The position numbers and the translations under genes were made by a program. Below are positions 1-64,000 of a DNA stretch of 64,000 nt, in pieces. Source of the DNA: Acetivibrio sp. MSJd-27 (GTDB lineage Bacteria > Bacillota > Clostridia > UMGS1840 > HGM11507). The notes under the pieces were generated by a model, which was not told the DNA's origin, searched no databases, and worked only from the letters and a program-made list of their open reading frames with translations. The stretch covers positions 1 through 64,000 of the forward strand of contig NZ_JAHLPV010000011.1 of the NCBI RefSeq assembly GCF_018918095.1. The letters run 5' to 3'. Each line of letters opens with the position of its first letter. Within the stretch, counting starts at the first letter, position 1.

Positions 1-1659
1 ACTTATAACGATGCAAACATGCTGACTGCCCAGACCAACCGATTGGGAGAAAATGTTTTGGGACAGTATTCCGTCAGCTACTATCTGGACGGCAACAAGG
101 AAAGCATTGCGGAGAGCGGAAAGCCGACCACCAGCTATCTCTATGATGATATGGGCAGGCTGACCCAGGAGGTTATCGCCGGGGAAAGCCAGACCAACTA
201 TCAGTACGACAGCTTCCTGAACCGGAGCCGGAAGGTGGAAAAGGATGCGTCGGGCAACGTCATAAAGACAAACACTTATCAGTATAATAAGAATAACTGG
301 CTGCTGGAAGACCGGGAAACAGCGGGAGAAAGCCAAGGGAATGAAGTAATCAGAAACTTCTTCTATGACAACATGGGCAATCAGACCATGAAGACCATCA
401 CCACCATCGGCGAAGCAGCCGGAAGCCAGTCGGTCACCATCGGGGAGGATCCTAACGGAATCCAGCTGTTTGAATACGATCCGCTGAACCGGATGACAAA
501 GTCCACCATAAACAATGTGACAACGACGTACACATACGACGCCAATGGTTTACGCCAGAGCAAAACCACCAACGGCGTGACCACCAGCCATATCTATGAC
601 GGGCAGAATATTGTCATGGACAGCAAGAGCGGAGAAAAACAAATCTTCCATAGAGGTATTTCCCTGATTTCCAGAACCGTAAACGGAGGAAGCAAGGAGT
701 ATTATACCTTCAATACCCACGGAGATACCGCACAACTGGTCAACGCAAGCGGAACCATATTAAAAGATTATACCTACGATGCATTCGGGAACCAGAAACA
801 GGAACAGGCAGAAGACAACAATCCGTTCCGTTACTGCGGAGAATATTTCGATAGTGAAACCGGATTTATCTATCTCAGGGCAAGGTATTATGACAGTTCT
901 ATCGGGAGGTTTATTTCTGAAGATCCAATTCGAGATGGAATGAATTGGTTTATTTATTCAAACAATAATCCACTACTATTTGCTGATCCAAGTGGATTGA
1001 AACCTTCCGTGTGTCAAGCAGCTAAAATGTCCAAACATATATATGAATATGATAAAAACTCTAGCAGAAACGAACGAACGGTGGAAGGCTGGCGATTGAT
1101 AGATGTATGGAAAGGCCGTGAAAGTTTAAAAATGGGAATTTATATAAAAGACAGTGACAATTGGCAAAATCCTTCGGAATATGCTATCGTATTTAGAGGA
1201 ACATCAACTTGGTTCGACGAAGATGGACTTAGCAGTGAAGGGCGAAACAATTTGGAAGCTGGCGCTTCAGGAAAATCAGCGGATCTATGGGATGCAATGA
1301 ATTTTGCTAAATGGTTTGTAGATTCTCATTCTCAGGAAGTAACTTTTGTTGGTCATTCAAAAGGTGGCGGTGAAGCTATTGTAGCTGCAGATTATATGGA
1401 TAAAGACGCAATTACATTTAATGCAGCAAATTATAGTTTCAAAAAATATGTTTCGGGAAAAGGAAAAGGCAGGATTGATAATTATTATATTGAACGTGAA
1501 ATACTTTCACCATTGATAGGTACAGCAAGTATTGGAGAAACACATTGGTATCCTACACGATATTGGGCAAAAGAATGGGATGTATTAGGAAAAAAAATTA
1601 AAATGTCTGCTCCAATCAAGAATCATGCTATAGAAACAGTAATTGAATCAGTTTGCTAG
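1..1659 (+). CDS. RHS/YD-repeat polymorphic toxin, C-terminal part, lipase-like tip (5' end outside window)
   Basis: The reading frame is open from base 1, so this is the 3' portion of a much longer RHS protein. The first ~320 codons carry YD repeats (YDDMGR, YDANGL, YDAFGN) and end in the RHS core signature: RYYDSSIGRF, then SEDPIRDG, then NNPLLFADPSG. After this core comes a variable tip of about 220 residues. The tip has AIVFRGT (oxyanion-type strand of class 3 lipases), GHSKGG with the nucleophile serine at 1357-1359, TFNA, and a late NHAIE histidine. This matches alpha/beta-hydrolase (Mbeg1-like) lipase toxins. The RHS shell normally encapsulates and delivers the tip into competitor cells; here the tip would attack lipid. 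The toxin assignment is inference from the motifs. The tip is clearly more AT-rich than the RHS part. The next gene starts 10 bases later and is the probable immunity gene. Confidence 0.85.
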   Translation, partial: TYNDANMLTAQTNRLGENVLGQYSVSYYLDGNKESIAESGKPTTSYLYDDMGRLTQEVIAGESQTNYQYDSFLNRSRKVEKDASGNVIKTNTYQYNKNNWLLEDRETAGESQGNEVIRNFFYDNMGNQTMKTITTIGEAAGSQSVTIGEDPNGIQLFEYDPLNRMTKSTINNVTTTYTYDANGLRQSKTTNGVTTSHIYDGQNIVMDSKSGEKQIFHRGISLISRTVNGGSKEYYTFNTHGDTAQLVNASGTILKDYTYDAFGNQKQEQAEDNNPFRYCGEYFDSETGFIYLRARYYDSSIGRFISEDPIRDGMNWFIYSNNNPLLFADPSGLKPSVCQAAKMSKHIYEYDKNSSRNERTVEGWRLIDVWKGRESLKMGIYIKDSDNWQNPSEYAIVFRGTSTWFDEDGLSSEGRNNLEAGASGKSADLWDAMNFAKWFVDSHSQEVTFVGHSKGGGEAIVAADYMDKDAITFNAANYSFKKYVSGKGKGRIDNYYIEREILSPLIGTASIGETHWYPTRYWAKEWDVLGKKIKMSAPIKNHAIETVIESVC

Positions 1660-1669
1660 GAGGATATTT

Positions 1670-2251
1670 ATGAAAAAAAAACGAAAAGCTATTGGTATTA
1701 TAGTGATACTATTTATAATAATCTCACTTTTACTAATTGGCATTTTGTATTTCTTAGTAATGAGTGGTGCTGTATTTTCATTGATGCCAGATCCTCCTGC
1801 ACCTGAAATTACATATGGAGAGTTTGATTATAAATTAGTGTATGAGTTAAATGATGAAACAAAAGTATCTGAAGGCACTTTTATATGTGAATTTGCTGGA
1901 TTTTATAGTTTAGGAAGTGCAGGAAAATATCGCAAGTGGAACATGCACTTAAACAATGATGAGAATTATATTACTCTTTTAGATTTAAGTAATGGGGATG
2001 TTGTTGATGATTTTAACCATAAAATTTTGAAATTATATTTTTCTCCTGGAAACCCAGGATATTACATGGGGGACAATTCTATTGATATTGGACAACAGCC
2101 GTGGGATTTAAAATGGATAGATTATATGTATGAAGATACTGATGGCACAATAGGACATAGTGGCTATCGAGCAGACGAAGCATATGAGAAATACAAAATC
2201 AAACTTATAAGTTGGGAAGTATCTTCACCAATTCAAAACAGTTTCCATTAG
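1670..2251 (+). CDS. Probable immunity protein for the RHS lipase tip, membrane-anchored
   Basis: A 193-residue protein starts at the ATG at 1670, with AGGAGG at 1658-1663 overlapping the toxin stop codon. An in-frame TTG at 1643 lies inside the toxin gene and lacks such a site. The N-terminus is basic (KKKRK) followed by one long hydrophobic segment (about residues 8-32), then a proline-rich hinge and a soluble domain of ~150 residues. No family was recognised. Position directly behind a polymorphic toxin, tight coupling, and the same AT-rich composition as the toxin tip argue for a cognate immunity protein. A membrane-tethered external domain would suit neutralising a lipase. The function is inferred from context only. 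Confidence 0.6.
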   Translation: MKKKRKAIGIIVILFIIISLLLIGILYFLVMSGAVFSLMPDPPAPEITYGEFDYKLVYELNDETKVSEGTFICEFAGFYSLGSAGKYRKWNMHLNNDENYITLLDLSNGDVVDDFNHKILKLYFSPGNPGYYMGDNSIDIGQQPWDLKWIDYMYEDTDGTIGHSGYRADEAYEKYKIKLISWEVSSPIQNSFH

Positions 2252-2309
2252 TCAACGCAAGGTTAGAAAACGGTTCTATTGACAACATCTAGTGTATGTT
2301 AAATTGTTT

Positions 2310-2360
2310 CAGGGGACAAATTTGATGTCTGACGACAGGTGACATTATTTTCGTCCCCTG
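2310..2360. repeat. Inverted repeat with GGGGAC arms (REP/MITE-like or terminator)
   Basis: Arms CAGGGGAC (2310-2317) and GTCCCCTG (2353-2360) are perfect complements around a 35-base centre and are followed by a T-rich TCTTTTCTTC. It could be the terminator of the toxin-immunity unit. The GGGGAC...GTCCCC ends also resemble REP-type palindromes that are dispersed in clostridial genomes. Confidence 0.5.
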
Positions 2361-2371
2361 TCTTTTCTTCT

Positions 2372-2470
2372 GTATCCATCCATGAAAAGTACGACAAGCT
2401 GGGGAATCTGAGCTATCAGAAGGATGGCCATTGCGGAAACCGGAAAGTAGAACCTATTGTTTCTCATTTT
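2372..2470 (+). pseudogene. RHS repeat remnant
   Basis: A short stretch reads as a YD-type repeat (EKYDKLGNLSYQKDGH) and then degenerates without RHS core or start codon. It is most simply a leftover of another RHS tip or repeat block, as is common downstream of RHS genes where displaced tips accumulate. Its limits are approximate. Confidence 0.45.
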
Positions 2471-2528
2471 ATGGTTCTGGAAGCTATCCTAACGAAGGAC
2501 AGGGTTCAAAGGAGGTTATTTTTACACG

Positions 2529-2984
2529 ATGAAGATAATGCAAAAGATAACTTTAATGTTATGTAGTATAACTGCATTATTTTACCTAATAGGATTCATA
2601 CCAATTAAATGGGCAATAAAAAAAGAAGACATTAAGGATGATAGAGAAAATTATATCGTTGTACAGGCAGAGGCATCTACAGTTTCAGCTTGGATCTACG
2701 AAAAAGAGTCCGAATGGCGAAATGTATCGCTTCTGAATGAAACTATCAGAAAATTTAATAGAGAGTTAGCAGGTTTGGGTAATCAATATATTTGTTATGG
2801 AAAATTTAACGGTTCAACAGAAAGTATTGGTATCCAAGTAGAACTTTTTGATGTAACAGGTTGGGATATCCTGTATCCTATTAAACGTAACAAATATATG
2901 GAGGGTATCTTGCCCAAATCATATTTATGTATCTTTGATAAGGCAGAAAGTTTATATTATACCTTATTTTGGTGGAAAGGATAA
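2529..2984 (+). CDS. Small membrane-anchored hypothetical protein (orphan immunity candidate), possibly frameshifted at its end
   Basis: This encodes 151 residues starting ATG at 2529, with GGAGG about 10 bases upstream (2512-2516). The N-terminus has a single hydrophobic segment (about residues 6-24) followed by a soluble domain. No family was recognised. It lies behind an RHS remnant, the usual place of an orphan immunity gene. The frame stops at 2982-2984, but removing one G at 2979-2980 would continue it for 25 sensible codons to a TAA at 3055-3057, so the present stop may result from a one-base insertion. Confidence 0.5.
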   Translation: MKIMQKITLMLCSITALFYLIGFIPIKWAIKKEDIKDDRENYIVVQAEASTVSAWIYEKESEWRNVSLLNETIRKFNRELAGLGNQYICYGKFNGSTESIGIQVELFDVTGWDILYPIKRNKYMEGILPKSYLCIFDKAESLYYTLFWWKG

Positions 2985-3138
2985 ACCAAGTACATTGAAC
3001 GATCTATGTCTTGACGAAGAAAAGCACGAAATATCTATTCTATCAAAAACCTTTTAAAAATGGGGACTGGAAAACTCTAGCCCCCAAAATATTGTTTTTC
3101 TCAAGCCTCCATTATTCTTTAAACTTTGTTTTATTATG

Positions 3139-3297
3139 TCACAAATTCAATAAGCGATTTGCTCCTAAAAGAGCATCGGCTATTTTTTCTAAATCTTTCA
3201 TCGAAAACTTATCATTTCTAAGTTTATTTATTACTTCTCCAGCAGAACCTCCTAAACGAATTATAATTCTGCTATCATAACAGCGCTTATACGCCAT
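3139..3297 (-). pseudogene. Possible fragment of a small helix-turn-helix protein
   Basis: On the minus strand, 52 codons beginning at ATG 3297 read like the second half of a Cro/C1-type helix-turn-helix: a RLGGSAGEVINKLR segment, then SMKDLEKIADAL, a phrase typical of such domains. No ribosome site precedes the ATG and the N-terminal helices are missing, so a decayed gene is more likely than a functional one. It follows the Spo0A-domain gene by 14 bases on the same strand. Confidence 0.3.
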
Positions 3298-3311
3298 TGC
3301 TATTTTTTAGC

Positions 3312-3668
3312 TTATCGTACTGAGTGAGATTCTTTTAAAGCAGATGCCAAGATTGAGATAAACTGAGCTGTACCCGGCTTTTTCTCCAAAGGATGACCCG
3401 CCATCTTCTCCAATGATTCAGAATTGTTATTCCAAATCATCGTTAAAATCGTCCGTATATTACGCTCCACTGCATTCCATGTAGTATGATACTTTTTCGC
3501 TACTTCGGGATATAGCCGCTTTGTCACCAGTGATAATCTTTGCGGCTTCTGTGCAGCTAAATATACTGCATAAGCGGTTTGTGTATAGCCTTTATAATTA
3601 GATGAAATCCCCAGCATATGAAACAGCTTGTACACCTTAGGCATTTCAATACTATCTCTAAACAGCAT
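3312..3668 (-). CDS. Orphan Spo0A C-terminal (DNA-binding) domain protein
   Basis: The 118-residue protein aligns by eye with the Spo0A effector domain: LGISSNYKGYTQ near the N-terminus, then TKRLYPEVAKKYHTT and AVERNIRTIL (recognition-helix region), ending with the FISILASAL helix. No receiver domain is present, so it cannot be switched by Spo0F/Spo0B-type phosphorelay. The ATG at 3668 is preferred because GAGGTGG sits 10 bases upstream. It overlaps the end of the upstream HTH gene by 11 bases, suggesting translational coupling. It probably binds 0A-box-like DNA as a constitutive regulator; targets are unknown. Confidence 0.75.
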   Translation of the reverse strand: MLFRDSIEMPKVYKLFHMLGISSNYKGYTQTAYAVYLAAQKPQRLSLVTKRLYPEVAKKYHTTWNAVERNIRTILTMIWNNNSESLEKMAGHPLEKKPGTAQFISILASALKESHSVR

Positions 3669-3924
3669 CTTTGTTTTCCACCTCACAAATCAGTTCTCGA
3701 AAATCCAACAAAAGCTGTTTTATTTCTTTTTCTTCCATGAGGTTCATAAGAAACAGCAAAGATTGAGCGGACAAACAGTACTTTCCTGTTTCCAGATAGC
3801 TATAAGCCCTTGGAGTAATATGCAGTAACTCTGACATTTTATCTTGAGATACTTTTAGCTTACATCGAATACTTGATGTATAATTTGTAAGTAAATCTTT
3901 CACAATTGATTTGTAGGTGCTCAC
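3658..3924 (-). CDS. Small XRE-family helix-turn-helix regulator
   Basis: It encodes 88 residues from a GTG start with GGAGG about 10 bases upstream. Residues ~20-75 form a Cro/C1-like fold (LKVSQDKMSELLHITPRAYS, then YLETGKYCLS). The tail is acidic and leucine-rich and may mediate dimerisation. It overlaps the Spo0A-domain gene downstream, so the two DNA-binding proteins are likely co-produced. Such HTH plus Spo0A-domain pairs have no established role that I can name. Confidence 0.7.
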   Translation of the reverse strand: MSTYKSIVKDLLTNYTSSIRCKLKVSQDKMSELLHITPRAYSYLETGKYCLSAQSLLFLMNLMEEKEIKQLLLDFRELICEVENKDAV

Positions 3925-4253
3925 TGTATAAAACCTCCATATTCTTATATTTTATGGATATTTTATAACGTTCGGAAGTATATTTCAATGAAGCACACTT
4001 CTATCGGGTGAATTTTGCTATTTAATAAAGAATTTGTGTGGCTTAATCACTGGGCTGTCTGAATGTGGATGATCATAAAATCATGGCTTAACAATCCTCA
4101 AAGGGAGCGTGCCTATTTTTACACATTTTCAATTGACGAATAAATTTCAACTAGAAAGCGTAATCGAAATATCAAGAAGAATAACAACAAGAACTAAAAA
4201 CATGCAAAATCTTTAATATGAGAAATATATCATATCCAAGAAAATATTCCATT
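3925..4253. other. Intergenic region without recognisable gene
   Basis: This 329-base AT-rich stretch between the HTH gene and the tRNA-Cys terminator has no convincing reading frame. A TTGAAA...TATAAA pair around 3967-3993 on the minus strand could be the promoter of the HTH gene, but its 15-base spacing is poor. Confidence 0.4.
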
Positions 4254-4282
4254 AAAAAAAGCACTTTAATAAAGTGCTTTTT
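4254..4282 (-). terminator. Rho-independent terminator after tRNA-Cys
   Basis: AAAGCACTTT / AAAGTGCTTT form a 10-bp stem with a 3-base loop (4258-4280), followed on the minus strand by seven T. The plus strand also ends in a T run, so it may act in both directions. Confidence 0.8.
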
Positions 4283-4357
<75 letters not shown>

Positions 4358-4390
4358 ATACTATATTATATGGAAACTTAATAAAATGTT

Positions 4391-4418
4391 GAAAACAAAA
4401 GACGCAAAAATATGCGTC
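4391..4418 (-). terminator. Hairpin between tRNA-Gly and tRNA-Cys
   Basis: GACGCA (4401-4406) pairs with TGCGTC (4413-4418) around a 6-base loop. The minus strand continues TTTTGTTTTC. It would end or attenuate transcripts of the upstream four tRNAs before tRNA-Cys. Confidence 0.65.
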
Positions 4419-4430
4419 TTTTATCTTCTG

Positions 4431-4505
4431 TGGAGCGGAAGACGAGATTCGAACTCGCGACGTTCACCTTGGCAAGGTGACGCTCTACCACTGAGCCACT
4501 CCCGC
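4431..4505 (-). tRNA. tRNA-Gly (GCC)
   Basis: Acceptor GCGGGAG pairs with CTTCCGC (one G-T pair), the anticodon loop is TTGCCAA (GCC), the T loop is GTTCGAATC, and CCA is encoded. Confidence 0.95.
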
Positions 4506-4508
4506 AAA

Positions 4509-4584
4509 TGGTGCCTCCGGGCGGAATCGAACCACCGACACGGGGATTTTCAGTCCCCTGCTCTACCGACTGAGCTACAGAGGC
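4509..4584 (-). tRNA. tRNA-Phe (GAA)
   Basis: Acceptor GCCTCTG pairs with CGGAGGC, the anticodon loop is CTGAAAA (GAA), the T loop is GTTCGATTC, and CCA is encoded. Confidence 0.95.
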
Positions 4585-4614
4585 AAAATCTCAATCTTCA
4601 AAAAGATGAGATTC

Positions 4615-4691
4615 TGGCGACCCGGATGGGGCTCGAACCCACGACCTCTAGCGTGACAGGCTAGCGTTCTAACCAACTGAACTACCGGGCC
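4615..4691 (-). tRNA. tRNA-Asp (GTC)
   Basis: Acceptor GGCCCGG pairs with CCGGGTC, the anticodon loop is CTGTCAC (GTC), the T loop is GTTCGAGCC, and CCA is encoded. Confidence 0.95.
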
Positions 4692-4700
4692 AAATTTAAG

Positions 4701-4776
4701 TGGTGGGCACAATAGGGCTCGAACCTATGACCCTCTGCTTGTAAGGCAGATGCTCTCCCAGCTGAGCTATGCGCCC
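4701..4776 (-). tRNA. tRNA-Val (TAC)
   Basis: Acceptor GGGCGCA pairs with TGTGCCC, the anticodon loop is CTTACAA (TAC), the T loop is GTTCGAGCC, and CCA is encoded. It is the first gene of the cluster and lies directly behind the two promoters. Confidence 0.95.
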
Positions 4777-4802
4777 ACTTCATTGTGTAAACAACAAAAA
4801 TT

Positions 4803-4831
4803 ATTATACACTATTTAAAACAAGTTGTCAA
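4803..4831 (-). promoter_or_regulatory. Proximal consensus promoter of the tRNA operon
   Basis: On the minus strand TTGACA (4826-4831), a 17-base spacer and TATAAT (4803-4808): a perfect sigma-A promoter about 30 bases before tRNA-Val. Confidence 0.9.
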
Positions 4832-4894
4832 TACTTTTTTGAATATTTTTCATATTTTATCAACGTTGCTTTGGTCGTCTCACTGACAAGAGTT

Positions 4895-4923
4895 ATTATA
4901 CACAACAAAAAGATAAATGTCAA
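4895..4923 (-). promoter_or_regulatory. Distal consensus promoter of the tRNA operon
   Basis: On the minus strand TTGACA (4918-4923), a 17-base spacer and TATAAT (4895-4900). This second perfect sigma-A promoter lies 92 bases upstream of the first. It sits just behind the hslO stop codon. Confidence 0.9.
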
Positions 4924-4943
4924 GCATTTTTGAAATGTTTTTA

Positions 4944-5864
4944 TTATTTTTTTTGATTTCTTTTTTCCAAAATTTCCTTTGCCTGAACAGCTACTCTTCG
5001 ATACATTTCCAGCTCTTCCAATGTGAAGTCATATTTTTTATTACAAAAATGGCATACGGTTTCAATCCCCTCTTTTGCTTCGATCATACGTCCCAGTTCC
5101 TCTTCTCCCAAAGAAATCAAACCTCTTTCAAACCGTGCCTTGGAGCAATCACACTGATATTTCGGATAAAGTGTTTCAATGCATTCATAGTCCAGTCCAT
5201 TTAATAATATGCCCAGGATATCCTGAATATTTTCATGTTCTGCTAACAATTTTGAAATCGTAATTCCGGAATTCAGAATTTCTTCTATCTTTACGATGGT
5301 TTCTTCCGATGCCTCTGGCAGCAATTGAATCATAAATCCGCCGGCTTTAAGCACACAGCCGGATTCCTTGTCCACCAAAACGCCCAGCCCTATTGAGGTC
5401 GGAATTTGCTCTGACTTTGCAAAGTAGTAAGTGATATCCTCGGCGATCTCGCCGCTGACCAGGGGAATGGTTCCCGTATAGGGCTCTTTCAGCCCGATAT
5501 CTTTTACAATTGTGAGTGTTCCGTTCGTGGTAAGCAGTCCGCCCACATCCAATTTACCATCCGCACGCAGAGGCAGATCCGCATCGGGATTACTGATATA
5601 GCCTTTTACCTCACAGGCTGCATTGGAAAGAGTAATAATATTTCCTGCTCTGCCTTCCGTACGAATCTGGATGGAAACAGAATCCTTTTCTCCTTTCAAA
5701 TCAGCTCCCAGTATCACATTTGCCGTCAGTGTTCTTCCCAAAGCGGCTGTAGCAGTCTTCGTCGTATGATGCCTTCTGCGCGCCTCATCTGTCAATTCTG
5801 TGGTATCCGCTACATAAACCCGGACTTCCCCGTTTAATGTCAATGCTTTTATTATTGTATTCAT
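4944..5864 (-). CDS. hslO: Redox-activated chaperone Hsp33
   Basis: This 306-residue cytoplasmic holdase chaperone is switched on by oxidation when its zinc-bound cysteines form disulfides. The N-terminal substrate-binding domain shows GADLKGEKDSVSIQI and LRADGKLDVGG. The C-terminal redox switch has the diagnostic CDC (~residue 240) and CHFC (~residue 272) zinc pairs. Length is as usual for the family (~290). The start ATG has TAGGAG upstream and overlaps the stop of the methyltransferase gene (ATGA). It is the last gene of the ung-yerC-methyltransferase-hslO operon; no clear terminator hairpin follows before the tRNA promoters. Confidence 0.95.
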   Translation of the reverse strand: MNTIIKALTLNGEVRVYVADTTELTDEARRRHHTTKTATAALGRTLTANVILGADLKGEKDSVSIQIRTEGRAGNIITLSNAACEVKGYISNPDADLPLRADGKLDVGGLLTTNGTLTIVKDIGLKEPYTGTIPLVSGEIAEDITYYFAKSEQIPTSIGLGVLVDKESGCVLKAGGFMIQLLPEASEETIVKIEEILNSGITISKLLAEHENIQDILGILLNGLDYECIETLYPKYQCDCSKARFERGLISLGEEELGRMIEAKEGIETVCHFCNKKYDFTLEELEMYRRVAVQAKEILEKRNQKK

Positions 5865-6601
5865 CTTGATTCTCCTATCTTCTGTGCAACCATAAATATC
5901 CGTTCCGACGCAGGTTTTGGCCTGCGAAAGGAAAAGGCATCATATGTACCAAGCAATTTCAGCCCCGCTTCTTTTAACATTGTACCCAGTTCACCCGGCG
6001 CATATGCTCTCTCATAATGTTCTTCATAGAACCTTTCAAACAAGGTTCCTTTTTCCCGGTAAAACAGATCAATAAAAAACGTGCAGATCCCAGAACGCTT
6101 GTCCAGTTCATTCTGCCAAACACAATAGACGCTTTCCTTGTCATAGACAAAGGTGTTTCCATCCAGGACATTTTGAAACTTATGGGGAGTATTGATATCG
6201 AAGATAAAAATGCCGCCAAAATTCAAATAATTTTTTACCAGGCGAAACATTCTTTTTAAATCCTTTTTCGAAAGGACATAGTTGACTGCATCCAAAGCAG
6301 AATAAATAACATCAACTGTCCCGTACAATTCAAAATCCGTCATATCCTGCTGAAGAAACAGCACTTTATCCGTTTTCGTGCGGGCAATGTTCAGCATTTC
6401 CCCGGAGATATCCACGCCTATCATGTCATAGCCACGGTTCGCCATCATAGCTGTTACCGTTCCTGTCCCACACCCTAAATCCAGAACCAGTTCCGGCTTG
6501 ATTCCCTGTCTTGCAAAAATTTCTTCATAGTAGTCCGCAAATTGTTTGTATGCAATATTATCCGTCAGCAAGTCATAGCCGCGGGCAAAAGAATTATACA
6601 T
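5861..6601 (-). CDS. Class I SAM-dependent methyltransferase
   Basis: A 246-residue cytoplasmic methyltransferase. Motif I VLDLGCGTGTV is at about residues 42-52, followed by the acidic loop DMIGVDIS and the DVIYSALDAVNYV post-motif. Start is set at ATG 6601, which overlaps the end of yerC by 8 bases; a longer frame to 6643 would run inside yerC. The substrate cannot be told from sequence. It overlaps hslO by 4 bases, so both are probably translated together. Confidence 0.85.
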   Translation of the reverse strand: MYNSFARGYDLLTDNIAYKQFADYYEEIFARQGIKPELVLDLGCGTGTVTAMMANRGYDMIGVDISGEMLNIARTKTDKVLFLQQDMTDFELYGTVDVIYSALDAVNYVLSKKDLKRMFRLVKNYLNFGGIFIFDINTPHKFQNVLDGNTFVYDKESVYCVWQNELDKRSGICTFFIDLFYREKGTLFERFYEEHYERAYAPGELGTMLKEAGLKLLGTYDAFSFRRPKPASERIFMVAQKIGESR

Positions 6602-6893
6602 TTTCTTTTCCGCCCAGCCTTTCCAAGGCCAAAAGGTAACCATCGTTGCCGTAATTCAGGCAGCGGCTGACCCGGCTTATGGTGGCGGTGGACGCCCCTG
6701 TTTTCTTTGCCACATCGGAATAGATCTCGTTATTGTGAAGAAGCTTGGCCACTTCCATACGCTGTGCCATAGACTGCAGTTCTGTTATCGTACACAAGTC
6801 CTCAAAAAAAGCCTTACATTCTTCCACATTCTTCAATGTGAGGATCGCTTTATATAAACCCTCTATCACCGGCGTATCCAGTTTTTTATTCAT
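6594..6893 (-). CDS. yerC: YerC/YecD family TrpR-like DNA-binding protein
   Basis: The 99-residue protein has the TrpR-superfamily arrangement of short helices: an ELQSMAQRMEVAKLL helix, an EIYSDVAKKTGASTATISRV helix-turn-helix, and the family tail RCLNYGNDGYLLAL. Homologues occur throughout Firmicutes; their role is little defined, with no Trp-binding evidence. AAAGGGG precedes the ATG. It sits 18 bases after ung. Confidence 0.9.
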   Translation of the reverse strand: MNKKLDTPVIEGLYKAILTLKNVEECKAFFEDLCTITELQSMAQRMEVAKLLHNNEIYSDVAKKTGASTATISRVSRCLNYGNDGYLLALERLGGKENV

Positions 6894-6911
6894 GGCGGTT
6901 ACCCCTTTCTG

Positions 6912-7586
6912 TTAAATATCCTCAATCTGCCAATCGATCGGTTCCTTATGCAGGGAACTTAAAATTTCATTTGTTTTGGAAAAATGCTTACAGCCGAAAA
7001 ATCCATTATATGCGGACAACGGGCTTGGATGTGCAGCTTTTAATATGTAATGCTGGGGATTTGTAATTAGCCCTTCCTTCCGCTTTGCATTCCCGCCCCA
7101 CAGCAGAAAAATCACCGGTTCTTCCCTCTCGTTCAGCTTACGGATGATCTCATCTGTGAGAAGCTGCCATCCGATATCCTGATGAGAGTTGGCACGATAC
7201 GCTTCCACTGTAAGGGAAGCATTTAACAGAAGGACACCTTGTTCCGCCCATTTTTTCAAATAACCGTTGTTGGGAATACGAAGCCCTAAATCACTCTGCA
7301 GTTCCTTATAAATATTCTGAAGGGACGGCGGTGTAGAAATTCCCGGTTTCACAGAGAAGGATAGTCCATGCGCCTGCCCGTCCCCATGATAAGGATCCTG
7401 TCCCAGAAGCACCACTTTTGTATCTCGATAGCTGGTATATTTCAATGCGTTAAAGATATCGAACATGTCAGGGAACACTTTCTTATGAGCGTATGCCTCT
7501 TTTAGAAACTCCCTGATTTTCGCATAATATTCTTTCTGAAACTCTTCTTTTAAAATTTCATCCCAATCATTTCCGATATTCACCAT
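6912..7586 (-). CDS. ung: Uracil-DNA glycosylase, family 1
   Basis: A 224-residue enzyme that removes uracil from DNA to start base-excision repair. The catalytic water-activating motif GQDPYHG is followed by AHGLSFSV. The uracil-binding asparagine lies in LLLNASLTV, and the leucine-loop motif is AAHPSPLSAYNGFFGC. Length and motifs are canonical. GGAGGTG precedes the ATG. It is the first gene of a four-gene operon with its own promoter. Confidence 0.97.
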   Translation of the reverse strand: MVNIGNDWDEILKEEFQKEYYAKIREFLKEAYAHKKVFPDMFDIFNALKYTSYRDTKVVLLGQDPYHGDGQAHGLSFSVKPGISTPPSLQNIYKELQSDLGLRIPNNGYLKKWAEQGVLLLNASLTVEAYRANSHQDIGWQLLTDEIIRKLNEREEPVIFLLWGGNAKRKEGLITNPQHYILKAAHPSPLSAYNGFFGCKHFSKTNEILSSLHKEPIDWQIEDI

Positions 7587-7606
7587 AGGAACACCTCCAC
7601 TTTCGT

Positions 7607-7635
7607 ATTATATCACTTTAACGCGTAAAAGTAAA
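7607..7635 (-). promoter_or_regulatory. Promoter of the ung operon
   Basis: On the minus strand TTTACT (7630-7635), 17 bases, TATAAT (7607-7612), about 20 bases upstream of the ung ATG. Confidence 0.75.
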
Positions 7636-7647
7636 GGAGAAAAAACA

Positions 7648-7674
7648 ACGGCTGTATCAAAAAAATACAGCCGT
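7648..7674 (-). terminator. Terminator of the beta-galactosidase gene
   Basis: ACGGCTGTA and TACAGCCGT form a 9-bp stem with a T-rich loop, followed on the minus strand by TTGTTTTTTC. Confidence 0.85.
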
Positions 7675-7723
7675 ATAGAACAATAAAAGCATAAAACTAG
7701 TCTGGTTTCAAACTATTTTGCTT

Positions 7724-11507
<3,784 letters not shown>

Positions 11508-11536
11508 CGCTGAGAATGATGATTCGAAAATAATGA

Positions 11537-11565
11537 TTGACTTTTGGGCTTCTTAATTGTATAAT
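11537..11565 (+). promoter_or_regulatory. Promoter of the small RHH-type gene
   Basis: TTGACT (11537-11542), 17 bases, TATAAT (11560-11565), about 30 bases before the TTG start at 11597. Confidence 0.85.
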
Positions 11566-11596
11566 TATTATGGGCTTCAAAAGTGAGGTGAATTCA

Positions 11597-11773
11597 TTGC
11601 CTGAAAAAAAGAAATTAGGTCGTCCTACAGATAATCCGAAAGGGACATCGATTCATGTTCGCCTGGATGAAGAGTGCAGAATAACTTTAGAAAAATATTG
11701 TCAGCAAAAGAATGTCACTAAAATGGAGGCAACGAGACGAGGTATCAAAAAACTGAAGGAAGATCTAAATTAA
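11597..11773 (+). CDS. Small ribbon-helix-helix-like protein
   Basis: A 58-residue basic protein from a TTG start with GAGGTG 6 bases upstream. It begins PEKKKLGRPTDNPKGT, an AT-hook-like GRP turn. It continues with the ribbon-helix-helix pattern IHVRLDEECRITLEKYCQQ and ends in MEATRRGIKKLKEDL. That is the pattern of CopG/Arc-type DNA-binding proteins or antitoxins. It has a strong promoter of its own and is followed immediately by a set of hairpins. No toxin-like partner gene is adjacent. Confidence 0.8.
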   Translation: MPEKKKLGRPTDNPKGTSIHVRLDEECRITLEKYCQQKNVTKMEATRRGIKKLKEDLN

Positions 11774-11848
11774 AAAGGAAGTCCGGCTTTCCCGACCAAA
11801 GCAAATCCGAACTTCCCCAACTCGCACCTTCTGCAAAAGCAGAGATAC
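11771..11848 (-). ncRNA. Candidate small RNA convergent with the RHH gene
   Basis: On the minus strand a promoter (TTGAAA 11878-11883, 17 bases, TATAGT 11855-11860) would start a transcript near 11848. The transcript would contain a TCTGC/GCAGA hairpin. It ends in a 10-bp stem (GGAAGTTCGG with CCGGACTTCC, one G-U pair; 11777-11816) followed by five T. Predicted length is about 75-80 nt. No reading frame is apparent. The existence of this RNA is inferred from signals only. Confidence 0.5.
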
Positions 11849-11880
11849 ATAAATACTATACCATATGTATCTTTCTCTTT
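11843..11880 (+). terminator. Probable terminator of the RHH transcript
   Basis: AGATACAT (11843-11850) pairs with ATGTATCT (11865-11872) and is followed by TTCTCTTT. It is the third of three hairpins behind the RHH gene. Confidence 0.5.
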
Positions 11881-11883
11881 CAA
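11855..11883 (-). promoter_or_regulatory. Promoter of the candidate small RNA
   Basis: TTGAAA (11878-11883), a 17-base spacer, TATAGT (11855-11860) on the minus strand; its -10 lies in the loop of the plus-strand hairpin at 11843-11872. Confidence 0.55.
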
Positions 11884-11919
11884 GCAGTTTGTGCGTAATT
11901 TGAAAGGATGAAAGAAAAA

Positions 11920-12183
11920 ATGGACATTTTAAAAAAGCTATTTTTGGGTGAAATCTCCCCTATTGAACAGCTTCGACCTCAGACTACGGAATACGATGGT
12001 TATGCACAGAAGTATTTTCAATATGAAAAACAGTTTTACAGTCGGCTGGACGAAGAATCAAAAAAACAGTTTCAAGAACTTTTCGAGCTGGAAAGCCAAA
12101 TGGAACTAGAAGAATTTTCCCTGTGCTTCTGCCGCGGTTTTAAGCTGGGGATCCAACTTATGCTGGCGGCAATGGAAACATAG
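11920..12183 (+). CDS. DUF6809 family protein
   Basis: An 87-residue, acidic, helical cytoplasmic protein. It shows the family layout: an N-terminal ILKKLFLGEISPIEQ, a middle amphipathic helix with YEKQFYSRLDEESKK, and a C-terminal CFCRGFKLGIQLMLAAM. Function is unknown. Start is ATG 11920 with AAAGGA 11 bases upstream; the ATG at 11908 overlaps the ribosome site itself. In Clostridia these genes often sit beside small RHH genes, as here. Confidence 0.75.
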   Translation: MDILKKLFLGEISPIEQLRPQTTEYDGYAQKYFQYEKQFYSRLDEESKKQFQELFELESQMELEEFSLCFCRGFKLGIQLMLAAMET

Positions 12184-12235
12184 AATTTCGCTGGAAGCAA
12201 TGATAACAAAATTAAATGTTTTCAATTAAAATAAT

Positions 12236-12279
12236 GGTTCTGAGCCAATCTTTCAAGTATAATACAACGGCTCAGAACC
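12236..12279 (+). terminator. Long perfect hairpin, probable terminator
   Basis: GGTTCTGAGCC (12236-12246) and GGCTCAGAACC (12269-12279) form an 11-bp perfect stem with a 22-base loop, followed by GTTTTCACTTT. It ends the DUF6809 unit. The rest of the 12184-12392 gap holds no gene. Confidence 0.7.
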
Positions 12280-12392
12280 GTTTTCACTTTATCCCCCAAT
12301 ATGTATAATAAATTTCCTTTCGTTTGCCAATACTATAAAAAGAAGATTTCAAAAAATATATGCCGTGAACAACGGCGGATTGGAGAATACTT

Positions 12393-12605
12393 ATGTCACA
12401 TCAGCACCTTTTTTATCAGCCTGTGGGAAAGCCGGACTATGAGGCTTTGAAGTTTCAGCTTGGTTCCATGCGGGGCATTATCTCGATGGATATCGACGGG
12501 GAAAGCAGCGGCGTTTCGGTAGACTATGATGACATTTATGTCAGCGAGACACAAATCTCCAGATGCCTGAACGAAATCGGTTACAGGAGAAAAGAAAAAT
12601 GCTAG
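12393..12605 (+). CDS. Small HMA-like (ferredoxin-fold) protein without CxxC
   Basis: Seventy residues follow the heavy-metal-associated domain pattern: beta strand, [34 protein letters not shown], then [10 protein letters not shown]. The CxxC metal site is missing; only two cysteines occur, one near the end. It therefore may not carry copper or mercury in the usual way. GGAG lies about 10 bases upstream. It precedes yyaL by 28 bases, likely in one transcript. Confidence 0.65.
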
Positions 12606-12633
12606 GACAATATGCCGGAAGAGAGGAACCACC

Positions 12634-14610
12634 ATGAATGCAAACAACCTGATCGCCGAAATGTCTCCCTATCTGCTCCAGCACGCCTATAATCCGGTGC
12701 ACTGGTATCCATGGGGAGATGAGGCTTTTTCCAAAGCAGAGACAGAGGATAAGCCGGTTTTTCTGTCCATCGGTTATTCCACCTGCCACTGGTGTCATGT
12801 GATGGAGGAGGAATCCTTCGAGGACAAAGAGGTGGCAGAAATCCTGAACCGCTCTTTTGTCGCTGTCAAAGTGGATCGCGAGGAACGTCCGGACATTGAC
12901 ACGGTCTATATGACGGTTTGCCAGGCCATGACCGGACAAGGCGGCTGGCCCTTGACTATCCTGATGACGCCGGAAAAGAAACCGTTCTTTGCCGGAACGT
13001 ATTTTCCCAAGCACAGTTTCCGGCAAATGCCAGGTCTTGTGGAGCTTTTGGAGCTCGTTGAAGCGCAATGGCAAAACAGCCGCGGAGAGTTGTTGGAAGC
13101 AGGCGAAAAAATCGCTGTGTTTGCCAGCCAGCTTGAGGAGCAAACCAGCGGTGCGAAAATCAATGAGAGCGTTTTAAAGGACGCGCTTCAGCAATTTAAG
13201 GATGCATTTGACCAAAAATACGGCGGCTTTTCCCCCGCTCCCAAGTTTCCCACCCCGCACCATCTTCTGTTTCTGTTACAATACAAGTCTTCCTGCGCTA
13301 TGGCGGAGAAAACGCTGGAATCCATGTACCGCGGCGGCATTTTTGACCACATTGGCTTCGGATTTTCCCGCTATTCCACCGACCGAAAATGGCTCGTACC
13401 CCACTTTGAAAAAATGCTGTATGACAACGCGCTTTTGGCCTATACCTATCTTTCCGCCGATTCCCCTTTCTTCCACAAAGTAGCAGAAAAAGTTCTTCGG
13501 TATCTGGAGCGGGAGATGCGTTCGCCGGAAGGTGGTTTTTATTCCGCACAGGATGCCGACAGCGAAGGTGAGGAGGGAAAATATTATGTGTTCACTCCCG
13601 AGGAAATCATCCGCCAATTGGGAGCGGAAAAGGGAGTGGCCTTCAACTTGCATTTTGATATCACTCAGAACGGGAATTTTGAAGGGAAAAGCATTCCTAA
13701 TCTGCTCAGCAACACCGCGTTTCAAATGGAAGATCGAGAGATAGAAAAGGCGGCCGAAATCCTGTATTCCTACCGCAGGCAAAGAACAAAGCTTCATCTG
13801 GATGACAAGATACTGACCTCGTGGAATGGAATGGCGCTGGCCGCATTTTCCAAAGCCTACCGCGTTTTAAAAGCGGAGAACGATTTAAAACTGGCGGAAA
13901 ACTGCTATTCTTTCATCGAGAACCATCTCTCTATGGAAAAGAAGCTGTTTGTCCGCTATCGCAATACGCAGACCGCAGGAAAAGGCCATTTGGACGACTA
14001 TGTATTTTATATCTGGGGATTAACCGAACTATATCAGGCAACCGGACGTCCGCTGTATCTCGCAAAGGCGGCGGACTACTGCAGTACGGTTCTAGAAGCC
14101 TTCTGTGATGAGAAGAACGGCGGATTTTTTCTCACGGAAAACAGTGCCGAAACGCTTTTATTCCGTCCCAAAGAAACCTATGACGGTGCAATCCCATCCG
14201 GAAACTCCATGGCGTTTTATGTCTTTGTCCGCCTGTATCAGCTGACCGGAAGAAAGGAATATCAGGAAGCCTCTGAACGACAGTTGGCTTTTTTAAGCGG
14301 AAAACTCACCGAATATCCTATGGCGCACAGCTTTTCCCTCTATGCGCTTCACCGGTATTTTCATCCCGGCAAACGCTTGGTTTGCGTCTTGCGCACTCCG
14401 GAGGAACGGCAAAAGCTTTTACCTTACTTCCACAAGTTTGAAAACATACTGGTTTTAGGAACGGAGGAAGATGAACTGCTCCGAAGGACTGTCCTCCCCC
14501 TGGAGCACTATTCTCTGAAAGACGGAAAAACCACCTTCTATGTATGCGGAGAAAACAGTTGTTCTCCACCCTTCCACAATATCGAAAACTTAGAGAATTC
14601 ATTGGATTAA
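12634..14610 (+). CDS. yyaL: Thioredoxin-like DUF255 protein (YyaL/SSP411 family)
   Basis: A 658-residue cytoplasmic protein. Residues 1-160 form the DUF255 thioredoxin-like domain with the redox motif [14 protein letters not shown] (CHWC) and DREERPDID. The rest is an alpha/alpha six-hairpin barrel like glycoside hydrolases, with [27 protein letters not shown] and [10 protein letters not shown]. The family is widespread from bacteria to animals. Its biochemical role is not established. AGAGG precedes the ATG. Confidence 0.9.
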
Positions 14611-14616
14611 ATATGG

Positions 14617-14657
14617 AAAAGACCGTGAAACTGCTTCTGCAGTCCGCGGTCTTTTTT
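14617..14657. terminator. Bidirectional terminator between yyaL and topB
   Basis: AAAAGACCG and CGGTCTTTTTT form the base of a hairpin, with T runs on both strands, serving convergent genes. Confidence 0.85.
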
Positions 14658-14669
14658 GGAAAACATCTT

Positions 14670-16829
14670 CTATTTTTTTTGCTCCATCGCTTTTTTCATG
14701 GCAAGCTCCAAAGCGCTCATTCCAGTATCTGCGCTTTTTTGCTTATTCAGATACTGCTGAACCTGTTTTTTGGACATGCCGGAGGAAGTCTCGCTCATTC
14801 TTTTGTGGAAGGATTCCGCCCGTTCCCGGTAGCCGCACTGGCAGCGGTAAGTCTTTTTCTCGTCCTTCCCAAACAGCTCCATGGTCTTGTGGCACTGGGG
14901 ACACCGTGCGTTGGTCTTGATGCTGACGCTTTCCCTGTATCCGCACTCCCTGTCCTGACAAACCAGCATTTTGCCCCGCTTTCCGTTGACGCTCAGCATA
15001 AATTTACCGCACTGGGGACACACGTTTCCGGTCAGATTGTCATGAGTGTATTTTTCCTCGCTGGCGGCAACTGTCTGCACCAGCTTTTTCGCATATTTTT
15101 CAATTTCGCCGATGAAGGCGTCCTTGTTGTATTTGCCCTTGCTGATGGCTTCCAGCTGCTGCTCCCATTTTGCGGTGAGGAGCGGTTCCCGCAGATCCTG
15201 CGGAGCCAGCTTCACCAGCTGGATTCCCTTGGAGGTCGGCACGATGCTCTGCCCCTGCTTCTCCACATAGAAGGAGGAAAACAGCTTTTCAATGATATCC
15301 GCACGGGTTGCAGGCGTGCCCAAGCCGCCGCCGATGTACTCCTTCATACTCTTGTCGCTGATAAACGCGGAGGGATTTTCCATAGCGGAGAGCAGCGTCG
15401 CCTCGGTATACCTTGCAGGCGGCTTTGTCTTGCCGGATTTGACCTGAACGTTTTTGCAGGAGAAACTGTCCCCCCGTTTCAGAGCGGGCAAATCCTGTTC
15501 CTCCAGCTCCTCCTCGTCCGCAAAGTCATAGACCTTTTTCCAGCCCTTATCCACCGTTTCCCGGCCGACCGCGCTGAATTTCTCGCCGCCGGCTTCCAGC
15601 TCCGCCTTCTGCTGTTTAAACACATAACTCCCGTAGAAGCAGGTGAGAAAACGGCGTACCACCAGCAGATAAATCCTCCGCTCGTCATTGGTCAAATCGG
15701 ACAGATTCACTGGCTGCTCGGTGGGAATGATGGCGTGATGGTCGGATACCTTTGCATTGTTGACACAGCTTTTGGCGATGGAACGCTTCCCGCCGATGAT
15801 ATCCCGCACCACGGGTGCAAACTCTCCCACCATCACCGCTTTCAGCCGTTCCGGAAGGGTGGGGACAATATCGTCGGTGAGATAGCGGGAATCGGTGCGG
15901 GGATAGGTCAAAGCCTTATGCCTTTCATACAGGCTCTGCATAAAGTTCAGGGTCTGTTTCGGGGAATAGCCGTACAGCTTGTTTCCATCCCGCTGCAATT
16001 CCGTCAGATCATAGAGAAGCGGAGGCGGCGTTCGTTTTTCGGTTGTCTTTAAATCCGTGATGCGGAAAGTTTGATTTTTCACTTTCTCCGCCACGGCGTC
16101 AGCTTTGTCCCGATCGAACGTGGAGTTCTGTCCTTTGGCGTCGTGCCAGTTCACATGAAAATTGCCCAGATTTGCCTGCACGGTGTAGTAATCCTTGGGG
16201 ACAAAACGCCGGATATCTTCCTCCCGCGCCACAATCATAGACAGCGTGGGAGTCTGTACTCTTCCCGCGGAGAGCTGAGCGTTGTATTTGCAGGTCAGGG
16301 CGCGGGTTACGTTGAGCCCCACCAGCCAATCCGCTTCCGCTCTGCCCTGCGCAGACAGATACAGGTTCTGATATTCTCTTCCGTCCCGCAGATTGGAAAA
16401 GCCCTGCTTGATTGCCTTGTCGGTCTGCGAGGAGATCCACAGCCGTTTGATCGGCTTGCGGAAGCCCGCCTTTGCGAGAATCCAGCGTGCCACCAGTTCC
16501 CCTTCCCTTCCGGCGTCGGTTGCGATGATTAGGGAATCCACCTCCTTGCTGTGCAGCAGGTTTTTGACCACGCTATACTGCTTTGCCGTCTGGGGAATCA
16601 CACAGAGCTCCATCTTTTTGGGCAGCATAGGAAGGGTTTCCATGCTCCAGGTTTTATACTGCTTGCCATATGCCTCCGGATCCGCCAGCGTCACCAAATG
16701 CCCCAGCGCCCATGTCACAATGTAACGGTCGCCGGAAAAGAATCCGCTGCCGTTCTTCCGGCATCCAAGCACTCTTGCCAGTTCCTTTCCCACCGACGGT
16801 TTTTCCGCCAGCACCAATGTCTTTGCCAT
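14670..16829 (-). CDS. topB: DNA topoisomerase III
   Basis: A 719-residue type IA topoisomerase. The Toprim domain starts LVLAEKPSVGKELARVLG and carries ATDAGREGELVARWIL. The catalytic tyrosine lies in ALTYPRTDSRYL. The C-terminus holds two zinc-ribbon-like blocks (CPQCGKF...CQDRECGY and CPQCHKTM...CQCGYRE). It decatenates DNA during replication and repair. Start is set at ATG 16829, after which the family sequence MAKTLVLAEKPS begins. The frame extends upstream into the radical-SAM gene without a site. It is downstream of two radical-SAM genes on the same strand, 41 bases away. Confidence 0.93.
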   Translation of the reverse strand: MAKTLVLAEKPSVGKELARVLGCRKNGSGFFSGDRYIVTWALGHLVTLADPEAYGKQYKTWSMETLPMLPKKMELCVIPQTAKQYSVVKNLLHSKEVDSLIIATDAGREGELVARWILAKAGFRKPIKRLWISSQTDKAIKQGFSNLRDGREYQNLYLSAQGRAEADWLVGLNVTRALTCKYNAQLSAGRVQTPTLSMIVAREEDIRRFVPKDYYTVQANLGNFHVNWHDAKGQNSTFDRDKADAVAEKVKNQTFRITDLKTTEKRTPPPLLYDLTELQRDGNKLYGYSPKQTLNFMQSLYERHKALTYPRTDSRYLTDDIVPTLPERLKAVMVGEFAPVVRDIIGGKRSIAKSCVNNAKVSDHHAIIPTEQPVNLSDLTNDERRIYLLVVRRFLTCFYGSYVFKQQKAELEAGGEKFSAVGRETVDKGWKKVYDFADEEELEEQDLPALKRGDSFSCKNVQVKSGKTKPPARYTEATLLSAMENPSAFISDKSMKEYIGGGLGTPATRADIIEKLFSSFYVEKQGQSIVPTSKGIQLVKLAPQDLREPLLTAKWEQQLEAISKGKYNKDAFIGEIEKYAKKLVQTVAASEEKYTHDNLTGNVCPQCGKFMLSVNGKRGKMLVCQDRECGYRESVSIKTNARCPQCHKTMELFGKDEKKTYRCQCGYRERAESFHKRMSETSSGMSKKQVQQYLNKQKSADTGMSALELAMKKAMEQKK

Positions 16830-16870
16830 TTTCTCGATTTCCTTTCTATTCTTCAGATTACCGCTGCACC

Positions 16871-18127
16871 TCAGAATCGAATTTTTTCCGGAAACGCCTT
16901 TTTCCGCAAAAGATTCCACATCTGATCGATATAAGACAGGGTATAATAATTTTCATAATAATGATAATAAAACGCGCCTTTTGACGTCATCTCATAGATT
17001 CCTCCGTGATGGGTAATATACTTCAGCCGTTTCGCCAGCCACAGTTCCAATCCGTATTTTTTTCTCAGCGGCACACCGAAGAATCCTTCAAAATCTGCTT
17101 CGGATACCCTTGTGGTATAGGCTGTCCAAAATAGATAATACACCATCCTCTGCCGTTCGGTAAAGCGCAGAGTCAATGCGGTTGGAAGATGATGCACGGC
17201 GATTCTGCGGATGTACTCCTCCACCGAAAAGGTATTGATTTTAAACTGTTTTTCCAAAAGAGTGGTGGCGGAACAGCCAAATCCTAAAAAGTTTTCCCGC
17301 GTCATAGAGGAATATTTTTTGCCGCCATGCTTAGAGAAAGTCCAGATAGATTCCCGATAACATCCTTTCTCTCTGCAATAGGAGGTGATATCTTCCAAAA
17401 GCTTTCTCTTTTCCCGATTATCCATAAGCGGAATCTGATGCTCCGCAAAGGAAAAATCAATAAACGGGTAAATTGCAATATGATCGGCACCGCCTTCAAA
17501 GGCAGTGTCAATATCCTGCTTCAACAGAGCAAAGGTTTCCCCGGGCAAAGCAAAAATAAAATCCATGGATACCGTCTCAAAAGCAACCTTGCGGATTGCC
17601 TGAAACATCGTTTCATAATCGGAGGAAGTCCGTCCCAGCACCTTCAAAAAAGTCTCCTGAAAGGATTGAATGCCAATGCTAATCTTTGTAACTCCCGCCT
17701 GTTTCAATTTCTGAAGAAGAGGAACTGTCACTTCATCCGGATGAAGTTCGATTCCAATCCCCTCTGTGATCTCAAAATAGATTTTCACCACACCGATTAT
17801 TTCGGCAAGACGGTCGACAGCCAAAGCGGGAGAACCGCCGCCGATATACAGGCTAGTCACTGTTTTTTTACGATTTCCCTGTTGTTTTCCGACCAGATGA
17901 ATTTCCTCTGTCAGTGCGTCTATGTATCTCTGTGCAAGCTGTTTTTCATATCTTACTTTACAGTAAGGACAAAAGGAACAAATCTCTCTGCAAAAAGGGA
18001 TGTGTATGTAAAGTCCAAGCTGTTGTGTATCGGTATATGGAAGATTTTGATCATATTCTTTTGTAAAGCAAAAAGGTTTTGCTGATCTTGTCAGCCACAT
18101 TCTTGCGGCGGTTGTAAGAAAGCTCAT
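16871..18127 (-). CDS. HemW-like radical SAM protein
   Basis: A 418-residue protein related to HemW/oxygen-independent coproporphyrinogen oxidase. It has YIHIPFCREICSFCPYCK, where CxxxCxxC binds the 4Fe-4S cluster and one more cysteine follows. Then come LYIGGGSPAL, GIELHPDEV and GIQSFQETFLKVLGR, typical of the HemW group. A C-terminal winged region follows (YYLFWTAYTTRVS). The known HemW inserts heme; whether this paralogue binds heme or acts on another substrate is unclear. It lies 19 bases behind the second radical-SAM gene. AGGAGAAAAGG-type site precedes ATG. Confidence 0.85.
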   Translation of the reverse strand: MSFLTTAARMWLTRSAKPFCFTKEYDQNLPYTDTQQLGLYIHIPFCREICSFCPYCKVRYEKQLAQRYIDALTEEIHLVGKQQGNRKKTVTSLYIGGGSPALAVDRLAEIIGVVKIYFEITEGIGIELHPDEVTVPLLQKLKQAGVTKISIGIQSFQETFLKVLGRTSSDYETMFQAIRKVAFETVSMDFIFALPGETFALLKQDIDTAFEGGADHIAIYPFIDFSFAEHQIPLMDNREKRKLLEDITSYCREKGCYRESIWTFSKHGGKKYSSMTRENFLGFGCSATTLLEKQFKINTFSVEEYIRRIAVHHLPTALTLRFTERQRMVYYLFWTAYTTRVSEADFEGFFGVPLRKKYGLELWLAKRLKYITHHGGIYEMTSKGAFYYHYYENYYTLSYIDQMWNLLRKKAFPEKIRF

Positions 18128-18146
18128 ATCCTTTTCTCCGTAATCT

Positions 18147-19049
18147 TCAGATATATTTTAAATAAGTCGTCAGCATCTCAGACATAACACGCAGCTTTCC
18201 CTGAAATAGCAGAGCATACTCGGCCGCAAAGAAATAACCGCACCGGTCACACAAACCGGGTATGTCAATACATCTTCCGCAAACCGACAGTCTACCGTTC
18301 TCCATAACAACACATTGGGCGCAGGGGGTCGGAAACGAGTTATGGATCAGATAAGAAAAAGCGCTCTCTAGATTAAATACCGGATACCCCTGCCGTTTCA
18401 GTTTTCCGATGACACGGCAACATTGCTCTTTTTCCGCTTCGTTCAGATACAAGGTCTCCGTCCCCGGATACGGAGTATGAAAATTAAAAGAGACTGCCCG
18501 CACCTTCTCCTTTTCTTTTGCAATCTGACATACCCTTTCAACGGTATCTTTGTTTATTTGATTGATCGCCATATAGAGGCAGATATTATTGCCGGGTGAT
18601 CGATCAATGTTCTCCATAATGGTGTCAAAGGTATCTCCGCGGATTTGATTGTGCCGTTGCCTATCGCCGTCAAGGCTTAAAAGAATCAGATCTGCCTTTG
18701 GCAATTCGAGGGGGAAAGTTCCATTGGTTACCGTATTTACAATCAGGAAACCCATCTGCTTCGCCTCTTTGACCAAATCCCGAAGCGTTTTCCCGCCGTC
18801 CTCCCACAGGAAGGTTTCGCCGCCGCAGAAAAAGAGTATCCGGATTCCCATCTGGTACAGTGTTTTCATCTCTCTTCGAATCTGCTCATACGGATAAATA
18901 ACCGCTGTGATATTGTTGACGGCACAGTGCTTACAGGACAGATTGCATTTATCCGTCAGTATGATGGTTCCCAAAATGGGATCTTTTTTGTGAAACAAAA
19001 TGGTTTTCAAACCAAATGCAGAAAAATAGAACAGAGAAGATCGTTTCAT
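18147..19049 (-). CDS. Radical SAM protein with C-terminal cysteine cluster (SPASM-like)
   Basis: A 300-residue protein. CNLSCKHC (about residues 35-42) is the CxxxCxxC cluster site, FFCGGETFL is the GGE motif, and LLSLDGDRQRHNQIRG and NFHTPYPG are further barrel strands. The C-terminus has closely spaced cysteines (CAQC, CGRC, CDRCG) that suit one or two auxiliary Fe-S clusters as in SPASM enzymes. Substrate unknown; no small peptide substrate gene was seen nearby. AAGGAG precedes the ATG. Its 5' third lies inside the duplicated segment, but this copy is complete. Confidence 0.85.
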   Translation of the reverse strand: MKRSSLFYFSAFGLKTILFHKKDPILGTIILTDKCNLSCKHCAVNNITAVIYPYEQIRREMKTLYQMGIRILFFCGGETFLWEDGGKTLRDLVKEAKQMGFLIVNTVTNGTFPLELPKADLILLSLDGDRQRHNQIRGDTFDTIMENIDRSPGNNICLYMAINQINKDTVERVCQIAKEKEKVRAVSFNFHTPYPGTETLYLNEAEKEQCCRVIGKLKRQGYPVFNLESAFSYLIHNSFPTPCAQCVVMENGRLSVCGRCIDIPGLCDRCGYFFAAEYALLFQGKLRVMSEMLTTYLKYI

Positions 19050-19555
19050 TTTTTCTCCTTTTTGCGAAATTGCTCCATATAAAATGTTTTCAAATATTGC
19101 TTTACAATTTCATCGCCAGTCTTCTATTTCAGGACAGAAACTCCATCCCCTCGCTTTTACACACGCTAATATGACATCACATTTCAATTTTTATCTTATT
19201 CCTTTACAACGTTTTCACATTCTTCTGCCCCAGCAGGCTCTCCAGAATGCCGACAAGGGTATCATCCCTTCTCACCCAGAGGGATTTCTCCGCCATGGTC
19301 TTCTGGTTCTTCTCCGCAAAATAGACATAGACAGGAATATTGCCGTGATATGCTTTCAGCGTCTCCTTCACCTGCGGAAGTGCCGCCTGGTTCTCTCCGG
19401 TGATTTTCAAATACAGACGGTTAAAGCCCTCCTGGTATTCATAGATGGAATCCAGATAGATACAAGCGTCCTCATCCTCCCGCTTGGAAACGCCGCCGTC
19501 CACTTCGACTACCAGACCATCCCGCAGCTGATGGGAGAACTGTTCAAATTTCTGT
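18725..19555. repeat. Tandem duplication, copy 1 (831 bp)
   Basis: This 831-base unit recurs directly behind itself, with no difference seen by eye. It contains the 5' 325 bases of the radical-SAM gene, the 154-base space to dnaE, and the last 352 bases of dnaE. Flanks diverge at once outside the unit. The junction shares a single base, so no long homology was needed. Confidence 0.95.
19204..19555 (-). pseudogene. Duplicated 3' end of dnaE
   Basis: The last 117 codons of DnaE repeat here (from KFEQFSHQLRDGL to the stop), broken at 19555. The frame continues upstream into antisense radical-SAM sequence up to 19638, giving a 144-codon chimera with no ribosome site. Produced by the 831-bp tandem duplication. 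Confidence 0.9.
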
Positions 19556-19880
19556 TGGTTACCGTATTTACAATCAGGAAACCCATCTGCTTCGCCTCTT
19601 TGACCAAATCCCGAAGCGTTTTCCCGCCGTCCTCCCACAGGAAGGTTTCGCCGCCGCAGAAAAAGAGTATCCGGATTCCCATCTGGTACAGTGTTTTCAT
19701 CTCTCTTCGAATCTGCTCATACGGATAAATAACCGCTGTGATATTGTTGACGGCACAGTGCTTACAGGACAGATTGCATTTATCCGTCAGTATGATGGTT
19801 CCCAAAATGGGATCTTTTTTGTGAAACAAAATGGTTTTCAAACCAAATGCAGAAAAATAGAACAGAGAAGATCGTTTCAT
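19556..19880 (-). pseudogene. Duplicated 5' end of the radical SAM gene
   Basis: The first 108 codons of the radical-SAM gene, with its ribosome site and the CNLSCKHC cluster motif, repeat here. After the junction the frame runs 15 codons into foreign sequence and stops at 19509. The fragment lacks most of the barrel and should be inactive, although its transcription and translation signals are intact. Confidence 0.9.
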
Positions 19881-20386
19881 TTTTTCTCCTTTTTGCGAAA
19901 TTGCTCCATATAAAATGTTTTCAAATATTGCTTTACAATTTCATCGCCAGTCTTCTATTTCAGGACAGAAACTCCATCCCCTCGCTTTTACACACGCTAA
20001 TATGACATCACATTTCAATTTTTATCTTATTCCTTTACAACGTTTTCACATTCTTCTGCCCCAGCAGGCTCTCCAGAATGCCGACAAGGGTATCATCCCT
20101 TCTCACCCAGAGGGATTTCTCCGCCATGGTCTTCTGGTTCTTCTCCGCAAAATAGACATAGACAGGAATATTGCCGTGATATGCTTTCAGCGTCTCCTTC
20201 ACCTGCGGAAGTGCCGCCTGGTTCTCTCCGGTGATTTTCAAATACAGACGGTTAAAGCCCTCCTGGTATTCATAGATGGAATCCAGATAGATACAAGCGT
20301 CCTCATCCTCCCGCTTGGAAACGCCGCCGTCCACTTCGACTACCAGACCATCCCGCAGCTGATGGGAGAACTGTTCAAATTTCTGT
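19556..20386. repeat. Tandem duplication, copy 2 (831 bp)
   Basis: Second copy of the unit at 18725-19555. The dnaE end in this copy joins the complete dnaE gene, while the radical-SAM 5' end in it is orphaned. Confidence 0.95.
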
Positions 20387-23300
20387 GGAAACAGAATCAC
20401 TTCAATGGATCCATACAGATCCTCCAGCGTAAAGAATGCCATATTACGGTTTGCCTTGGTCAGCTTGTGCCGCACATTGCTCACCAGCCCGACCAGCTTT
20501 ACCTTATCTCCATCATGATACTTGGCACTTTCCTCCTCACCGCTGTCGGTGATTTCATAGGTGTAGGCGGTCGCCGTCTTTTCGATGCCACTTCGATACT
20601 TTTCCAGCGGATGGGTCGTCAGATAAAGTCCCAGCACATCCTTTTCCATATCCAGCATTTCCTTGGGAAGAGGCTGGTTTTCAAACCGGGAAAAATCCAC
20701 AAATTCCTTGCTTTTCTCCTGACATTCTACTTCCTGCTGACTGAACAGATCGAGCTGCCCGCTCAGATTATTGCGGTTTTCCTCCTGATAGCCGTCCACA
20801 ATAATCTCAAAGGTCTGCAGAATGGGAATACGGGGAGCCAGCTCATCGAAAGCTCCCCCCATCACCATACTCTCCACCGCCCGCTTATTCAAGTCCTTCG
20901 AGGCAAGCCGCATGGCAAACTCATTAAAATTCTTGAATTTTCCCCGCTTCTCCCGTTCTTCCACAATGTTGCTGACAAAATTTGCGCCAACATTCTTTAT
21001 AGCGCACAATCCATACATAATGTCCTTGCCCTTCGCATAGAATCTGCCCAGACTTTCATTCACATTGGGAGGTATTACCTTGATGCCGCACCGCCCGCAG
21101 TCAGCGATATACTGCGTGATCTTATTGGAGGATCCGATAAAGCTGGTCATCAGCGCCGCCATGAACTCCGGCATATAATAGTGCTTTAAGTAAGCGGTCT
21201 GAAAAGCCAGAACCGAATAAGCTACCGCATGAGACTTGTTGAACGCATACTTGGCAAACTCTTTGATCTGATTGAAAATTTTCCGTGCTGCAGTCTCGGA
21301 GATACCGTTGGAGGCGCAGCCCTCGATAAACAGCTTTTCCTCACTGTTGAGTACCTCGGTTTTCTTTTTGGACATGGCACGGCGCACAATATCCGCTTTG
21401 CCCAGTGAATAGTTTGCCAGCTTTCGGAAAATCTGCATGACCTGTTCCTGATAAACAATACAACCATAGGTTGTGCTCAGAATTTCCTCCAATTCATCGC
21501 AGACATAGGTTACACGTTTCGGATGCTCCTTGTTCTTGATAAGCTGGGGAATCTGCTCCGCCGGTCCCGGCCGGAACACCGATGTCCCCAGTATCAAATC
21601 CTCGAGGCAGCTCGGTTTGAATTCCCTTAAAAACCGCCGCATACCATAGCTTTCAAACTGGAAGATCCCTTCCGTCTCTCCTCGCTGAAACATGGGATAG
21701 ACCTTCGGATCATCATAGTCAATGTGATCCAGATCAATCTCAATCCCCCGGTTTTCCCGCACGTTGTCCAGCGTGTCCCGAATGACAGTCAAGGTTCTCA
21801 GTCCCAGAAAATCCATTTTGAGCAGTCCTAACTCCTCCAGTGTTGTCATGGGAAACTGGGTGGTCAGAAAATCATCGTTTTTGGACAAAGGAACGTATTC
21901 ATACAGCGGTTTTCCAGAGATTACGACGCCTGCCGCATGAGTGGAGGCATGGCGCACATGTCCCTCCAGCCCTAAAGAAATCTCAATGACCTTGCGGACT
22001 TTCTCGTCCTCCTCCATCAGCTGCCGCATTTCCTTACGTTTGAGCGCGTCCTCCAGCGTGACGTTCAGTCCTTGGGGGATCAGCTTTGCAATATTGTCTC
22101 CGACATAGTAGGGGTATCCCAAAGCCCGGGCAACATCCCGCACCACGGCCTTCGCCCCCATGGTACCGAAGGTGACAATCTGTGCCACCTGCTCTTTTCC
22201 GTATTTTTTCACTACATAGTCGATTACTTCCCCTCGCCGTTCATAACAGAAGTCAATATCGATATCCGGCATGGTTACCCGTTTTTCATTTAAAAAACGC
22301 TCAAACAGCAAATCATATTGAATGGGATCTACCCCCGTAATATATAAACAGTATGCTACAATGCTCCCCGCGGCCGAACCCCTCCCCGGACCAACTTTAA
22401 TGTCATTCTCCTTTGCGAATCGAATAAAGTCGTGAACAATTAGGAAATAGTCCGTAAATCCCATGGAATTGATGACGGAAAGCTCTGTATGAAGTCTCTC
22501 CATCAATTGCGGCGTCACTTCCGGATAGCGCTCCGCCATTCCCTTTTCACACAGTTCTCTCAAATACTCTTCTGCATGGACGCCCTCCGGCAAATCGAAC
22601 TTGGGCAGATGATAGTGGCCGAATTCAAATTCCACTTCACACTGCGCCGCTATTTTTAACGTGTTTTCCATGGACTGGCGCAGAACTTCCGGTTCCAGGG
22701 CAGAAAAGGCCGCTTCCATTTCCTCCGCCGCCTTTAGATAAAGTTCCTCAGAGCCGAACTGCATGCGTTTCTCATCATTCATATTCGTCTGCATCTGTAC
22801 GCACATCAGAATTTCCTGCGTCATAGCATCTTTCTTTTCGATGTAGTGCACATCATTGGTCGCCGCAACCGGAATCTCCAATTCCTGCGCCAGATTTACC
22901 AATGCCGGCAGAACGGTTTTGTCATCCTCCAGCCCGTGATCTTGCAGTTCCAGATAGAAGTCGTTTCCGAAGATCCGCTTCAAATTCAAAGCAATCTGCT
23001 TTGCCGTTTCCGGCTGTCCGTTCAAGATCGCTTTTGGGATATCTCCCGCCAGACAGGCGGACAGGCAGATTAACCCCTCACTGTATTTCTCCAGCACCTC
23101 ATAGTCAATCCTGGGTTTATAGTAAAAGCCCTCCATAAAGCCGATGGAACACAAGTGCATCAGATTCTGATAGCCCCTTTGATTCTTTGCCAGCAATATC
23201 AGATGGCTGTATTTGTCCTCCTTGGATTTTTCAAATCGGGATCCTCTGGTGATATATACTTCACAGCCAATGATTGGTTTGATTCCCTGTTTTTTGGCAT

Positions 23301-23460
23301 ACTTGTAAAAGTCCACGACACCATACATATTGCCGTGATCTGTGATTGCAACCGCACTTTGACCCATTGCCTTGACACGGTCTATCAAATCTTTGATTTT
23401 GCAGAGTCCGTCCAGAAGGCTAAACTCTGTATGTACATGTAAATGACAAAAATCTCTCAT
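20035..23460 (-). CDS. dnaE: DNA polymerase III subunit alpha
   Basis: A 1141-residue replicative polymerase of the DnaE type. The PHP domain is at the N-terminus (HLHVHTEFSLLDG). The palm carries GPGRGSAAGS and the catalytic PDIDIDF. A FRPGPAEQIP fingers region follows, then a helix-hairpin-helix region. An OB-fold is at about residues 975-1050 (VKLVGLVSNVRHKLTKANRN). The C-terminal tail is the part duplicated downstream. Full length for the family. Its ATG overlaps the whiA stop (ATGA), making it the last gene of the hprK-to-dnaE operon. Confidence 0.97.
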   Translation of the reverse strand: MRDFCHLHVHTEFSLLDGLCKIKDLIDRVKAMGQSAVAITDHGNMYGVVDFYKYAKKQGIKPIIGCEVYITRGSRFEKSKEDKYSHLILLAKNQRGYQNLMHLCSIGFMEGFYYKPRIDYEVLEKYSEGLICLSACLAGDIPKAILNGQPETAKQIALNLKRIFGNDFYLELQDHGLEDDKTVLPALVNLAQELEIPVAATNDVHYIEKKDAMTQEILMCVQMQTNMNDEKRMQFGSEELYLKAAEEMEAAFSALEPEVLRQSMENTLKIAAQCEVEFEFGHYHLPKFDLPEGVHAEEYLRELCEKGMAERYPEVTPQLMERLHTELSVINSMGFTDYFLIVHDFIRFAKENDIKVGPGRGSAAGSIVAYCLYITGVDPIQYDLLFERFLNEKRVTMPDIDIDFCYERRGEVIDYVVKKYGKEQVAQIVTFGTMGAKAVVRDVARALGYPYYVGDNIAKLIPQGLNVTLEDALKRKEMRQLMEEDEKVRKVIEISLGLEGHVRHASTHAAGVVISGKPLYEYVPLSKNDDFLTTQFPMTTLEELGLLKMDFLGLRTLTVIRDTLDNVRENRGIEIDLDHIDYDDPKVYPMFQRGETEGIFQFESYGMRRFLREFKPSCLEDLILGTSVFRPGPAEQIPQLIKNKEHPKRVTYVCDELEEILSTTYGCIVYQEQVMQIFRKLANYSLGKADIVRRAMSKKKTEVLNSEEKLFIEGCASNGISETAARKIFNQIKEFAKYAFNKSHAVAYSVLAFQTAYLKHYYMPEFMAALMTSFIGSSNKITQYIADCGRCGIKVIPPNVNESLGRFYAKGKDIMYGLCAIKNVGANFVSNIVEEREKRGKFKNFNEFAMRLASKDLNKRAVESMVMGGAFDELAPRIPILQTFEIIVDGYQEENRNNLSGQLDLFSQQEVECQEKSKEFVDFSRFENQPLPKEMLDMEKDVLGLYLTTHPLEKYRSGIEKTATAYTYEITDSGEEESAKYHDGDKVKLVGLVSNVRHKLTKANRNMAFFTLEDLYGSIEVILFPQKFEQFSHQLRDGLVVEVDGGVSKREDEDACIYLDSIYEYQEGFNRLYLKITGENQAALPQVKETLKAYHGNIPVYVYFAEKNQKTMAEKSLWVRRDDTLVGILESLLGQKNVKTL

Positions 23461-24398
23461 ATTTTCTCCCCGCCGGAACGGCGCTCACATGTTTCCGGAA
23501 GTCCGTCTGCAAACTCCATGATTTTCCGCATTCTGTGGTTCACACCCGATTTTGTGATTGGAATTTTCAGCATTTCCCCGATTTCTTTCAAGCTCAAATC
23601 AGAATTTTCATAGCGAATCCTTGCAATTTCCTTTAAACTTTCCGGCAAATCGTCAAACTTATTCAGCCGCATAATCTTTTCAATGGCAAGAATTTGGGGC
23701 ACTGCCGCATTCACTGTTTTATCGAGATTTGCCTGTTCAAAATTCTGCTTGCGGTTCAAATCATTTCGAATTTCCTTTTCCAGCATGATCTCATGGTAGC
23801 GGAAAAACATCTGTGTCGCGCCAAGCAGATTCAAAACATCGGCAATGACTTCCTTTTCCTTGAAATATAGGACATAATTTGAATTTCTCACAATGATCTT
23901 CGGATAGAAGCCCAACTTTTCGAACAATTCTTTCAAGTCATTGGCAAGATTATAACGAAAGGTGACAAATTCCAGATGGTATCCCTTTTTGGGATTGGTC
24001 ACTGAGCCGGCAGCCAGGAAAGCTCCCCGTATAGCAGAGTACATACAGCATTCTTCATTGAGAAGCTTCCGGTTAAGCCTTGCAGAAGCATTCTTTCCAT
24101 CCGTCAGCCCAAAATAATTGAGCATGTCCGCAATCAGATTTTTATCCTGCACATCAATAAAATAACCGTTTGTCTGCTCATTTTTCTTAAATCCGATAAA
24201 TTTGCTGTCCGGAAACATGCTTTTCAAAAGCAGGTTAATATATCTGGCAACAGCCGGATTTTCTGTGTTCATTTTGATTCTATTATCAGACAGTATATTA
24301 AAAAAGGAAAATGCCGCATTGAGAAAAGCTGTCCTGCAGCAGGTCCGCTCTTCCAATACAGCACACATTTCATTCTTTACATCCGAAGAAAAGGACAT
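23457..24398 (-). CDS. whiA: DNA-binding protein WhiA
   Basis: A 313-residue protein with the WhiA arrangement: an N-terminal homing-endonuclease-like fold without catalytic signature (SFSSDVKNEMC, IRGAFLAAGSVTNPKKGYHLEF), then a C-terminal helix-turn-helix (IARIRYENSDLSLKEIGEML, ITKSGVNHRMRKI). In Firmicutes WhiA influences chromosome segregation and division. Perfect GGAGGTGG precedes the ATG. It overlaps dnaE by 4 bases. The HPr gene often found behind whiA in related genomes is not present here. Confidence 0.95.
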   Translation of the reverse strand: MSFSSDVKNEMCAVLEERTCCRTAFLNAAFSFFNILSDNRIKMNTENPAVARYINLLLKSMFPDSKFIGFKKNEQTNGYFIDVQDKNLIADMLNYFGLTDGKNASARLNRKLLNEECCMYSAIRGAFLAAGSVTNPKKGYHLEFVTFRYNLANDLKELFEKLGFYPKIIVRNSNYVLYFKEKEVIADVLNLLGATQMFFRYHEIMLEKEIRNDLNRKQNFEQANLDKTVNAAVPQILAIEKIMRLNKFDDLPESLKEIARIRYENSDLSLKEIGEMLKIPITKSGVNHRMRKIMEFADGLPETCERRSGGEKI

Positions 24399-24459
24399 TC
24401 TTCCACCTCCTTAACAAGAAGCGCAGAGGTTCCATCCGACACTCCAATGCTTCAATTCT

Positions 24460-25344
24460 TCAACGGCCTTCATCCTGGATTCTGTTTTTTCCATCCCTCT
24501 CGATATCACGGTGTCCCAGAAACATATTGTGCCCGCTGGCATGAAGCCGATCGTGAAGTTCTTTTGCGATGGCAACGGAACGATGCATTCCTCCGGTACA
24601 GCCGATGGCGATCACCAGCTGACTCTTTCCCTCCTCGATATAGTAGGGATACAGAAATTCAATCATATCGGTAAGTTTGTCCACAAACGTATTGGTCTGC
24701 TCATAGGCAAACACAAAATCCCTCACTTGCTTAGAGAGACCGTTATACTCTTTCAAATCCTTAATGTAATACGGATTGGGCAAAAAACGGACATCGAAAA
24801 CCAGATCCGCATCCAATGGCATGCCGTATTTAAAACCAAAGGAAATGATATGAGTGACAATTCCCTCGTACTTTTCCCCGTTCATATAGACAGCCTTAAT
24901 CTGTTCTTTTAACTGGTTTGCCGTCAGATTGGAGGTATCAATGATATTATTGGCCATCCCCCTCAGTTCTTCCAGCTTGCGCCTCTCCTTGTTAATTGCC
25001 TCCAGCACAGTGGAATTTTCATTGACTAAAGGATGCTTTCTACGCGTCTCTTTAAACCGTTTTACCAGAACTTCATTGTTGGCTTCCAAAAACAGAATCT
25101 CAAAATCAAAATGCAGGTCTTTCAATTCCGCAATGGCGTTATTGATTTCATTGAACATCTCTTTACCGCGCAGATCAGTTACCAGCGCCAGCTTTTCAAT
25201 TTTTGACTGCATACAGACTTGGGCTATTTTGGGGATCAGCACCGGAGGAATATTATCGATACAATAAAAGCCCACATCCTCCATGCAGTTGACCACCTGA
25301 CTCTTTCCGGCGCCCGACAGACCGGATACAATTACAAATCTCAC
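24460..25344 (-). CDS. rapZ: RNase adapter/nucleotide-binding protein RapZ (YvcJ family)
   Basis: A 294-residue P-loop protein. Walker A is GLSGAGKSQ near the N-terminus, Walker B-like VTDLRG, and the C-terminal conserved block is AIGCTGGMHRSVAIA. RapZ binds nucleotides and, in enterobacteria, a small RNA controlling amino-sugar synthesis; the Firmicute relative YvcJ affects competence. The GTG start at 25344 is chosen because it overlaps the murB stop (GTGA) with GGAAAGGGG upstream; an in-frame TTG lies 18 bases earlier. Confidence 0.95.
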   Translation of the reverse strand: MRFVIVSGLSGAGKSQVVNCMEDVGFYCIDNIPPVLIPKIAQVCMQSKIEKLALVTDLRGKEMFNEINNAIAELKDLHFDFEILFLEANNEVLVKRFKETRRKHPLVNENSTVLEAINKERRKLEELRGMANNIIDTSNLTANQLKEQIKAVYMNGEKYEGIVTHIISFGFKYGMPLDADLVFDVRFLPNPYYIKDLKEYNGLSKQVRDFVFAYEQTNTFVDKLTDMIEFLYPYYIEEGKSQLVIAIGCTGGMHRSVAIAKELHDRLHASGHNMFLGHRDIERDGKNRIQDEGR

Positions 25345-26252
25345 GAAAGTACCCCTTTCCAATCTTCCTCGATTGTTTTCACTTCCAACTCCAATTCCAC
25401 ACCAAACTGCTTATAAACCTCATTCTTTACAAAATCAATCAGCCGGAGCATATCCTCGCAGGTAGCGCCTCGGTCATTTACCAGAAAACCGCTGTGCTTT
25501 TCGGACACGCAAGCCCCTCCTATTCTTGTCCCCTTCAAACCGCAATCCTCAATCAGCTTGGAGGCAAAATAGCCCTCCGGTCTTTTAAAGGTGCTTCCGG
25601 CCGACGGGAGATTCAAAGGCTGTTTGGACACTCTGCGCTGGGTGTAATCCTCCATTTTTTCTTTGATCTCATTCGGATTTCCCGGCGCCAGTGTTAACTT
25701 GGAAGAAAGGATACAGTGCGGCTTACCGGAAAAGAAGCTATGCCGGTAAGAAAAGTTGTGCTGCTGTCCATTTATTGTTTTTACCTGTGTACCATCCAAA
25801 TAGGTTGTCTCAGTGAGCACATCTTTGATTTCAGAGCCGTAAGCGCCCGCATTCATACACACAGCGCCGCCCACCGTACCGGGAATACCCGAAAGCGCCT
25901 CAAAACCGGATAACCCATTTCTGAGAAGGAGATTTGCCGCCTTAGACATCATCACCCCGGCAGAAACCGTCATGCTGTTTCCGGAAGTGGAAATCTCGCA
26001 AAGACCAGTTGTCTTGATGACCGCTCCGCGGTAGCCCTTGTCGGACACCAACAAATTGGAGCCGTTCCCCATAAAGAAGTAGGGGATTTCTTCCTCCCTC
26101 AATATACGACTGATTTCAGCCACCTCACGGGCACATTCCGGTATCAGCATAAGATCCGCCGGTCCGCCAATCTGAAAGGAGGTATGTTTTTTCAGGGGTT
26201 CCTCTTTTAATATATTTTTTGTCACACTCTGAAGCTTTTGATAAATTTCCAT
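25341..26252 (-). CDS. murB: UDP-N-acetylenolpyruvoylglucosamine reductase
   Basis: A 303-residue FAD/NADPH enzyme that makes UDP-MurNAc for peptidoglycan. FAD-binding motifs GGPADLMLIP and GNGSNLLVSDKGYRG, then SGIPGTVGGAVCMNAGAYG, SYRHSFF, and PSAGSTFKRPEGYFA with the catalytic serine. Type II MurB length. Overlaps rapZ by 4 bases. Confidence 0.97.
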   Translation of the reverse strand: MEIYQKLQSVTKNILKEEPLKKHTSFQIGGPADLMLIPECAREVAEISRILREEEIPYFFMGNGSNLLVSDKGYRGAVIKTTGLCEISTSGNSMTVSAGVMMSKAANLLLRNGLSGFEALSGIPGTVGGAVCMNAGAYGSEIKDVLTETTYLDGTQVKTINGQQHNFSYRHSFFSGKPHCILSSKLTLAPGNPNEIKEKMEDYTQRRVSKQPLNLPSAGSTFKRPEGYFASKLIEDCGLKGTRIGGACVSEKHSGFLVNDRGATCEDMLRLIDFVKNEVYKQFGVELELEVKTIEEDWKGVLS

Positions 26253-26268
26253 CTGAACCCTCTCTTTG

Positions 26269-26739
26269 TCATTTTCCGATTTCTATCTGATTAATCATTT
26301 GCGCAAACTGTTCTATTTTTTCATAAAATATTCTGGCGGAAACATCCTTGACTACAAGCCGCACTATCCATTTATCCAAGCCCTTCACTTTCGAAAACTC
26401 GCCGCCGAAGCATTCCTTTTGTATTGCCTTTTTCAGCAGTTCCCTTGAATAATTCTCTTTAAAATATTGTTCCCTGTTTTGATAAAATGCGGCGGTCAGA
26501 AACAGAGCACATTTTTTTATCTCTTTTTCCTGTTTCTGAACGAATTCCGTCACCCGCCTGTCAATCTGTCCAAAACGGATATTGCTGCCCACAACGACCA
26601 GATCATAATCTGCTGCCTTCCCATTGAACTGCTCCGTCAAATTGGCTATCGTAATATCTGCATTGAGCAATTTTGAAAGCTGAACGGCACACTTTTCCGT
26701 ACTGCCGTATTTCCCGGCATAGGCGATAAGTATTTTCAT
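26269..26739 (-). CDS. Flavodoxin-domain protein
   Basis: A 156-residue protein with the flavodoxin FMN loop near its start (IAYAGKYGSTEKCA) and DLVVVGSNIRFGQID. It resembles the flavodoxin-like part of menaquinone-dependent protoporphyrinogen oxidase (HemG) proteins. The electron-transfer partner is unknown. AGAGGCGG precedes the ATG. Embedded in the hprK-dnaE operon. Confidence 0.8.
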   Translation of the reverse strand: MKILIAYAGKYGSTEKCAVQLSKLLNADITIANLTEQFNGKAADYDLVVVGSNIRFGQIDRRVTEFVQKQEKEIKKCALFLTAAFYQNREQYFKENYSRELLKKAIQKECFGGEFSKVKGLDKWIVRLVVKDVSARIFYEKIEQFAQMINQIEIGK

Positions 26740-26762
26740 AAAATCCGCCTCTTTTCTGAGGG

Positions 26763-27509
26763 TTATCCCTCAAAGATATCAATTGTCTTCCGTTCCAATA
26801 TATAATCGTGAAAGGCATTTATATTCCTGTTTACAATAAGTTCTTCGGGAAAATCCGCTTCCTTTAAAATGGAAAAAGCGCTTTCCCACTCTCCCAGCAA
26901 GGTGTGATAGTGGGCATCTGTGGAAACACAAACGCGCACACCATACCGCTTGCATAGCTTTGCCACATTCACACAGTTTTCCCAACTGCCTTTTCGCATC
27001 CTTGCAGAATTATTATTGATCTCAATGATTTTTCCGAGTCTGCCGGCTTCTTGGACTACCGCTTCATAATCACAAGGATAACGCGCTTGCCCGATATGTC
27101 CAAGGCAATCCACCGCCGGATTGTGCAGCGCCCCTAGATAAGTTTGTGTGATCTCCAGAAGAGTGCCGGGTTTCAGACAAGGAGTATGGATACTGGCAAT
27201 CACCCACTCCAAATCCGCTGTCTGTTCCGGAGTCAAGTCCACGTTTCCCTCATAATCGTAGAGATTCAGCTCTGCTCCCCGAATCAGAAGTACGCCGTGT
27301 ATCCTACGGGGTAATATCTTTAAATTCACAAAATGGAAAGGATGCGGCACGCCGTTTTCAAGAATAGGACCGTGATCGGTTACGCAGACTCCTTTCACCC
27401 CAATGGCTGCCGCATAACTGCACAATTCTGTCACCGTGGAATACGCATGCGCCGTAGCAATCGTATGAGCATGGGTTTCCACCTCTATGGGATACTGCAA
27501 TTCATTCAT
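26763..27509 (-). CDS. PHP-domain phosphoesterase (YcdX-like)
   Basis: A 248-residue metal-dependent hydrolase. Metal ligands can be seen in ETHAHTIATAHAYST, VTDHGPILENG, GAELNLYDYEG, ASIHTPCLKPG, CLGHIGQARYPCD and STDAHYHTLLG, the YcdX order. It probably hydrolyses a phosphorylated small molecule. The ATG at 27509 touches its AGGAG directly. A TTG three codons later (27500) is better spaced and may be the true start. It begins 3 bases after hprK. Confidence 0.85.
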   Translation of the reverse strand: MNELQYPIEVETHAHTIATAHAYSTVTELCSYAAAIGVKGVCVTDHGPILENGVPHPFHFVNLKILPRRIHGVLLIRGAELNLYDYEGNVDLTPEQTADLEWVIASIHTPCLKPGTLLEITQTYLGALHNPAVDCLGHIGQARYPCDYEAVVQEAGRLGKIIEINNNSARMRKGSWENCVNVAKLCKRYGVRVCVSTDAHYHTLLGEWESAFSILKEADFPEELIVNRNINAFHDYILERKTIDIFEG

Positions 27510-27512
27510 CTC

Positions 27513-28457
27513 CTATAACTGTTCCTCCGCACTCATTTTTTCCATGAGGCGGTCATTTAATTCCTGCGCCGGGTTAAATCCCATCTTTTTCTGACGGTTA
27601 TTCATGGCCGCAACTTCCACTACTACAGCCAAATTTCTGCCCGGACGAACCGGAATGGTCAAGCTGGGAATCTGTATCCCTAGAATATCTGTATATTCGG
27701 TTACAAGACCTAAGCGGTCATAATGCTTCTTCTCATTCCATGCCTCCAATGCAATCACCATATCAATCTTTTCGGTGGGTTTTACAGCCCCCATACCGAA
27801 AATACGGCGCACATCAATAATCCCGATTCCGCGCAATTCGATGAAATGACGAATGATTTCCGGTGAAGAGCCCACCAGTGATTTATCGGAAACCCGTTTG
27901 ATTTCTACCGCATCATCGGCAACCAGACGATGCCCTCTCTTCACCAATTCAACAGCTGTCTCTGATTTTCCAACGCCGCTCTCTCCCAGAATAAGCACCC
28001 CTTCGCCATACACCTCTACCAGCACGCCATGACGGGTGATACGCGGCGCCAGTTCCACACTCAAATAGCTGATAACTGCTGCCATAAAACGGGAAGTGGA
28101 ATTTTTCGTGCGGTAAATGGGAACTTCATATTTTCTCGCCGCCTCTATCAGTTCGGGGAAAACAGGCAGTTCTCTTGTCACAATGACAGCCGGTTCTTTA
28201 AAGCTTAACAGGCGGTCAAAAATCTGTATCCTCTCTTCCGCTGTTTTCCCTTCCAGATAAGTATATTCCACCCTTCCCAAAATCTGAAGACGTTCCCTCT
28301 CAAAATAGTCAAAGAAACCAACGATAGGCAGTCCCGGACGGTTGACATCCGTGCAGTGTACCTGCCTGCGCTCAATATCTTCCGGCTCATACACTCCCTC
28401 CAGGTTAAATTCTTTCTGAAGCTGTTTCATCGAGACATAAAAAGTGCTCATATCCAT
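27513..28457 (-). CDS. hprK: HPr kinase/phosphorylase
   Basis: A 314-residue bifunctional enzyme that phosphorylates or dephosphorylates HPr at its regulatory serine, the core of carbon catabolite repression in Firmicutes. Walker A is GESGVGKSETA (about residues 157-167). The family signature IELRGIGIIDVRRIFG lies near residue 205. The N-terminal domain precedes it, with IVTRELPVFPEL and KNSTSRFM. First gene of the seven-gene operon down to dnaE, with its own promoter 200 bases upstream. Confidence 0.97.
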   Translation of the reverse strand: MDMSTFYVSMKQLQKEFNLEGVYEPEDIERRQVHCTDVNRPGLPIVGFFDYFERERLQILGRVEYTYLEGKTAEERIQIFDRLLSFKEPAVIVTRELPVFPELIEAARKYEVPIYRTKNSTSRFMAAVISYLSVELAPRITRHGVLVEVYGEGVLILGESGVGKSETAVELVKRGHRLVADDAVEIKRVSDKSLVGSSPEIIRHFIELRGIGIIDVRRIFGMGAVKPTEKIDMVIALEAWNEKKHYDRLGLVTEYTDILGIQIPSLTIPVRPGRNLAVVVEVAAMNNRQKKMGFNPAQELNDRLMEKMSAEEQL

Positions 28458-28657
28458 ATTGTTTACCCCGTTTCTGTTTCATATCCTTTTCGAGTCAAAA
28501 AGACCGTAACTCCGTATCTAATTTCATTCAGGAAAAATGAGAGTATTCTTTCTTAAAATCTGATATTTCGAAAAAATGATACACACTAAGTCATTTCAAA
28601 CGCATCCGAAATATTTTTCCTCTTCTGCTGATTTCATAGCGTTCATTTTCTACCATA

Positions 28658-28686
28658 ATTATATTAGAAAACAGCTCTCTTGTAAA
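28658..28686 (-). promoter_or_regulatory. Promoter of the hprK operon
   Basis: On the minus strand TTTACA (28681-28686), 17 bases, TATAAT (28658-28663). It leaves an untranslated leader of about 190 bases before hprK in which I see no clear riboswitch. Confidence 0.75.
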
Positions 28687-28726
28687 TAGTTTTCGGGGAT
28701 ATATCCGCATTTTTTCAAAAAAATGC

Positions 28727-28755
28727 TTGCATTTTTGTCCAAAGTTTGTTAGAAT
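28727..28755 (+). promoter_or_regulatory. Promoter of rpmB
   Basis: TTGCAT (28727-28732), 17 bases, TAGAAT (28750-28755), about 90 bases before the rpmB ATG. Confidence 0.75.
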
Positions 28756-28842
28756 ATTGGTTGTGAGTTTAAAAGCAATGGGGTTTTATGCCCTTTTTCA
28801 TAGGAAATTGCTTACGTATATTGGGTATAGGAGGTGCGATGA

Positions 28843-29031
28843 ATGGCTAAATGTGAAATCTGCGGAAAAGGTACTTGCTTCGGCATCCAGGTCAGCCACT
28901 CTCACAGAAGAAGTAACAGAACTTGGAAAGCAAATGTAAGAAAAGTGAAAGCTGTTGTAAACGGACAGGCGAAAAAAATAAATGTCTGCACAAAATGCTT
29001 GCGTTCCGACAAAGTGACCAGAGCAATATAG
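28843..29031 (+). CDS. rpmB: 50S ribosomal protein L28
   Basis: A 62-residue ribosomal protein: CEICGKG near the start, SHSHRRSNRTWKANVRKV in the middle, VCTKCLRS near the end. Two CxxC pairs mark the zinc-binding (C+) form, suggesting that a zinc-free paralogue may exist elsewhere. GGAGGTG lies 6 bases upstream of ATG. Single-gene unit with its own promoter and terminator. Confidence 0.97.
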   Translation: MAKCEICGKGTCFGIQVSHSHRRSNRTWKANVRKVKAVVNGQAKKINVCTKCLRSDKVTRAI

Positions 29032-29077
29032 CAAAAATGAAAAAACAAAAGATTTGAGTTCAATGGAAACAGCAAAG

Positions 29078-29110
29078 GCCTGATATCATATGATATCAGG
29101 CTTATTTTTT
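29078..29110 (+). terminator. Terminator of rpmB
   Basis: A perfect 24-base palindrome (GCCTGATATCA / TGATATCAGGC with 2 central bases; 29078-29101) followed by TTATTTTTT. Confidence 0.9.
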
Positions 29111-29140
29111 AGTCCTTTTCGAAACGTTAGGAGACGGTTT

Positions 29141-29290
29141 TTATGCTGTCTCTTCTTTCCGTTCCAGGCTCTTTTTTTCCATTTTCCAGATCTCTTCCTT
29201 ATAGGACAGAGGTTCCATACCTTTCATTCCGCGCAGCATATTCAGCAATTTAACGATCAGTCTGACCTGTTCCAGTTCTTTCCTTCTCAT
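29141..29290 (-). CDS. Small highly charged protein under a repressor-controlled promoter
   Basis: Forty-nine residues from ATG 29290, with GGGGAGGA 6 bases upstream. It has no membrane segment. Lysine, arginine and glutamate dominate, with a central KLLNMLRGMKGMEPLSYKEE that could form helices. No family recognised. Its promoter (TTGACA 29395-29400, 17 bases, TAAAAT 29372-29377) is overlapped by two operator palindromes shared with the divergent S24 repressor. It is probably the main target of that repressor and may be made on DNA damage. Confidence 0.65.
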   Translation of the reverse strand: MRRKELEQVRLIVKLLNMLRGMKGMEPLSYKEEIWKMEKKSLERKEETA

Positions 29291-29345
29291 GATATCCTCC
29301 CCTTGCTGAAAGGAATTCAGCATTTATTTTGAAATTGGTTTTCTC

Positions 29346-29443
29346 TTTGTTGATTATTAATCAACAAAGGTATTTTAACACTTCGTTGATTAATTGTCAA
29401 CACATTGCGAGATCTTGCGGAAATAAGTTGATTTTTAAGAAAC
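29346..29443. promoter_or_regulatory. Divergent operator region with GTTGA-N7-TCAAC sites
   Basis: Site 1 (29346-29368) has perfect 10-base arms TTTGTTGATT and AATCAACAAA. Site 2 (29385-29401) is GTTGA-N7-TCAAC. A weaker third site (29427-29443, GTTGA-N7-GAAAC) overlaps the -35 of the repressor gene. Sites 1 and 2 flank and overlap the promoter of the 49-codon gene. Same spacing in all three points to one dimeric repressor. Confidence 0.75.
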
Positions 29444-29456
29444 ACTATGTTATACT
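29428..29456 (+). promoter_or_regulatory. Promoter of the S24 repressor gene
   Basis: TTGATT (29428-29433), 17 bases, TATACT (29451-29456); its -35 lies in the weak third operator. Confidence 0.75.
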
Positions 29457-29517
29457 GATACCATAAGGATTTAACACTTATCCATAAGTATGCTACGTAT
29501 TAAAGGAGTGTCCGTTT

Positions 29518-30132
29518 ATGAACACATTGGGAGAAAAAATCAAAGAGAGACGGAGGGCTGCCGGGATTTCACAGGATTTTCTTGCAAAAAAGCTGGGATA
29601 CCGCTCCCGCTCTACCATCGCAAAAATAGAATCCGGCGAAAATGATGTTTCACAAGCAAAAATTCAGGCCTTTGCAGACGCACTCGATTGCTCTGCCGCT
29701 TATCTAATGGGACTGAATGAAAACCCTTCTGCAAACAACTCCGTGAAAATTCCTGTCCTGGGCAGGGTTGCAGCAGGTATCCCCCTTGAGGCAGTTCAGG
29801 ACATTCTTGACTTTGAGGAAATTTCATCCGAAACTGCCCGCAACGGAGAATATTTTGCACTTCAGATAAAGGGAAACAGCATGGAACCCAGAATCTGTGA
29901 GGGAGATGTGGTAATCGTGCGGCGCCAATCGGAGGTGGAAAGCGGAGAAATTGCCATTGTTCTGGTAAACGGAAACGATGCCGTCTGTAAAAAAGTTATG
30001 AAACACGGTTCCGGAATCAGTCTGGTTTCTTTGAATCCAGCCTATGAACCGATGTTTTTTACCAACGAAGAAATCAACTCTCTCCCGGTTACCATTCTGG
30101 GGCGAATGATGGAATTGCGGGGGAAATTTTAA
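29518..30132 (+). CDS. XRE-family repressor with S24 autocleavage domain (HdiR/LexA-like)
   Basis: A 204-residue protein. Residues 5-65 form a Cro/C1 helix-turn-helix (IKERRRAAGISQDFLAKKLG, STIAKIESGEND). The linker has the Ala-Gly scissile site VAAGIP. The S24 peptidase domain has the catalytic serine in KGNSMEPRI and the lysine in GNDAVCKKVMK. Such repressors cleave themselves on RecA filaments, as LexA and Lactococcus HdiR do. AAAGGAG lies 9 bases before ATG. No prophage genes are near, so this looks like a chromosomal damage-responsive regulator rather than a phage CI. It likely controls itself and the divergent 49-codon gene. Confidence 0.88.
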   Translation: MNTLGEKIKERRRAAGISQDFLAKKLGYRSRSTIAKIESGENDVSQAKIQAFADALDCSAAYLMGLNENPSANNSVKIPVLGRVAAGIPLEAVQDILDFEEISSETARNGEYFALQIKGNSMEPRICEGDVVIVRRQSEVESGEIAIVLVNGNDAVCKKVMKHGSGISLVSLNPAYEPMFFTNEEINSLPVTILGRMMELRGKF

Positions 30133-30190
30133 AAGGAAGGTTTGACACAAGCAAGACCGCAAAAAGTCTTCTGTCGGATGAGATATCAAA

Positions 30191-30229
30191 AAGACGCACA
30201 GCTGATTTTGGATCAGCTGTGCGTCTTTC
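30191..30229. terminator. Bidirectional terminator between the S24 repressor and the propeller operon
   Basis: AAGACGCACAGCTGAT pairs with ATCAGCTGTGCGTCTT (16 bp), with T-rich flank on the plus side and TTTGATATC on the minus side. Confidence 0.85.
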
Positions 30230-30236
30230 CTTTTGT

Positions 30237-32258
30237 TCAATTCACAAATGCCGGCATTTTCACACATGCCGAGTGCAGATGCTCCCGCTTTGGTACAAAG
30301 CGGCACAGTGTTGTATCATCGCTGAAATAGATATTGCCGTCGCCTCCCTTAGCCATCATGAAAGCATGCTGATCATAAATGCGGTAGGACTTTGTTCTCA
30401 AATCAATAACAGTCAGCTTCTCATTCAAATTGCAGTACAGAATATTTCCGTCAAAAACCAGACTTGCAGGTTTCCAGACCGTATTGGCTATATCCCAGTC
30501 ACTTCGTGAAATATTGATGTATTCCTCCGGATCCAGCGTATCCGGATTTAGTCGGAAAACGATCCCAGCACTTACTCCCCATAGATTTCCCTGTCCGTCA
30601 AAGCCCATTCCACCGATATGCATCAGACCGCCGGATTTAAAGTCGAATTGCAGAGTTCTTTCCAAAAGCAGTTTCTCCTTTTTCAGGTCATAAGCAAATA
30701 CTTTTGCATCGGTCTCGGTCGGATTGCTTCCAAGGCCTCCCCAAATGCCTGATGAACCGTAAATGATCCCATCCTGATAGCAAAGACTGGTGATACTCTG
30801 ATTTTTGATGATATGCCTCTTTACCCTTTTTTCCCCTGTACGGGGATTGTAAATGGTAAGGGCTCCGCCCAGTGTGCCGTAATCGGGCACTGTGCCCACA
30901 ACTAAAAGTCCGTCTGCCTCACACAGTGCAAACGGTCTGTCCTGCGCTTCTCCAATCCGGAAAATTGGTTTGGGATTTTCGTGTTCCGCAAAAGGCTTTT
31001 TCAAGTCCAGCTCCCAGATAACTGCCCGGGTGTAAATCCCCATATACACCTTGCCGTCAAAGGAAGTGATTCCCTCGGTTTGGCGGCAAATAAAGGGGTG
31101 AAAACTGTTTTCATGGCAGCGGTAAATTCCGCCCTTTGTCCCCATATATCCGCCGAATACAATATCCCCGTCGCAGGTGGAGGCCAGCGCTTTGATCTGG
31201 ATGGCGTCGCTGAATTCCTCCCCGATGCACACAAATTCCACGGTCTTGTTCTCAAAATTGATATAGCTGAGCGCATTGTGATCATAATTGCTTGTGATAT
31301 AGGTATATCCAGGATATTTTTCCTGATCCTCCAGCCAGAAAAAGCCGCCGCCCATCAGTCCGTTGGCATAGTCAAAGCCGTCGTCCCCTTCCGGAAGCTT
31401 GTGATAGGCGATTCCGGTGTTGAATACGTTCATTGTATCCAGTGTTATCCCCTTCAGCTCTCCGTCTGCTCCGACAAAATACACATTCCCTTCATGCTCC
31501 TGGCTGACATGCTGTCCGCCCAAGCTCTGCTCACATAGCTCCGTCCATGCTTCCCGCTCCAGGTCATAGCAGAGGATATAGTAAATACCCTCTGCCGTTT
31601 TCAGAACCGGAAACAGATAGTTTTCAATGCGGGTCATATAGTAAACCGCGTTGAGATTCACTTGCAGGAAAGATGGAAAACCAAGTTCCCGGCGTTCTCC
31701 ATTTTCCAGATTCAGGCACACCAGCTTAGGATTCTCCGAGCGGGTTCCCCCATATACCTTTCCCTTGTAATAGGCGGAGGAAATGCAATACATTTCCTCA
31801 CCCGTCAGACATCCGTAATCGGTAACCGAATGGTTCTTTTCCTGATAACGGAAAACCTTTCCGCCCGGATAGGTCCCGCCGTATACGCTTCCGTCTTCCC
31901 CGCAGGTTAAATGGTACACTGCTTCCTCGTCCAGCACGGAAGACACATTTTGAAGTTCTTTTGTTCCGCAGTCATAACGGAACAGCTGTGCAGGCGAGCC
32001 AAAGGTTCCGAAATACACGTTGCCGTCCTTATCCACCGTCTGCGTCCAGCAAGCCGCCGTATGATATTTGCTGTTATGCCTGATACTCCGGAAAGGCTTT
32101 TTCCGGTTGACATCGTACACAACAAACGTGCCGGGGCTGCCGGTGACGGAAAAGCACAAAGCGTCCTTTCCATCCTCTTTGCTCTTCACACAGTGCAGAA
32201 TAAAAGTATTTTGAAGCGGCTGTCCAAGCTTCTGGATTTCACCGTTTAAACTGTCCAT
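30237..32258 (-). CDS. Beta-propeller repeat protein without signal peptide
   Basis: A 673-residue protein made throughout of propeller-type blades: TVDKDGNVYFGTF, GEDGSVYGGTYPGGKVF, GKVYGGTRSENP, DGIIYGSSGIWGGLGS, GFDGQGNLWGVSAGIVF. No signal peptide or membrane segment is visible, so it should stay in the cytoplasm, unlike its two paralogues in this region. It shares the VPDYGT-x-GGA and IYNPRTG phrases with the 1421-residue protein. Last gene of the five-gene operon, 36 bases behind the stalk-domain propeller gene. GAGGATG precedes ATG. Ligand unknown; there are no enzyme motifs. Confidence 0.75.
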   Translation of the reverse strand: MDSLNGEIQKLGQPLQNTFILHCVKSKEDGKDALCFSVTGSPGTFVVYDVNRKKPFRSIRHNSKYHTAACWTQTVDKDGNVYFGTFGSPAQLFRYDCGTKELQNVSSVLDEEAVYHLTCGEDGSVYGGTYPGGKVFRYQEKNHSVTDYGCLTGEEMYCISSAYYKGKVYGGTRSENPKLVCLNLENGERRELGFPSFLQVNLNAVYYMTRIENYLFPVLKTAEGIYYILCYDLEREAWTELCEQSLGGQHVSQEHEGNVYFVGADGELKGITLDTMNVFNTGIAYHKLPEGDDGFDYANGLMGGGFFWLEDQEKYPGYTYITSNYDHNALSYINFENKTVEFVCIGEEFSDAIQIKALASTCDGDIVFGGYMGTKGGIYRCHENSFHPFICRQTEGITSFDGKVYMGIYTRAVIWELDLKKPFAEHENPKPIFRIGEAQDRPFALCEADGLLVVGTVPDYGTLGGALTIYNPRTGEKRVKRHIIKNQSITSLCYQDGIIYGSSGIWGGLGSNPTETDAKVFAYDLKKEKLLLERTLQFDFKSGGLMHIGGMGFDGQGNLWGVSAGIVFRLNPDTLDPEEYINISRSDWDIANTVWKPASLVFDGNILYCNLNEKLTVIDLRTKSYRIYDQHAFMMAKGGDGNIYFSDDTTLCRFVPKREHLHSACVKMPAFVN

Positions 32259-32294
32259 TCTATCATCCTCAAATTTCAGGTAATTGATGTTTTT

Positions 32295-34889
32295 TTACAG
32301 CATTGCGGGGACGTCGTTCTCAATGAAATTGAGCAGCGTCTGTATCAGCGCTTCGTCCTCCGCTGTCACCGCCCCCTCCTCTTCGGTGATGACGATAAGA
32401 CCGCGGTCGTCCCAGAACACGAATTTTCCCAGCGCCTCGCAGATGGCCCGCAAAGGCAGCATCGTTCTGTCATTCTCGGTGATGGCCGCAGTGTCCATCT
32501 CCATCTCCTCGTCGTTGACCGTAAGCTTGCTCTCCCCGAGGACGATCTTGATCCGGTCTCTGCCCTGCACGATGGTTACGGTCTGGGCTTCCCCGTCCCA
32601 GTCCACCTTCGCGCCGACCGCCTCGGCGATAAATCGTACTGGTACAAGGGTTCTTCCGTCCTTTTCCTTGGCAACCACCTTGGGGTCGTTGCTGTCAATA
32701 TTCATCGCCTTCTGGTTGGCGTAGGCCACGTTGGAATCCAGCTTCATAACGATGCCGTTGCCCACAACCTCCTTAATCTCCTCGGCGCTTTTCTGATCCA
32801 TGCTGGCCATCACCAGCTTATATAGATTGAATCCGTCGGAGCTCCATCCACTGTGATAGATGTTTCCGTCGTCCCCCAGCACAAAGTACTGCATGGAACG
32901 CCAGGTGTGGTTAAACTCCATGGTTTCTGGGTCCAGAATGATCAGATAGCCGTTGCACACTGCGTACAGAACGCCATCCTTGTCAAATTCCAGCTGTGCC
33001 ATAGTGGACATGGTCTTGCGCTCGTAGTACATCTTATCGGCCACCACCGATTTGATGGTATCCAGGGTAACAGGATCCAGACAGAAGATAGCTCCGCTGG
33101 AGATGCCCCACAGGTTGCCGTCCGGACCGATTTCGATATCGCCCAGCGTCTTATTGGGAGCGGAGGTGCCGTCGATCTGAACCGGTTTGCTCAAAGTGAC
33201 TTTTCTCTGCTCCACATCGAAAGCGAAGATATAGGCCTCGTTTGCAGGGTAAGGCGTCACGGGAACAAAGGTTGAGGTGGCTCCATACAGGATGCCGTCC
33301 TTGTACGCAAGCCCGTCTACACTCTGCCCCGGGAACAGATCAGCGTAAAAGTCAAACTGGCCGGTACGCTTATCAAAAATTCCAATCCCACCAGTGTCGA
33401 ATCCGCTGCGTGGATAGGAGCCTACTGCGATAAGATTCTCGTCAATCTTGCAGATGTCAAAGATTCTGTCCTGATTTTTGTCTCCCAGACTTCCCAGCAA
33501 AACGGGATTTGTGTCGGAGGGAGGTTGCGTCAGGTCGTATTCATAAAGGGTTGCCTGGGTATAGCCGCCCAGATAAGCGATATTTCCATACCGCTTGATG
33601 GATTCCGACTGGTTGCTCCTGTATTTCACAGTCTCCCCGGTTTTGGGATTATAAACCGCCATGTATTCCCCCATATAACTTCCCATCAGCAGGGTGTTGT
33701 TCAGCCCCAGCTCAATATGCTGGATGTGTGCTGAGACAAAGGGAAGCTGATATTCGTCCAAAACCACCGTCTGCTTGCTCTGCATATTGAGGGCAACCAG
33801 CGCCTGACTGTTTCTGGAAAAGGTAATCAGAGATTCCCCGGGAAGCTCTGGGTGACCTGGGATCTCCATCCAGGTGCATCCCACCAGATTACCGTAATAG
33901 TAAGTCTCGGTGTTTCTGGCCTCCATGGTCTCTAGATCGATCTCATACAGGCCCACCTCAGATATGGGCGCGCTGGCCGGTGCGGAGAGGACATAGGTTT
34001 TCCCATCCCCCTTATAGGGCGGCAGCCAGAAGCCATAGCCTCTGGGAAGCTGTAAAACCCAGTCGCCCTTGTCCGCATCGTACACCAGGCAGTAGGAGCT
34101 GCGATCCTCGTTCTTGGTGGTGCAGAAGATCAGGTTGTCGATGCTGTCCATCATATAATAGTTGACCACCTTGGCCCCCGGATAGGTCTCCTCCGGTTGC
34201 TTTAGCTTAGTCACCTCGCCGGTTTTCACGTCGATGCTGACAAAGCTGGTGGTAGGCGCTTGACCTCCCGCATAGATTTTTCCGTTGTAGTAGGCCATGC
34301 TCATCACATACCGCTCTCCGGGGAACACATTGCTGTATTCCTGAACGATGTTCAGATCCTTGTCGCATTTATAGATATTGGGGGTGGGGAAGGTACCGAA
34401 ATAGATATTCCCCTCCTCGTCAAAGACCAGCCCATAGCCCGCCGTCATGCCGGCGATAGGGGTGGTTCCGCTGCTCTGCAGCTCTTTGGTGGTGACATTG
34501 TAGCGATACAGCAGGATATAGCCGTGGGGCAGGATATAGATGTTGCCGTCCGGCCCCTTTTTGATATACCAAGCCGTCTTGGTGTAAGCGCTGGCGCTGG
34601 CCTGCAGGGGCATGGAGCGCTCCACCTTCTTTTCGTCCAGATTGTACACGAAGAAGGTTGCCGTGGGGCGGGAGGCCTCCACAATATACATCATATTCTT
34701 GCCGTCCTCCACGCCGAACTCACAGGCCACCGCGTCGATGATTCCCATGGGACCGCCCAGAGGTACCTGCTCATAAAATTCCTTATCTATCCGTCTTCCC
34801 GTCCCCTCCGCGCCGGCGGAAACCGCCATGGCGGAGAGGGACAATACCATTGCCAGAACCACGCAGAGTATGTTCTTCCTCTTTTTCAT
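32295..34889 (-). CDS. Secreted beta-propeller protein with C-terminal stalk (copper-amine-oxidase-N-like) domain
   Basis: An 864-residue exported protein. Signal peptide about residues 1-27 (KKRKNILCVV... AVSAGA). Residues ~30-700 contain propeller blades (GPDGNIYILPHGYILLYRY, DEEGNIYFGTFPTPNIYK, GPDGNLWGISSGAIFCLDP). Residues ~735-845 match the stalk domain: TLVPVRFIAEAVGAKVDWDGEAQTVTI, then TMLPLRAICEALGKFVFWDD. That domain is common in cell-wall proteins of SLH-bearing Firmicutes. There is no obvious cell-wall anchor other than the stalk. Fourth gene of the operon, 17 bases after the SLH-GLUG gene. Likely acts outside the cell. Confidence 0.8.
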   Translation of the reverse strand: MKKRKNILCVVLAMVLSLSAMAVSAGAEGTGRRIDKEFYEQVPLGGPMGIIDAVACEFGVEDGKNMMYIVEASRPTATFFVYNLDEKKVERSMPLQASASAYTKTAWYIKKGPDGNIYILPHGYILLYRYNVTTKELQSSGTTPIAGMTAGYGLVFDEEGNIYFGTFPTPNIYKCDKDLNIVQEYSNVFPGERYVMSMAYYNGKIYAGGQAPTTSFVSIDVKTGEVTKLKQPEETYPGAKVVNYYMMDSIDNLIFCTTKNEDRSSYCLVYDADKGDWVLQLPRGYGFWLPPYKGDGKTYVLSAPASAPISEVGLYEIDLETMEARNTETYYYGNLVGCTWMEIPGHPELPGESLITFSRNSQALVALNMQSKQTVVLDEYQLPFVSAHIQHIELGLNNTLLMGSYMGEYMAVYNPKTGETVKYRSNQSESIKRYGNIAYLGGYTQATLYEYDLTQPPSDTNPVLLGSLGDKNQDRIFDICKIDENLIAVGSYPRSGFDTGGIGIFDKRTGQFDFYADLFPGQSVDGLAYKDGILYGATSTFVPVTPYPANEAYIFAFDVEQRKVTLSKPVQIDGTSAPNKTLGDIEIGPDGNLWGISSGAIFCLDPVTLDTIKSVVADKMYYERKTMSTMAQLEFDKDGVLYAVCNGYLIILDPETMEFNHTWRSMQYFVLGDDGNIYHSGWSSDGFNLYKLVMASMDQKSAEEIKEVVGNGIVMKLDSNVAYANQKAMNIDSNDPKVVAKEKDGRTLVPVRFIAEAVGAKVDWDGEAQTVTIVQGRDRIKIVLGESKLTVNDEEMEMDTAAITENDRTMLPLRAICEALGKFVFWDDRGLIVITEEEGAVTAEDEALIQTLLNFIENDVPAML

Positions 34890-34906
34890 TGTTTACCCTC
34901 CTCGGA

Positions 34907-37900
34907 TTATCCCTCATAGGGGTTGTTTACAAGTTGCGGGAATGCGTAACCGCTGTCAGCGTCAAAAAACCAGACATCGGAATCCTCAAAGCCTGCCAGA
35001 GGCGCTTCCGCGTTTGAGAGCTCATCCGCAGTCACCTCTTTTGCTACCGCATCCGTTTCTTTATTGACCTTCACATAATAGATATTTCCCGCTGTTGCGA
35101 TCTTCCCCGCATTATTGATTGCTGTAAGGGTGGAAATCGCTGCAGGAACCGAATAGCAATTTTTCACAGTCACGCTGTTCCCTAACGTTCCAACCAGGCC
35201 AGCACAGTATCTGGCGCTTAAAAGTTTTCCGGTGTTAAAGCTGTTGGTATAGGTGCTACTTGCATCGGCATGCCCGACCAGTCCGCCGCCGTAGCTTCCG
35301 TTGGTGATATCTCCGGCATTATAGCACTGATCGACTGTTCCTGAAAGACTTCTGCCTACAATACCGCCGGCTCTTCCAGCGCCGTTGACAGAACCAAGGT
35401 TTGCACATTTTGCAATGGATCCGGCTCTGTCAAAGCCTGCGATGCCACCGCAGTAGGAATTCAGATATCCTACGATTTGTACAGCGCCGTAGTTTTTACA
35501 ACTCTGAACCGAACCGTTGAGATGATAGCCAACAATACCGCCGGTCTGTATGCCAAGGCTATTGCTGGGTGTTCCGGAAAGGACGCTGCTTAAAACAACT
35601 GCTCCCGTTTCATTGACACAATTGCTGATTACGCCCGCCTGGCCAGCAATACCGCCGGTCAGCAAAGCGTTGCCTCCCACATTGCTGTTGTAGTGGTTTT
35701 CCACCTTCCCGCTGTTTCTGCAGTCCACAATCCCTGCATTCGTTTTTTGCAGGCCTATAACGCCGCCGACAGCCCCCTCAAAGGTTCCGCTCATCACGCT
35801 GTTGTCATTGTAGATTGTCCCGGAGTTCTCACACCTTTCTACCAGACAGGCCGCTTCGCCGGCAATACCACCTGCAAAGGGCGCCTGCACATTCAATGCG
35901 CCTTTGTTCACACAATCGGAAAGGGTACTGTTCTCATCAATTTTTCCGACTATGCCGCCTGTGTAGGAGCCGCCGGCAATGCCGGAGCCGCTGACTGTGA
36001 TAACCGCGCTGTTTTCACAGTCTGTGATCTGCGCTTCCTCCGCCAGTCCGGCAATTCCCGCTGTATACGGAACAGTACTCTCAATGGTGCCCGTGACGCC
36101 GATGTTCCGAATCACTGCGCCCTTTACCTGTCCAAACAGAGAGGGATACTCCCCGCCGGTCAATGCGACCTCAATATTCTTTAATCCATCTGCCGTATAA
36201 CTTCCGGTAAACGGCGCGCCGCTCTGTACCGAAACCGGTACCAGCTGATCGCCGCCGCTGAAATCTTTGCTCTGGACAAAGAAGGCGTCCAGATTTTTAT
36301 GAATGTTGTTGAAGTGCCGTACGTTTGCAATCTCAAAGGGGGATTCCTCCGTGCCTTCCCCGCCTCCGTAAACAAAGTCTTTGACAATCGTGTCGGATTT
36401 CTCCCCTGCATTGACGGTAATGATATAATCGGTTTCTTTGATTTTGCCGTTTTCATCTTTGATGGCGTCGCTTAAGTCAAAAGGAGATGCAGGGTTATCA
36501 TACTGCTTGGTGCCTGCCGCGGAACGAACAGTCAGACTGTCAGCCGTCCCGTCAAACTGAGCACAGTACATCTCCTCGCCCGCTTCGTTTTCGCTGTAAG
36601 TCACCTTAAGTCCCAGTTCGCCAGAACTGTCCTCATTGTATACCTGATAGATAAATTCTGTTTTTTCACAGTATTCCGAATCCTCATACCCTTCTGCGCC
36701 AATCGCTTTGACACATACCTGCATCGTTGCTTTCGCCCCCAGATAGGAAGCCGTCAGCACCTTTATGTCCTCCAAGAGCTCCGCATTGGTCTGGGCGGTA
36801 GAGATCTCTCTGCTCTCCTCCTCAAAATCCAGTTTTACAAGATAGGAGGAAGCGTTTTTCACTTCTTTCCAGCTATAGAGATAACCCTTTTCCGAGAGCT
36901 CGGCAACCGGCGCAGACAGCACGCTTGAATAGATAAACTCTGTTTTTCCGGAATAATCCGAATCTTGGTATCTTCCGGTTCCAACCGCCTTGACGCACAC
37001 TTGCAGTGTAACGGTTTTTTCCCCGGACTCGCTTGCCATAGCCTGAATTTCCTTTGTCAGATCGACACTGGTCTGTGTTGTGGAAATTTCCTTGCTGGAG
37101 CCTTCAAAATCCAGCTTCACCAGATAGGAGGAAGCATTTTTTACTCTTTCCCAGCTGTAGGTATAAGTATCCGCCAGCAGCTTGGGAATCGGCACAGCCA
37201 GTTCGTTTACTGTGGAGGAACCGCCTCCCCCTCCTCCGGAACCGGAAGAAGAACCAGCCGATCCTCCCGGTCTTATCACGACGGACGGTGTTGTTGTAGG
37301 GAGGGGTGTACTTGTCGGCGGAACGGTTACAATCGGCGTTTCACTGATTTTTCCCGCCTGCCAGAGAATATAAAAAGCCTCCGCTCTGGTAATGGGATTG
37401 GACGGCTGAAAGGTGCCGTCATCATATCCGCTGATCAGTCCGTTCTCTTTTAAAAGAGAAACAGCCTGCCTTGCCCAGTCAGGAATCTGATCGGCGTCAC
37501 CAAAAGGAAGCGTGCTTTCCCTCTGTGGAAGCGCTAAAATTCGGCTTAGAATGACGCAGACTTCCGCCCTGGTAATGTTCCGGTCGGGCTCCGCATTTCC
37601 CTGGGTGTCTCCGGTGAGATAGCCAACGTGCTTTGCAATCAAAAATTCTTCATAGTACCAGGCTTCCGCACTGACATCGGCAAAATTTTCCGCCGCTTTA
37701 TCCGCCAGCTTGAAAGCACGGTTGACGGTCTTGGCAAACTCGGCGCGGGTGATATCCTCGTCCGGATTGATGTTGCCGTTCTGATCGCCTCCGATCACTG
37801 ATTCAGCAATCAGAGAACGGATGGCTTCCTCTGCCCAGTGACCTGCAAAATCCTCCGCCGATACGGGGAAGAAAATCATCTGACAGGACACGGCAATGGA

Positions 37901-37927
37901 TAACAAAATACTAAAAAAACGTTTCAT
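34907..37927 (-). CDS. SLH-anchored surface protein with Ig-like modules and GLUG repeats
   Basis: A 1006-residue exported protein. Signal peptide residues 1-24; three SLH domains about 25-195 (each with ITRAE and DGTFQPSNPITRAE-type motifs). A threonine/proline and glycine-rich linker (200-240) follows. Next are two nearly identical modules of ~95 residues (245-430, NASSYLVKLDFE in both), then GLUG-type repeats about 530-930 (TGGIVGK, AGGIAGE, GGGLVGH and similar). SLH domains hold it to pyruvylated wall polymer; GLUG repeats probably form a beta-helix-like adhesive or binding stalk. Third gene of the operon, 17 bases behind the 1023-residue SLH protein. Confidence 0.85.
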   Translation of the reverse strand: MKRFFSILLSIAVSCQMIFFPVSAEDFAGHWAEEAIRSLIAESVIGGDQNGNINPDEDITRAEFAKTVNRAFKLADKAAENFADVSAEAWYYEEFLIAKHVGYLTGDTQGNAEPDRNITRAEVCVILSRILALPQRESTLPFGDADQIPDWARQAVSLLKENGLISGYDDGTFQPSNPITRAEAFYILWQAGKISETPIVTVPPTSTPLPTTTPSVVIRPGGSAGSSSGSGGGGGGSSTVNELAVPIPKLLADTYTYSWERVKNASSYLVKLDFEGSSKEISTTQTSVDLTKEIQAMASESGEKTVTLQVCVKAVGTGRYQDSDYSGKTEFIYSSVLSAPVAELSEKGYLYSWKEVKNASSYLVKLDFEEESREISTAQTNAELLEDIKVLTASYLGAKATMQVCVKAIGAEGYEDSEYCEKTEFIYQVYNEDSSGELGLKVTYSENEAGEEMYCAQFDGTADSLTVRSAAGTKQYDNPASPFDLSDAIKDENGKIKETDYIITVNAGEKSDTIVKDFVYGGGEGTEESPFEIANVRHFNNIHKNLDAFFVQSKDFSGGDQLVPVSVQSGAPFTGSYTADGLKNIEVALTGGEYPSLFGQVKGAVIRNIGVTGTIESTVPYTAGIAGLAEEAQITDCENSAVITVSGSGIAGGSYTGGIVGKIDENSTLSDCVNKGALNVQAPFAGGIAGEAACLVERCENSGTIYNDNSVMSGTFEGAVGGVIGLQKTNAGIVDCRNSGKVENHYNSNVGGNALLTGGIAGQAGVISNCVNETGAVVLSSVLSGTPSNSLGIQTGGIVGYHLNGSVQSCKNYGAVQIVGYLNSYCGGIAGFDRAGSIAKCANLGSVNGAGRAGGIVGRSLSGTVDQCYNAGDITNGSYGGGLVGHADASSTYTNSFNTGKLLSARYCAGLVGTLGNSVTVKNCYSVPAAISTLTAINNAGKIATAGNIYYVKVNKETDAVAKEVTADELSNAEAPLAGFEDSDVWFFDADSGYAFPQLVNNPYEG

Positions 37928-37944
37928 ATTCTCCTGCCTCCTTC

Positions 37945-40900
37945 TCAGCGGTTGATGACAACAATCTGGGAACAGCTATGGTCATAACGGAACTGAACGA
38001 CAATGCTGGCTTCCTCCAGATTCTTGGTCTCATCCACGGTTCTGATATCCGCGGTGGTGCCCGTCTTTGTTTTGATCTCGCCTGTAACCGGATCGGTATG
38101 GATCACAAGAATTGACGCGGCAGAAATATCCCCTGTCTGCATCAGATAGGTAGCGGGATCTCCCAGAACGATTTTATCCAGTGTGCTTCTGCTCAGATAG
38201 GTAGTTAGGTTCCCGCCGCTCAAAGACTTGGGATAGGTTGCTGTCAAAGTATACTGGCTGACGGGACCATTATAGTATCCTCTTTGATCGTTTGGCATGG
38301 TAACAATTCCGCCCAGATTGGTGGAATACATAGAGCGGGGATTGCTTGGATACAGTCCTGCGGCATGCGCCGTTGTTGCAATCTCATCAAGACGGAAAAC
38401 ACGTTCCAGATGTGCCAGATTGCTGCCGGCCCGGGCCACACGGATAATATCCCCTTTCTTTAGAGCGGGAACCGCTTTTCCGTAAGGCGTATCGCCCTCT
38501 TTGCACCCCTCTATCAGATACCGGTAAGAGAACAGCATGTCATCGGTATCGGCCGTAGCAGACATCTCATCGCTGCCGTTGGTGGTATAATAGATTTTTT
38601 TGACCATCTTATCCTTTGCATTGTCATAGACTTCCGTTGTTCTCAAAAAGACCGCCATATTCAAATCGTTGTATGTATAGTTGGTACCGTAACGGAAGGT
38701 GTCCGCCCTTCCCCGGACGACTGCCAGACCAGCCACACCGGTGTCCGGATCGATGTCATAGCCCTGGATGTCAAAAGAATAGAGATAGGACAAGGCTGAT
38801 GGGGAAAGAATCTGATAGTTGGAATCCTCTTTGGGACGCTCATAGAGTTTGAGCATTTCATAGTTGAAGGGTTGATTCATGTTACCATCGCTCTTATTGG
38901 AAGTATAGTTGCCATACTGATCCAAACCGTAGACATCAATGTCTGGCACATTCATGATCACCGTGTCCGCCGTCACATAGAACCGGCCAGAGAGGGAGCA
39001 AGCATTGCGCAGAAGGAATTCAGTTGTCCGCGGTGCACGGTATCCTGCTTTCAGAGCAGCGCTGTCCTCCACCTCCTCGTTGGTGTATCGCAGAAAATGC
39101 TCCGAGGTATAGTAATTGAGATCGGTGGAACCCTCAGTGTTGGGGTTGTCGGTGTCAATCTCGGTAATCAGAGCATCGGAATTGGTCTTTAGGATGACCG
39201 GGCGGGAGTAGTTGGTGCTGTAAATGTCCGCTGGTGCACCGGCAAAGGGCTTGGAGGCAGGATCCCGCTTAATCAGCGCCTGAGCGATCTGATCCGGCTC
39301 GGTGCAGGTCACGCCGTCCACCTTCACCTTGCCGCGGAATTCAAGAATCTTAATCTCACCGGTTTTCAGAAAGAATTTTCCTTTCAGGGACTCCAGGCCT
39401 CCCTCGTTGGTCAGCCCAATCAGGTAGGCGTACTCCTTGCTCTGGGCAGAAGCCCCTTCCATATAAGCAACCTTTCCAGTGCAGTCGAGATAAAACGTCG
39501 CTATCTCCCCCAGCGGGAGTGTTTGCAAAAACCGGGGTTTCACACTCAAAACACTGTCAGAAACCGGATAAGCGGTGTCCCCGACGATTATTTTCTGATC
39601 GGATTCCTGCATGGAGGAGATGGTACCCTCCACCGTCTGACGCTTAACCATCAGGAAATAGAAGGCTTTGTTGTCGATGGGTTCCGCCGCCTGAGCGATG
39701 GATACCACATCGTTTTCCGCGATATCGGAAAGCGTTTTGATCTCCCCGCTGTTGACAATACGGTAATCACACTTGGATTCATCCAGTGTGATACCCATAG
39801 AGGGATTAAATTTACAGCCGATATATCCCTCCGCCGGATTGAGATTAGCGGCAACCAGATTCCTCTGAGGCACCTTCTGGCCGTTTTCCCCGATATTAAA
39901 GGAAAGAACTTCAATAAAATCCACCCGGTTGTCACCGTCGCAGTCGGCAATCCGCAGAATCCCGTCATCCGGATTTAAATCCTCGGAGGTGTAGTCCACT
40001 TTGTGGATACCGTTAATAACAACAGCAGCCCCCTCCTTGTTCAGGGAAATTTTTCTGTAATCAGTCGCGTACGGCTCCTTTTCATACTCGATGTAGTCTG
40101 CCGTGACGTTTATGATGCGGTCGGCATTCAGCATGATTTCGCTGGATGATTTGTGGCTGTAATAGGTCAGAACTTCATTCCGCCCGGTTTCCTTGTCGTA
40201 TTTGACAAAGACCTTCAGACGGCTACCCAGATGTTGGGCAATATCGCTTTCCCCGGTGTAGGCGGTGATTTTTTCTCCGGTATTGGTCACACGCAATACA
40301 ACTCTCTGGGAATCGCTGAGGGAACCTCCGGTCAGAGAGGTGATTCCATTATCAATCACACGAGCATCATATTCCTCAATCCCCAACCGTTCTGAGAGCA
40401 GATTTTTGTCTGGAAGCACTTCCAGTATGATCTCATTGTCCGTAACGGAACCCACTGTCACCAGATCGGCGAACAGTGCATTGTAGAGCATTTTAGCAAT
40501 CACACTGCCAATCATTTCCCCGCTGATATCAACTCCCTTTAAAAGCCCAATCTCATAAGCCACTGACAAATAGCCGGACGGATATCCGCCCTTCGCCTCA
40601 GCATAAGGGGTATATTGCATTGCATTGATCAACATGGTAATTACTTCGTACGCCGTCAGCCGCCTTGCAGGGCTGAAGGTATTGTCCGGTGAGCCATTGA
40701 TGATTTTCAATTCTTTACATGCTTTGATTTCATGGTAAAAGGGAGTTTCCACAGTTACATCGTCAAAGACGGGTTCTGCACCGTCGTTGCTGAAGTCTGC
40801 GCCCGGGTACAGGCAATTGATCAAAATTGCGCACATCTCACCCCTTTCCAAGGTGAAAACAGGCTCAAAATCCGGCGTCAGCACCCCCAGTTTATTGAGC

Positions 40901-41016
40901 AGTTCCAGTTCCGCAGACCAGTCCGCAGGCTCATCCGCCGCTATAGAAAAAGTCCCGAAAGAACTCAGTAAAACAGCAGCACACACAGCCACACAAATCC
41001 ACTTTTTCATACGCAT
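37945..41016 (-). CDS. Large SLH-domain surface protein
   Basis: A 1023-residue exported protein. Signal peptide about residues 1-27 (RMKKWICVAVCAAVLLSS). Residues ~30-180 form divergent SLH domains (LNKLGVLTPDFEPVFTLERGEMCAIL, SPDNTFSPARRLTAYEVITMLINAM). The remaining ~850 residues are beta-rich with short repeated motifs (VSIAQAAEPIDNKAFYFLM, GEIKILEFRGKVKVDG) but match no family I know. Start at ATG 41016 with AGGAGG 8 bases upstream. Follows the solute-binding lipoprotein gene by 13 bases. Confidence 0.8.
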   Translation of the reverse strand: MRMKKWICVAVCAAVLLSSFGTFSIAADEPADWSAELELLNKLGVLTPDFEPVFTLERGEMCAILINCLYPGADFSNDGAEPVFDDVTVETPFYHEIKACKELKIINGSPDNTFSPARRLTAYEVITMLINAMQYTPYAEAKGGYPSGYLSVAYEIGLLKGVDISGEMIGSVIAKMLYNALFADLVTVGSVTDNEIILEVLPDKNLLSERLGIEEYDARVIDNGITSLTGGSLSDSQRVVLRVTNTGEKITAYTGESDIAQHLGSRLKVFVKYDKETGRNEVLTYYSHKSSSEIMLNADRIINVTADYIEYEKEPYATDYRKISLNKEGAAVVINGIHKVDYTSEDLNPDDGILRIADCDGDNRVDFIEVLSFNIGENGQKVPQRNLVAANLNPAEGYIGCKFNPSMGITLDESKCDYRIVNSGEIKTLSDIAENDVVSIAQAAEPIDNKAFYFLMVKRQTVEGTISSMQESDQKIIVGDTAYPVSDSVLSVKPRFLQTLPLGEIATFYLDCTGKVAYMEGASAQSKEYAYLIGLTNEGGLESLKGKFFLKTGEIKILEFRGKVKVDGVTCTEPDQIAQALIKRDPASKPFAGAPADIYSTNYSRPVILKTNSDALITEIDTDNPNTEGSTDLNYYTSEHFLRYTNEEVEDSAALKAGYRAPRTTEFLLRNACSLSGRFYVTADTVIMNVPDIDVYGLDQYGNYTSNKSDGNMNQPFNYEMLKLYERPKEDSNYQILSPSALSYLYSFDIQGYDIDPDTGVAGLAVVRGRADTFRYGTNYTYNDLNMAVFLRTTEVYDNAKDKMVKKIYYTTNGSDEMSATADTDDMLFSYRYLIEGCKEGDTPYGKAVPALKKGDIIRVARAGSNLAHLERVFRLDEIATTAHAAGLYPSNPRSMYSTNLGGIVTMPNDQRGYYNGPVSQYTLTATYPKSLSGGNLTTYLSRSTLDKIVLGDPATYLMQTGDISAASILVIHTDPVTGEIKTKTGTTADIRTVDETKNLEEASIVVQFRYDHSCSQIVVINR

Positions 41017-41029
41017 ACTTTCATCCTCC

Positions 41030-42637
41030 TCATTTTGCATCATACCGTGCCTGTGCGGAATTGTTGGCATCCTCAATCGATTTTACGCCAAGCTGTTCAG
41101 CCTGCTTGAGCCAATTGTTCCACGCAGCATCTCCGGTCTGATCATTGGTCAGAATGTATTTTGTTGCAAATTCTTCTGCCGCTTTGCGCAGTTTTGCATC
41201 ATTCTGGGTAATAATGTCCTTTTCCTCCGAGGTGTAGACCAGTTCAGGTGGTTCGGGGATAAAGCCGCCGCCATCCTTATTCAGCATCATATCTTGTGCT
41301 TCCTGTTCCCTCTCGGTATAGTTAAAGTAAACGCTTCTGTGATCGAATCTTCTGTATAAGCCAGAAACAAACATTCCGTATTTCTCTTCCAGATCATTGA
41401 TGCCAATCACTTTTCCCTCTTCAAATCCTATGTAATCCGCATGGGTTTTATCCGCGTTCCAATTGAAGGTGACGCCTTCTATCCCACAGGTCATCAACTC
41501 CGCTCCTGCAGGGCTTAACAGATAATCCAGCAGTTTCAGTGCCAGTTCACTGTTTTTGGATTTTTTGACGGCCGGCCCTCCGTTGATCTGAGGCAAAGTG
41601 ACTACCTTTCCAGTCGGGCCTATAGGATAACCATAGCGCAAATCATAATCCGGAACGGTAGCCTGTGCCTGTTCCCGAAACATATCCAACCGCCCAATCC
41701 AATCAAATGTCGTAAATGCGGATTCCGCCTGCGTCATCTTGGTGGTCCATGCCGCCTGGGTACAGGTCAAAAACTCAGGGTCCAGTAATTTTTCATTATA
41801 AAGCTTTTTGATAAAATCCAGCATATCTTTATATTTTGGATCGGTAGATGCATATTTCCAGGTGCGTGTCTCTTCCTCGAAATAAATTCCCGGCGATCCC
41901 GATCCAAGCCCCCAGCTCTGTCCCAGCTGGTTAAAAATAGTCACTCCGGTTTTGGAAACCAGAGGAATGGAACTGGGATAAAGCGTTTTGAGTTTTTTCA
42001 GCGTCTGGTAATATTCTTCCGTGCTGTTCCACATTGGGATATTATGCTTGTCAAAAATATCCTTTCGATAAAGCATGCCATGATTCACATAGCGTTCCGT
42101 GTCATAGCGCGGAAAGATATAAATATTTCCGTCAGGAGCGGGAAAGCTTTTCATCACTTTCTCGGTTTTCAGATCCTGTGCGTTGTCAATAAAGATAGAC
42201 TTAAAATTCGGCAGTTCGTCAATATGTTCATTGATCGGTTCAAAGGCTCCCTGCATACCGATATCGTTCACTTCCTCCGCTGTCATGGCACCGTTAAAAA
42301 TATCCGGCATATCGGTTTTGGAAGCGATCAGAACTCTCGCTTTTTCCTTGATAGTCGCCCTTGGAATCTGAATCAGCTGCAGATTAATTCCGGTTCTTCT
42401 GCGCAGCTCATTGATTACCACGGAATCATTGCTGTCCTGACTTGTATCACAAATAATCGAAAGGGTCGTGCCGTTTTTGTCCAAAGGCAGTTTTAAGCCG
42501 CCGGCATTCTCTTCAAACTTTTTGATTTCTTCGCTGGTCATTGTTCCCATATCCACGCCGCTGCCGTTACAGCCTGCAAGCACCGCCATTGCCAGCACAG
42601 CGGAAATCCCTATTGCTGCCCACTTTTTCCTCCTCAT
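41030..42637 (-). CDS. Extracellular solute-binding lipoprotein
   Basis: A 535-residue lipoprotein. The lipobox is AVLAGC (~residue 22). The mature part resembles LipO/YtcQ-type family 1 solute-binding proteins for complex sugars: MPDIFNGAMTAEEVNDIG, GNIYIFPRYDTERYVNHGMLYRKDIF, NSELALKLLDYLLSPAGAELMTCGIEGV. Such proteins normally feed an ABC importer, but no permease or ATPase genes are in this window. First gene of the operon; start ATG 42637 with AAGGAGG upstream. Divergent from an AraC regulator, so expression is probably ligand controlled. Confidence 0.88.
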   Translation of the reverse strand: MRRKKWAAIGISAVLAMAVLAGCNGSGVDMGTMTSEEIKKFEENAGGLKLPLDKNGTTLSIICDTSQDSNDSVVINELRRRTGINLQLIQIPRATIKEKARVLIASKTDMPDIFNGAMTAEEVNDIGMQGAFEPINEHIDELPNFKSIFIDNAQDLKTEKVMKSFPAPDGNIYIFPRYDTERYVNHGMLYRKDIFDKHNIPMWNSTEEYYQTLKKLKTLYPSSIPLVSKTGVTIFNQLGQSWGLGSGSPGIYFEEETRTWKYASTDPKYKDMLDFIKKLYNEKLLDPEFLTCTQAAWTTKMTQAESAFTTFDWIGRLDMFREQAQATVPDYDLRYGYPIGPTGKVVTLPQINGGPAVKKSKNSELALKLLDYLLSPAGAELMTCGIEGVTFNWNADKTHADYIGFEEGKVIGINDLEEKYGMFVSGLYRRFDHRSVYFNYTEREQEAQDMMLNKDGGGFIPEPPELVYTSEEKDIITQNDAKLRKAAEEFATKYILTNDQTGDAAWNNWLKQAEQLGVKSIEDANNSAQARYDAK

Positions 42638-42795
42638 ACAAATCCTCCTTTTTCTTTCCAAAACATTCTTTTTTCGATATTTGAAGTTCGCTGTTGACTT
42701 CTGGCTCACCCTCTTATATACTATAAATAACATATAAAGGACAAAAACGTCAATTTCCAAACGTGACAAAACATTCATTTTGTGAGGTGAATCTT

Positions 42796-43653
42796 ATGAA
42801 CCGTCAGGATCTCATTCATATCCCGATCGAAATCACGAAACCGCAGGAATTTTTTCCCCAGCCGATTCGTTTTATGAAGACGGTGACCTCCACCCCGGGG
42901 TATGATTCCAAAAGGCAGATTCCCGTGATTCCCCATTGCCTTTTCCACTATACGCTGTCCGGAGAAGGGGAATATGAATTCAAAGGAAAATTCTATAAGG
43001 TACAGAAAGGACAGGGTTTCTTCTGGACAACGCAGAGTGACGATTTTAGTTATCGCTATCCACCGGACGGAAAGGAAACCTGGAAGTTTATCTGCCTGTG
43101 TTTTATCGGGGAAGGAATGTACGATCTGTCTCTGAAAACAGCCGAGCAGTACGGTCCTGTTTTTACCCTCAATGAAGATTGTCAAAGTATCCGTAACTTT
43201 CTGGGTATTATGAAGGATAAAGAATATATATCCCTCTCCTGCGCGGAGGGTATGAAGCTTATCTGGAATCTCTTTGAAGATATTGTGGATTCTTATATCG
43301 CCAACAGCAACGAAGTGATGCACCCCACCGTAAAGGCAATCAAACGCCTGATCAACTCCAATTTAACCGAGGACATGACCATCTCAGGAATTGCGAGACA
43401 TTTGAATCTTTCGCGTGAGCATATTTCCAGATTATTTTTTTCCTATACGGGAAAGTCTTTGAAGGATTATATCAAAGAGCAAAAATTAAACTATGCCTGC
43501 AAGCTGCTTATTGAGACAAATTATTCCACTAATGAGATTGCAGAGATCTTAAAATACAGTTCGGGATCCAATTTCATCCGTGCCTTTCACAGCGCCGTGA
43601 AAATGACACCAAAGGAATACCGGGATTTAAGCATTCCTCTGTTTCTTTCCTAA
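42796..43653 (+). CDS. AraC-family regulator of the surface-protein operon
   Basis: A 285-residue regulator. The N-terminal cupin-type sensory part has HCLFHYTLSGEGEYEFKGK and KGQGFFWTTQSDDF. The C-terminal domain has ISGIARHLNLSREHISRLF, then STNEIAEILKYSSGSNFIRAFH and TPKEYRD. Start ATG 42796 has GAGGTG 7 bases upstream. Divergent from the lipoprotein operon and convergent with the 1421-residue gene, it is well placed to control both. Confidence 0.9.
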   Translation: MNRQDLIHIPIEITKPQEFFPQPIRFMKTVTSTPGYDSKRQIPVIPHCLFHYTLSGEGEYEFKGKFYKVQKGQGFFWTTQSDDFSYRYPPDGKETWKFICLCFIGEGMYDLSLKTAEQYGPVFTLNEDCQSIRNFLGIMKDKEYISLSCAEGMKLIWNLFEDIVDSYIANSNEVMHPTVKAIKRLINSNLTEDMTISGIARHLNLSREHISRLFFSYTGKSLKDYIKEQKLNYACKLLIETNYSTNEIAEILKYSSGSNFIRAFHSAVKMTPKEYRDLSIPLFLS

Positions 43654-43666
43654 AAATGAACATAAG

Positions 43667-43709
43667 AAGAGCCATAACGTACCTTTCCTGTACATTATGG
43701 CTCTTGTTT
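43667..43709. terminator. Bidirectional terminator between the AraC gene and the large propeller gene
   Basis: AAGAGCCATAACGTAC pairs with GTACATTATGGCTCTT (one mismatch) around a 7-base loop, with TGTTTG following. Confidence 0.8.
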
Positions 43710-43717
43710 GATTCAAT

Positions 43718-46700
43718 TTATTCCAGCTCCACTGTAAGTGTTTCTCCGTATAAGACGTGCATCTGATTTGCCGAATCAAAATAAACGGCATAAGGCCGGG
43801 CATAAAAAGTGCCGCCAAGCCTTACCTCATTTCCCATGAAAGCAATTCCAAACTGCCCCTTGCCATTTCTAGCGCTCTTTGCAGTACATTCGATGCAGCC
43901 GCTTTGCTCCAATCGCGGATCCGATTGTGTTCTGGATAGCACGACACCGTAACGTTCCAGGCGCCACTCCCCTTCTGACACCGTCGAAAAAACAATAAAC
44001 TTTTCCGTCATTTCCTGCTCCCGGTATACCTTTTTATGAGAAACAACCTGACTTTCGCTATCATAAGGAGCAAATACAACTGAGATAACCGAATCAGCGG
44101 CAAGTGCCGGCACCGTGTAACGAATGCTTTCAAGCTCATTGGTGTAAATGTCAACACCGTTCAGATTGATTGAGGAAATCATTGAATTTGCGTCCGGCGT
44201 GATTTCCAGCACAAGTGTTTCTCCGTTACGCAGATAACGAATCCCCTCAGCGTTCAAGGTGCCGCTGCCTGTCTTCTGAATGCTTAACTGCCGCAGAAGA
44301 AAGCTCTGATCCGACAAGACATTTTTCAGTATCGGAAAACGCGACATTTCCGTATCCTTCCCATAGAAGTCTTTCAAATCTGTTTCTTCCAACTGTGCAG
44401 GGGTCACAAGGCTGGTTCCGCTGATCCCGTCATCATAGGAATTCTCAGAAAGATAATAGCAGTTGGAAACGGAGAGAGTCTGAGTGGAGGCATTTGTTCC
44501 CGATGACACAGCCGCCATATCCTCTTTTTCGCCAGTACCAATAATTTTGCCTGCGTGATAGCAATGGAATATCTTTAAGGTGCTGTTTGCATGATCGCTC
44601 AGTCTGCCGATCGCAACCGCATCGTTGCCTTGAACCGTTCCTGTATTATAGCAACTGTTGATATACGCAGACGTCGGATCGGCACCTCTAACCATCCCGA
44701 TAATTCCGCCGGTATTTTTTCCTGTTCCGGCAACATATCCCGCATTGAAGCATTCCCGCAGAATTGCATAGCTATAGCCGACAATCCCGCCTGTACCAGT
44801 TCCTCCGGAAACTGTGCCGTAATTGGCGCATTGCTTTACCGAAGCAAGACTGCTCGAAGCGCTGTTCTGAAGCCCCACAATTCCCCCGGTATACCAAGAA
44901 CCAGTTACTGCGCCGCGGTTTTCACAGGCGGACACGAAGGCTTCCGTGCTGAGGTTCCCCACGATACCACCGGTATATTTGCTTCCGGTAACGCCGGCAT
45001 AATTGATGCATCCGATAATTCTTGCCCCATTCAGCGCGCTGCCTGTGACAGCTCCTGTGTTTTCGCCGCCTTTCACCGTCCCCTTTATCACCATATGCTG
45101 AATGCGTGCCCCGTCAGCCGTCTGAAACATTCCGGCAGACTGGCTGCCTGTGTCAATGGACAGCTGCACAGAATGATTTTTGCCGTCGTAAGCTCCGGTA
45201 AAACCGATCAGCGGTTCGGTCAGCGCCTCCCCAATATCCCGCTCCTGTGAGAAAAAAGCAGAGGGCGCTTTGACAACATTTTTCAACTGACGAACAGAAA
45301 AAATCTGATACGGATCCCCCGCTGTGCCGTTTCCGCCGCCGAATCTTGTATCCAGTTTTGTGGTGACAGCGCTTTCAGCTGGAATACCGTTTTTGATGGA
45401 ATCTACCGTAACAGTATATTCTCCCTCGGGGAGACCTGAAACAGCGGAGCTGATATCTATTTTTGTACCCGAGCAATTGAGTATCACGGGCGATCCGGCC
45501 GGCTTCTCTCCCTGATAGATATAAACGTTATACAATGCATTTTCAGCGGAATCGGTAATTTCTAGTTCATAGGTTTCCGCACCATTGTATCCGCCAGCCA
45601 CAGCGAGTCCCGTCACAGTTGAGACTGCAGAAGCACCGGCTTCATGAAAATATACCGCATATTTCTGCTGTTTTTTTCCGTCAGGAGCCGTCACCTGAAT
45701 TTCAGTATAAAACGGAAGGCTGTTTCCATGCTGCGTCACTGTCTTTGCCGCACCTTCATTGACTAACGCTTCTATTGTGGCGGCGGTCGTTCCTTGCGGA
45801 CATTCCACCTCATAAACATACTGCTCCGGAGAAAAGCCTTTCAGCGGAATGCCGTTAACCGTAAGATCCAGAATTTTGGCGGTATCCTGTCCAGAACACC
45901 AAGCCGTTCCCGTCAAATTGATTCTGCTCAATCCATAGTTGGAATCAGACATATAATATACGTTGTTATCTGTGCCCAATGTCAGCATAGCCGTACTCTG
46001 GTTCAAAAGCGTTTTCGCTTCCCAGGCATCTACGTCCACAGCACTCATTACACCGCCGATATTGGTGTATAGAAGGCCATTTGGTCCCCATTCCAAGGCA
46101 AAGGGCTGCCACCGCATTGAGTCAGATGGTATGGTGAGATTTCCAAGCCTCAGCTCCCTCTTCACCTGCAGGGTGGCCGGATCGATTTCAACCAGTGTCT
46201 GCGGACAGGCCATAAAAAGCCTGCCTTGACTGTCAAAGGTCATTCCACCGGCAAAATATTGCCGATTGCTGTCAGTAGTCAGCTGTACAAACTGTGCCCC
46301 TTCAAAGTTTCCAGTAGCTGCGTCCAGACGGAATATTCTGGCCCATTCAACAACCGGCTCAACCCCCAGACCGCAGAACATATTTGTGCAGCCATATATT
46401 TTTCCGTCGCGGTATGCCAATCCACTGATCGACTGATTCTGAATTGGATCAAATTTAGACTTTACGATGGAGGTACCGGCATCTTTGTTATAAATGCCAA
46501 CAGCACCGCCTCTCGTTCCATAATCCGGAACCGTCCCCCAAAGAATATATTTCTCTGCATCCTCCACTACAAACGCACGGTTTTGCCCGTGACCTGCCAT
46601 ATCTGCCTTCTTTGCAGTCGCCCAGTTGTCCGGATCGATTTCAATCAGAGAGGCATTATCTCCGTAAGACCCCACATAATATTTCCCGTCAATTGCGTTA

Positions 46701-47983
46701 ATTCCCTCTTTCTGACTCATTTCCAGTTCTTTTTTTACCTTCTTTTGTGCCGCGTCATAGATAACAAACTTTGTGCTGGCCATACTGCTGACCAAAATTT
46801 CATCTCGGTATCCCCCATGGATCGTGCGCATAGAAAAACTCTCATGGGGTAAAGGTTCTTTTATGAATTGAGCCTGTTGTTTTCCGAGATTAAACAGCGC
46901 AATCCCCTCGCTGGACGCGCCAAACACGACGGTTTTCCCCGGATAGTTTGTCTGGTCTTTCAATGTGACAACGGAAGGATTGATAAGATAACCAGTGTAA
47001 AAGTCAAGCCCGTCATAATCTATCTTTTGTTTTGTTGCCGGATTATAGGCGATGAAGGTGCGCTGTCCGCTGTTTCCAACCGCCCGGAAATAAACAAAAC
47101 CGTTTTCATCCATATCCGAACCATGCAGATGGGAAGTTCCCAGCAGGAAATCAATCCATTGCTTCTGTTCCGAATCATATACTCCCATTACCCAGGAGGT
47201 ATTGGCAGTAAAACAGGAAAAACGTGCAAACAGATATTTCCCCGCACTGCTCATGGAGTAATACTGCCGCACTTCCCCCTCTACAATACCTTTCTCCGGC
47301 CACAGCGGAGGCGCAACCTCGGTTATCTGTCCATTGGAAGCATTATAAACTTTCAGCTGCGCAGGCGTATTGACTCCATTTTCGCTGCTCCCCATGGATC
47401 CCATAAAAATATTGTTTCCACAGGATGCGGTTGCCCGTATATAATTTCCTGCAACAAGATTGGAGCCTATTTTGGTCAGTTGTCCTGCCTGGATATCATA
47501 TTTAAAAAGAGACGCGTTGGGGTAAGTGCCAAAATAATAATTTCCCTGGCTGTCAAAGCACCCTTTATGCATTACCGCCGTGTCCGGTGAGATAGAACCA
47601 ACATTTGTAAGCACTTTGGTTGATGGATTGTAGCGGTAAAAATTACGGCTGCCCGCAATATTCAAAACCCCGTCGCTTCCGATATCCAAAGCGTTGGCAG
47701 AGGTCACTGTTTTCCGGTCAGTCACGATACCGGTATCCAGGTTATAGGCAAACAGGGTATCATTCGTAAGCCCATAGAAAATGTGATTGCCATTGCTGTC
47801 CGTTTGCATACAATTGGCACTAATCTGCATGTTCTGAATCGGATCTCCCAGTTTTTCAGAACCTGCTACCGACAAATGTGCCAATTTTTCGGAACCTGCG
47901 GCAAGAGATACACACAAAAAGCATTGCATGAAAGTAAACATTGCCAGCGCTGAAGAAAGAAACCGGAAAAATGCCTTTTTCAT
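43718..47983 (-). CDS. Secreted 1421-residue propeller/cadherin-like/GLUG protein
   Basis: A very large exported protein with signal peptide residues 1-28. The domain order seen is as follows. A propeller spans ~40-680 (SDGVLNIAGSRNFYRYNPST, DSQGNYYFGTYPNASLFKY, YRDGKIYGCTNMFCGLGVEP, with the VPDYGTRGGAVGIYN phrase of its paralogue). A cadherin-like beta-sandwich lies at ~695-785 (TVNGIPLKGFSPEQYVYEV). An Ig-like part reaches ~880, GLUG repeats run ~885-1190 (TGGIVGN, TGGIVGY, TGGIIGM), and a beta-rich C-terminus completes it. It has no SLH or sortase anchor. It combines modules found separately in the neighbouring operon. GAGGTGG precedes the ATG. Confidence 0.82.
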   Translation of the reverse strand: MKKAFFRFLSSALAMFTFMQCFLCVSLAAGSEKLAHLSVAGSEKLGDPIQNMQISANCMQTDSNGNHIFYGLTNDTLFAYNLDTGIVTDRKTVTSANALDIGSDGVLNIAGSRNFYRYNPSTKVLTNVGSISPDTAVMHKGCFDSQGNYYFGTYPNASLFKYDIQAGQLTKIGSNLVAGNYIRATASCGNNIFMGSMGSSENGVNTPAQLKVYNASNGQITEVAPPLWPEKGIVEGEVRQYYSMSSAGKYLFARFSCFTANTSWVMGVYDSEQKQWIDFLLGTSHLHGSDMDENGFVYFRAVGNSGQRTFIAYNPATKQKIDYDGLDFYTGYLINPSVVTLKDQTNYPGKTVVFGASSEGIALFNLGKQQAQFIKEPLPHESFSMRTIHGGYRDEILVSSMASTKFVIYDAAQKKVKKELEMSQKEGINAIDGKYYVGSYGDNASLIEIDPDNWATAKKADMAGHGQNRAFVVEDAEKYILWGTVPDYGTRGGAVGIYNKDAGTSIVKSKFDPIQNQSISGLAYRDGKIYGCTNMFCGLGVEPVVEWARIFRLDAATGNFEGAQFVQLTTDSNRQYFAGGMTFDSQGRLFMACPQTLVEIDPATLQVKRELRLGNLTIPSDSMRWQPFALEWGPNGLLYTNIGGVMSAVDVDAWEAKTLLNQSTAMLTLGTDNNVYYMSDSNYGLSRINLTGTAWCSGQDTAKILDLTVNGIPLKGFSPEQYVYEVECPQGTTAATIEALVNEGAAKTVTQHGNSLPFYTEIQVTAPDGKKQQKYAVYFHEAGASAVSTVTGLAVAGGYNGAETYELEITDSAENALYNVYIYQGEKPAGSPVILNCSGTKIDISSAVSGLPEGEYTVTVDSIKNGIPAESAVTTKLDTRFGGGNGTAGDPYQIFSVRQLKNVVKAPSAFFSQERDIGEALTEPLIGFTGAYDGKNHSVQLSIDTGSQSAGMFQTADGARIQHMVIKGTVKGGENTGAVTGSALNGARIIGCINYAGVTGSKYTGGIVGNLSTEAFVSACENRGAVTGSWYTGGIVGLQNSASSSLASVKQCANYGTVSGGTGTGGIVGYSYAILRECFNAGYVAGTGKNTGGIIGMVRGADPTSAYINSCYNTGTVQGNDAVAIGRLSDHANSTLKIFHCYHAGKIIGTGEKEDMAAVSSGTNASTQTLSVSNCYYLSENSYDDGISGTSLVTPAQLEETDLKDFYGKDTEMSRFPILKNVLSDQSFLLRQLSIQKTGSGTLNAEGIRYLRNGETLVLEITPDANSMISSINLNGVDIYTNELESIRYTVPALAADSVISVVFAPYDSESQVVSHKKVYREQEMTEKFIVFSTVSEGEWRLERYGVVLSRTQSDPRLEQSGCIECTAKSARNGKGQFGIAFMGNEVRLGGTFYARPYAVYFDSANQMHVLYGETLTVELE

Positions 47984-48026
47984 AGTTCCACCTCACGATT
48001 TTTTATTTTTGTTTTATTGTTCTTTT

Positions 48027-48098
48027 ATTATAATGAGATATAAGCCAAAAGAAAAGCGACAAAGTTGCTCTCTTTTTATTCAATATTGCTCTCTTTTT
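48027..48098 (-). promoter_or_regulatory. Promoter region of the 1421-residue gene with 21-bp-spaced direct repeats
   Basis: TATAAT (48027-48032, minus strand) has no good -35. Instead two identical copies of TTGCTCTCTTTTT (48065-48077 and 48086-48098, plus-strand reading) stand exactly 21 bases apart, upstream of the -35 position. This is the usual layout of an AraC-type activator site. Confidence 0.55.
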
Positions 48099-48348
48099 TA
48101 TTATACAACGGCGAAAAGATTCTTTCTACTCAATAATAAGCAGAGATTGTGCAGAAAAAATCTTCTCAAGCAGAAAGTTTTTCATTCTGAAGAGTACTTA
48201 TATACTCAGAGATACAGAGAATTTGAGATGTATCAGTTATATCAACAAAAACAGCCTAAAAACCATCAAAACAGGTAAAAATATCGTTGAATCTTTTTTG
48301 ATAAAACAAAATACATACCCAACATTTGTTCTTTATCCAATAAAAATA
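48099..48348. other. Intergenic AT-rich region
   Basis: No gene or RNA recognised. It includes one end (48276-48292) of an inverted repeat that recurs at 49604-49619 on the other side of the TetR pair. Confidence 0.4.
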
Positions 48349-48371
48349 GAGCCTTGATCCCGTAGGCTCAA
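48349..48371 (-). terminator. Terminator of the TetR gene
   Basis: GAGCC and GGCTC arms with an 11-base loop, followed on the minus strand by TATTTTTATT. Confidence 0.6.
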
Positions 48372-48408
48372 AGCTATGCTATCCTATAATGCCATTACAA
48401 AGAGAATT

Positions 48409-49002
48409 TTACTGAGTGTTATTCAACCCAAAGATACACTCAATTATTATTTTAGAGATATCTTCTATTGACTTATTACAATCTTCCTTAAGCCATTCAA
48501 AACTAATCGCATTTATTCCATTTAGATAATACATCATAACATATTTCCTGTCTTCTTCTGGATAATGAAACCTGTCAAGAATAGGATTAAAGATGTTTTC
48601 AAACATTCTCTTATACACACTATCAAATCCAAAAGATCTTACGTGAGATAAAGCAGTTAAAAAAATTTCTTTATTATCTTTAATGTATGTGAGATAAGGT
48701 GTTAAGTATTTATTGCTAATAAAATTAAGTTCATCCAACTCACACTCTAAAAGATTAAATGCAATAGCCCTTGTATTATTGGTGAAGTAAGAGAGAAAAT
48801 TATCAAGTAAATATCGTGTAGTCTCATCAAGCAAATCACAAGTGTTTTCATAATGAAGGTAAAAAGTAGAACGATTTACTCCCGCTGTCTCACACAATTC
48901 ACTTATTGTAATATATTCAAGTGGTTTCTTTTTCAGCAAAGAAATCAATGCAAGGTTCATTTTCTTGGCAGTATTGAAATATTTACTTTCTGACTTATTC
49001 AT
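48409..49002 (-). CDS. TetR/AcrR-family regulator
   Basis: A 197-residue protein. The N-terminal TetR helix-turn-helix reads ITISELCETAGVNRSTFYLHYENTCDLL. The C-terminal ligand domain is of the TetR_C type found in Lachnospiraceae (YVMMYYLNGINAISFEWLK). Start is ATG 49002 with AAGGAG 10 bases upstream. It follows a small membrane protein gene and probably represses it. Strongly AT-rich compared with the propeller locus. Confidence 0.88.
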   Translation of the reverse strand: MNKSESKYFNTAKKMNLALISLLKKKPLEYITISELCETAGVNRSTFYLHYENTCDLLDETTRYLLDNFLSYFTNNTRAIAFNLLECELDELNFISNKYLTPYLTYIKDNKEIFLTALSHVRSFGFDSVYKRMFENIFNPILDRFHYPEEDRKYVMMYYLNGINAISFEWLKEDCNKSIEDISKIIIECIFGLNNTQ

Positions 49003-49038
49003 TTTACCCACTCCTTGCATTAAAGTATTATTTATATA

Positions 49039-49389
49039 TTATTTCTCGCTGATTTCACGAGCAAGCTCTACTATTTCATAGGCATATTTCGCTTTGCCCT
49101 TTTCAAGCATTTTTTTATAAAGTGGATAATTTATCCCACACCCAACAATGCCCATTATACCAATGATAATACCAAAAACAGTACTCATTATGCTACTTCC
49201 TATAACCTGCATAGATAAACACATTCCTGTTCCTACCACAAGGGAGGATAAGATACCAAAAGTATAGGTGAAAATAGTTGAAGGTAATTTGGCTTTGTTA
49301 TCCAGTTTCTTTAACGCAATAATTTTTGAATTATCCTTTGGTGCATATTCCTTTGCAATTGATTCTGCTAAAATTTTGTCTGTATTCAT
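49039..49389 (-). CDS. Small membrane protein co-transcribed with TetR
   Basis: A 116-residue protein with a soluble N-terminal ~40 residues (DKILAESIAKEYAPKDNSKI) and two membrane helices (about 45-65 and 70-90), then a basic C-terminal helix. Start ATG 49389 with AAGGAGG; an upstream extension of the frame is low-complexity. Relatives are common beside TetR genes in Clostridia and have no proven function. Perhaps a target of its neighbour. Confidence 0.7.
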   Translation of the reverse strand: MNTDKILAESIAKEYAPKDNSKIIALKKLDNKAKLPSTIFTYTFGILSSLVVGTGMCLSMQVIGSSIMSTVFGIIIGIMGIVGCGINYPLYKKMLEKGKAKYAYEIVELAREISEK

Positions 49390-49464
49390 AATATAGAACC
49401 TCCTTTTTAATTTCATAGAAATTATAAAAGAAATTGTTTTCAAAATGAACAACAAAGTTTTCAA

Positions 49465-49687
49465 AAACTGTTGATTTAAGAAAATACTAATTCTATTTAC
49501 ACCACAATGAGTTTGTCATAAATTTCTTGATAAGCAAATAACTACAAACAGCATTTGCCAATAGACATAAAAAACCACTTTAAACCTTTTATTACAGCGA
49601 AAATTTCAACGATATTTTTCAAAAGTCTATTTTACTGTCCAGGAATTTTCAACGATAAATAGTATCAGAAAGGTTCAAGACTGCTTT
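49465..49687. other. Intergenic region with repeated TTTCAACGATA
   Basis: No gene recognised. TTTCAACGATA occurs at about 49604-49614 and again near 49648-49658, and in inverse orientation at 48282-48291. Confidence 0.4.
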
Positions 49688-49718
49688 GTGCCCTGCAAGC
49701 TTTAAGCTTACAGGGCAC
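49688..49718. terminator. Hairpin at the end of the polysaccharide locus
   Basis: GTGCCCTG and CAGGGCAC arms enclose a second small palindrome (AAGCTT-T-AAGCTT). No T run follows, so termination is likely but not certain. Confidence 0.5.
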
Positions 49719-49793
49719 AGCAATCAAAACACACTCAGAGAAAAAGCGCCTATCTCAAATGCAGCAGAAAAACCGGCAGAGCTATCCTGCTGT

Positions 49794-50918
49794 TCATTCT
49801 TTTTTGGAATCTTCTCCTACAATATAACAATCCAGAGCTGAAAACTGTTTTTCCGCTCCGCATATACAGTTGCTTACATCAATCTTACAGGAATTTTCAA
49901 AATAGTGAAGAACCTGTTCCGGCTCCAGCTTATCAATCTCTCTGATACGGCAGCTTTCTAAAGGCCATCCGTTGTCCTCTATCACATTATTGAACTTATT
50001 CCCCTGAATGACGGCAAACACCTTCTTCCCGAACAGAAGACCTAGAATCATGGCATGAAACCTTGCGGCAACAATATACTTCACAGATTTTATCGTATGT
50101 ATCAGTTTCTCCATATCATTTCGGTACCGGATGATTTGCAAGCTGTCTTTCGCTTCCTTAGAGAGGCTGGAACAAGCTGTGATTTCCTCAATCATATCCT
50201 CGTCTCCTTCCTTTTCGCAGAAGGAGGTCAGTTTGACTTGGAATCCTTTTGAGACAAACTGATTAATCAGATCCGCCATCTTGTCCCGATATACATTGTG
50301 CAGTTTTCTATAAGCCGAACGAACCTTAAAATCGATCACTGACAGCATTATACTGTTTTCTTCTTCCGCAGGAAGCGTATTTTTATAGCCAAAGATGATA
50401 TCATCGGCCCTGCGGACGTTCCTTAGTGTATGAAACAATTGATACGAATAGTTATCACGGAAGCAGACGTCCTCTGCCCGCTTGAAATACTCGTAATGAT
50501 CCCTTCGGAATTTCTCGTCAAATCCTTTGCAGAAGTTGCTTCCAATGATAAAAACTTTTTTCCCTTTTTTGATCAACGGAAGCATTTTTTTGATATTTTG
50601 CAGATACACTTTATCGGAAATGCGGAAGATAGAACCGCCGATCTGAACAATCGCATTGCAGGCATTTCTCAAAAAATGATCAAAAGAATCTTGCCCAAAC
50701 CCCATTTTGAGAAAAATTTTGTTGAAGAGCCGAACACCAAACATCGTCGTTTCATAGACTTTTAAATTTTTCAGGTGGGAAAAGGTTATGCGGTAACCAG
50801 GCGGCGCATACAAATAAAACTGGGTTTCAGGATACCGTTTCACCAATACATCAATAAACAGATCGTCTCCCAGATTGTGATTCAAATATGCTTTGATATA
50901 AATTTTTTTGTCCTTCAT
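49794..50918 (-). CDS. Polysaccharide pyruvyltransferase family protein (1)
   Basis: A 374-residue member of the CsaB/WcaK-type family: YLNHNLGDDLFIDVLVKRYP at the N-terminus, QIGGSIFRISD and FIIGSNF in the middle, and VAARFHAMILGLLFGKKV near the C-terminus, which is the family signature. The family adds a pyruvate ketal from PEP to a sugar, though many members are unproven. GAGGTG precedes ATG. Last gene of the locus. Confidence 0.85.
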   Translation of the reverse strand: MKDKKIYIKAYLNHNLGDDLFIDVLVKRYPETQFYLYAPPGYRITFSHLKNLKVYETTMFGVRLFNKIFLKMGFGQDSFDHFLRNACNAIVQIGGSIFRISDKVYLQNIKKMLPLIKKGKKVFIIGSNFCKGFDEKFRRDHYEYFKRAEDVCFRDNYSYQLFHTLRNVRRADDIIFGYKNTLPAEEENSIMLSVIDFKVRSAYRKLHNVYRDKMADLINQFVSKGFQVKLTSFCEKEGDEDMIEEITACSSLSKEAKDSLQIIRYRNDMEKLIHTIKSVKYIVAARFHAMILGLLFGKKVFAVIQGNKFNNVIEDNGWPLESCRIREIDKLEPEQVLHYFENSCKIDVSNCICGAEKQFSALDCYIVGEDSKKE

Positions 50919-50943
50919 GCCGCACCTCGAAAATTCAAAAAAA

Positions 50944-52128
50944 TCATCTTCTTTTTCCTCCGATTAAAACGCAGATACAGCTCTTTCCTTTCGAGAGAAT
51001 AGCGTAAGCTTTTTTTCTGCATTTTGAAAGAAGGCTGCCGCTGCAATACCTCTTTACCAGTTTATCAAAAGAGATTTTGTCAATGTTTTTCAGAAATCCA
51101 TTCCTTTTTGAATTCCATAGAACGGACTGCGTCATAGCAGGGTTATATTTTATAGCCTCCTGCAGTGCAACGGAACGATATTCCATCCCATTTTTGACCT
51201 TTTCAAACAACGCTTTCCCTTTCAGAGAATTCAAAATCAAAAGGGAAGTTCCCTTGTCGTCGTCCATTCCGAGAAAAATATTTTGGATTCCCCAGAAATC
51301 CGCAAGAGTGATATCGCTTTCCCGCCGTATATTCTTAAAAGAGCAGTTATAACAGGATGGACGCAAGCAGACATTTTTCAGAAATGCAGTCATCATGAAA
51401 TCTCTGTCAAGTGTCTCATCATATTCAGAATCATTTTTGAATAAAAAAGAAACAGAGAACCGTTTCCATCCGTTTTTCTTTCCTCGGAAGGTAATTTTTT
51501 GTGCAGCAGAGCCTGCAATGGTTTCACGATACTTTAAATATCTATCCCATACTTTTGGAGAGGGTACTCCATGACAAATCATATCCTGACAGATTAAATT
51601 CTCGTATTCCTTCTGTAAATATGCTTTCAGTCCGCCAATCTGGCAAGGTGTTCCGGTAAACAGGACCATCCTTCCGTCCATTAAAAATTCCTTAACCTTT
51701 TGATAGGATTCTCCTATTTTGCTCTGCACATATTTGGATCCCCTGAACTTTTCCAGTTCTTCTTTGCGTTCTGTATATTGGTGCACCACATGAAACCGTT
51801 CATCAAAACAAGCGCCGAACACTACGCCATCCCGCTGAATGACATATTCCGCCAGCAAGCTGAAAAGTCCGCCAGAAGAACTGGCCATGCGGATTTCTTC
51901 CCTTTTATTGTATGCGGCGTAAGCAATCGGAGAAGCTTCCGCTTTTTTATCCCGCAAAACCGGACAAATTTTCCTGCACAGACCGCAATCAATACACCGT
52001 TCTGAATTGATTTTCGGATACCAAAATCCTTCCTCATCACTCTGCATCGTGATACAATACCGCGGGCAGATAGTCTGACATGCATAGCAGCCGGAGCAAG
52101 CTTTTAAATCATCTAATATTTTTGACAT
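50944..52128 (-). CDS. Coenzyme F420 hydrogenase/dehydrogenase beta-subunit-like iron-sulfur protein
   Basis: A 394-residue protein. Two 4Fe-4S motifs at the N-terminus (CSGCYACQTICP and CIDCGLCRKICP), then the FrhB-like region: ASSSGGLFSLLAEYV, FTGTPCQIGGLKAYL, CHGVPSPKVWDRYL, ADFWGI. The organism need not contain F420. In bacterial surface-polysaccharide loci such proteins commonly sit beside pyruvyltransferases and probably act as flavin-dependent redox enzymes on a sugar; this is unproven. It overlaps the glycosyltransferase gene by 20 bases. Confidence 0.88.
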   Translation of the reverse strand: MSKILDDLKACSGCYACQTICPRYCITMQSDEEGFWYPKINSERCIDCGLCRKICPVLRDKKAEASPIAYAAYNKREEIRMASSSGGLFSLLAEYVIQRDGVVFGACFDERFHVVHQYTERKEELEKFRGSKYVQSKIGESYQKVKEFLMDGRMVLFTGTPCQIGGLKAYLQKEYENLICQDMICHGVPSPKVWDRYLKYRETIAGSAAQKITFRGKKNGWKRFSVSFLFKNDSEYDETLDRDFMMTAFLKNVCLRPSCYNCSFKNIRRESDITLADFWGIQNIFLGMDDDKGTSLLILNSLKGKALFEKVKNGMEYRSVALQEAIKYNPAMTQSVLWNSKRNGFLKNIDKISFDKLVKRYCSGSLLSKCRKKAYAILSKGKSCICVLIGGKRR

Positions 52129-53125
52129 ACCAAATGCCCTTTCTCATGCAATCCCCTATCAGAATAAGTGCCTTGTGAAACAGCTCATAAAGCCGACAGT
52201 TCGCCCTTGCATGCAAAGCTCTATCCGCATGTGTCAAAGCCGACACAGTCTCCAATTCGCGATAGCAAACTTCCAGCGCAGGCTTTTCTTTATACCAATA
52301 AGCAATATTCATTCTTTTACGGAGATACTTTAGACGTATTCTGTCATACAAGCGCTTCCGTTCTTCACTGTCCATCTTGATACGTTTTAACGTATTCAAT
52401 AAGCAATCCTCGTGCATATAGGTTTTTTCGATATTTTCCGCATAGCTTTTCTCTTTTCTTGAATGACTGTTATCTCTCACAACATAATAAAACAAACATT
52501 TATCAATAAAGCCAAACGGATATTTTTGTGCTATCGGAAGTAAGATTTGCCAATTCTGTCCGCATTTTGAAACATAAATTTCTTTCTGAGGAATCGTATC
52601 TGTCAGACAAACACTTCTTACCATATAGCCTGCCGGGGCGAAATATACTCTGTCCTCAAAAATCAACCGTTCAAAAACAGATTCTTTGTCTGCCTTGTGC
52701 GCAAAGTGAAGCAGTCCCTTTTTAAGCTGCGGCTGTTCCTCTGAAACCAAAGCGCCTTCGCTTATTACACCCCCGCAGTCGGTATTTTGCTCCAGGAAAT
52801 CCACTTTTATTTCAATACTGTCCTGTAAAAGGATATCATCACTGTCCGGCCATGTTACATAACTGCCGCTGAAAACCTTTAATCCCCGGTTCAAGGCCGC
52901 CGCCTGACCGGAATTTTTCTGATAAATATAGTGAAACAGATACCCTTTTTCCTCAAACTGTTTTTGATAGGACAAGATAATATCCCTGCTGCCGTCCTCC
53001 GAACCGTCATCAATTAGAATCAGTTCGATTCGCTCATAAGTTTGATATAGCACAGACTGCAGAAAACGATGAAGATATCTCTCTCCATTATAGCAAGGTG
53101 AAATGATACTGACCAGAGGTTTCAT
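52109..53125 (-). CDS. Glycosyltransferase family 2
   Basis: A 338-residue GT-A enzyme. SIISPCYNGERYLHRFLQSVL, IELILIDDGSEDGS and the metal site WPDSDD are visible, with SGQAAALNRGL between. It adds one sugar to the growing repeat unit; donor and acceptor are unknown. Overlaps its neighbours on both sides (4 and 20 bases). Confidence 0.92.
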   Translation of the reverse strand: MKPLVSIISPCYNGERYLHRFLQSVLYQTYERIELILIDDGSEDGSRDIILSYQKQFEEKGYLFHYIYQKNSGQAAALNRGLKVFSGSYVTWPDSDDILLQDSIEIKVDFLEQNTDCGGVISEGALVSEEQPQLKKGLLHFAHKADKESVFERLIFEDRVYFAPAGYMVRSVCLTDTIPQKEIYVSKCGQNWQILLPIAQKYPFGFIDKCLFYYVVRDNSHSRKEKSYAENIEKTYMHEDCLLNTLKRIKMDSEERKRLYDRIRLKYLRKRMNIAYWYKEKPALEVCYRELETVSALTHADRALHARANCRLYELFHKALILIGDCMRKGIWYVKNIR

Positions 53126-54657
53126 TCCCCATTTCTCCTTTCTGTCACAATGCTTTTTACGCGGTGCAACAAATCCCGGAACTCCTTTGTTCTGTGAAAA
53201 ACAATAAGGAAAAGCAAATTGGGAAGCAATGCTACAGCTCCGCAGGAGAGTAGAAAGCCACCGAACGTTAGCTGCTTCAGTATCGGCTGTGTACAGAGAT
53301 AAGTGATTCCTCCGGCGCAGACAACCGCAACAAAATAAACAGCCAGCCTTATGTAATATTCTAGGCAGGATCTTTCAAATAGAAACCGATAAGTACTCCT
53401 AGGCCGCCATATCACAAAAACCATTCTGGATACAATGGTACCCATATAAACACCAATCAATCCAAATGTTTTCGCACAGATGATCGAAACAATCAGATTC
53501 ACGACAGCTTGAGAGAATGCGATCCACTTGTCCCTGCTGAAATCTCCCTTTGCGATTCTTGTATTGTTGTAAGCAGTGCTCTGCCCTACTAAATAACAAT
53601 TTATGATGATAAGCAGAAAGCTGGCCGTGTCAATCAGATTCTCTTTTCCAATCCAAAATGTTATAAACGGCGGAATCAGAATAAAGAATGCAATACAGCA
53701 GAAGCCGTATATCCAGAAATTCAGAAAATTCAGCTCCAAAAATGTTTTCCTGTAATTTTCCGTACTTGAGGAAGCAACCATATTTCCAAAACCCGATGTT
53801 ACACTGTTAAACAGAATAACAACAAAGGCCAGCACGGAATTGATCAGCAGGGTATAGTTGCTGATCAACCCAACCACTATAACACCGCAAAAGGATGATA
53901 TGATTATATTGTCTGTGGAGTGAACCGCCACAGAGGCAAACTGATGCACAATCAGTCCTTTTACATTCTGGATAATCGGCGCCTTTTCCTGATTTGACAA
54001 GACAAGATTGCTTTTCTGGGCTAAAATCGGGAAGCGTTTGTTCAGGTAACGGGATATAAAAAATCTTGAACATAGCAGTAATATCGATTGGGTCAGCAAA
54101 TAAATCAAAAAACTCTTAAATACCACCAAAAAAATAATTTGAATGCTTGACGTAACAAATTGTACAATCATCTCCATGTTTGTTATGATATAATTTTTTT
54201 GATGGGCATTTACAATACTATATTTATACGTGACAAAATAACTCGTTACCGTGTTGAACAAAAAAATGATGTAATATAGCCGCAAATCATGCAGAGTTAA
54301 TAAATCCGCTCCTTTTACCACATGCTGCAGAAAAGGCAGAATACTTAATCCCAGGCCAGCTACAATACAGGCAATGAGCCGATATATCTTTTTATAATAA
54401 TTGATCAATTTCAGAATCGTATCAGTATCATTCTGCGCAACCGGTTTATACATAGCATAGGTCAATGCGGTCCCGAAACCAAGCTCTGCAAAGGACAGGA
54501 TGGACAGTACCTCGGTATACAGTCCATTGACGCCCAAATATTCATTTCCCAAAAAGTGAATAAAAACCGTCCGCGAAACAAAACCCAGTATAAGTGCGGT
54601 TGCTTTGCTCAATATGCCAACGGCTGTGTTCTTTATGGCTAATTTTGTTCTGGTCAT
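53122..54657 (-). CDS. Oligosaccharide flippase (1)
   Basis: A 511-residue protein with about 12-14 membrane segments. It starts RTKLAIKNTAVGILSKATALILGFVSRTVF and continues GNEYLGVNGLYTEVLSILSFAELGFGTAL, as in Wzx-type MATE/MOP flippases. It would move lipid-linked glycan units across the membrane. Overlaps the GT2 gene by 4 bases. Confidence 0.88.
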   Translation of the reverse strand: MTRTKLAIKNTAVGILSKATALILGFVSRTVFIHFLGNEYLGVNGLYTEVLSILSFAELGFGTALTYAMYKPVAQNDTDTILKLINYYKKIYRLIACIVAGLGLSILPFLQHVVKGADLLTLHDLRLYYIIFLFNTVTSYFVTYKYSIVNAHQKNYIITNMEMIVQFVTSSIQIIFLVVFKSFLIYLLTQSILLLCSRFFISRYLNKRFPILAQKSNLVLSNQEKAPIIQNVKGLIVHQFASVAVHSTDNIIISSFCGVIVVGLISNYTLLINSVLAFVVILFNSVTSGFGNMVASSSTENYRKTFLELNFLNFWIYGFCCIAFFILIPPFITFWIGKENLIDTASFLLIIINCYLVGQSTAYNNTRIAKGDFSRDKWIAFSQAVVNLIVSIICAKTFGLIGVYMGTIVSRMVFVIWRPRSTYRFLFERSCLEYYIRLAVYFVAVVCAGGITYLCTQPILKQLTFGGFLLSCGAVALLPNLLFLIVFHRTKEFRDLLHRVKSIVTERRNGE

Positions 54658-54691
54658 ATTTCTTCCGCTTTCCTATCAAATTTCAAAGATT

Positions 54692-55864
54692 TTATTTCTC
54701 CGCCAGCTTTCGGACTTCCTCGCCCGCCTGCCACGCTTTTTCTATGTAATGCGGCATAAACCCAGTCAAATGCTCCCTTATTTCCGTTTCACGTTGTTTC
54801 AGCCATTCAAATGCATGAATTAAATCATCCTTGTTCTCAATTGTCTGAACAGGCAGTACATAATCTTGATAAGTCCCGAAAATATCTTTCGCAATGCCTT
54901 TTGCCTTTACCGAATAGCCCACCGCAAGCGTCGGCACGCAGGAAGAATACGCCGCAATCGTCGCGTGCGTTCTCGCACCGATAAACATCCGGCAGCTTGC
55001 TATATATCCTTTTAATTCCATACAGTTGTGATCCTCCACCAGAATTACCCTTCCGGTATCTTTGAACTGTTTGTAAAGCTCTCCCAAAGACTTCCGATCA
55101 TCACTGTGAGGACGCACCTCGTGGGGGATCAATGCAATCTGCATCTGTGTGGAAGCAATAATATGCTGTAATAAGGCTATATAGTTCTGCATGACCGCCC
55201 CCGAATTTGTTTCATTTTCTATGATCATAGGGCTTACATTGATGCCGATTGTATTATTTTTCGAAAATCCCTCCGGAAGAGTTGGTTTAACTGCTTTCAA
55301 GGTGAACGCAGGATCGGGAAACCATTTGATATTACTGAGCCCGGCGTTTTGCAGCGCTTCATAAGTGATGCTTTCCCTCGGCGTGATGAGAGTATATTTC
55401 TTCAGCGATTGCACAATATTCCTGTCCTCCAGCAGCTCCGGTTCAATGGAACAGCCGAAAAGAACCGTTTTCATCTTTTTCTTCCGAAAATATTGATTGT
55501 CCAAATTCAGCACTGTATAGGTGTTCTCATAGCAATAGTTATCCCCGCCTACGGAAACCGCAGCGCCGCATTCCGCCAGCTTTCCCTTCAGGTATTGGTA
55601 ACGGTATCTGGAAAACGCAAAAGGATCCAACCCGGTTTTAAACAGTATCCTGCAAATCATCCCGGACAGAGAACAGAAATTTACCCATCGCTCCTCAATC
55701 AGAGTCATATTCGGCTGTTCGCGTAAATAGAGGGTATCCTCAGAAATATTTTTGCTTAGTACATAGCATTCCCGATTCACAATATCGCAAATTGTGCGGG
55801 TCAGTGCCTCGCACCCGTGGTTTCCGCTGCTGCCATTGGAGTATAAAATGATTTTTTTCTTCAT
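54692..55864 (-). CDS. Polysaccharide pyruvyltransferase family protein (2)
   Basis: A 390-residue protein. GSSGNHGCEALTRTI at the N-terminus, SVGGDNYCYE, FGCSIEPEL, PDPAFTL and the late signature GARTHATIAAYSSCVPTLAVGYSVKAKGI. Only distantly like the first copy, so it probably modifies a different sugar. GGGGG lies 8 bases before the ATG. Confidence 0.87.
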   Translation of the reverse strand: MKKKIILYSNGSSGNHGCEALTRTICDIVNRECYVLSKNISEDTLYLREQPNMTLIEERWVNFCSLSGMICRILFKTGLDPFAFSRYRYQYLKGKLAECGAAVSVGGDNYCYENTYTVLNLDNQYFRKKKMKTVLFGCSIEPELLEDRNIVQSLKKYTLITPRESITYEALQNAGLSNIKWFPDPAFTLKAVKPTLPEGFSKNNTIGINVSPMIIENETNSGAVMQNYIALLQHIIASTQMQIALIPHEVRPHSDDRKSLGELYKQFKDTGRVILVEDHNCMELKGYIASCRMFIGARTHATIAAYSSCVPTLAVGYSVKAKGIAKDIFGTYQDYVLPVQTIENKDDLIHAFEWLKQRETEIREHLTGFMPHYIEKAWQAGEEVRKLAEK

Positions 55865-55885
55865 TGTGAAGAACCCCCGATTCTT

Positions 55886-57136
55886 CTATATCATATCAAG
55901 TTCGCGAATCAGCGACATTTTCTTTTGCACAAAGTCGCTCTGTTCGTTTTTGTTGACTACGTGAGTATATTCATTTGTCTTCTTTTTGCCGGAAAGTATT
56001 GTAAGAATAAGATAAAAGATACGCTGTATCCACGCAATAGGGAGCAACATAACCGATTTTTTCACATAGGGATACTTTTTCTCCATTCGCTTCCGATCCA
56101 GAAAGATGATTTCCCATATGCTCTCATGACGCCATGCTTTCATATATCTCTTATAATCTTCCTTCTTAAAACGCTGAAACCGTTCTTCGGTATAAGTGAT
56201 ATAGAAATCCTTCCGCTGCACATCGGAAAAGCCGAAAGTACCCGCCTCCATAATCTCATCCAACACTTGCTCCGCCTGTGCTTCCCGCCTGATAAAGGGC
56301 GGAAAATCTTCCTCGCGGAAGCCGAGGTGTTGGATGCCTATGGTATACAACACATCCATGAATTTTTCATATTTCAAATGGCACATCAATACATTAAAAC
56401 GTTCAAAATTGATTTCTTTGTGATAAGCCTTAAGGTAGAGAAGGGTATCCAGTACCTGACGAATTCCCACTCCCTGACTCAAAAAGTGCTTGATCAGATG
56501 AAGAGTCACAAAAATTGCCCCGTCCGTATAGCCAAGCGTATAGATTTCGTCCCTGTCCAGCGTTATCTTCCGAAACGGCTCGGTAAAAACAGACTGCTTG
56601 TCAAACCAGACGTCCTCGAAAAGCTCATCGTGCAGATATAAATGCAGTTCAACCATTCCGCCAATCGGATGTATACATACTACATGATGAGATGTTTTAT
56701 TTTTCGGCTTCACCTCAAAACCCAGTTCACGCATCACCTGCTCTGCTTTGTGTATGTTCTCCGTCCCGATATAGATATCCGCGTCACCTGAAATACGCGC
56801 CTCCGGGCAGGGATATAACACCGCCAGTGTTTCCCCCTTCAACAGACAGCACGGGATGTCTGCCTGTTCCAGAGCATGGAGCGTCTTGTGAATAAAAGCA
56901 TTGCGCTGAACGTTTTTCATCGTGTTGTAATAAAATTCAGCGTTCCACTTTTCGTAGACCTCTTTCGGCATATCCAGCCGCCCCGCTTCATACAGCTGTT
57001 TCAGCCTGGGGAAAATGATGTATTGGACGTCGTGAAGAACAGCTGTTTGAATAAACGCATCGTCATATGAGATATGTATTTGCTCCTCACAATTATTCAC
57101 TTTTAAAAGATTAAAAATTTCTTTCCGGCTGTTCAT
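55886..57136 (-). CDS. Nucleotidyltransferase-fold protein (NTP_transf_5 type)
   Basis: A 416-residue protein with the core of minimal nucleotidyltransferases: CLLKGETLAVLYPCPEARISGDADIYIG, where GDADIYI holds the metal-binding acids. Then HHVVCIHPIGGMVELHLYLHD. This family is common in polysaccharide loci; its transfer reaction is unknown. Start ATG 57136 has GGGAGA 6 bases upstream; an in-frame ATG at 57148 is the alternative. Confidence 0.85.
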   Translation of the reverse strand: MNSRKEIFNLLKVNNCEEQIHISYDDAFIQTAVLHDVQYIIFPRLKQLYEAGRLDMPKEVYEKWNAEFYYNTMKNVQRNAFIHKTLHALEQADIPCCLLKGETLAVLYPCPEARISGDADIYIGTENIHKAEQVMRELGFEVKPKNKTSHHVVCIHPIGGMVELHLYLHDELFEDVWFDKQSVFTEPFRKITLDRDEIYTLGYTDGAIFVTLHLIKHFLSQGVGIRQVLDTLLYLKAYHKEINFERFNVLMCHLKYEKFMDVLYTIGIQHLGFREEDFPPFIRREAQAEQVLDEIMEAGTFGFSDVQRKDFYITYTEERFQRFKKEDYKRYMKAWRHESIWEIIFLDRKRMEKKYPYVKKSVMLLPIAWIQRIFYLILTILSGKKKTNEYTHVVNKNEQSDFVQKKMSLIRELDMI

Positions 57137-57199
57137 TGTTTCTCCCATTCATAAAAGCCTTTCGTAGAGCAGATCAAATATTTTAAAACGAACCTCTTA

Positions 57200-58648
57200 T
57201 TACGAAACATTTTTGTTTTTAACTAATGCTACTAAATTTATAATATCATTATGAAATATCATTAATCCTCCCATAAAAATAAAAGCGCCGAATACAATAT
57301 TAATAATTAATTTTATGATTGCATTATATGGTATCAATGCGTTTAACAATAAAAACACTGTCATAAAAAAAGTGCTCCAGAAAAGTGAAATGATATTATT
57401 TTTTTTCATCTTTATACGTATTTCTTTTCTCACTATAATCAAAACAACTATTACTGTTAACAATTCTGTTACCACCGATGCAAATGCCGCTCCATTCTGT
57501 TGATACAGTTTTATTAAAATGTAATTTAAAATACAGTTCAAAGCAGCAGCAACAAAACGTATTATCGGAAAGATAGACTCTCTGCCTATCGAAATCACCA
57601 CTTGATAGGCAAGCAAATCTCCAACGCCTTTCACGATAAAAAGAAACGATAAAATTCTCAATGTTAATCCGGCAGGGGCAAATGCCTTTCCAAATAATAG
57701 GATAACGACATCCTCCCCAACAAACTGTATCCCCACAAAAGCTGCCAAGCTGACACTCAGCAGAACATTCAATCCATTGTTTATAAGTCTGTTAAACTCT
57801 TTTAATTTTCTATTTTCATATGTTTGCGATAGCTGTGGAAGCATTACCGCTGTAATGGAAACAATAACGGTCAATACGATATTAGAAATTCTGGTTGCCT
57901 CTGAATAATATCCCACATAGCTATCGCCGCACATTTCTCTTAACATGACAATGTCTATTTTAGAGTATAGTTCCCCTGCTATTATTGATACCAATAAGAA
58001 TAATAACGGTTTCATATGCCGCAGCATACTTTTTAAGGATATCAGCTTGATATGAAACTGCACATACTTTTTGGAATGAATTAAATTAACGATTTGATTT
58101 CCCGCACTGACACAACATGTTATTATCATATACACAATAATATCAGACCTAGAATTTACACACAGAAATATACTTATCAATGAAATTATTTTAAATAGGA
58201 TATTTCTTGTAGTTATAAATTTGAACCTTTCTGTCCCTTTATAAAACCATTCAATATTAAAAGCATTGATCAGTATGCTGAAGCCGGCAATAAAAAACAG
58301 AAGCCTATTTTCACGAAAATAGGAAGCCGACATAACAATCAAATAATATAGGATGCTCACTATCATAGACGAACAAAAATTAATAAAGAAAAGTTCTGTA
58401 AAAACTTTATTTTTGTTCGGACTGTCGTAGGAACGCGCGACTTCCCGTATTCCATATGTAGGCATTCCTAAAGACGCAAAAGGGATAAAATACGCAGCGA
58501 TTGTATTTACAAATGTTATAAGTCCAACTCCGCTCGGATTTAAAATTCGCGACACATATATTGCGGAACATAAGGAAAAAACAATATTCAAAAGATTATA
58601 AATAATATTCCACGAAGCATTCTTTAACAGTTTCTTCTCTGTTGACAT
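57200..58648 (-). CDS. Oligosaccharide flippase (2), RfbX-like
   Basis: A 482-residue protein with about 12 or more membrane segments. The N-terminus LLKNASWNIIYNLLNIVFSLCSAIYVSRILNP and GMPTYGIREVARSYDSPNKN are typical of Wzx flippases. A second, unrelated-looking flippase in the same locus. Visibly more AT-rich than flippase 1. Confidence 0.9.
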   Translation of the reverse strand: MSTEKKLLKNASWNIIYNLLNIVFSLCSAIYVSRILNPSGVGLITFVNTIAAYFIPFASLGMPTYGIREVARSYDSPNKNKVFTELFFINFCSSMIVSILYYLIVMSASYFRENRLLFFIAGFSILINAFNIEWFYKGTERFKFITTRNILFKIISLISIFLCVNSRSDIIVYMIITCCVSAGNQIVNLIHSKKYVQFHIKLISLKSMLRHMKPLLFLLVSIIAGELYSKIDIVMLREMCGDSYVGYYSEATRISNIVLTVIVSITAVMLPQLSQTYENRKLKEFNRLINNGLNVLLSVSLAAFVGIQFVGEDVVILLFGKAFAPAGLTLRILSFLFIVKGVGDLLAYQVVISIGRESIFPIIRFVAAALNCILNYILIKLYQQNGAAFASVVTELLTVIVVLIIVRKEIRIKMKKNNIISLFWSTFFMTVFLLLNALIPYNAIIKLIINIVFGAFIFMGGLMIFHNDIINLVALVKNKNVS

Positions 58649-58662
58649 TTATGTGTACCTTC

Positions 58663-59922
58663 TTAAATCGTATTTCCAAGTTTAAGCGCATCTATAATGC
58701 AATCTTCCATGGAACAATATTTCCATTCTCCATATCGACCAATGGAATATATATTGTTCTTTCTCATTTCTCCGAATAGAATAGCCTTTAATTTTTCCGT
58801 CTTTTTATTGATATGCACATAGGCAGGATCCATAATAACCGCTTCCCAGTCTACTACTTCCGTATTGGAATCGATTATGCCAATTGATTTCATATTTTTT
58901 AAGGTTTCCTTAAATTCATGACTGATATCTATATTTTTGTCTGGCGAAAAACCGATTTCTACATAAACGCTTAACTTTGAAGCAGGAACAATATGATTAT
59001 AAAAACCGATTCTATAAAAATTATATTTTTTATCCGGCACATACAACCAATGAATATCAGAAAACTTTTTCGTACTGTCTGCATGAAAGCCAATATTCAA
59101 AGTCAAAACCTTGTTATACGACATAATTTGATCGGTAGGAAACTCTAAGTATTCAGCAAATTTATTCAATGGAATAGTTGATATCAGATATTCATAATTA
59201 TATTTCCTTTTTTTGGTGTATAATGTTTTGTTATAATAATCTATTTTAACAATATCTTCATTATAATAGATTTTTTCCCGTTCAACTTGGCTGTATAAAT
59301 AATCTATAAACTGCTGTGCGCCTTTCCGGGGATATAAAAAAGTATCATTATAATATTGATTATTCTCCGTCTTAAAATTTTTTATGATGTCGTCAATATC
59401 CGCATACGGAAAAAAACGTCCCATAGCATCTGAGTCAAGCTGTGACAATTCACAAGCATATAATTTTTCATTATAAGGCTTCAAAAACTTTTCCGTTATG
59501 CTTTTTCCAAACTTAGCATATAACATTTCATGGAAATTTTCTGAATTCCAATCCGTTTTTCTAAAATAAAGATCATATAAACAGTCAATAAATTCCTTTT
59601 GAGGCAATTGATGGATATTTTTCTGAAACGGATAGTCAATCAGTTCTCCGTTATACAATATCTTCGTGTTTTTTCTTACCTCGACAACATCTTCAGAAGG
59701 AATGGCATCCAAAAACATTTGTTTGACAGCCTGGGTTTTAAAATGAAAAAAATGTCCGGAATAATCCCATACAAAATCATTTTTTATATGGGTTCCACAG
59801 TATCCTCCGTAGGTCTTTTCTTTTTCGATTAGAATATATTCATGCTCTTGTTTATGAGCGGCAAAGGTTAAACCGGTTAATCCAGCTCCTAAAATTAGAT
59901 ATTTTGTTTTGATATGCTCCAT
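58663..59922 (-). CDS. FAD-dependent oxidoreductase, UDP-galactopyranose-mutase-like
   Basis: A 419-residue flavoprotein. The Rossmann FAD motif at the start is LILGAGLTGLTFAAH, then YGGYCGTH and DYSGHFFHF. The C-terminal FAD contact is NIYSIGRYGEWKYCSMEDCIIDAL. The layout resembles UDP-galactopyranose mutases and protoporphyrinogen-oxidase-like amine oxidases. In a glycan locus a ring-contracting mutase is a fair guess, not a certainty. 14 bases downstream is flippase 2. Confidence 0.75.
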   Translation of the reverse strand: MEHIKTKYLILGAGLTGLTFAAHKQEHEYILIEKEKTYGGYCGTHIKNDFVWDYSGHFFHFKTQAVKQMFLDAIPSEDVVEVRKNTKILYNGELIDYPFQKNIHQLPQKEFIDCLYDLYFRKTDWNSENFHEMLYAKFGKSITEKFLKPYNEKLYACELSQLDSDAMGRFFPYADIDDIIKNFKTENNQYYNDTFLYPRKGAQQFIDYLYSQVEREKIYYNEDIVKIDYYNKTLYTKKRKYNYEYLISTIPLNKFAEYLEFPTDQIMSYNKVLTLNIGFHADSTKKFSDIHWLYVPDKKYNFYRIGFYNHIVPASKLSVYVEIGFSPDKNIDISHEFKETLKNMKSIGIIDSNTEVVDWEAVIMDPAYVHINKKTEKLKAILFGEMRKNNIYSIGRYGEWKYCSMEDCIIDALKLGNTI

Positions 59923-59943
59923 ATTTTAAAGTTCTCCGTCTGT

Positions 59944-61113
59944 TCATTTTCTCACACAATGATAAATCTTTTTATATTTTTCAGATATGATATTCCAATC
60001 ATACTTTTCGGATTTCATTTTATTGGCATCTGCCAATCTCCTGCGCAATAATATATCACTGTATAACCTCTTTATCCGATTCGCTATATCACGGGCATCC
60101 ATTTTGGCAAGATATCCGTTAACGCCGTCTTCGATCAGTTCCGGAGTCCCCCCCACATTTGTTGCCAATATACACAAATTTAGCCCAATAGCCTCCAGCA
60201 AAGTATTTGCCGCACCTTCCGTTCTCGACGGCAGGATATACAAATCAGCCGCTGCCATATATTCCAAATGTTTTCCACCCTCAACATAACCTACAATATC
60301 AAAATATTCTTGAAGTCCGTCCCGTACAACTGCATGATAAAAGGAAGACGCCTCGCTGACATTTCTAAGAACATGCACACAAATATTATAAATCTTAAAT
60401 TCCTTCACACAAATTTTTGTTGCCTGTTCTAAATAATCACAGCCTTTAACTTCCCGATCTCCTCCCAAAAATATGATATGAAACTTATCTGCATCAAAGT
60501 TTCTTGGGATTACCGTTTTAAGAGCTGCCGCATTAATTCCGTTTTCCACAATAAAAGTCATTTTTAAATTTATATTATTATTTCTGAATAAATCAAAAAA
60601 ATAATTGCAGGCTGCTGTTACAATATCCATTTGCTCATACATATCTTTTACCGTTTGATATGCTAGCTCATCAAATCCCATATTGTCCAATCCATGAGCA
60701 TCATGGATCGTTGCCATTTTGACAGCATCCGTTTTGCATTTGCTCAAGCAGTATATAGCTTGCATCAAATGTGCATGAACAATGGATATATTCTCTGAAC
60801 AAATTATCTTTGCAATTTTTTTTATATGTTTTTTCAGCAACAATCTGTTATATAAATCTTTATTTTTAAACAGCTTGTTACATAGCTTATATAATAGGAA
60901 GCGATATCCTTTTGAGAAAAAAGAATTATTGTATAATTTTCCAATAGAAAGAACTCTCACCGGATTAATCTCTCGAAACACATCAGCAATCTCATCACAT
61001 GTAATAACAACTATATCCTCTTTTAATAAAAGCAAATGAGCGAAAACTTCTTTTACGACTGATTCAGCACCGCCTATTCCAGCAGAAAATACCATTAATG
61101 CACTTTTTCGCAT
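59944..61113 (-). CDS. Glycosyltransferase family 4 (1)
   Basis: A 389-residue GT-B enzyme. N-terminal MVFSAGIGGAESVVKEV, mid HIIFLGGDREVKGCDYLEQA, and the C-terminal donor site LYILPSRTEGAANTLLEAIGLNLCILATNVGGTPELI with the EGxxxxLLEA motif. The ATG at 61113 is chosen since the family normally begins a few residues before the GG loop; a TTG at 61182 overlaps the preceding gene and remains possible. Sugar donor unknown. Confidence 0.9.
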   Translation of the reverse strand: MRKSALMVFSAGIGGAESVVKEVFAHLLLLKEDIVVITCDEIADVFREINPVRVLSIGKLYNNSFFSKGYRFLLYKLCNKLFKNKDLYNRLLLKKHIKKIAKIICSENISIVHAHLMQAIYCLSKCKTDAVKMATIHDAHGLDNMGFDELAYQTVKDMYEQMDIVTAACNYFFDLFRNNNINLKMTFIVENGINAAALKTVIPRNFDADKFHIIFLGGDREVKGCDYLEQATKICVKEFKIYNICVHVLRNVSEASSFYHAVVRDGLQEYFDIVGYVEGGKHLEYMAAADLYILPSRTEGAANTLLEAIGLNLCILATNVGGTPELIEDGVNGYLAKMDARDIANRIKRLYSDILLRRRLADANKMKSEKYDWNIISEKYKKIYHCVRK

Positions 61114-61175
61114 AGTAAATCTCACTTTCTTTTTATCTTTGGGGCCCATTTTATTCCCAATTTTTTCAAATGTCT

Positions 61176-62399
61176 TCAACAACTTTTCTCTGTTCCTGAT
61201 TCCAAGTTTTGCTGGTACAAATTGATATAATCCATAAATTTTTCATTCTTGTCGAACATTTTTGCTCGATTGATACAACAGTTGCTGTCAATCGGATTTT
61301 CCGTTAACCTATAAATTGCTTCTTTCATCCCATCAACATCACCCTTTTCCACCACAATGCCGCAGTTTTCATCCAAACTTTCCGGACTCCCTCCCGTTTG
61401 AAAGGTGAGAACCGGAGTCCCACAGGCTAATGCTTCCAAATTAACGGTTGGAAAATTATCTTCTCTTGTTGGATTGAGAAAAATATCTGCCGCTGTATAA
61501 AGCTTTGCCAGCTCTTTTGGATTTGCGGTTCTTTCAATTCCTATCATATTCGCCGGCAAAGACTCTTTCTGCTCATTTGTCAAACCGACAAGAACAATCT
61601 GATATCTTTCGTCCAATCGTTTTGCTAATTCTATAAAGACATCCAACCCTTTTCGCTCCGACCAAGGAGAGGCGACGCCTAATAAAATTTTTTTCTCTTC
61701 CAAATGATATTTTTTCCTGAAGCCACTCTCGGTAGGCTGAAAAACGGATAAATCAATTCCATTATGTATAACCTTTACAGGATATTCTTTCAAAAAAGAC
61801 TGTTTCACTAAGTCTGCCAACCATTTTGAAGGAGTCACAATCGTCATATCCTCCACGCCGGTAAACCACTTCTTTTTCAAGTGATACATCAGTTTAGCGT
61901 TATCAATTTTGGAAGACGGATATTCCTTGTATTGCGGGCAATTATGGCATCCTGTTTTCCATTTGTCACAGCCAATCATATCAAAATGAGGGCAATGTCC
62001 CGTGAAAGCCCAGCAGTCATGTAACGTCCAGACAACCTTCATATTTCTTTTTTTTAACCATCGAAACAGCATTGGTAAATTAATATAGCAATTGTGAAGA
62101 TTATGTAAATGAACTGTATCCGGCTTGATAACATCCATTTTTTTCAAAAACGAAAGGGTACCGAAATGAGAAAAACCACCTTGATAACCGCTCCATTCCG
62201 CAAGACGCAGATGAAGATTCCTTTCAAAGCGGTTTCCAAGTGTGATAGATTGTTCTATTTTTTTGGCAAAATTAGAACGGCTAGCAGGGTAGCAAAAGAA
62301 AACCTCATATGCACACTCTTTAGCCGTTTCCCTAATATCAATACAGATATTTCCCGTACTTCCATAATTGCAGGAATTGAGTAAAACAACAAGACTCAT
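61176..62399 (-). CDS. Glycosyltransferase family 4 (2)
   Basis: A 407-residue GT-B enzyme. LNSCNYGSTGNICIDI is the glycine-rich N-terminal loop; HLHNLHNCYINLP, WTLHDCWAFTGHCPHF and GCHNCPQY follow, typical of the WcaC/CapM subgroup. The donor site is IFLNPTREDNFPTVNLEALACGTPVLTF. GGGGGGAAG precedes the ATG. It is the second complete gene from the right edge of the window. Confidence 0.92.
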   Translation of the reverse strand: MSLVVLLNSCNYGSTGNICIDIRETAKECAYEVFFCYPASRSNFAKKIEQSITLGNRFERNLHLRLAEWSGYQGGFSHFGTLSFLKKMDVIKPDTVHLHNLHNCYINLPMLFRWLKKRNMKVVWTLHDCWAFTGHCPHFDMIGCDKWKTGCHNCPQYKEYPSSKIDNAKLMYHLKKKWFTGVEDMTIVTPSKWLADLVKQSFLKEYPVKVIHNGIDLSVFQPTESGFRKKYHLEEKKILLGVASPWSERKGLDVFIELAKRLDERYQIVLVGLTNEQKESLPANMIGIERTANPKELAKLYTAADIFLNPTREDNFPTVNLEALACGTPVLTFQTGGSPESLDENCGIVVEKGDVDGMKEAIYRLTENPIDSNCCINRAKMFDKNEKFMDYINLYQQNLESGTEKSC

Positions 62400-62426
62400 C
62401 TTTCTTCCCCCCGTTTTTATCCACGA

Positions 62427-63758
62427 TCAATTTTGCGAACACACAACCTCAATGTCGTCTTCACTATTCTCTTTGGAACTCTGTACGATTACGCTTTGCA
62501 CCTCTGGGAATTCCAATAACTCCTGAATACGCAACTTTCCCTTTTTCTGAACCTGATATCCATAAAACACAAAAAGTAAAATGGTTGGATTTCTACTATA
62601 GTCTTCAGAACTGAGTAGCAAAATAACAATGCACCAAAGCAAAATGGAAACCATCTTACCATTCGAAAAATATTTTTTTATTAATAACAAAAAAAATCCC
62701 CAGTTGCAAAGAATCCCCATCACAACACCGTACACTGCAAACCAATTTAGAGGTGTACAAGTGATAACATTTCTCCCTGTTATTTGTTCTATATAAGCCT
62801 GAAATCCCTCTCGTCCCAATCCTATATAAGGAGATTTCTTAAATGCTTCTACTGCATATTTGACCGCATCAAAACGGACTGATGATGAAGTAGCATATAT
62901 AGAATCGGAGTCAGAAAAATATATAGAAACTTTACCGAATAATTGATGCTGAACATAATTAGGTAAAATGCTATATGTTATTACGGCTCCCGTGAATAAT
63001 ATCGTAAATATAAAAATCAATTTTAATTTTTTGTTATTTTTTTCTTGTCGTTCAAACAATCTCTGCCACATATATACTATATAAATCAATCCAGCACAAA
63101 TATAACCAGTGGTAGAATAGGTAGTTACTATTGCAAAAGTAATTACAAAAATAGACTTCCATTCTATTTTATATTTTGTGAATAAAAGAAAAATCAAAGC
63201 CAAATTTAAGAATGTTTGATATGCCCCTGGCTCCCAAAAAAAGCCGTTATTCCGAAGCATATTACTTTCCTGTACTACAACAGAAAAACCTAAATTATAT
63301 GCCGGTAAGCGTTGGATGTTATAAGTTATTGGAAAAAAGGTCAACACTTGTGGTATAAGCAATGCTATCAAATATACAATCAAAGAATACGCCGCAAGAA
63401 AATACATCAGTTTCGTAAATTTTTGCACAAAATTTTGAAATGAAACAATCGAAACAAATAAAAAGGCCAACAAAATTTGTGCAAAATTGATAAAAAAATT
63501 TTTAGATTCTTTGTTATAAAGAAAAGTAACCAAAATATTTAATATCATTATTAAAAATACTACCGCTGTATTTTTGTCAACACTAATATTAGAAAAACGC
63601 ATCACAACAGCAAGTCCTGACAAGCAAAAAAGCAATGTCAAAGCAAACCAACCAACATACTTATTCATGGCATAGCCGCAAGTCATATAAAGCATTCCAA
63701 ATAAATAAGCATATTCTAAATACCCTTTTTTCTTTTCATATTTATAAATACTTCTCAT
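62427..63758 (-). CDS. O-antigen/polysaccharide polymerase (Wzy-like)
   Basis: A 443-residue protein with about ten membrane segments and a periplasm-facing loop holding the conserved-type motif NNGFFWEPGAYQTFLNLAL and a later RFDAVKYAVEAFKKSPYIGLGREGF. These fit Wzy polymerases that join lipid-linked repeat units. AAAGGAA precedes the ATG. It begins one base before the stop of the upstream partial gene. Confidence 0.85.
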   Translation of the reverse strand: MRSIYKYEKKKGYLEYAYLFGMLYMTCGYAMNKYVGWFALTLLFCLSGLAVVMRFSNISVDKNTAVVFLIMILNILVTFLYNKESKNFFINFAQILLAFLFVSIVSFQNFVQKFTKLMYFLAAYSLIVYLIALLIPQVLTFFPITYNIQRLPAYNLGFSVVVQESNMLRNNGFFWEPGAYQTFLNLALIFLLFTKYKIEWKSIFVITFAIVTTYSTTGYICAGLIYIVYMWQRLFERQEKNNKKLKLIFIFTILFTGAVITYSILPNYVQHQLFGKVSIYFSDSDSIYATSSSVRFDAVKYAVEAFKKSPYIGLGREGFQAYIEQITGRNVITCTPLNWFAVYGVVMGILCNWGFFLLLIKKYFSNGKMVSILLWCIVILLLSSEDYSRNPTILLFVFYGYQVQKKGKLRIQELLEFPEVQSVIVQSSKENSEDDIEVVCSQN

Positions 63759-63759
63759 A

Positions 63760-64000
63760 TTATTTCCTTTGCAAAAAAGCTAATAATTCTATAATGTGAT
63801 GAGGCGTGCACTGTTTGTAAAGCTCGCAGACTGTCTCAAACTTTATTTCTCCTTGTTGTGAAAAATTTTCCAAAAAACGCTCTGTTTCTTTTACATCTTT
63901 TCCCAAGTTGTTTTCATATTCAAAAACATTGCACACAAGGGGGTAACGCTCGATATACGACAAGGCACAATCCATTTTCTCTTTTACAAAATTAAGGATC
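63760..64000 (-). CDS. Unrecognised protein, C-terminal part (5' end outside window)
   Basis: The frame is open to the right edge, so at least 79 codons of a longer gene are present. The visible part is helical and charged (EYENNLGKDVKETERFLENF, HHIIELLAFLQ). No family recognised; position suggests another polysaccharide-locus enzyme. Confidence 0.5.
   Translation of the reverse strand, partial: ILNFVKEKMDCALSYIERYPLVCNVFEYENNLGKDVKETERFLENFSQQGEIKFETVCELYKQCTPHHIIELLAFLQRK

Follow-up and report, generated by a model that had tools for sequence, protein, structure and literature searches.

Three described systems come closest to the locus studied here. On the plasmid pMV158, copG, RNAII and repB are arranged in one operon, in which CopG is a ribbon-helix-helix (RHH) autorepressor and RNAII a convergent antisense RNA (PMC5703833). 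On the staphylococcal plasmid pSK41, an antisense RNA of ∼83 nt (RNAI) encoded upstream of the rep start region base-pairs with the leader and, acting from a distance, sequesters the ribosome site (PMC5703833). In the immI region of phage P22 the annotated order is arc, sar and ant: arc encodes an RHH autorepressor, the terminator of the antisense RNA sar starts at the arc stop codon and the next gene is controlled post-transcriptionally (PMC12197685).

We analyzed 64 000 nt of the genome of Acetivibrio sp. MSJd-27 (contig NZ_JAHLPV010000011.1, positions 1 to 64 000, in the following ‘the window’), where a small RHH gene is followed by a structured stretch and a DUF6809 gene. The features of the locus are listed below.

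11537–11565, plus strand: promoter of the RHH gene, TTGACT-17-TATAAT, 11/12 consensus positions
11540–11584, plus strand: candidate RHH operator, GGGCTTC at 11546–11552 and 11572–11578 within the inverted ends ACTTTTG...CAAAAGT
11597–11773, plus strand: RHH (CopG-like) repressor gene with a GRPTDNPK motif, open reading frame with TTG start, 58 aa
11771–11848, minus strand: predicted antisense RNA of ∼77 nt, start at about 11848, from promoter and terminator geometry
11772–11816, minus strand: predicted antisense terminator, hairpin 1 (11777–11816) plus U-run (11772–11776), from U-run conservation and covariation
11823–11834, plus strand: 5′ arm of the long-range stem P0 (CGCAC + CUGC), within the target of the antisense RNA, from cognate versus swapped pairing (z −15.0)
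11830–11843, plus strand: hairpin 2 of the mRNA leader, from folding, own-versus-swapped arm pairing and covariation
11844–11871, plus strand: hairpin 3 of the mRNA leader, from the same three lines of evidence
11855–11883, minus strand (read 11883–11855): antisense promoter, TTGAAA-17-TATAGT with extended −10, 10/12 consensus positions
11869–11882, plus strand: anti-Shine-Dalgarno (anti-SD), overlapping the antisense −35 and pairing with the Shine-Dalgarno (SD) region (−11.2 kcal/mol)
11884–11895, plus strand: 3′ arm of P0 (GCAG + GUGCG), from cognate versus swapped pairing
11900–11917 (about), plus strand: SD region of the DUF6809 gene, from sequence and pairing
11920–12183, plus strand: DUF6809 protein gene, 87 aa, putative controlled gene (PF20648, E 4.3e-19)

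Although a sequence-only reading of this DNA had known of no named system with such a layout, P22 arc-sar-ant and pMV158 copG-RNAII-repB (PMC5703833) share it. The arc-sar-ant order, i.e. a repressor gene, a convergent predicted antisense RNA ending at the repressor stop and a gene downstream, was also found at the homologous loci; the −10 of Psar lies 77 nt from the arc stop, compared with mostly 79–85 nt at these loci. However, Psar is located inside ant and sar spans the ant start region, whereas in the window cassette the antisense promoter precedes the SD and a proposed leader switch would exert the control. Furthermore, the controlled gene of P22 is an antirepressor, while the window cassette would control DUF6809 and is of a type that occurs stand-alone and in multiple copies on the chromosome. 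pMV158 likewise combines an RHH autorepressor, a convergent antisense RNA and a downstream gene, and CopG ranks with the best structural matches of the window RHH protein, but RNAII is only 48 nt long and starts inside repB, and the window cassette comes without a replication gene. No replication initiator was found among the downstream genes of the element loci, and a protein search yielded no plasmid relatives of the cassette. pSK41 is alike in its leader-acting antisense RNA and its sequestered ribosome site; it differs in sequence, in the missing RHH gene and in controlling a replication initiator. The Rfam covariance model of sar (RF00262) scored the P22 control with 97.8 bits and had no match in any RHH-element locus tested. 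Because the model finds P22 but none of these loci, the cassette is not a member of the sar family; it appears to work like arc-sar-ant and to be homologous to cassettes of Firmicutes and Fusobacteria phages.

The 58-codon gene matches a transcriptional repressor family (phrog_876, E 1.4e-12) and, in a profile search, the chain 2kel_A (E 0.0026). Its structural model, which has an N-terminus of low confidence, superposes on ORF56, CopG and Arc with TM-scores by target of about 0.6–0.8 and probabilities up to 0.99; the best E-value was 0.2 and no PDB match fell below it. By model and profile the product is a predicted repressor of the RHH fold. As the sequence-only reading had proposed, the gene stands under a near-consensus promoter. 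The candidate operator repeats flank the −10 of this promoter. The window's own repeat is short; inverted repeats with at least 10/12 matching positions occur at the operator place in 68% of 87 homologous RHH promoters versus 12% of shuffles, a contrast that may be inflated as the shuffles do not keep the conserved promoter and SD words. The arrangement is consistent with an RHH protein that autorepresses its own promoter via the overlapping repeats.

An antisense promoter facing the gene and a hairpin plus five T ending an RNA of 75–80 nt had likewise been read from the letters, and both were recovered across homologous loci. A promoter of at least 10/12 within 160 nt past the RHH stop was found on the minus strand in 61 of 78 scorable loci (78%); the corresponding shares are 2.3% for dinucleotide shuffles and 5.4% for 463 control gene ends, and on the plus strand the same stretch carries one in 1 of 78 loci. 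Where present, the antisense −10 lies mostly 79–85 nt from the RHH stop and has a 17-nt spacer and an extended TG. The plus-strand A5 at 11772–11776 reads as U5 behind hairpin 1 from the minus strand, and a U-run of at least 5 in 8 behind this hairpin is seen on the minus strand in 97% of 72 loci and on the plus strand in 0%. Over these 72 loci the predicted RNA has a median length of 74 nt, with the middle 80% between 72 and 76 nt. The promoter and terminator positions support an antisense RNA gene of ∼75 nt that converges on the RHH gene end. This geometry also bears on the view that only a cis-acting structure of the plus strand is conserved and that the apparent antisense promoter arises incidentally from AT-rich loop and anti-SD sequences: the antisense −10 does fall within the loop of hairpin 3 and the −35 within the anti-SD, but a plus-strand structure needs no extended −10, 17-nt spacing, near-fixed distance or one-sided U-run, and we regard this view as very improbable.

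The hairpin stretch of the plus strand folds more stably than shuffles (z −4.4, with 0 of 200 shuffles as stable). The three hairpins described from the sequence alone were placed correctly within a base or two, but hairpin 1 is interrupted by internal mismatches and is not the clean 10-bp stem that had been claimed. With the helices of hairpins 1–3 set by hand on alignment A3, a double change was found in all 19 of 19 pairs, and 107 doubly changed cells were counted versus 32.6 in shuffles; these measures collapsed in controls with slid partners. In an alignment-free comparison of own versus swapped arms, z-scores of −11.3, −6.7, −13.3 and −15.0 were obtained for hairpins 1, 2, 3 and P0, respectively, and of −6.9 for anti-SD:SD pairing (47 loci); in none of these tests did any of 5000 permutations do as well, and a control pairing gave −2.1. 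The scores assume independent loci although the loci are related, and swaps among relatives reduce the contrast, so their direction can be trusted but not their size. As the 3′ halves of hairpin 3 and P0 lie upstream of the antisense start, outside the antisense RNA, covariation there concerns the plus-strand mRNA; both strands, the mRNA leader included, are thus under selection. The RNA element downstream of the RHH gene matched no Rfam family; it represents an RNA family that Rfam lacks and that covaries strongly on both strands.

The 3′ arm of P0 is located in the loop that anti-SD:SD pairing closes. When the antisense target was blocked in silico at 47 loci, mean openness of the SD fell from 0.51 to 0.24 (lower in 34 loci, higher in 6) and anti-SD:SD pairs rose from 2.3 to 9.4. 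At the window locus SD openness changed only from 0.47 to 0.36, with anti-SD:SD pairing rising from 1.7 to 13.8 bp. A pseudoknot of P0 and anti-SD:SD is beyond what nested energy folding can show, and blocking any competitor region tends by construction to favor the remaining pairing, so the direction of the switch that we infer could be reversed.

A scan of GTDB genomes with four RHH paralogues as query, an alignment of all paralogues being too diverse, yielded 80 loci with related RHH genes. Most of them show the same sequence plan behind the RHH stop, in Clostridia and also in Paenibacillus (L084, L100); no element was detectable at half of these 80 genes. Cultured carriers include Sporobacter termitidis and Clostridium methylpentosum. 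The structured stretch behind the RHH gene represents a copy of an RNA element whose conservation over more than 70 homologous loci puts it far beyond chance; the promoter and every helix recur beside homologous RHH genes. The source genome contains seven RHH paralogues and nine strong element copies: behind all seven genes the element immediately follows the stop codon, and the other two copies sit behind RHH remnants (L127, L129). For searches with a covariance model we used the hand-set model R2 instead of the automatic model R1, which held only 12 pairs, and discounted matches below about 40 bits (e.g. L148, L150, L151) except L146, L147 and L162, which were read individually. In 291 sampled genomes of the class, an intact RHH gene directly precedes 34 of the 38 elements that score 60 bits or more and 5 of the 6 that score 40–60 bits. 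Taken together, 39 of the 44 elements of at least 40 bits have this neighbour, and the five exceptions are three behind RHH remnants (L127, L129, L158), one near a contig edge (L160) and G281:C12:273433. At L158, L129 and L127 the RHH gene is broken and the RNA element still recognizable; the downstream gene is intact at L158 and L129, which suggests that the antisense part may function even where the repressor is lost. At L146 (G061:C44:23432–23584), an element match of 37.6 bits, an HTH_17 protein (1336–1497) encoded upstream replaces the RHH protein, a possible repressor swap of helix-turn-helix for RHH.

The product of 11920–12183 matches DUF6809 (PF20648) with 69.6 bits, above the gathering score of 27. 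Of 48 genes downstream of the element, 24 match DUF6809; the remaining ones belong to a few unnamed small families or to a second RHH cassette in tandem. The downstream proteins mostly have ∼90–100 aa, and the start codon is mostly found 33–60 nt past the conserved CAA of the element. The modelled DUF6809 structure is helical and had no match in a PDB search, and we found neither a paper on DUF6809 nor a description of an RHH-antisense-DUF6809 cassette in the open-licence literature. DUF6809 genes are also common outside the cassette, as about 18 of roughly 105 matches sit behind a detected element; the 18 of 19 seen behind the element in one list are not a rate, since that list was preselected for element-bearing contigs. 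Three DUF6809 genes without cassette lie directly behind TnpV (L181, L182) or MobC (L178), which indicates that mobile elements can carry DUF6809 as cargo. RHH-antisense cassettes in tandem, with no separate downstream gene between them, were seen at L005-L004 (G000:C10), L052, L057, L080 and L099.

It had been suggested that the antisense RNA regulates the RHH mRNA or is bound by the RHH protein. Because of the leader covariation, the SD pairing and the conserved downstream gene, the likely target is instead the next gene, DUF6809. Binding of the hairpins by the RHH protein would agree with the strict adjacency of gene and element; however, the operator-like repeats in the RHH promoter account for the protein without RNA binding and the covariation of the helices tracks base pairing rather than a fixed binding site for a protein, which leaves such a protein–RNA module with hardly any probability. 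We consider it probable that the locus is a dual-control cassette with the layout of arc-sar-ant and copG-RNAII-repB, in which an RHH autorepressor is combined with an antisense RNA controlling DUF6809 translation. The anatomy of the genes and the element, their conservation and covariation, the association of the two, the genes downstream and the relatives in phages are findings of this analysis; transcription, repression and the direction of the switch are inferred as follows. One mRNA would carry the RHH gene followed by the DUF6809 gene, and the RHH protein would repress the promoter of this mRNA through the overlapping repeats. In the free leader P0, which would compete with anti-SD:SD pairing, would form and leave the SD more open. 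Once transcribed from the opposite strand of the intergenic stretch, the ∼75-nt antisense RNA would pair with the leader and block P0; the anti-SD would then pair with the SD and DUF6809 translation would drop.

The same cassette could also act by premature termination of the mRNA, as antisense-induced attenuation is the known mode of pT181 and pIP501 (PMC5703833). A plus-strand T-run behind hairpin 1 was found in 0 of 72 loci, however, and covariation links the leader to the SD, so that we judge attenuation in place of SD sequestration unlikely. A toxin–antitoxin module, with the downstream protein as toxin and RHH protein and antisense RNA as two antitoxins, seems equally improbable: a small gene under tight double control would suit it and antitoxins often have RHH folds, but no toxin–antitoxin or defence model convincingly matches the downstream proteins, and the slot is filled by several unrelated small families. 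Moreover, some RHH and RNA cassettes precede another RHH cassette and not a downstream gene, and L129 and L158 keep element and downstream gene although the RHH gene is broken. With dual control, DUF6809 would gain a testable role as a gene whose output is held down by two independent repressors.

The DUF6809 protein would occupy the slot held by the antirepressor in phage relatives. Among 18 loci on phage contigs that have related RHH genes, 10 show weak element matches (17–36 bits) exactly at the RHH stop, and 8 of these 10 have an antisense promoter of at least 10/12. These clostridial and fusobacterial phage cassettes (phrog_876) thus share the homologous RHH gene, the antisense promoter and the weak match with the window, but differ in what lies downstream: in several an antirepressor of the ORF6N, Bro-N, Rha/ORF6C or KilAC type comes next, and Fusobacterium phage phiFN37 has the same layout with Rha as second gene. 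At the chromosomal cassettes no antirepressor was found downstream, but DUF6809 and other small families. Logic of the arc-sar-ant type, classic from a single Salmonella phage and from certain plasmids, would thereby extend to Firmicutes phages and to multicopy chromosomal cassettes, scattered in a bacterial genome, beside DUF6809. The copies are patchy (three genomes of the same family that were searched have neither RHH gene nor element, two distant genomes have ten elements each), as expected for mobile cassettes. A tentative and rather doubtful extension is that phage-immunity cassettes were domesticated or spread in Clostridia as stand-alone chromosomal elements with up to ten copies in a genome, every copy having a repressor, an operator and an antisense RNA specificity of its own, and that DUF6809-type proteins are a new class of antirepressor-like effectors controlling mobile elements. 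A phage contig bearing an RHH/antisense cassette also contains an int-alpA RNA (RF02996, L115 772–839). In a prophage-like region (L147 / L164 4492–6150, G099:C2) a weak element match of 30.8 bits lies between a Bro-N gene before and a large serine recombinase after it, and an RHH copy with a weak element is found 12 kb off (L162). Elsewhere in the window (18147–19913), a radical-SAM-like open reading frame (18147–19049) is partly repeated at 19509–19880 with the same flanking frames, which represents either a partial duplication in tandem (about 830 bp) or an artefact of the assembly.

Follow-up and report, generated by a model that had tools for sequence, protein, structure and literature searches.

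Positions 29141-30132 of the window (the whole 64,000-nucleotide stretch of Acetivibrio sp. MSJd-27 DNA analysed here) carry two divergent genes, one encoding a 204-residue XRE-S24 repressor and one of 49 codons, with operators between them. The sequence agreed with the initial annotation, which had described an XRE-S24 repressor facing a 49-codon gene across matched operators. The gene of the repressor, a CI/LexA-like protein, occupies 29518-30132 on the plus strand, and a terminator-like hairpin lies 3' of it at 30190-30228 (plus strand). The 49-codon gene, an orphan (MRRKELEQVRLIVKLLNMLRGMKGMEPLSYKEEIWKMEKKSLERKEETA), occupies 29141-29290 on the minus strand, with its ATG at 29290, its stop codon at 29141-29143, and a strong Shine-Dalgarno sequence, GGGGAGG, at 29296-29302 (minus strand). 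It converges with rpmB on a terminator hairpin at 29076-29103, which has a good T-run on the plus strand only. Pfam searches identified the neighbours as RapZ, MurB, flavodoxin, PHP, HprK, ribosomal L28, and large secreted SLH or copper-amine-oxidase-N proteins. This Pfam-identified set includes no phage gene, and for two flanking proteins Pfam gave no match; judged by its neighbours, this is a phage-type repressor outside a prophage. The unit sits in an ordinary bacterial chromosome; as a switch it belongs to a known type, its novelty being confined to the tiny gene, which the repressor almost certainly holds silent. The unit was not present in the DNA flanking hprK of relatives, where the hprK-side DNA was not syntenic.

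The repressor contains an HTH_3 domain (3.2e-13) and a Peptidase_S24 domain (4.8e-30) in Pfam, its AlphaFold (AF2) model has a pLDDT of 92, and its best PHROG match was a transcriptional repressor family (7e-42). In an alignment with 38 relatives, Ala86-Gly87 falls at the cleavage site and Ser121 and Lys158 at the catalytic dyad, so that the autocleavable S24 type assigned to the protein earlier holds at the level of residues. Judged from its sequence, it is a former phage-type (CI-type) switch protein whose residues for self-cleavage are intact. The possibility that it is LexA, the SOS master repressor, was rejected: the lexA model gave 88.9 bits against a cut-off of 110.95 and matched the C-terminal part alone, a true LexA is encoded elsewhere, and the operators differ. 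The canonical lexA, whose product has the LexA DNA-binding domain (PF01726), lies on contig C30 (4714-5987) divergent from a LysM (YneA-like) gene and with SOS boxes of its own. The intergenic region between these two genes contains boxes such as AAACATATGTTCG, which we take to be Firmicutes-type SOS boxes and which are unlike the operators of the window. Since this LexA and YneA-like gene are separate and have different boxes, the window unit is a second S24 circuit and not the SOS master circuit. The same genome also encodes a paralogue of the repressor (59% identity), located among terminase, portal, and replication genes in a prophage on contig C1 (265000-280895). The N-terminal DNA-binding parts of the two repressors differ, and immunity to the resident prophage is therefore not expected from the window repressor.

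The predicted promoter of the 49-codon gene (29372-29400, minus strand) consists of TTGACA (29400-29395), a 17-bp spacer, and TAAAAT (29377-29372). It matches 11 of the 12 consensus positions, has a TG, and ranks first among the sigma-70 matches in 28900-30300. The predicted repressor promoter (29428-29456, plus strand) consists of TTGATT (29428-29433), a 17-bp spacer, and TATACT (29451-29456). Three predicted operators lie on these promoters. O1 has the core GTTGATTATTAATCAAC (29349-29365) inside a 25-bp perfect palindrome, CTTTGTTGATTATTAATCAACAAAG (29345-29369), and covers the expected transcript start of the 49-codon gene, while O2 (GTTGATTAATTGTCAAC; 29385-29401) covers its -35. The degenerate O3 (GTTGATTTTTAAGAAAC; 29427-29443) has three mismatches and overlaps the repressor's own -35, as expected for autoregulation. 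The initial annotation had placed palindromes on the -35 and start region of the TTGACA-17-TAAAAT promoter and a degenerate third site on the -35 of the repressor, and all of these positions were borne out; its coordinates were exact for O2, and those given for O1 (29346-29368) need correction to 29345-29369. At the sequence level, then, the repressor would control itself and the divergent gene through shared predicted operators. In the leader of the 49-codon gene, O1 and a 7-bp palindrome directly before the Shine-Dalgarno sequence (29304-29322, minus strand) would form two hairpins in the mRNA, that of O1 being at the 5' end.

The genome scan for GTTGA-N7-TCAAC that had been proposed as a check was performed as a pattern search, like all our genome-wide operator scans. 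The 3.05-Mb genome contained the pattern three times, twice within this unit at a distance of 36 bp (chance ca. 7e-5), and two sites never arose in 20,000 dinucleotide shuffles of the intergenic sequence. When the O1 core was allowed to vary at up to three positions, seven matches appeared genome-wide, including three in this unit. The number of one-mismatch sites in the whole window was not above chance; the significance rests on the clustering and perfection of the sites and not on one-mismatch counts. We claim no wider regulon, because the other genomic matches require three mismatches or stand isolated (C4:21910). The exact O1 palindrome was absent from IMG/VR.

Many regulators of Clostridia and Negativicutes share the recognition helix of the repressor, STIAKIESGEND, and most of them lack an S24 domain. 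When the best GTTGAT...ATCAAC match in the 180 bp upstream was taken for each locus, 41 loci with the same helix outscored 46 loci carrying other HTHs (Mann-Whitney p = 2e-12, an optimistic value because the 41 loci, related genes included, fall into 11 clusters and the effective number is smaller). The same-helix loci also scored higher than their reversed sequences, and several of those that cluster alone (L049, L064, L110, L111, and L115) agreed with the GTTGAT...ATCAAC half-sites. These comparisons lend independent support to the view that the repressor reads the GTTGA-N7-TCAAC palindromes. Among the S24 relatives examined, about half face a Cro-like HTH gene, which is the standard phage layout; here the Cro position is taken by the 49-codon gene. 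The same-helix relatives with these half-sites include an orphan S24 repressor from a different genome, which has GTTGAATATAAATCAAC.

The 49-codon gene had a codon score of 0.49, exceeding the scores of the 195 spurious ORFs tested, partly owing to its Lys- and Glu-rich composition, and its G+C content was host-like. The product had been described as tiny, charged, free of a membrane segment, and unlike YneA. Consistent with this, the 49-residue protein is basic (net charge +4), lacks a transmembrane stretch (top 19-residue hydropathy mean, 0.57), and has no Pfam match, and the YneA-like protein of this genome is the separate partner of LexA on C30. It matched no family in Pfam, NCBIfam, PHROGs, or the PDB sequences. 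AF2 predicted from the single sequence a two-helix hairpin (helices 2-23 and 30-48; pLDDT 90), with which Foldseek retrieved nothing (best E, 4.2). No credible relatives were found in its own genome or family, in the genomes sampled from its class (391) and phylum (398), or in 50,697 phages, 72,556 plasmids, IMG/VR, and the ORFs of the fetched loci. PHROG 22182 (E, 0.25), a match at C1:271210 (E, 0.2), and two matches in the phylum, each within a longer open frame (516 and 270 residues), were all judged to be due to chance. The protein does not appear to be a Cro-like HTH protein, given the predicted two-helix hairpin and the absence of a family match, and its low hydropathy and the lack of a Pfam match do not fit a division inhibitor of the YneA/SosA type. 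Nothing in the sequence or predicted fold points specifically to the division or stress effector proposed earlier. Such an effector is one possibility, and a DicB-like modulator or an anti-repressor acting on the window or prophage repressor are others. We favour a small cytosolic partner-binding protein that either modulates the host as DicB does or acts as an anti-repressor. That it is an undescribed cytosolic effector or anti-repressor, released upon damage by a phage-derived S24 switch parallel to and independent of LexA, is a tentative proposal to which we give rather low odds. The gene is known from one genome, and its product could be dispensable.

Taken together, the repressor appears to be a co-opted phage CI-type repressor that forms a self-contained divergent switch over the 49-codon gene and is inactivated most likely by RecA-stimulated self-cleavage, a reading to which we assign a probability of roughly 60%. 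That the two genes form one circuit is well supported at the level of sequence by the operators, the promoters, the catalytic residues, the separate LexA, the coding quality of the small gene, and the lack of a recognisable phage gene nearby. We infer from these features the binding of the repressor, the order in which the sites are filled, and the RecA trigger. Dimers of the repressor on O1 and O2 would keep the strong 49-codon promoter off, and at higher levels of repressor the weak O3 would also be filled and limit its synthesis. Inactivation, most likely through self-cleavage at Ala86-Gly87 by Ser121 and Lys158 on RecA-DNA filaments, would release the 49-codon gene strongly, and from its freed promoter the repressor would be rebuilt and end the release. 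By analogy, the layout predicts repression through O1 and O2 and weak autorepression at O3; in lambda, a comparable layout provides repression plus weak autorepression. RecA filaments are the likely default trigger of a repressor with such S24 residues, a default to which IrvR is an exception. Induction of the 49-codon gene by DNA damage is likely.

Several other explanations bear on parts of this reading. The unit may be the relic immunity region of a lost prophage, in which the repressor was kept for immunity to related phages and the old rightward operon survives in its silent first gene, the 49-codon gene, which would have no host function. The CI ancestry of the repressor, seen in its PHROG match (7e-42), and the 59% identical repressor of a resident prophage agree with such an origin. 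However, no other phage gene was recognised nearby, the small gene has an intact promoter, Shine-Dalgarno sequence, operators, and host-like codon usage, and the DNA-binding parts of the two repressors differ; we therefore consider a relic unlikely. The regulated product may also be an RNA and not a peptide, formed by the 5'-end hairpin of O1 and the second hairpin before the Shine-Dalgarno sequence. The leader folds better than its shuffles (z = -2.4; 3/200), and a regulatory function of the irvA mRNA is documented (PMC7101444). However, both hairpins are short and one is the operator itself, whereas the ORF has a consensus Shine-Dalgarno sequence, a strong codon bias, and a confident two-helix prediction. 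Additionally, no Rfam family reached its gathering score over the region, and the sub-threshold matches lay mostly on operator and terminator palindromes. An RNA product is thus very improbable.

The signal, in turn, may be other than the SOS response, with constitutive self-cleavage and a repressor level set by synthesis as for IrvR, which would make the unit a general stress switch and not a DNA-damage switch. IrvR has an S24 domain, an A/G site, and a core-genome CI-like ancestry, yet it is RecA-independent; its authors, however, know of no other RecA-independent LexA-like regulator (PMC7101444). The S24 residues of the window repressor match those of prophage CI relatives, and we regard a non-SOS signal as somewhat less likely even than a prophage relic.

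Among known systems, the closest documented parallel to the co-opted switch is FddR of Francisella, a captured phage S24 repressor with a tiny regulon that controls its own gene and a divergent one whose function is unknown (PMC13148647). The FddR operator is GTG-N11-CAC, in contrast to GTTGA-N7-TCAAC, and canonical SOS genes are not induced in Francisella (PMC13148647), whereas the genome of Acetivibrio sp. MSJd-27 keeps LexA. HdiR of Lactococcus and Streptococcus is described as an autoregulated, self-cleaving S24 repressor that clusters with phage repressors, features that the window repressor probably shares; it controls umuC-type genes in bacteria without LexA (PMC8565304), whereas the present genome has LexA and the predicted target is the 49-codon orphan. 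IrvR-IrvA of Streptococcus mutans is a core-genome CI/Cro-like pair in which IrvR undergoes S24 self-cleavage (PMC7101444); it resembles the window unit in its CI-like S24 repressor and adjacent target gene, but IrvA is Cro-like and the partner in the window has no HTH. The LexA-YneA and LexA-SosA pairs likewise combine a self-cleaving repressor with an adjoining small damage-induced gene; in contrast, the 49-residue protein lacks both a membrane segment and LysM, the operators differ, and the genome holds its LexA/YneA-like pair separately. DicA has no S24 domain, and its phage context persists in Qin. In the DicA-DicB pair of this cryptic prophage, a phage repressor silences the gene for a small host-acting protein (PMC10448788), a likeness to the window unit, where a phage-type repressor faces a small-protein gene. 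The searches with the 49-residue protein showed no resemblance to DicB.

The unit would provide a clear Clostridia-type example of phage repressors captured as self-contained divergent stress switches, one that stands beside an intact LexA and not as its replacement, and its 49-residue product offers a concrete candidate for functional studies. The GTTGA-N7-TCAAC code of the STIAKIESGEND-type helix may be usable to assign operators to many uncharacterised regulators.

Two other arrangements were observed among the loci with this helix. In L115 (G231:C2, 9880-12454), the one S24 relative with the same HTH type and operator, which has no obvious prophage around it, faces a holin gene and a CHAP/CWB2 (CHAP-domain) lysin gene. 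Because its catalytic Ser is replaced by Cys and the Lys is aligned with Arg, the L115 repressor is probably not self-cleaving, and the locus, with its GTTGA-type operators, reads as a captured lysis cassette controlled by a repressor that probably cannot be cleaved. In L033-L063 (match ~4001), from many Clostridia MAGs, the same recognition helix is found on proteins of ca. 312 residues. The L033 protein combines this helix with an IspD/MobA-like nucleotidyltransferase domain, GTTGATTTATAATATAC overlaps the -10, and another nucleotidyltransferase gene is divergent; this regulator-enzyme fusion probably controls the adjoining gene.
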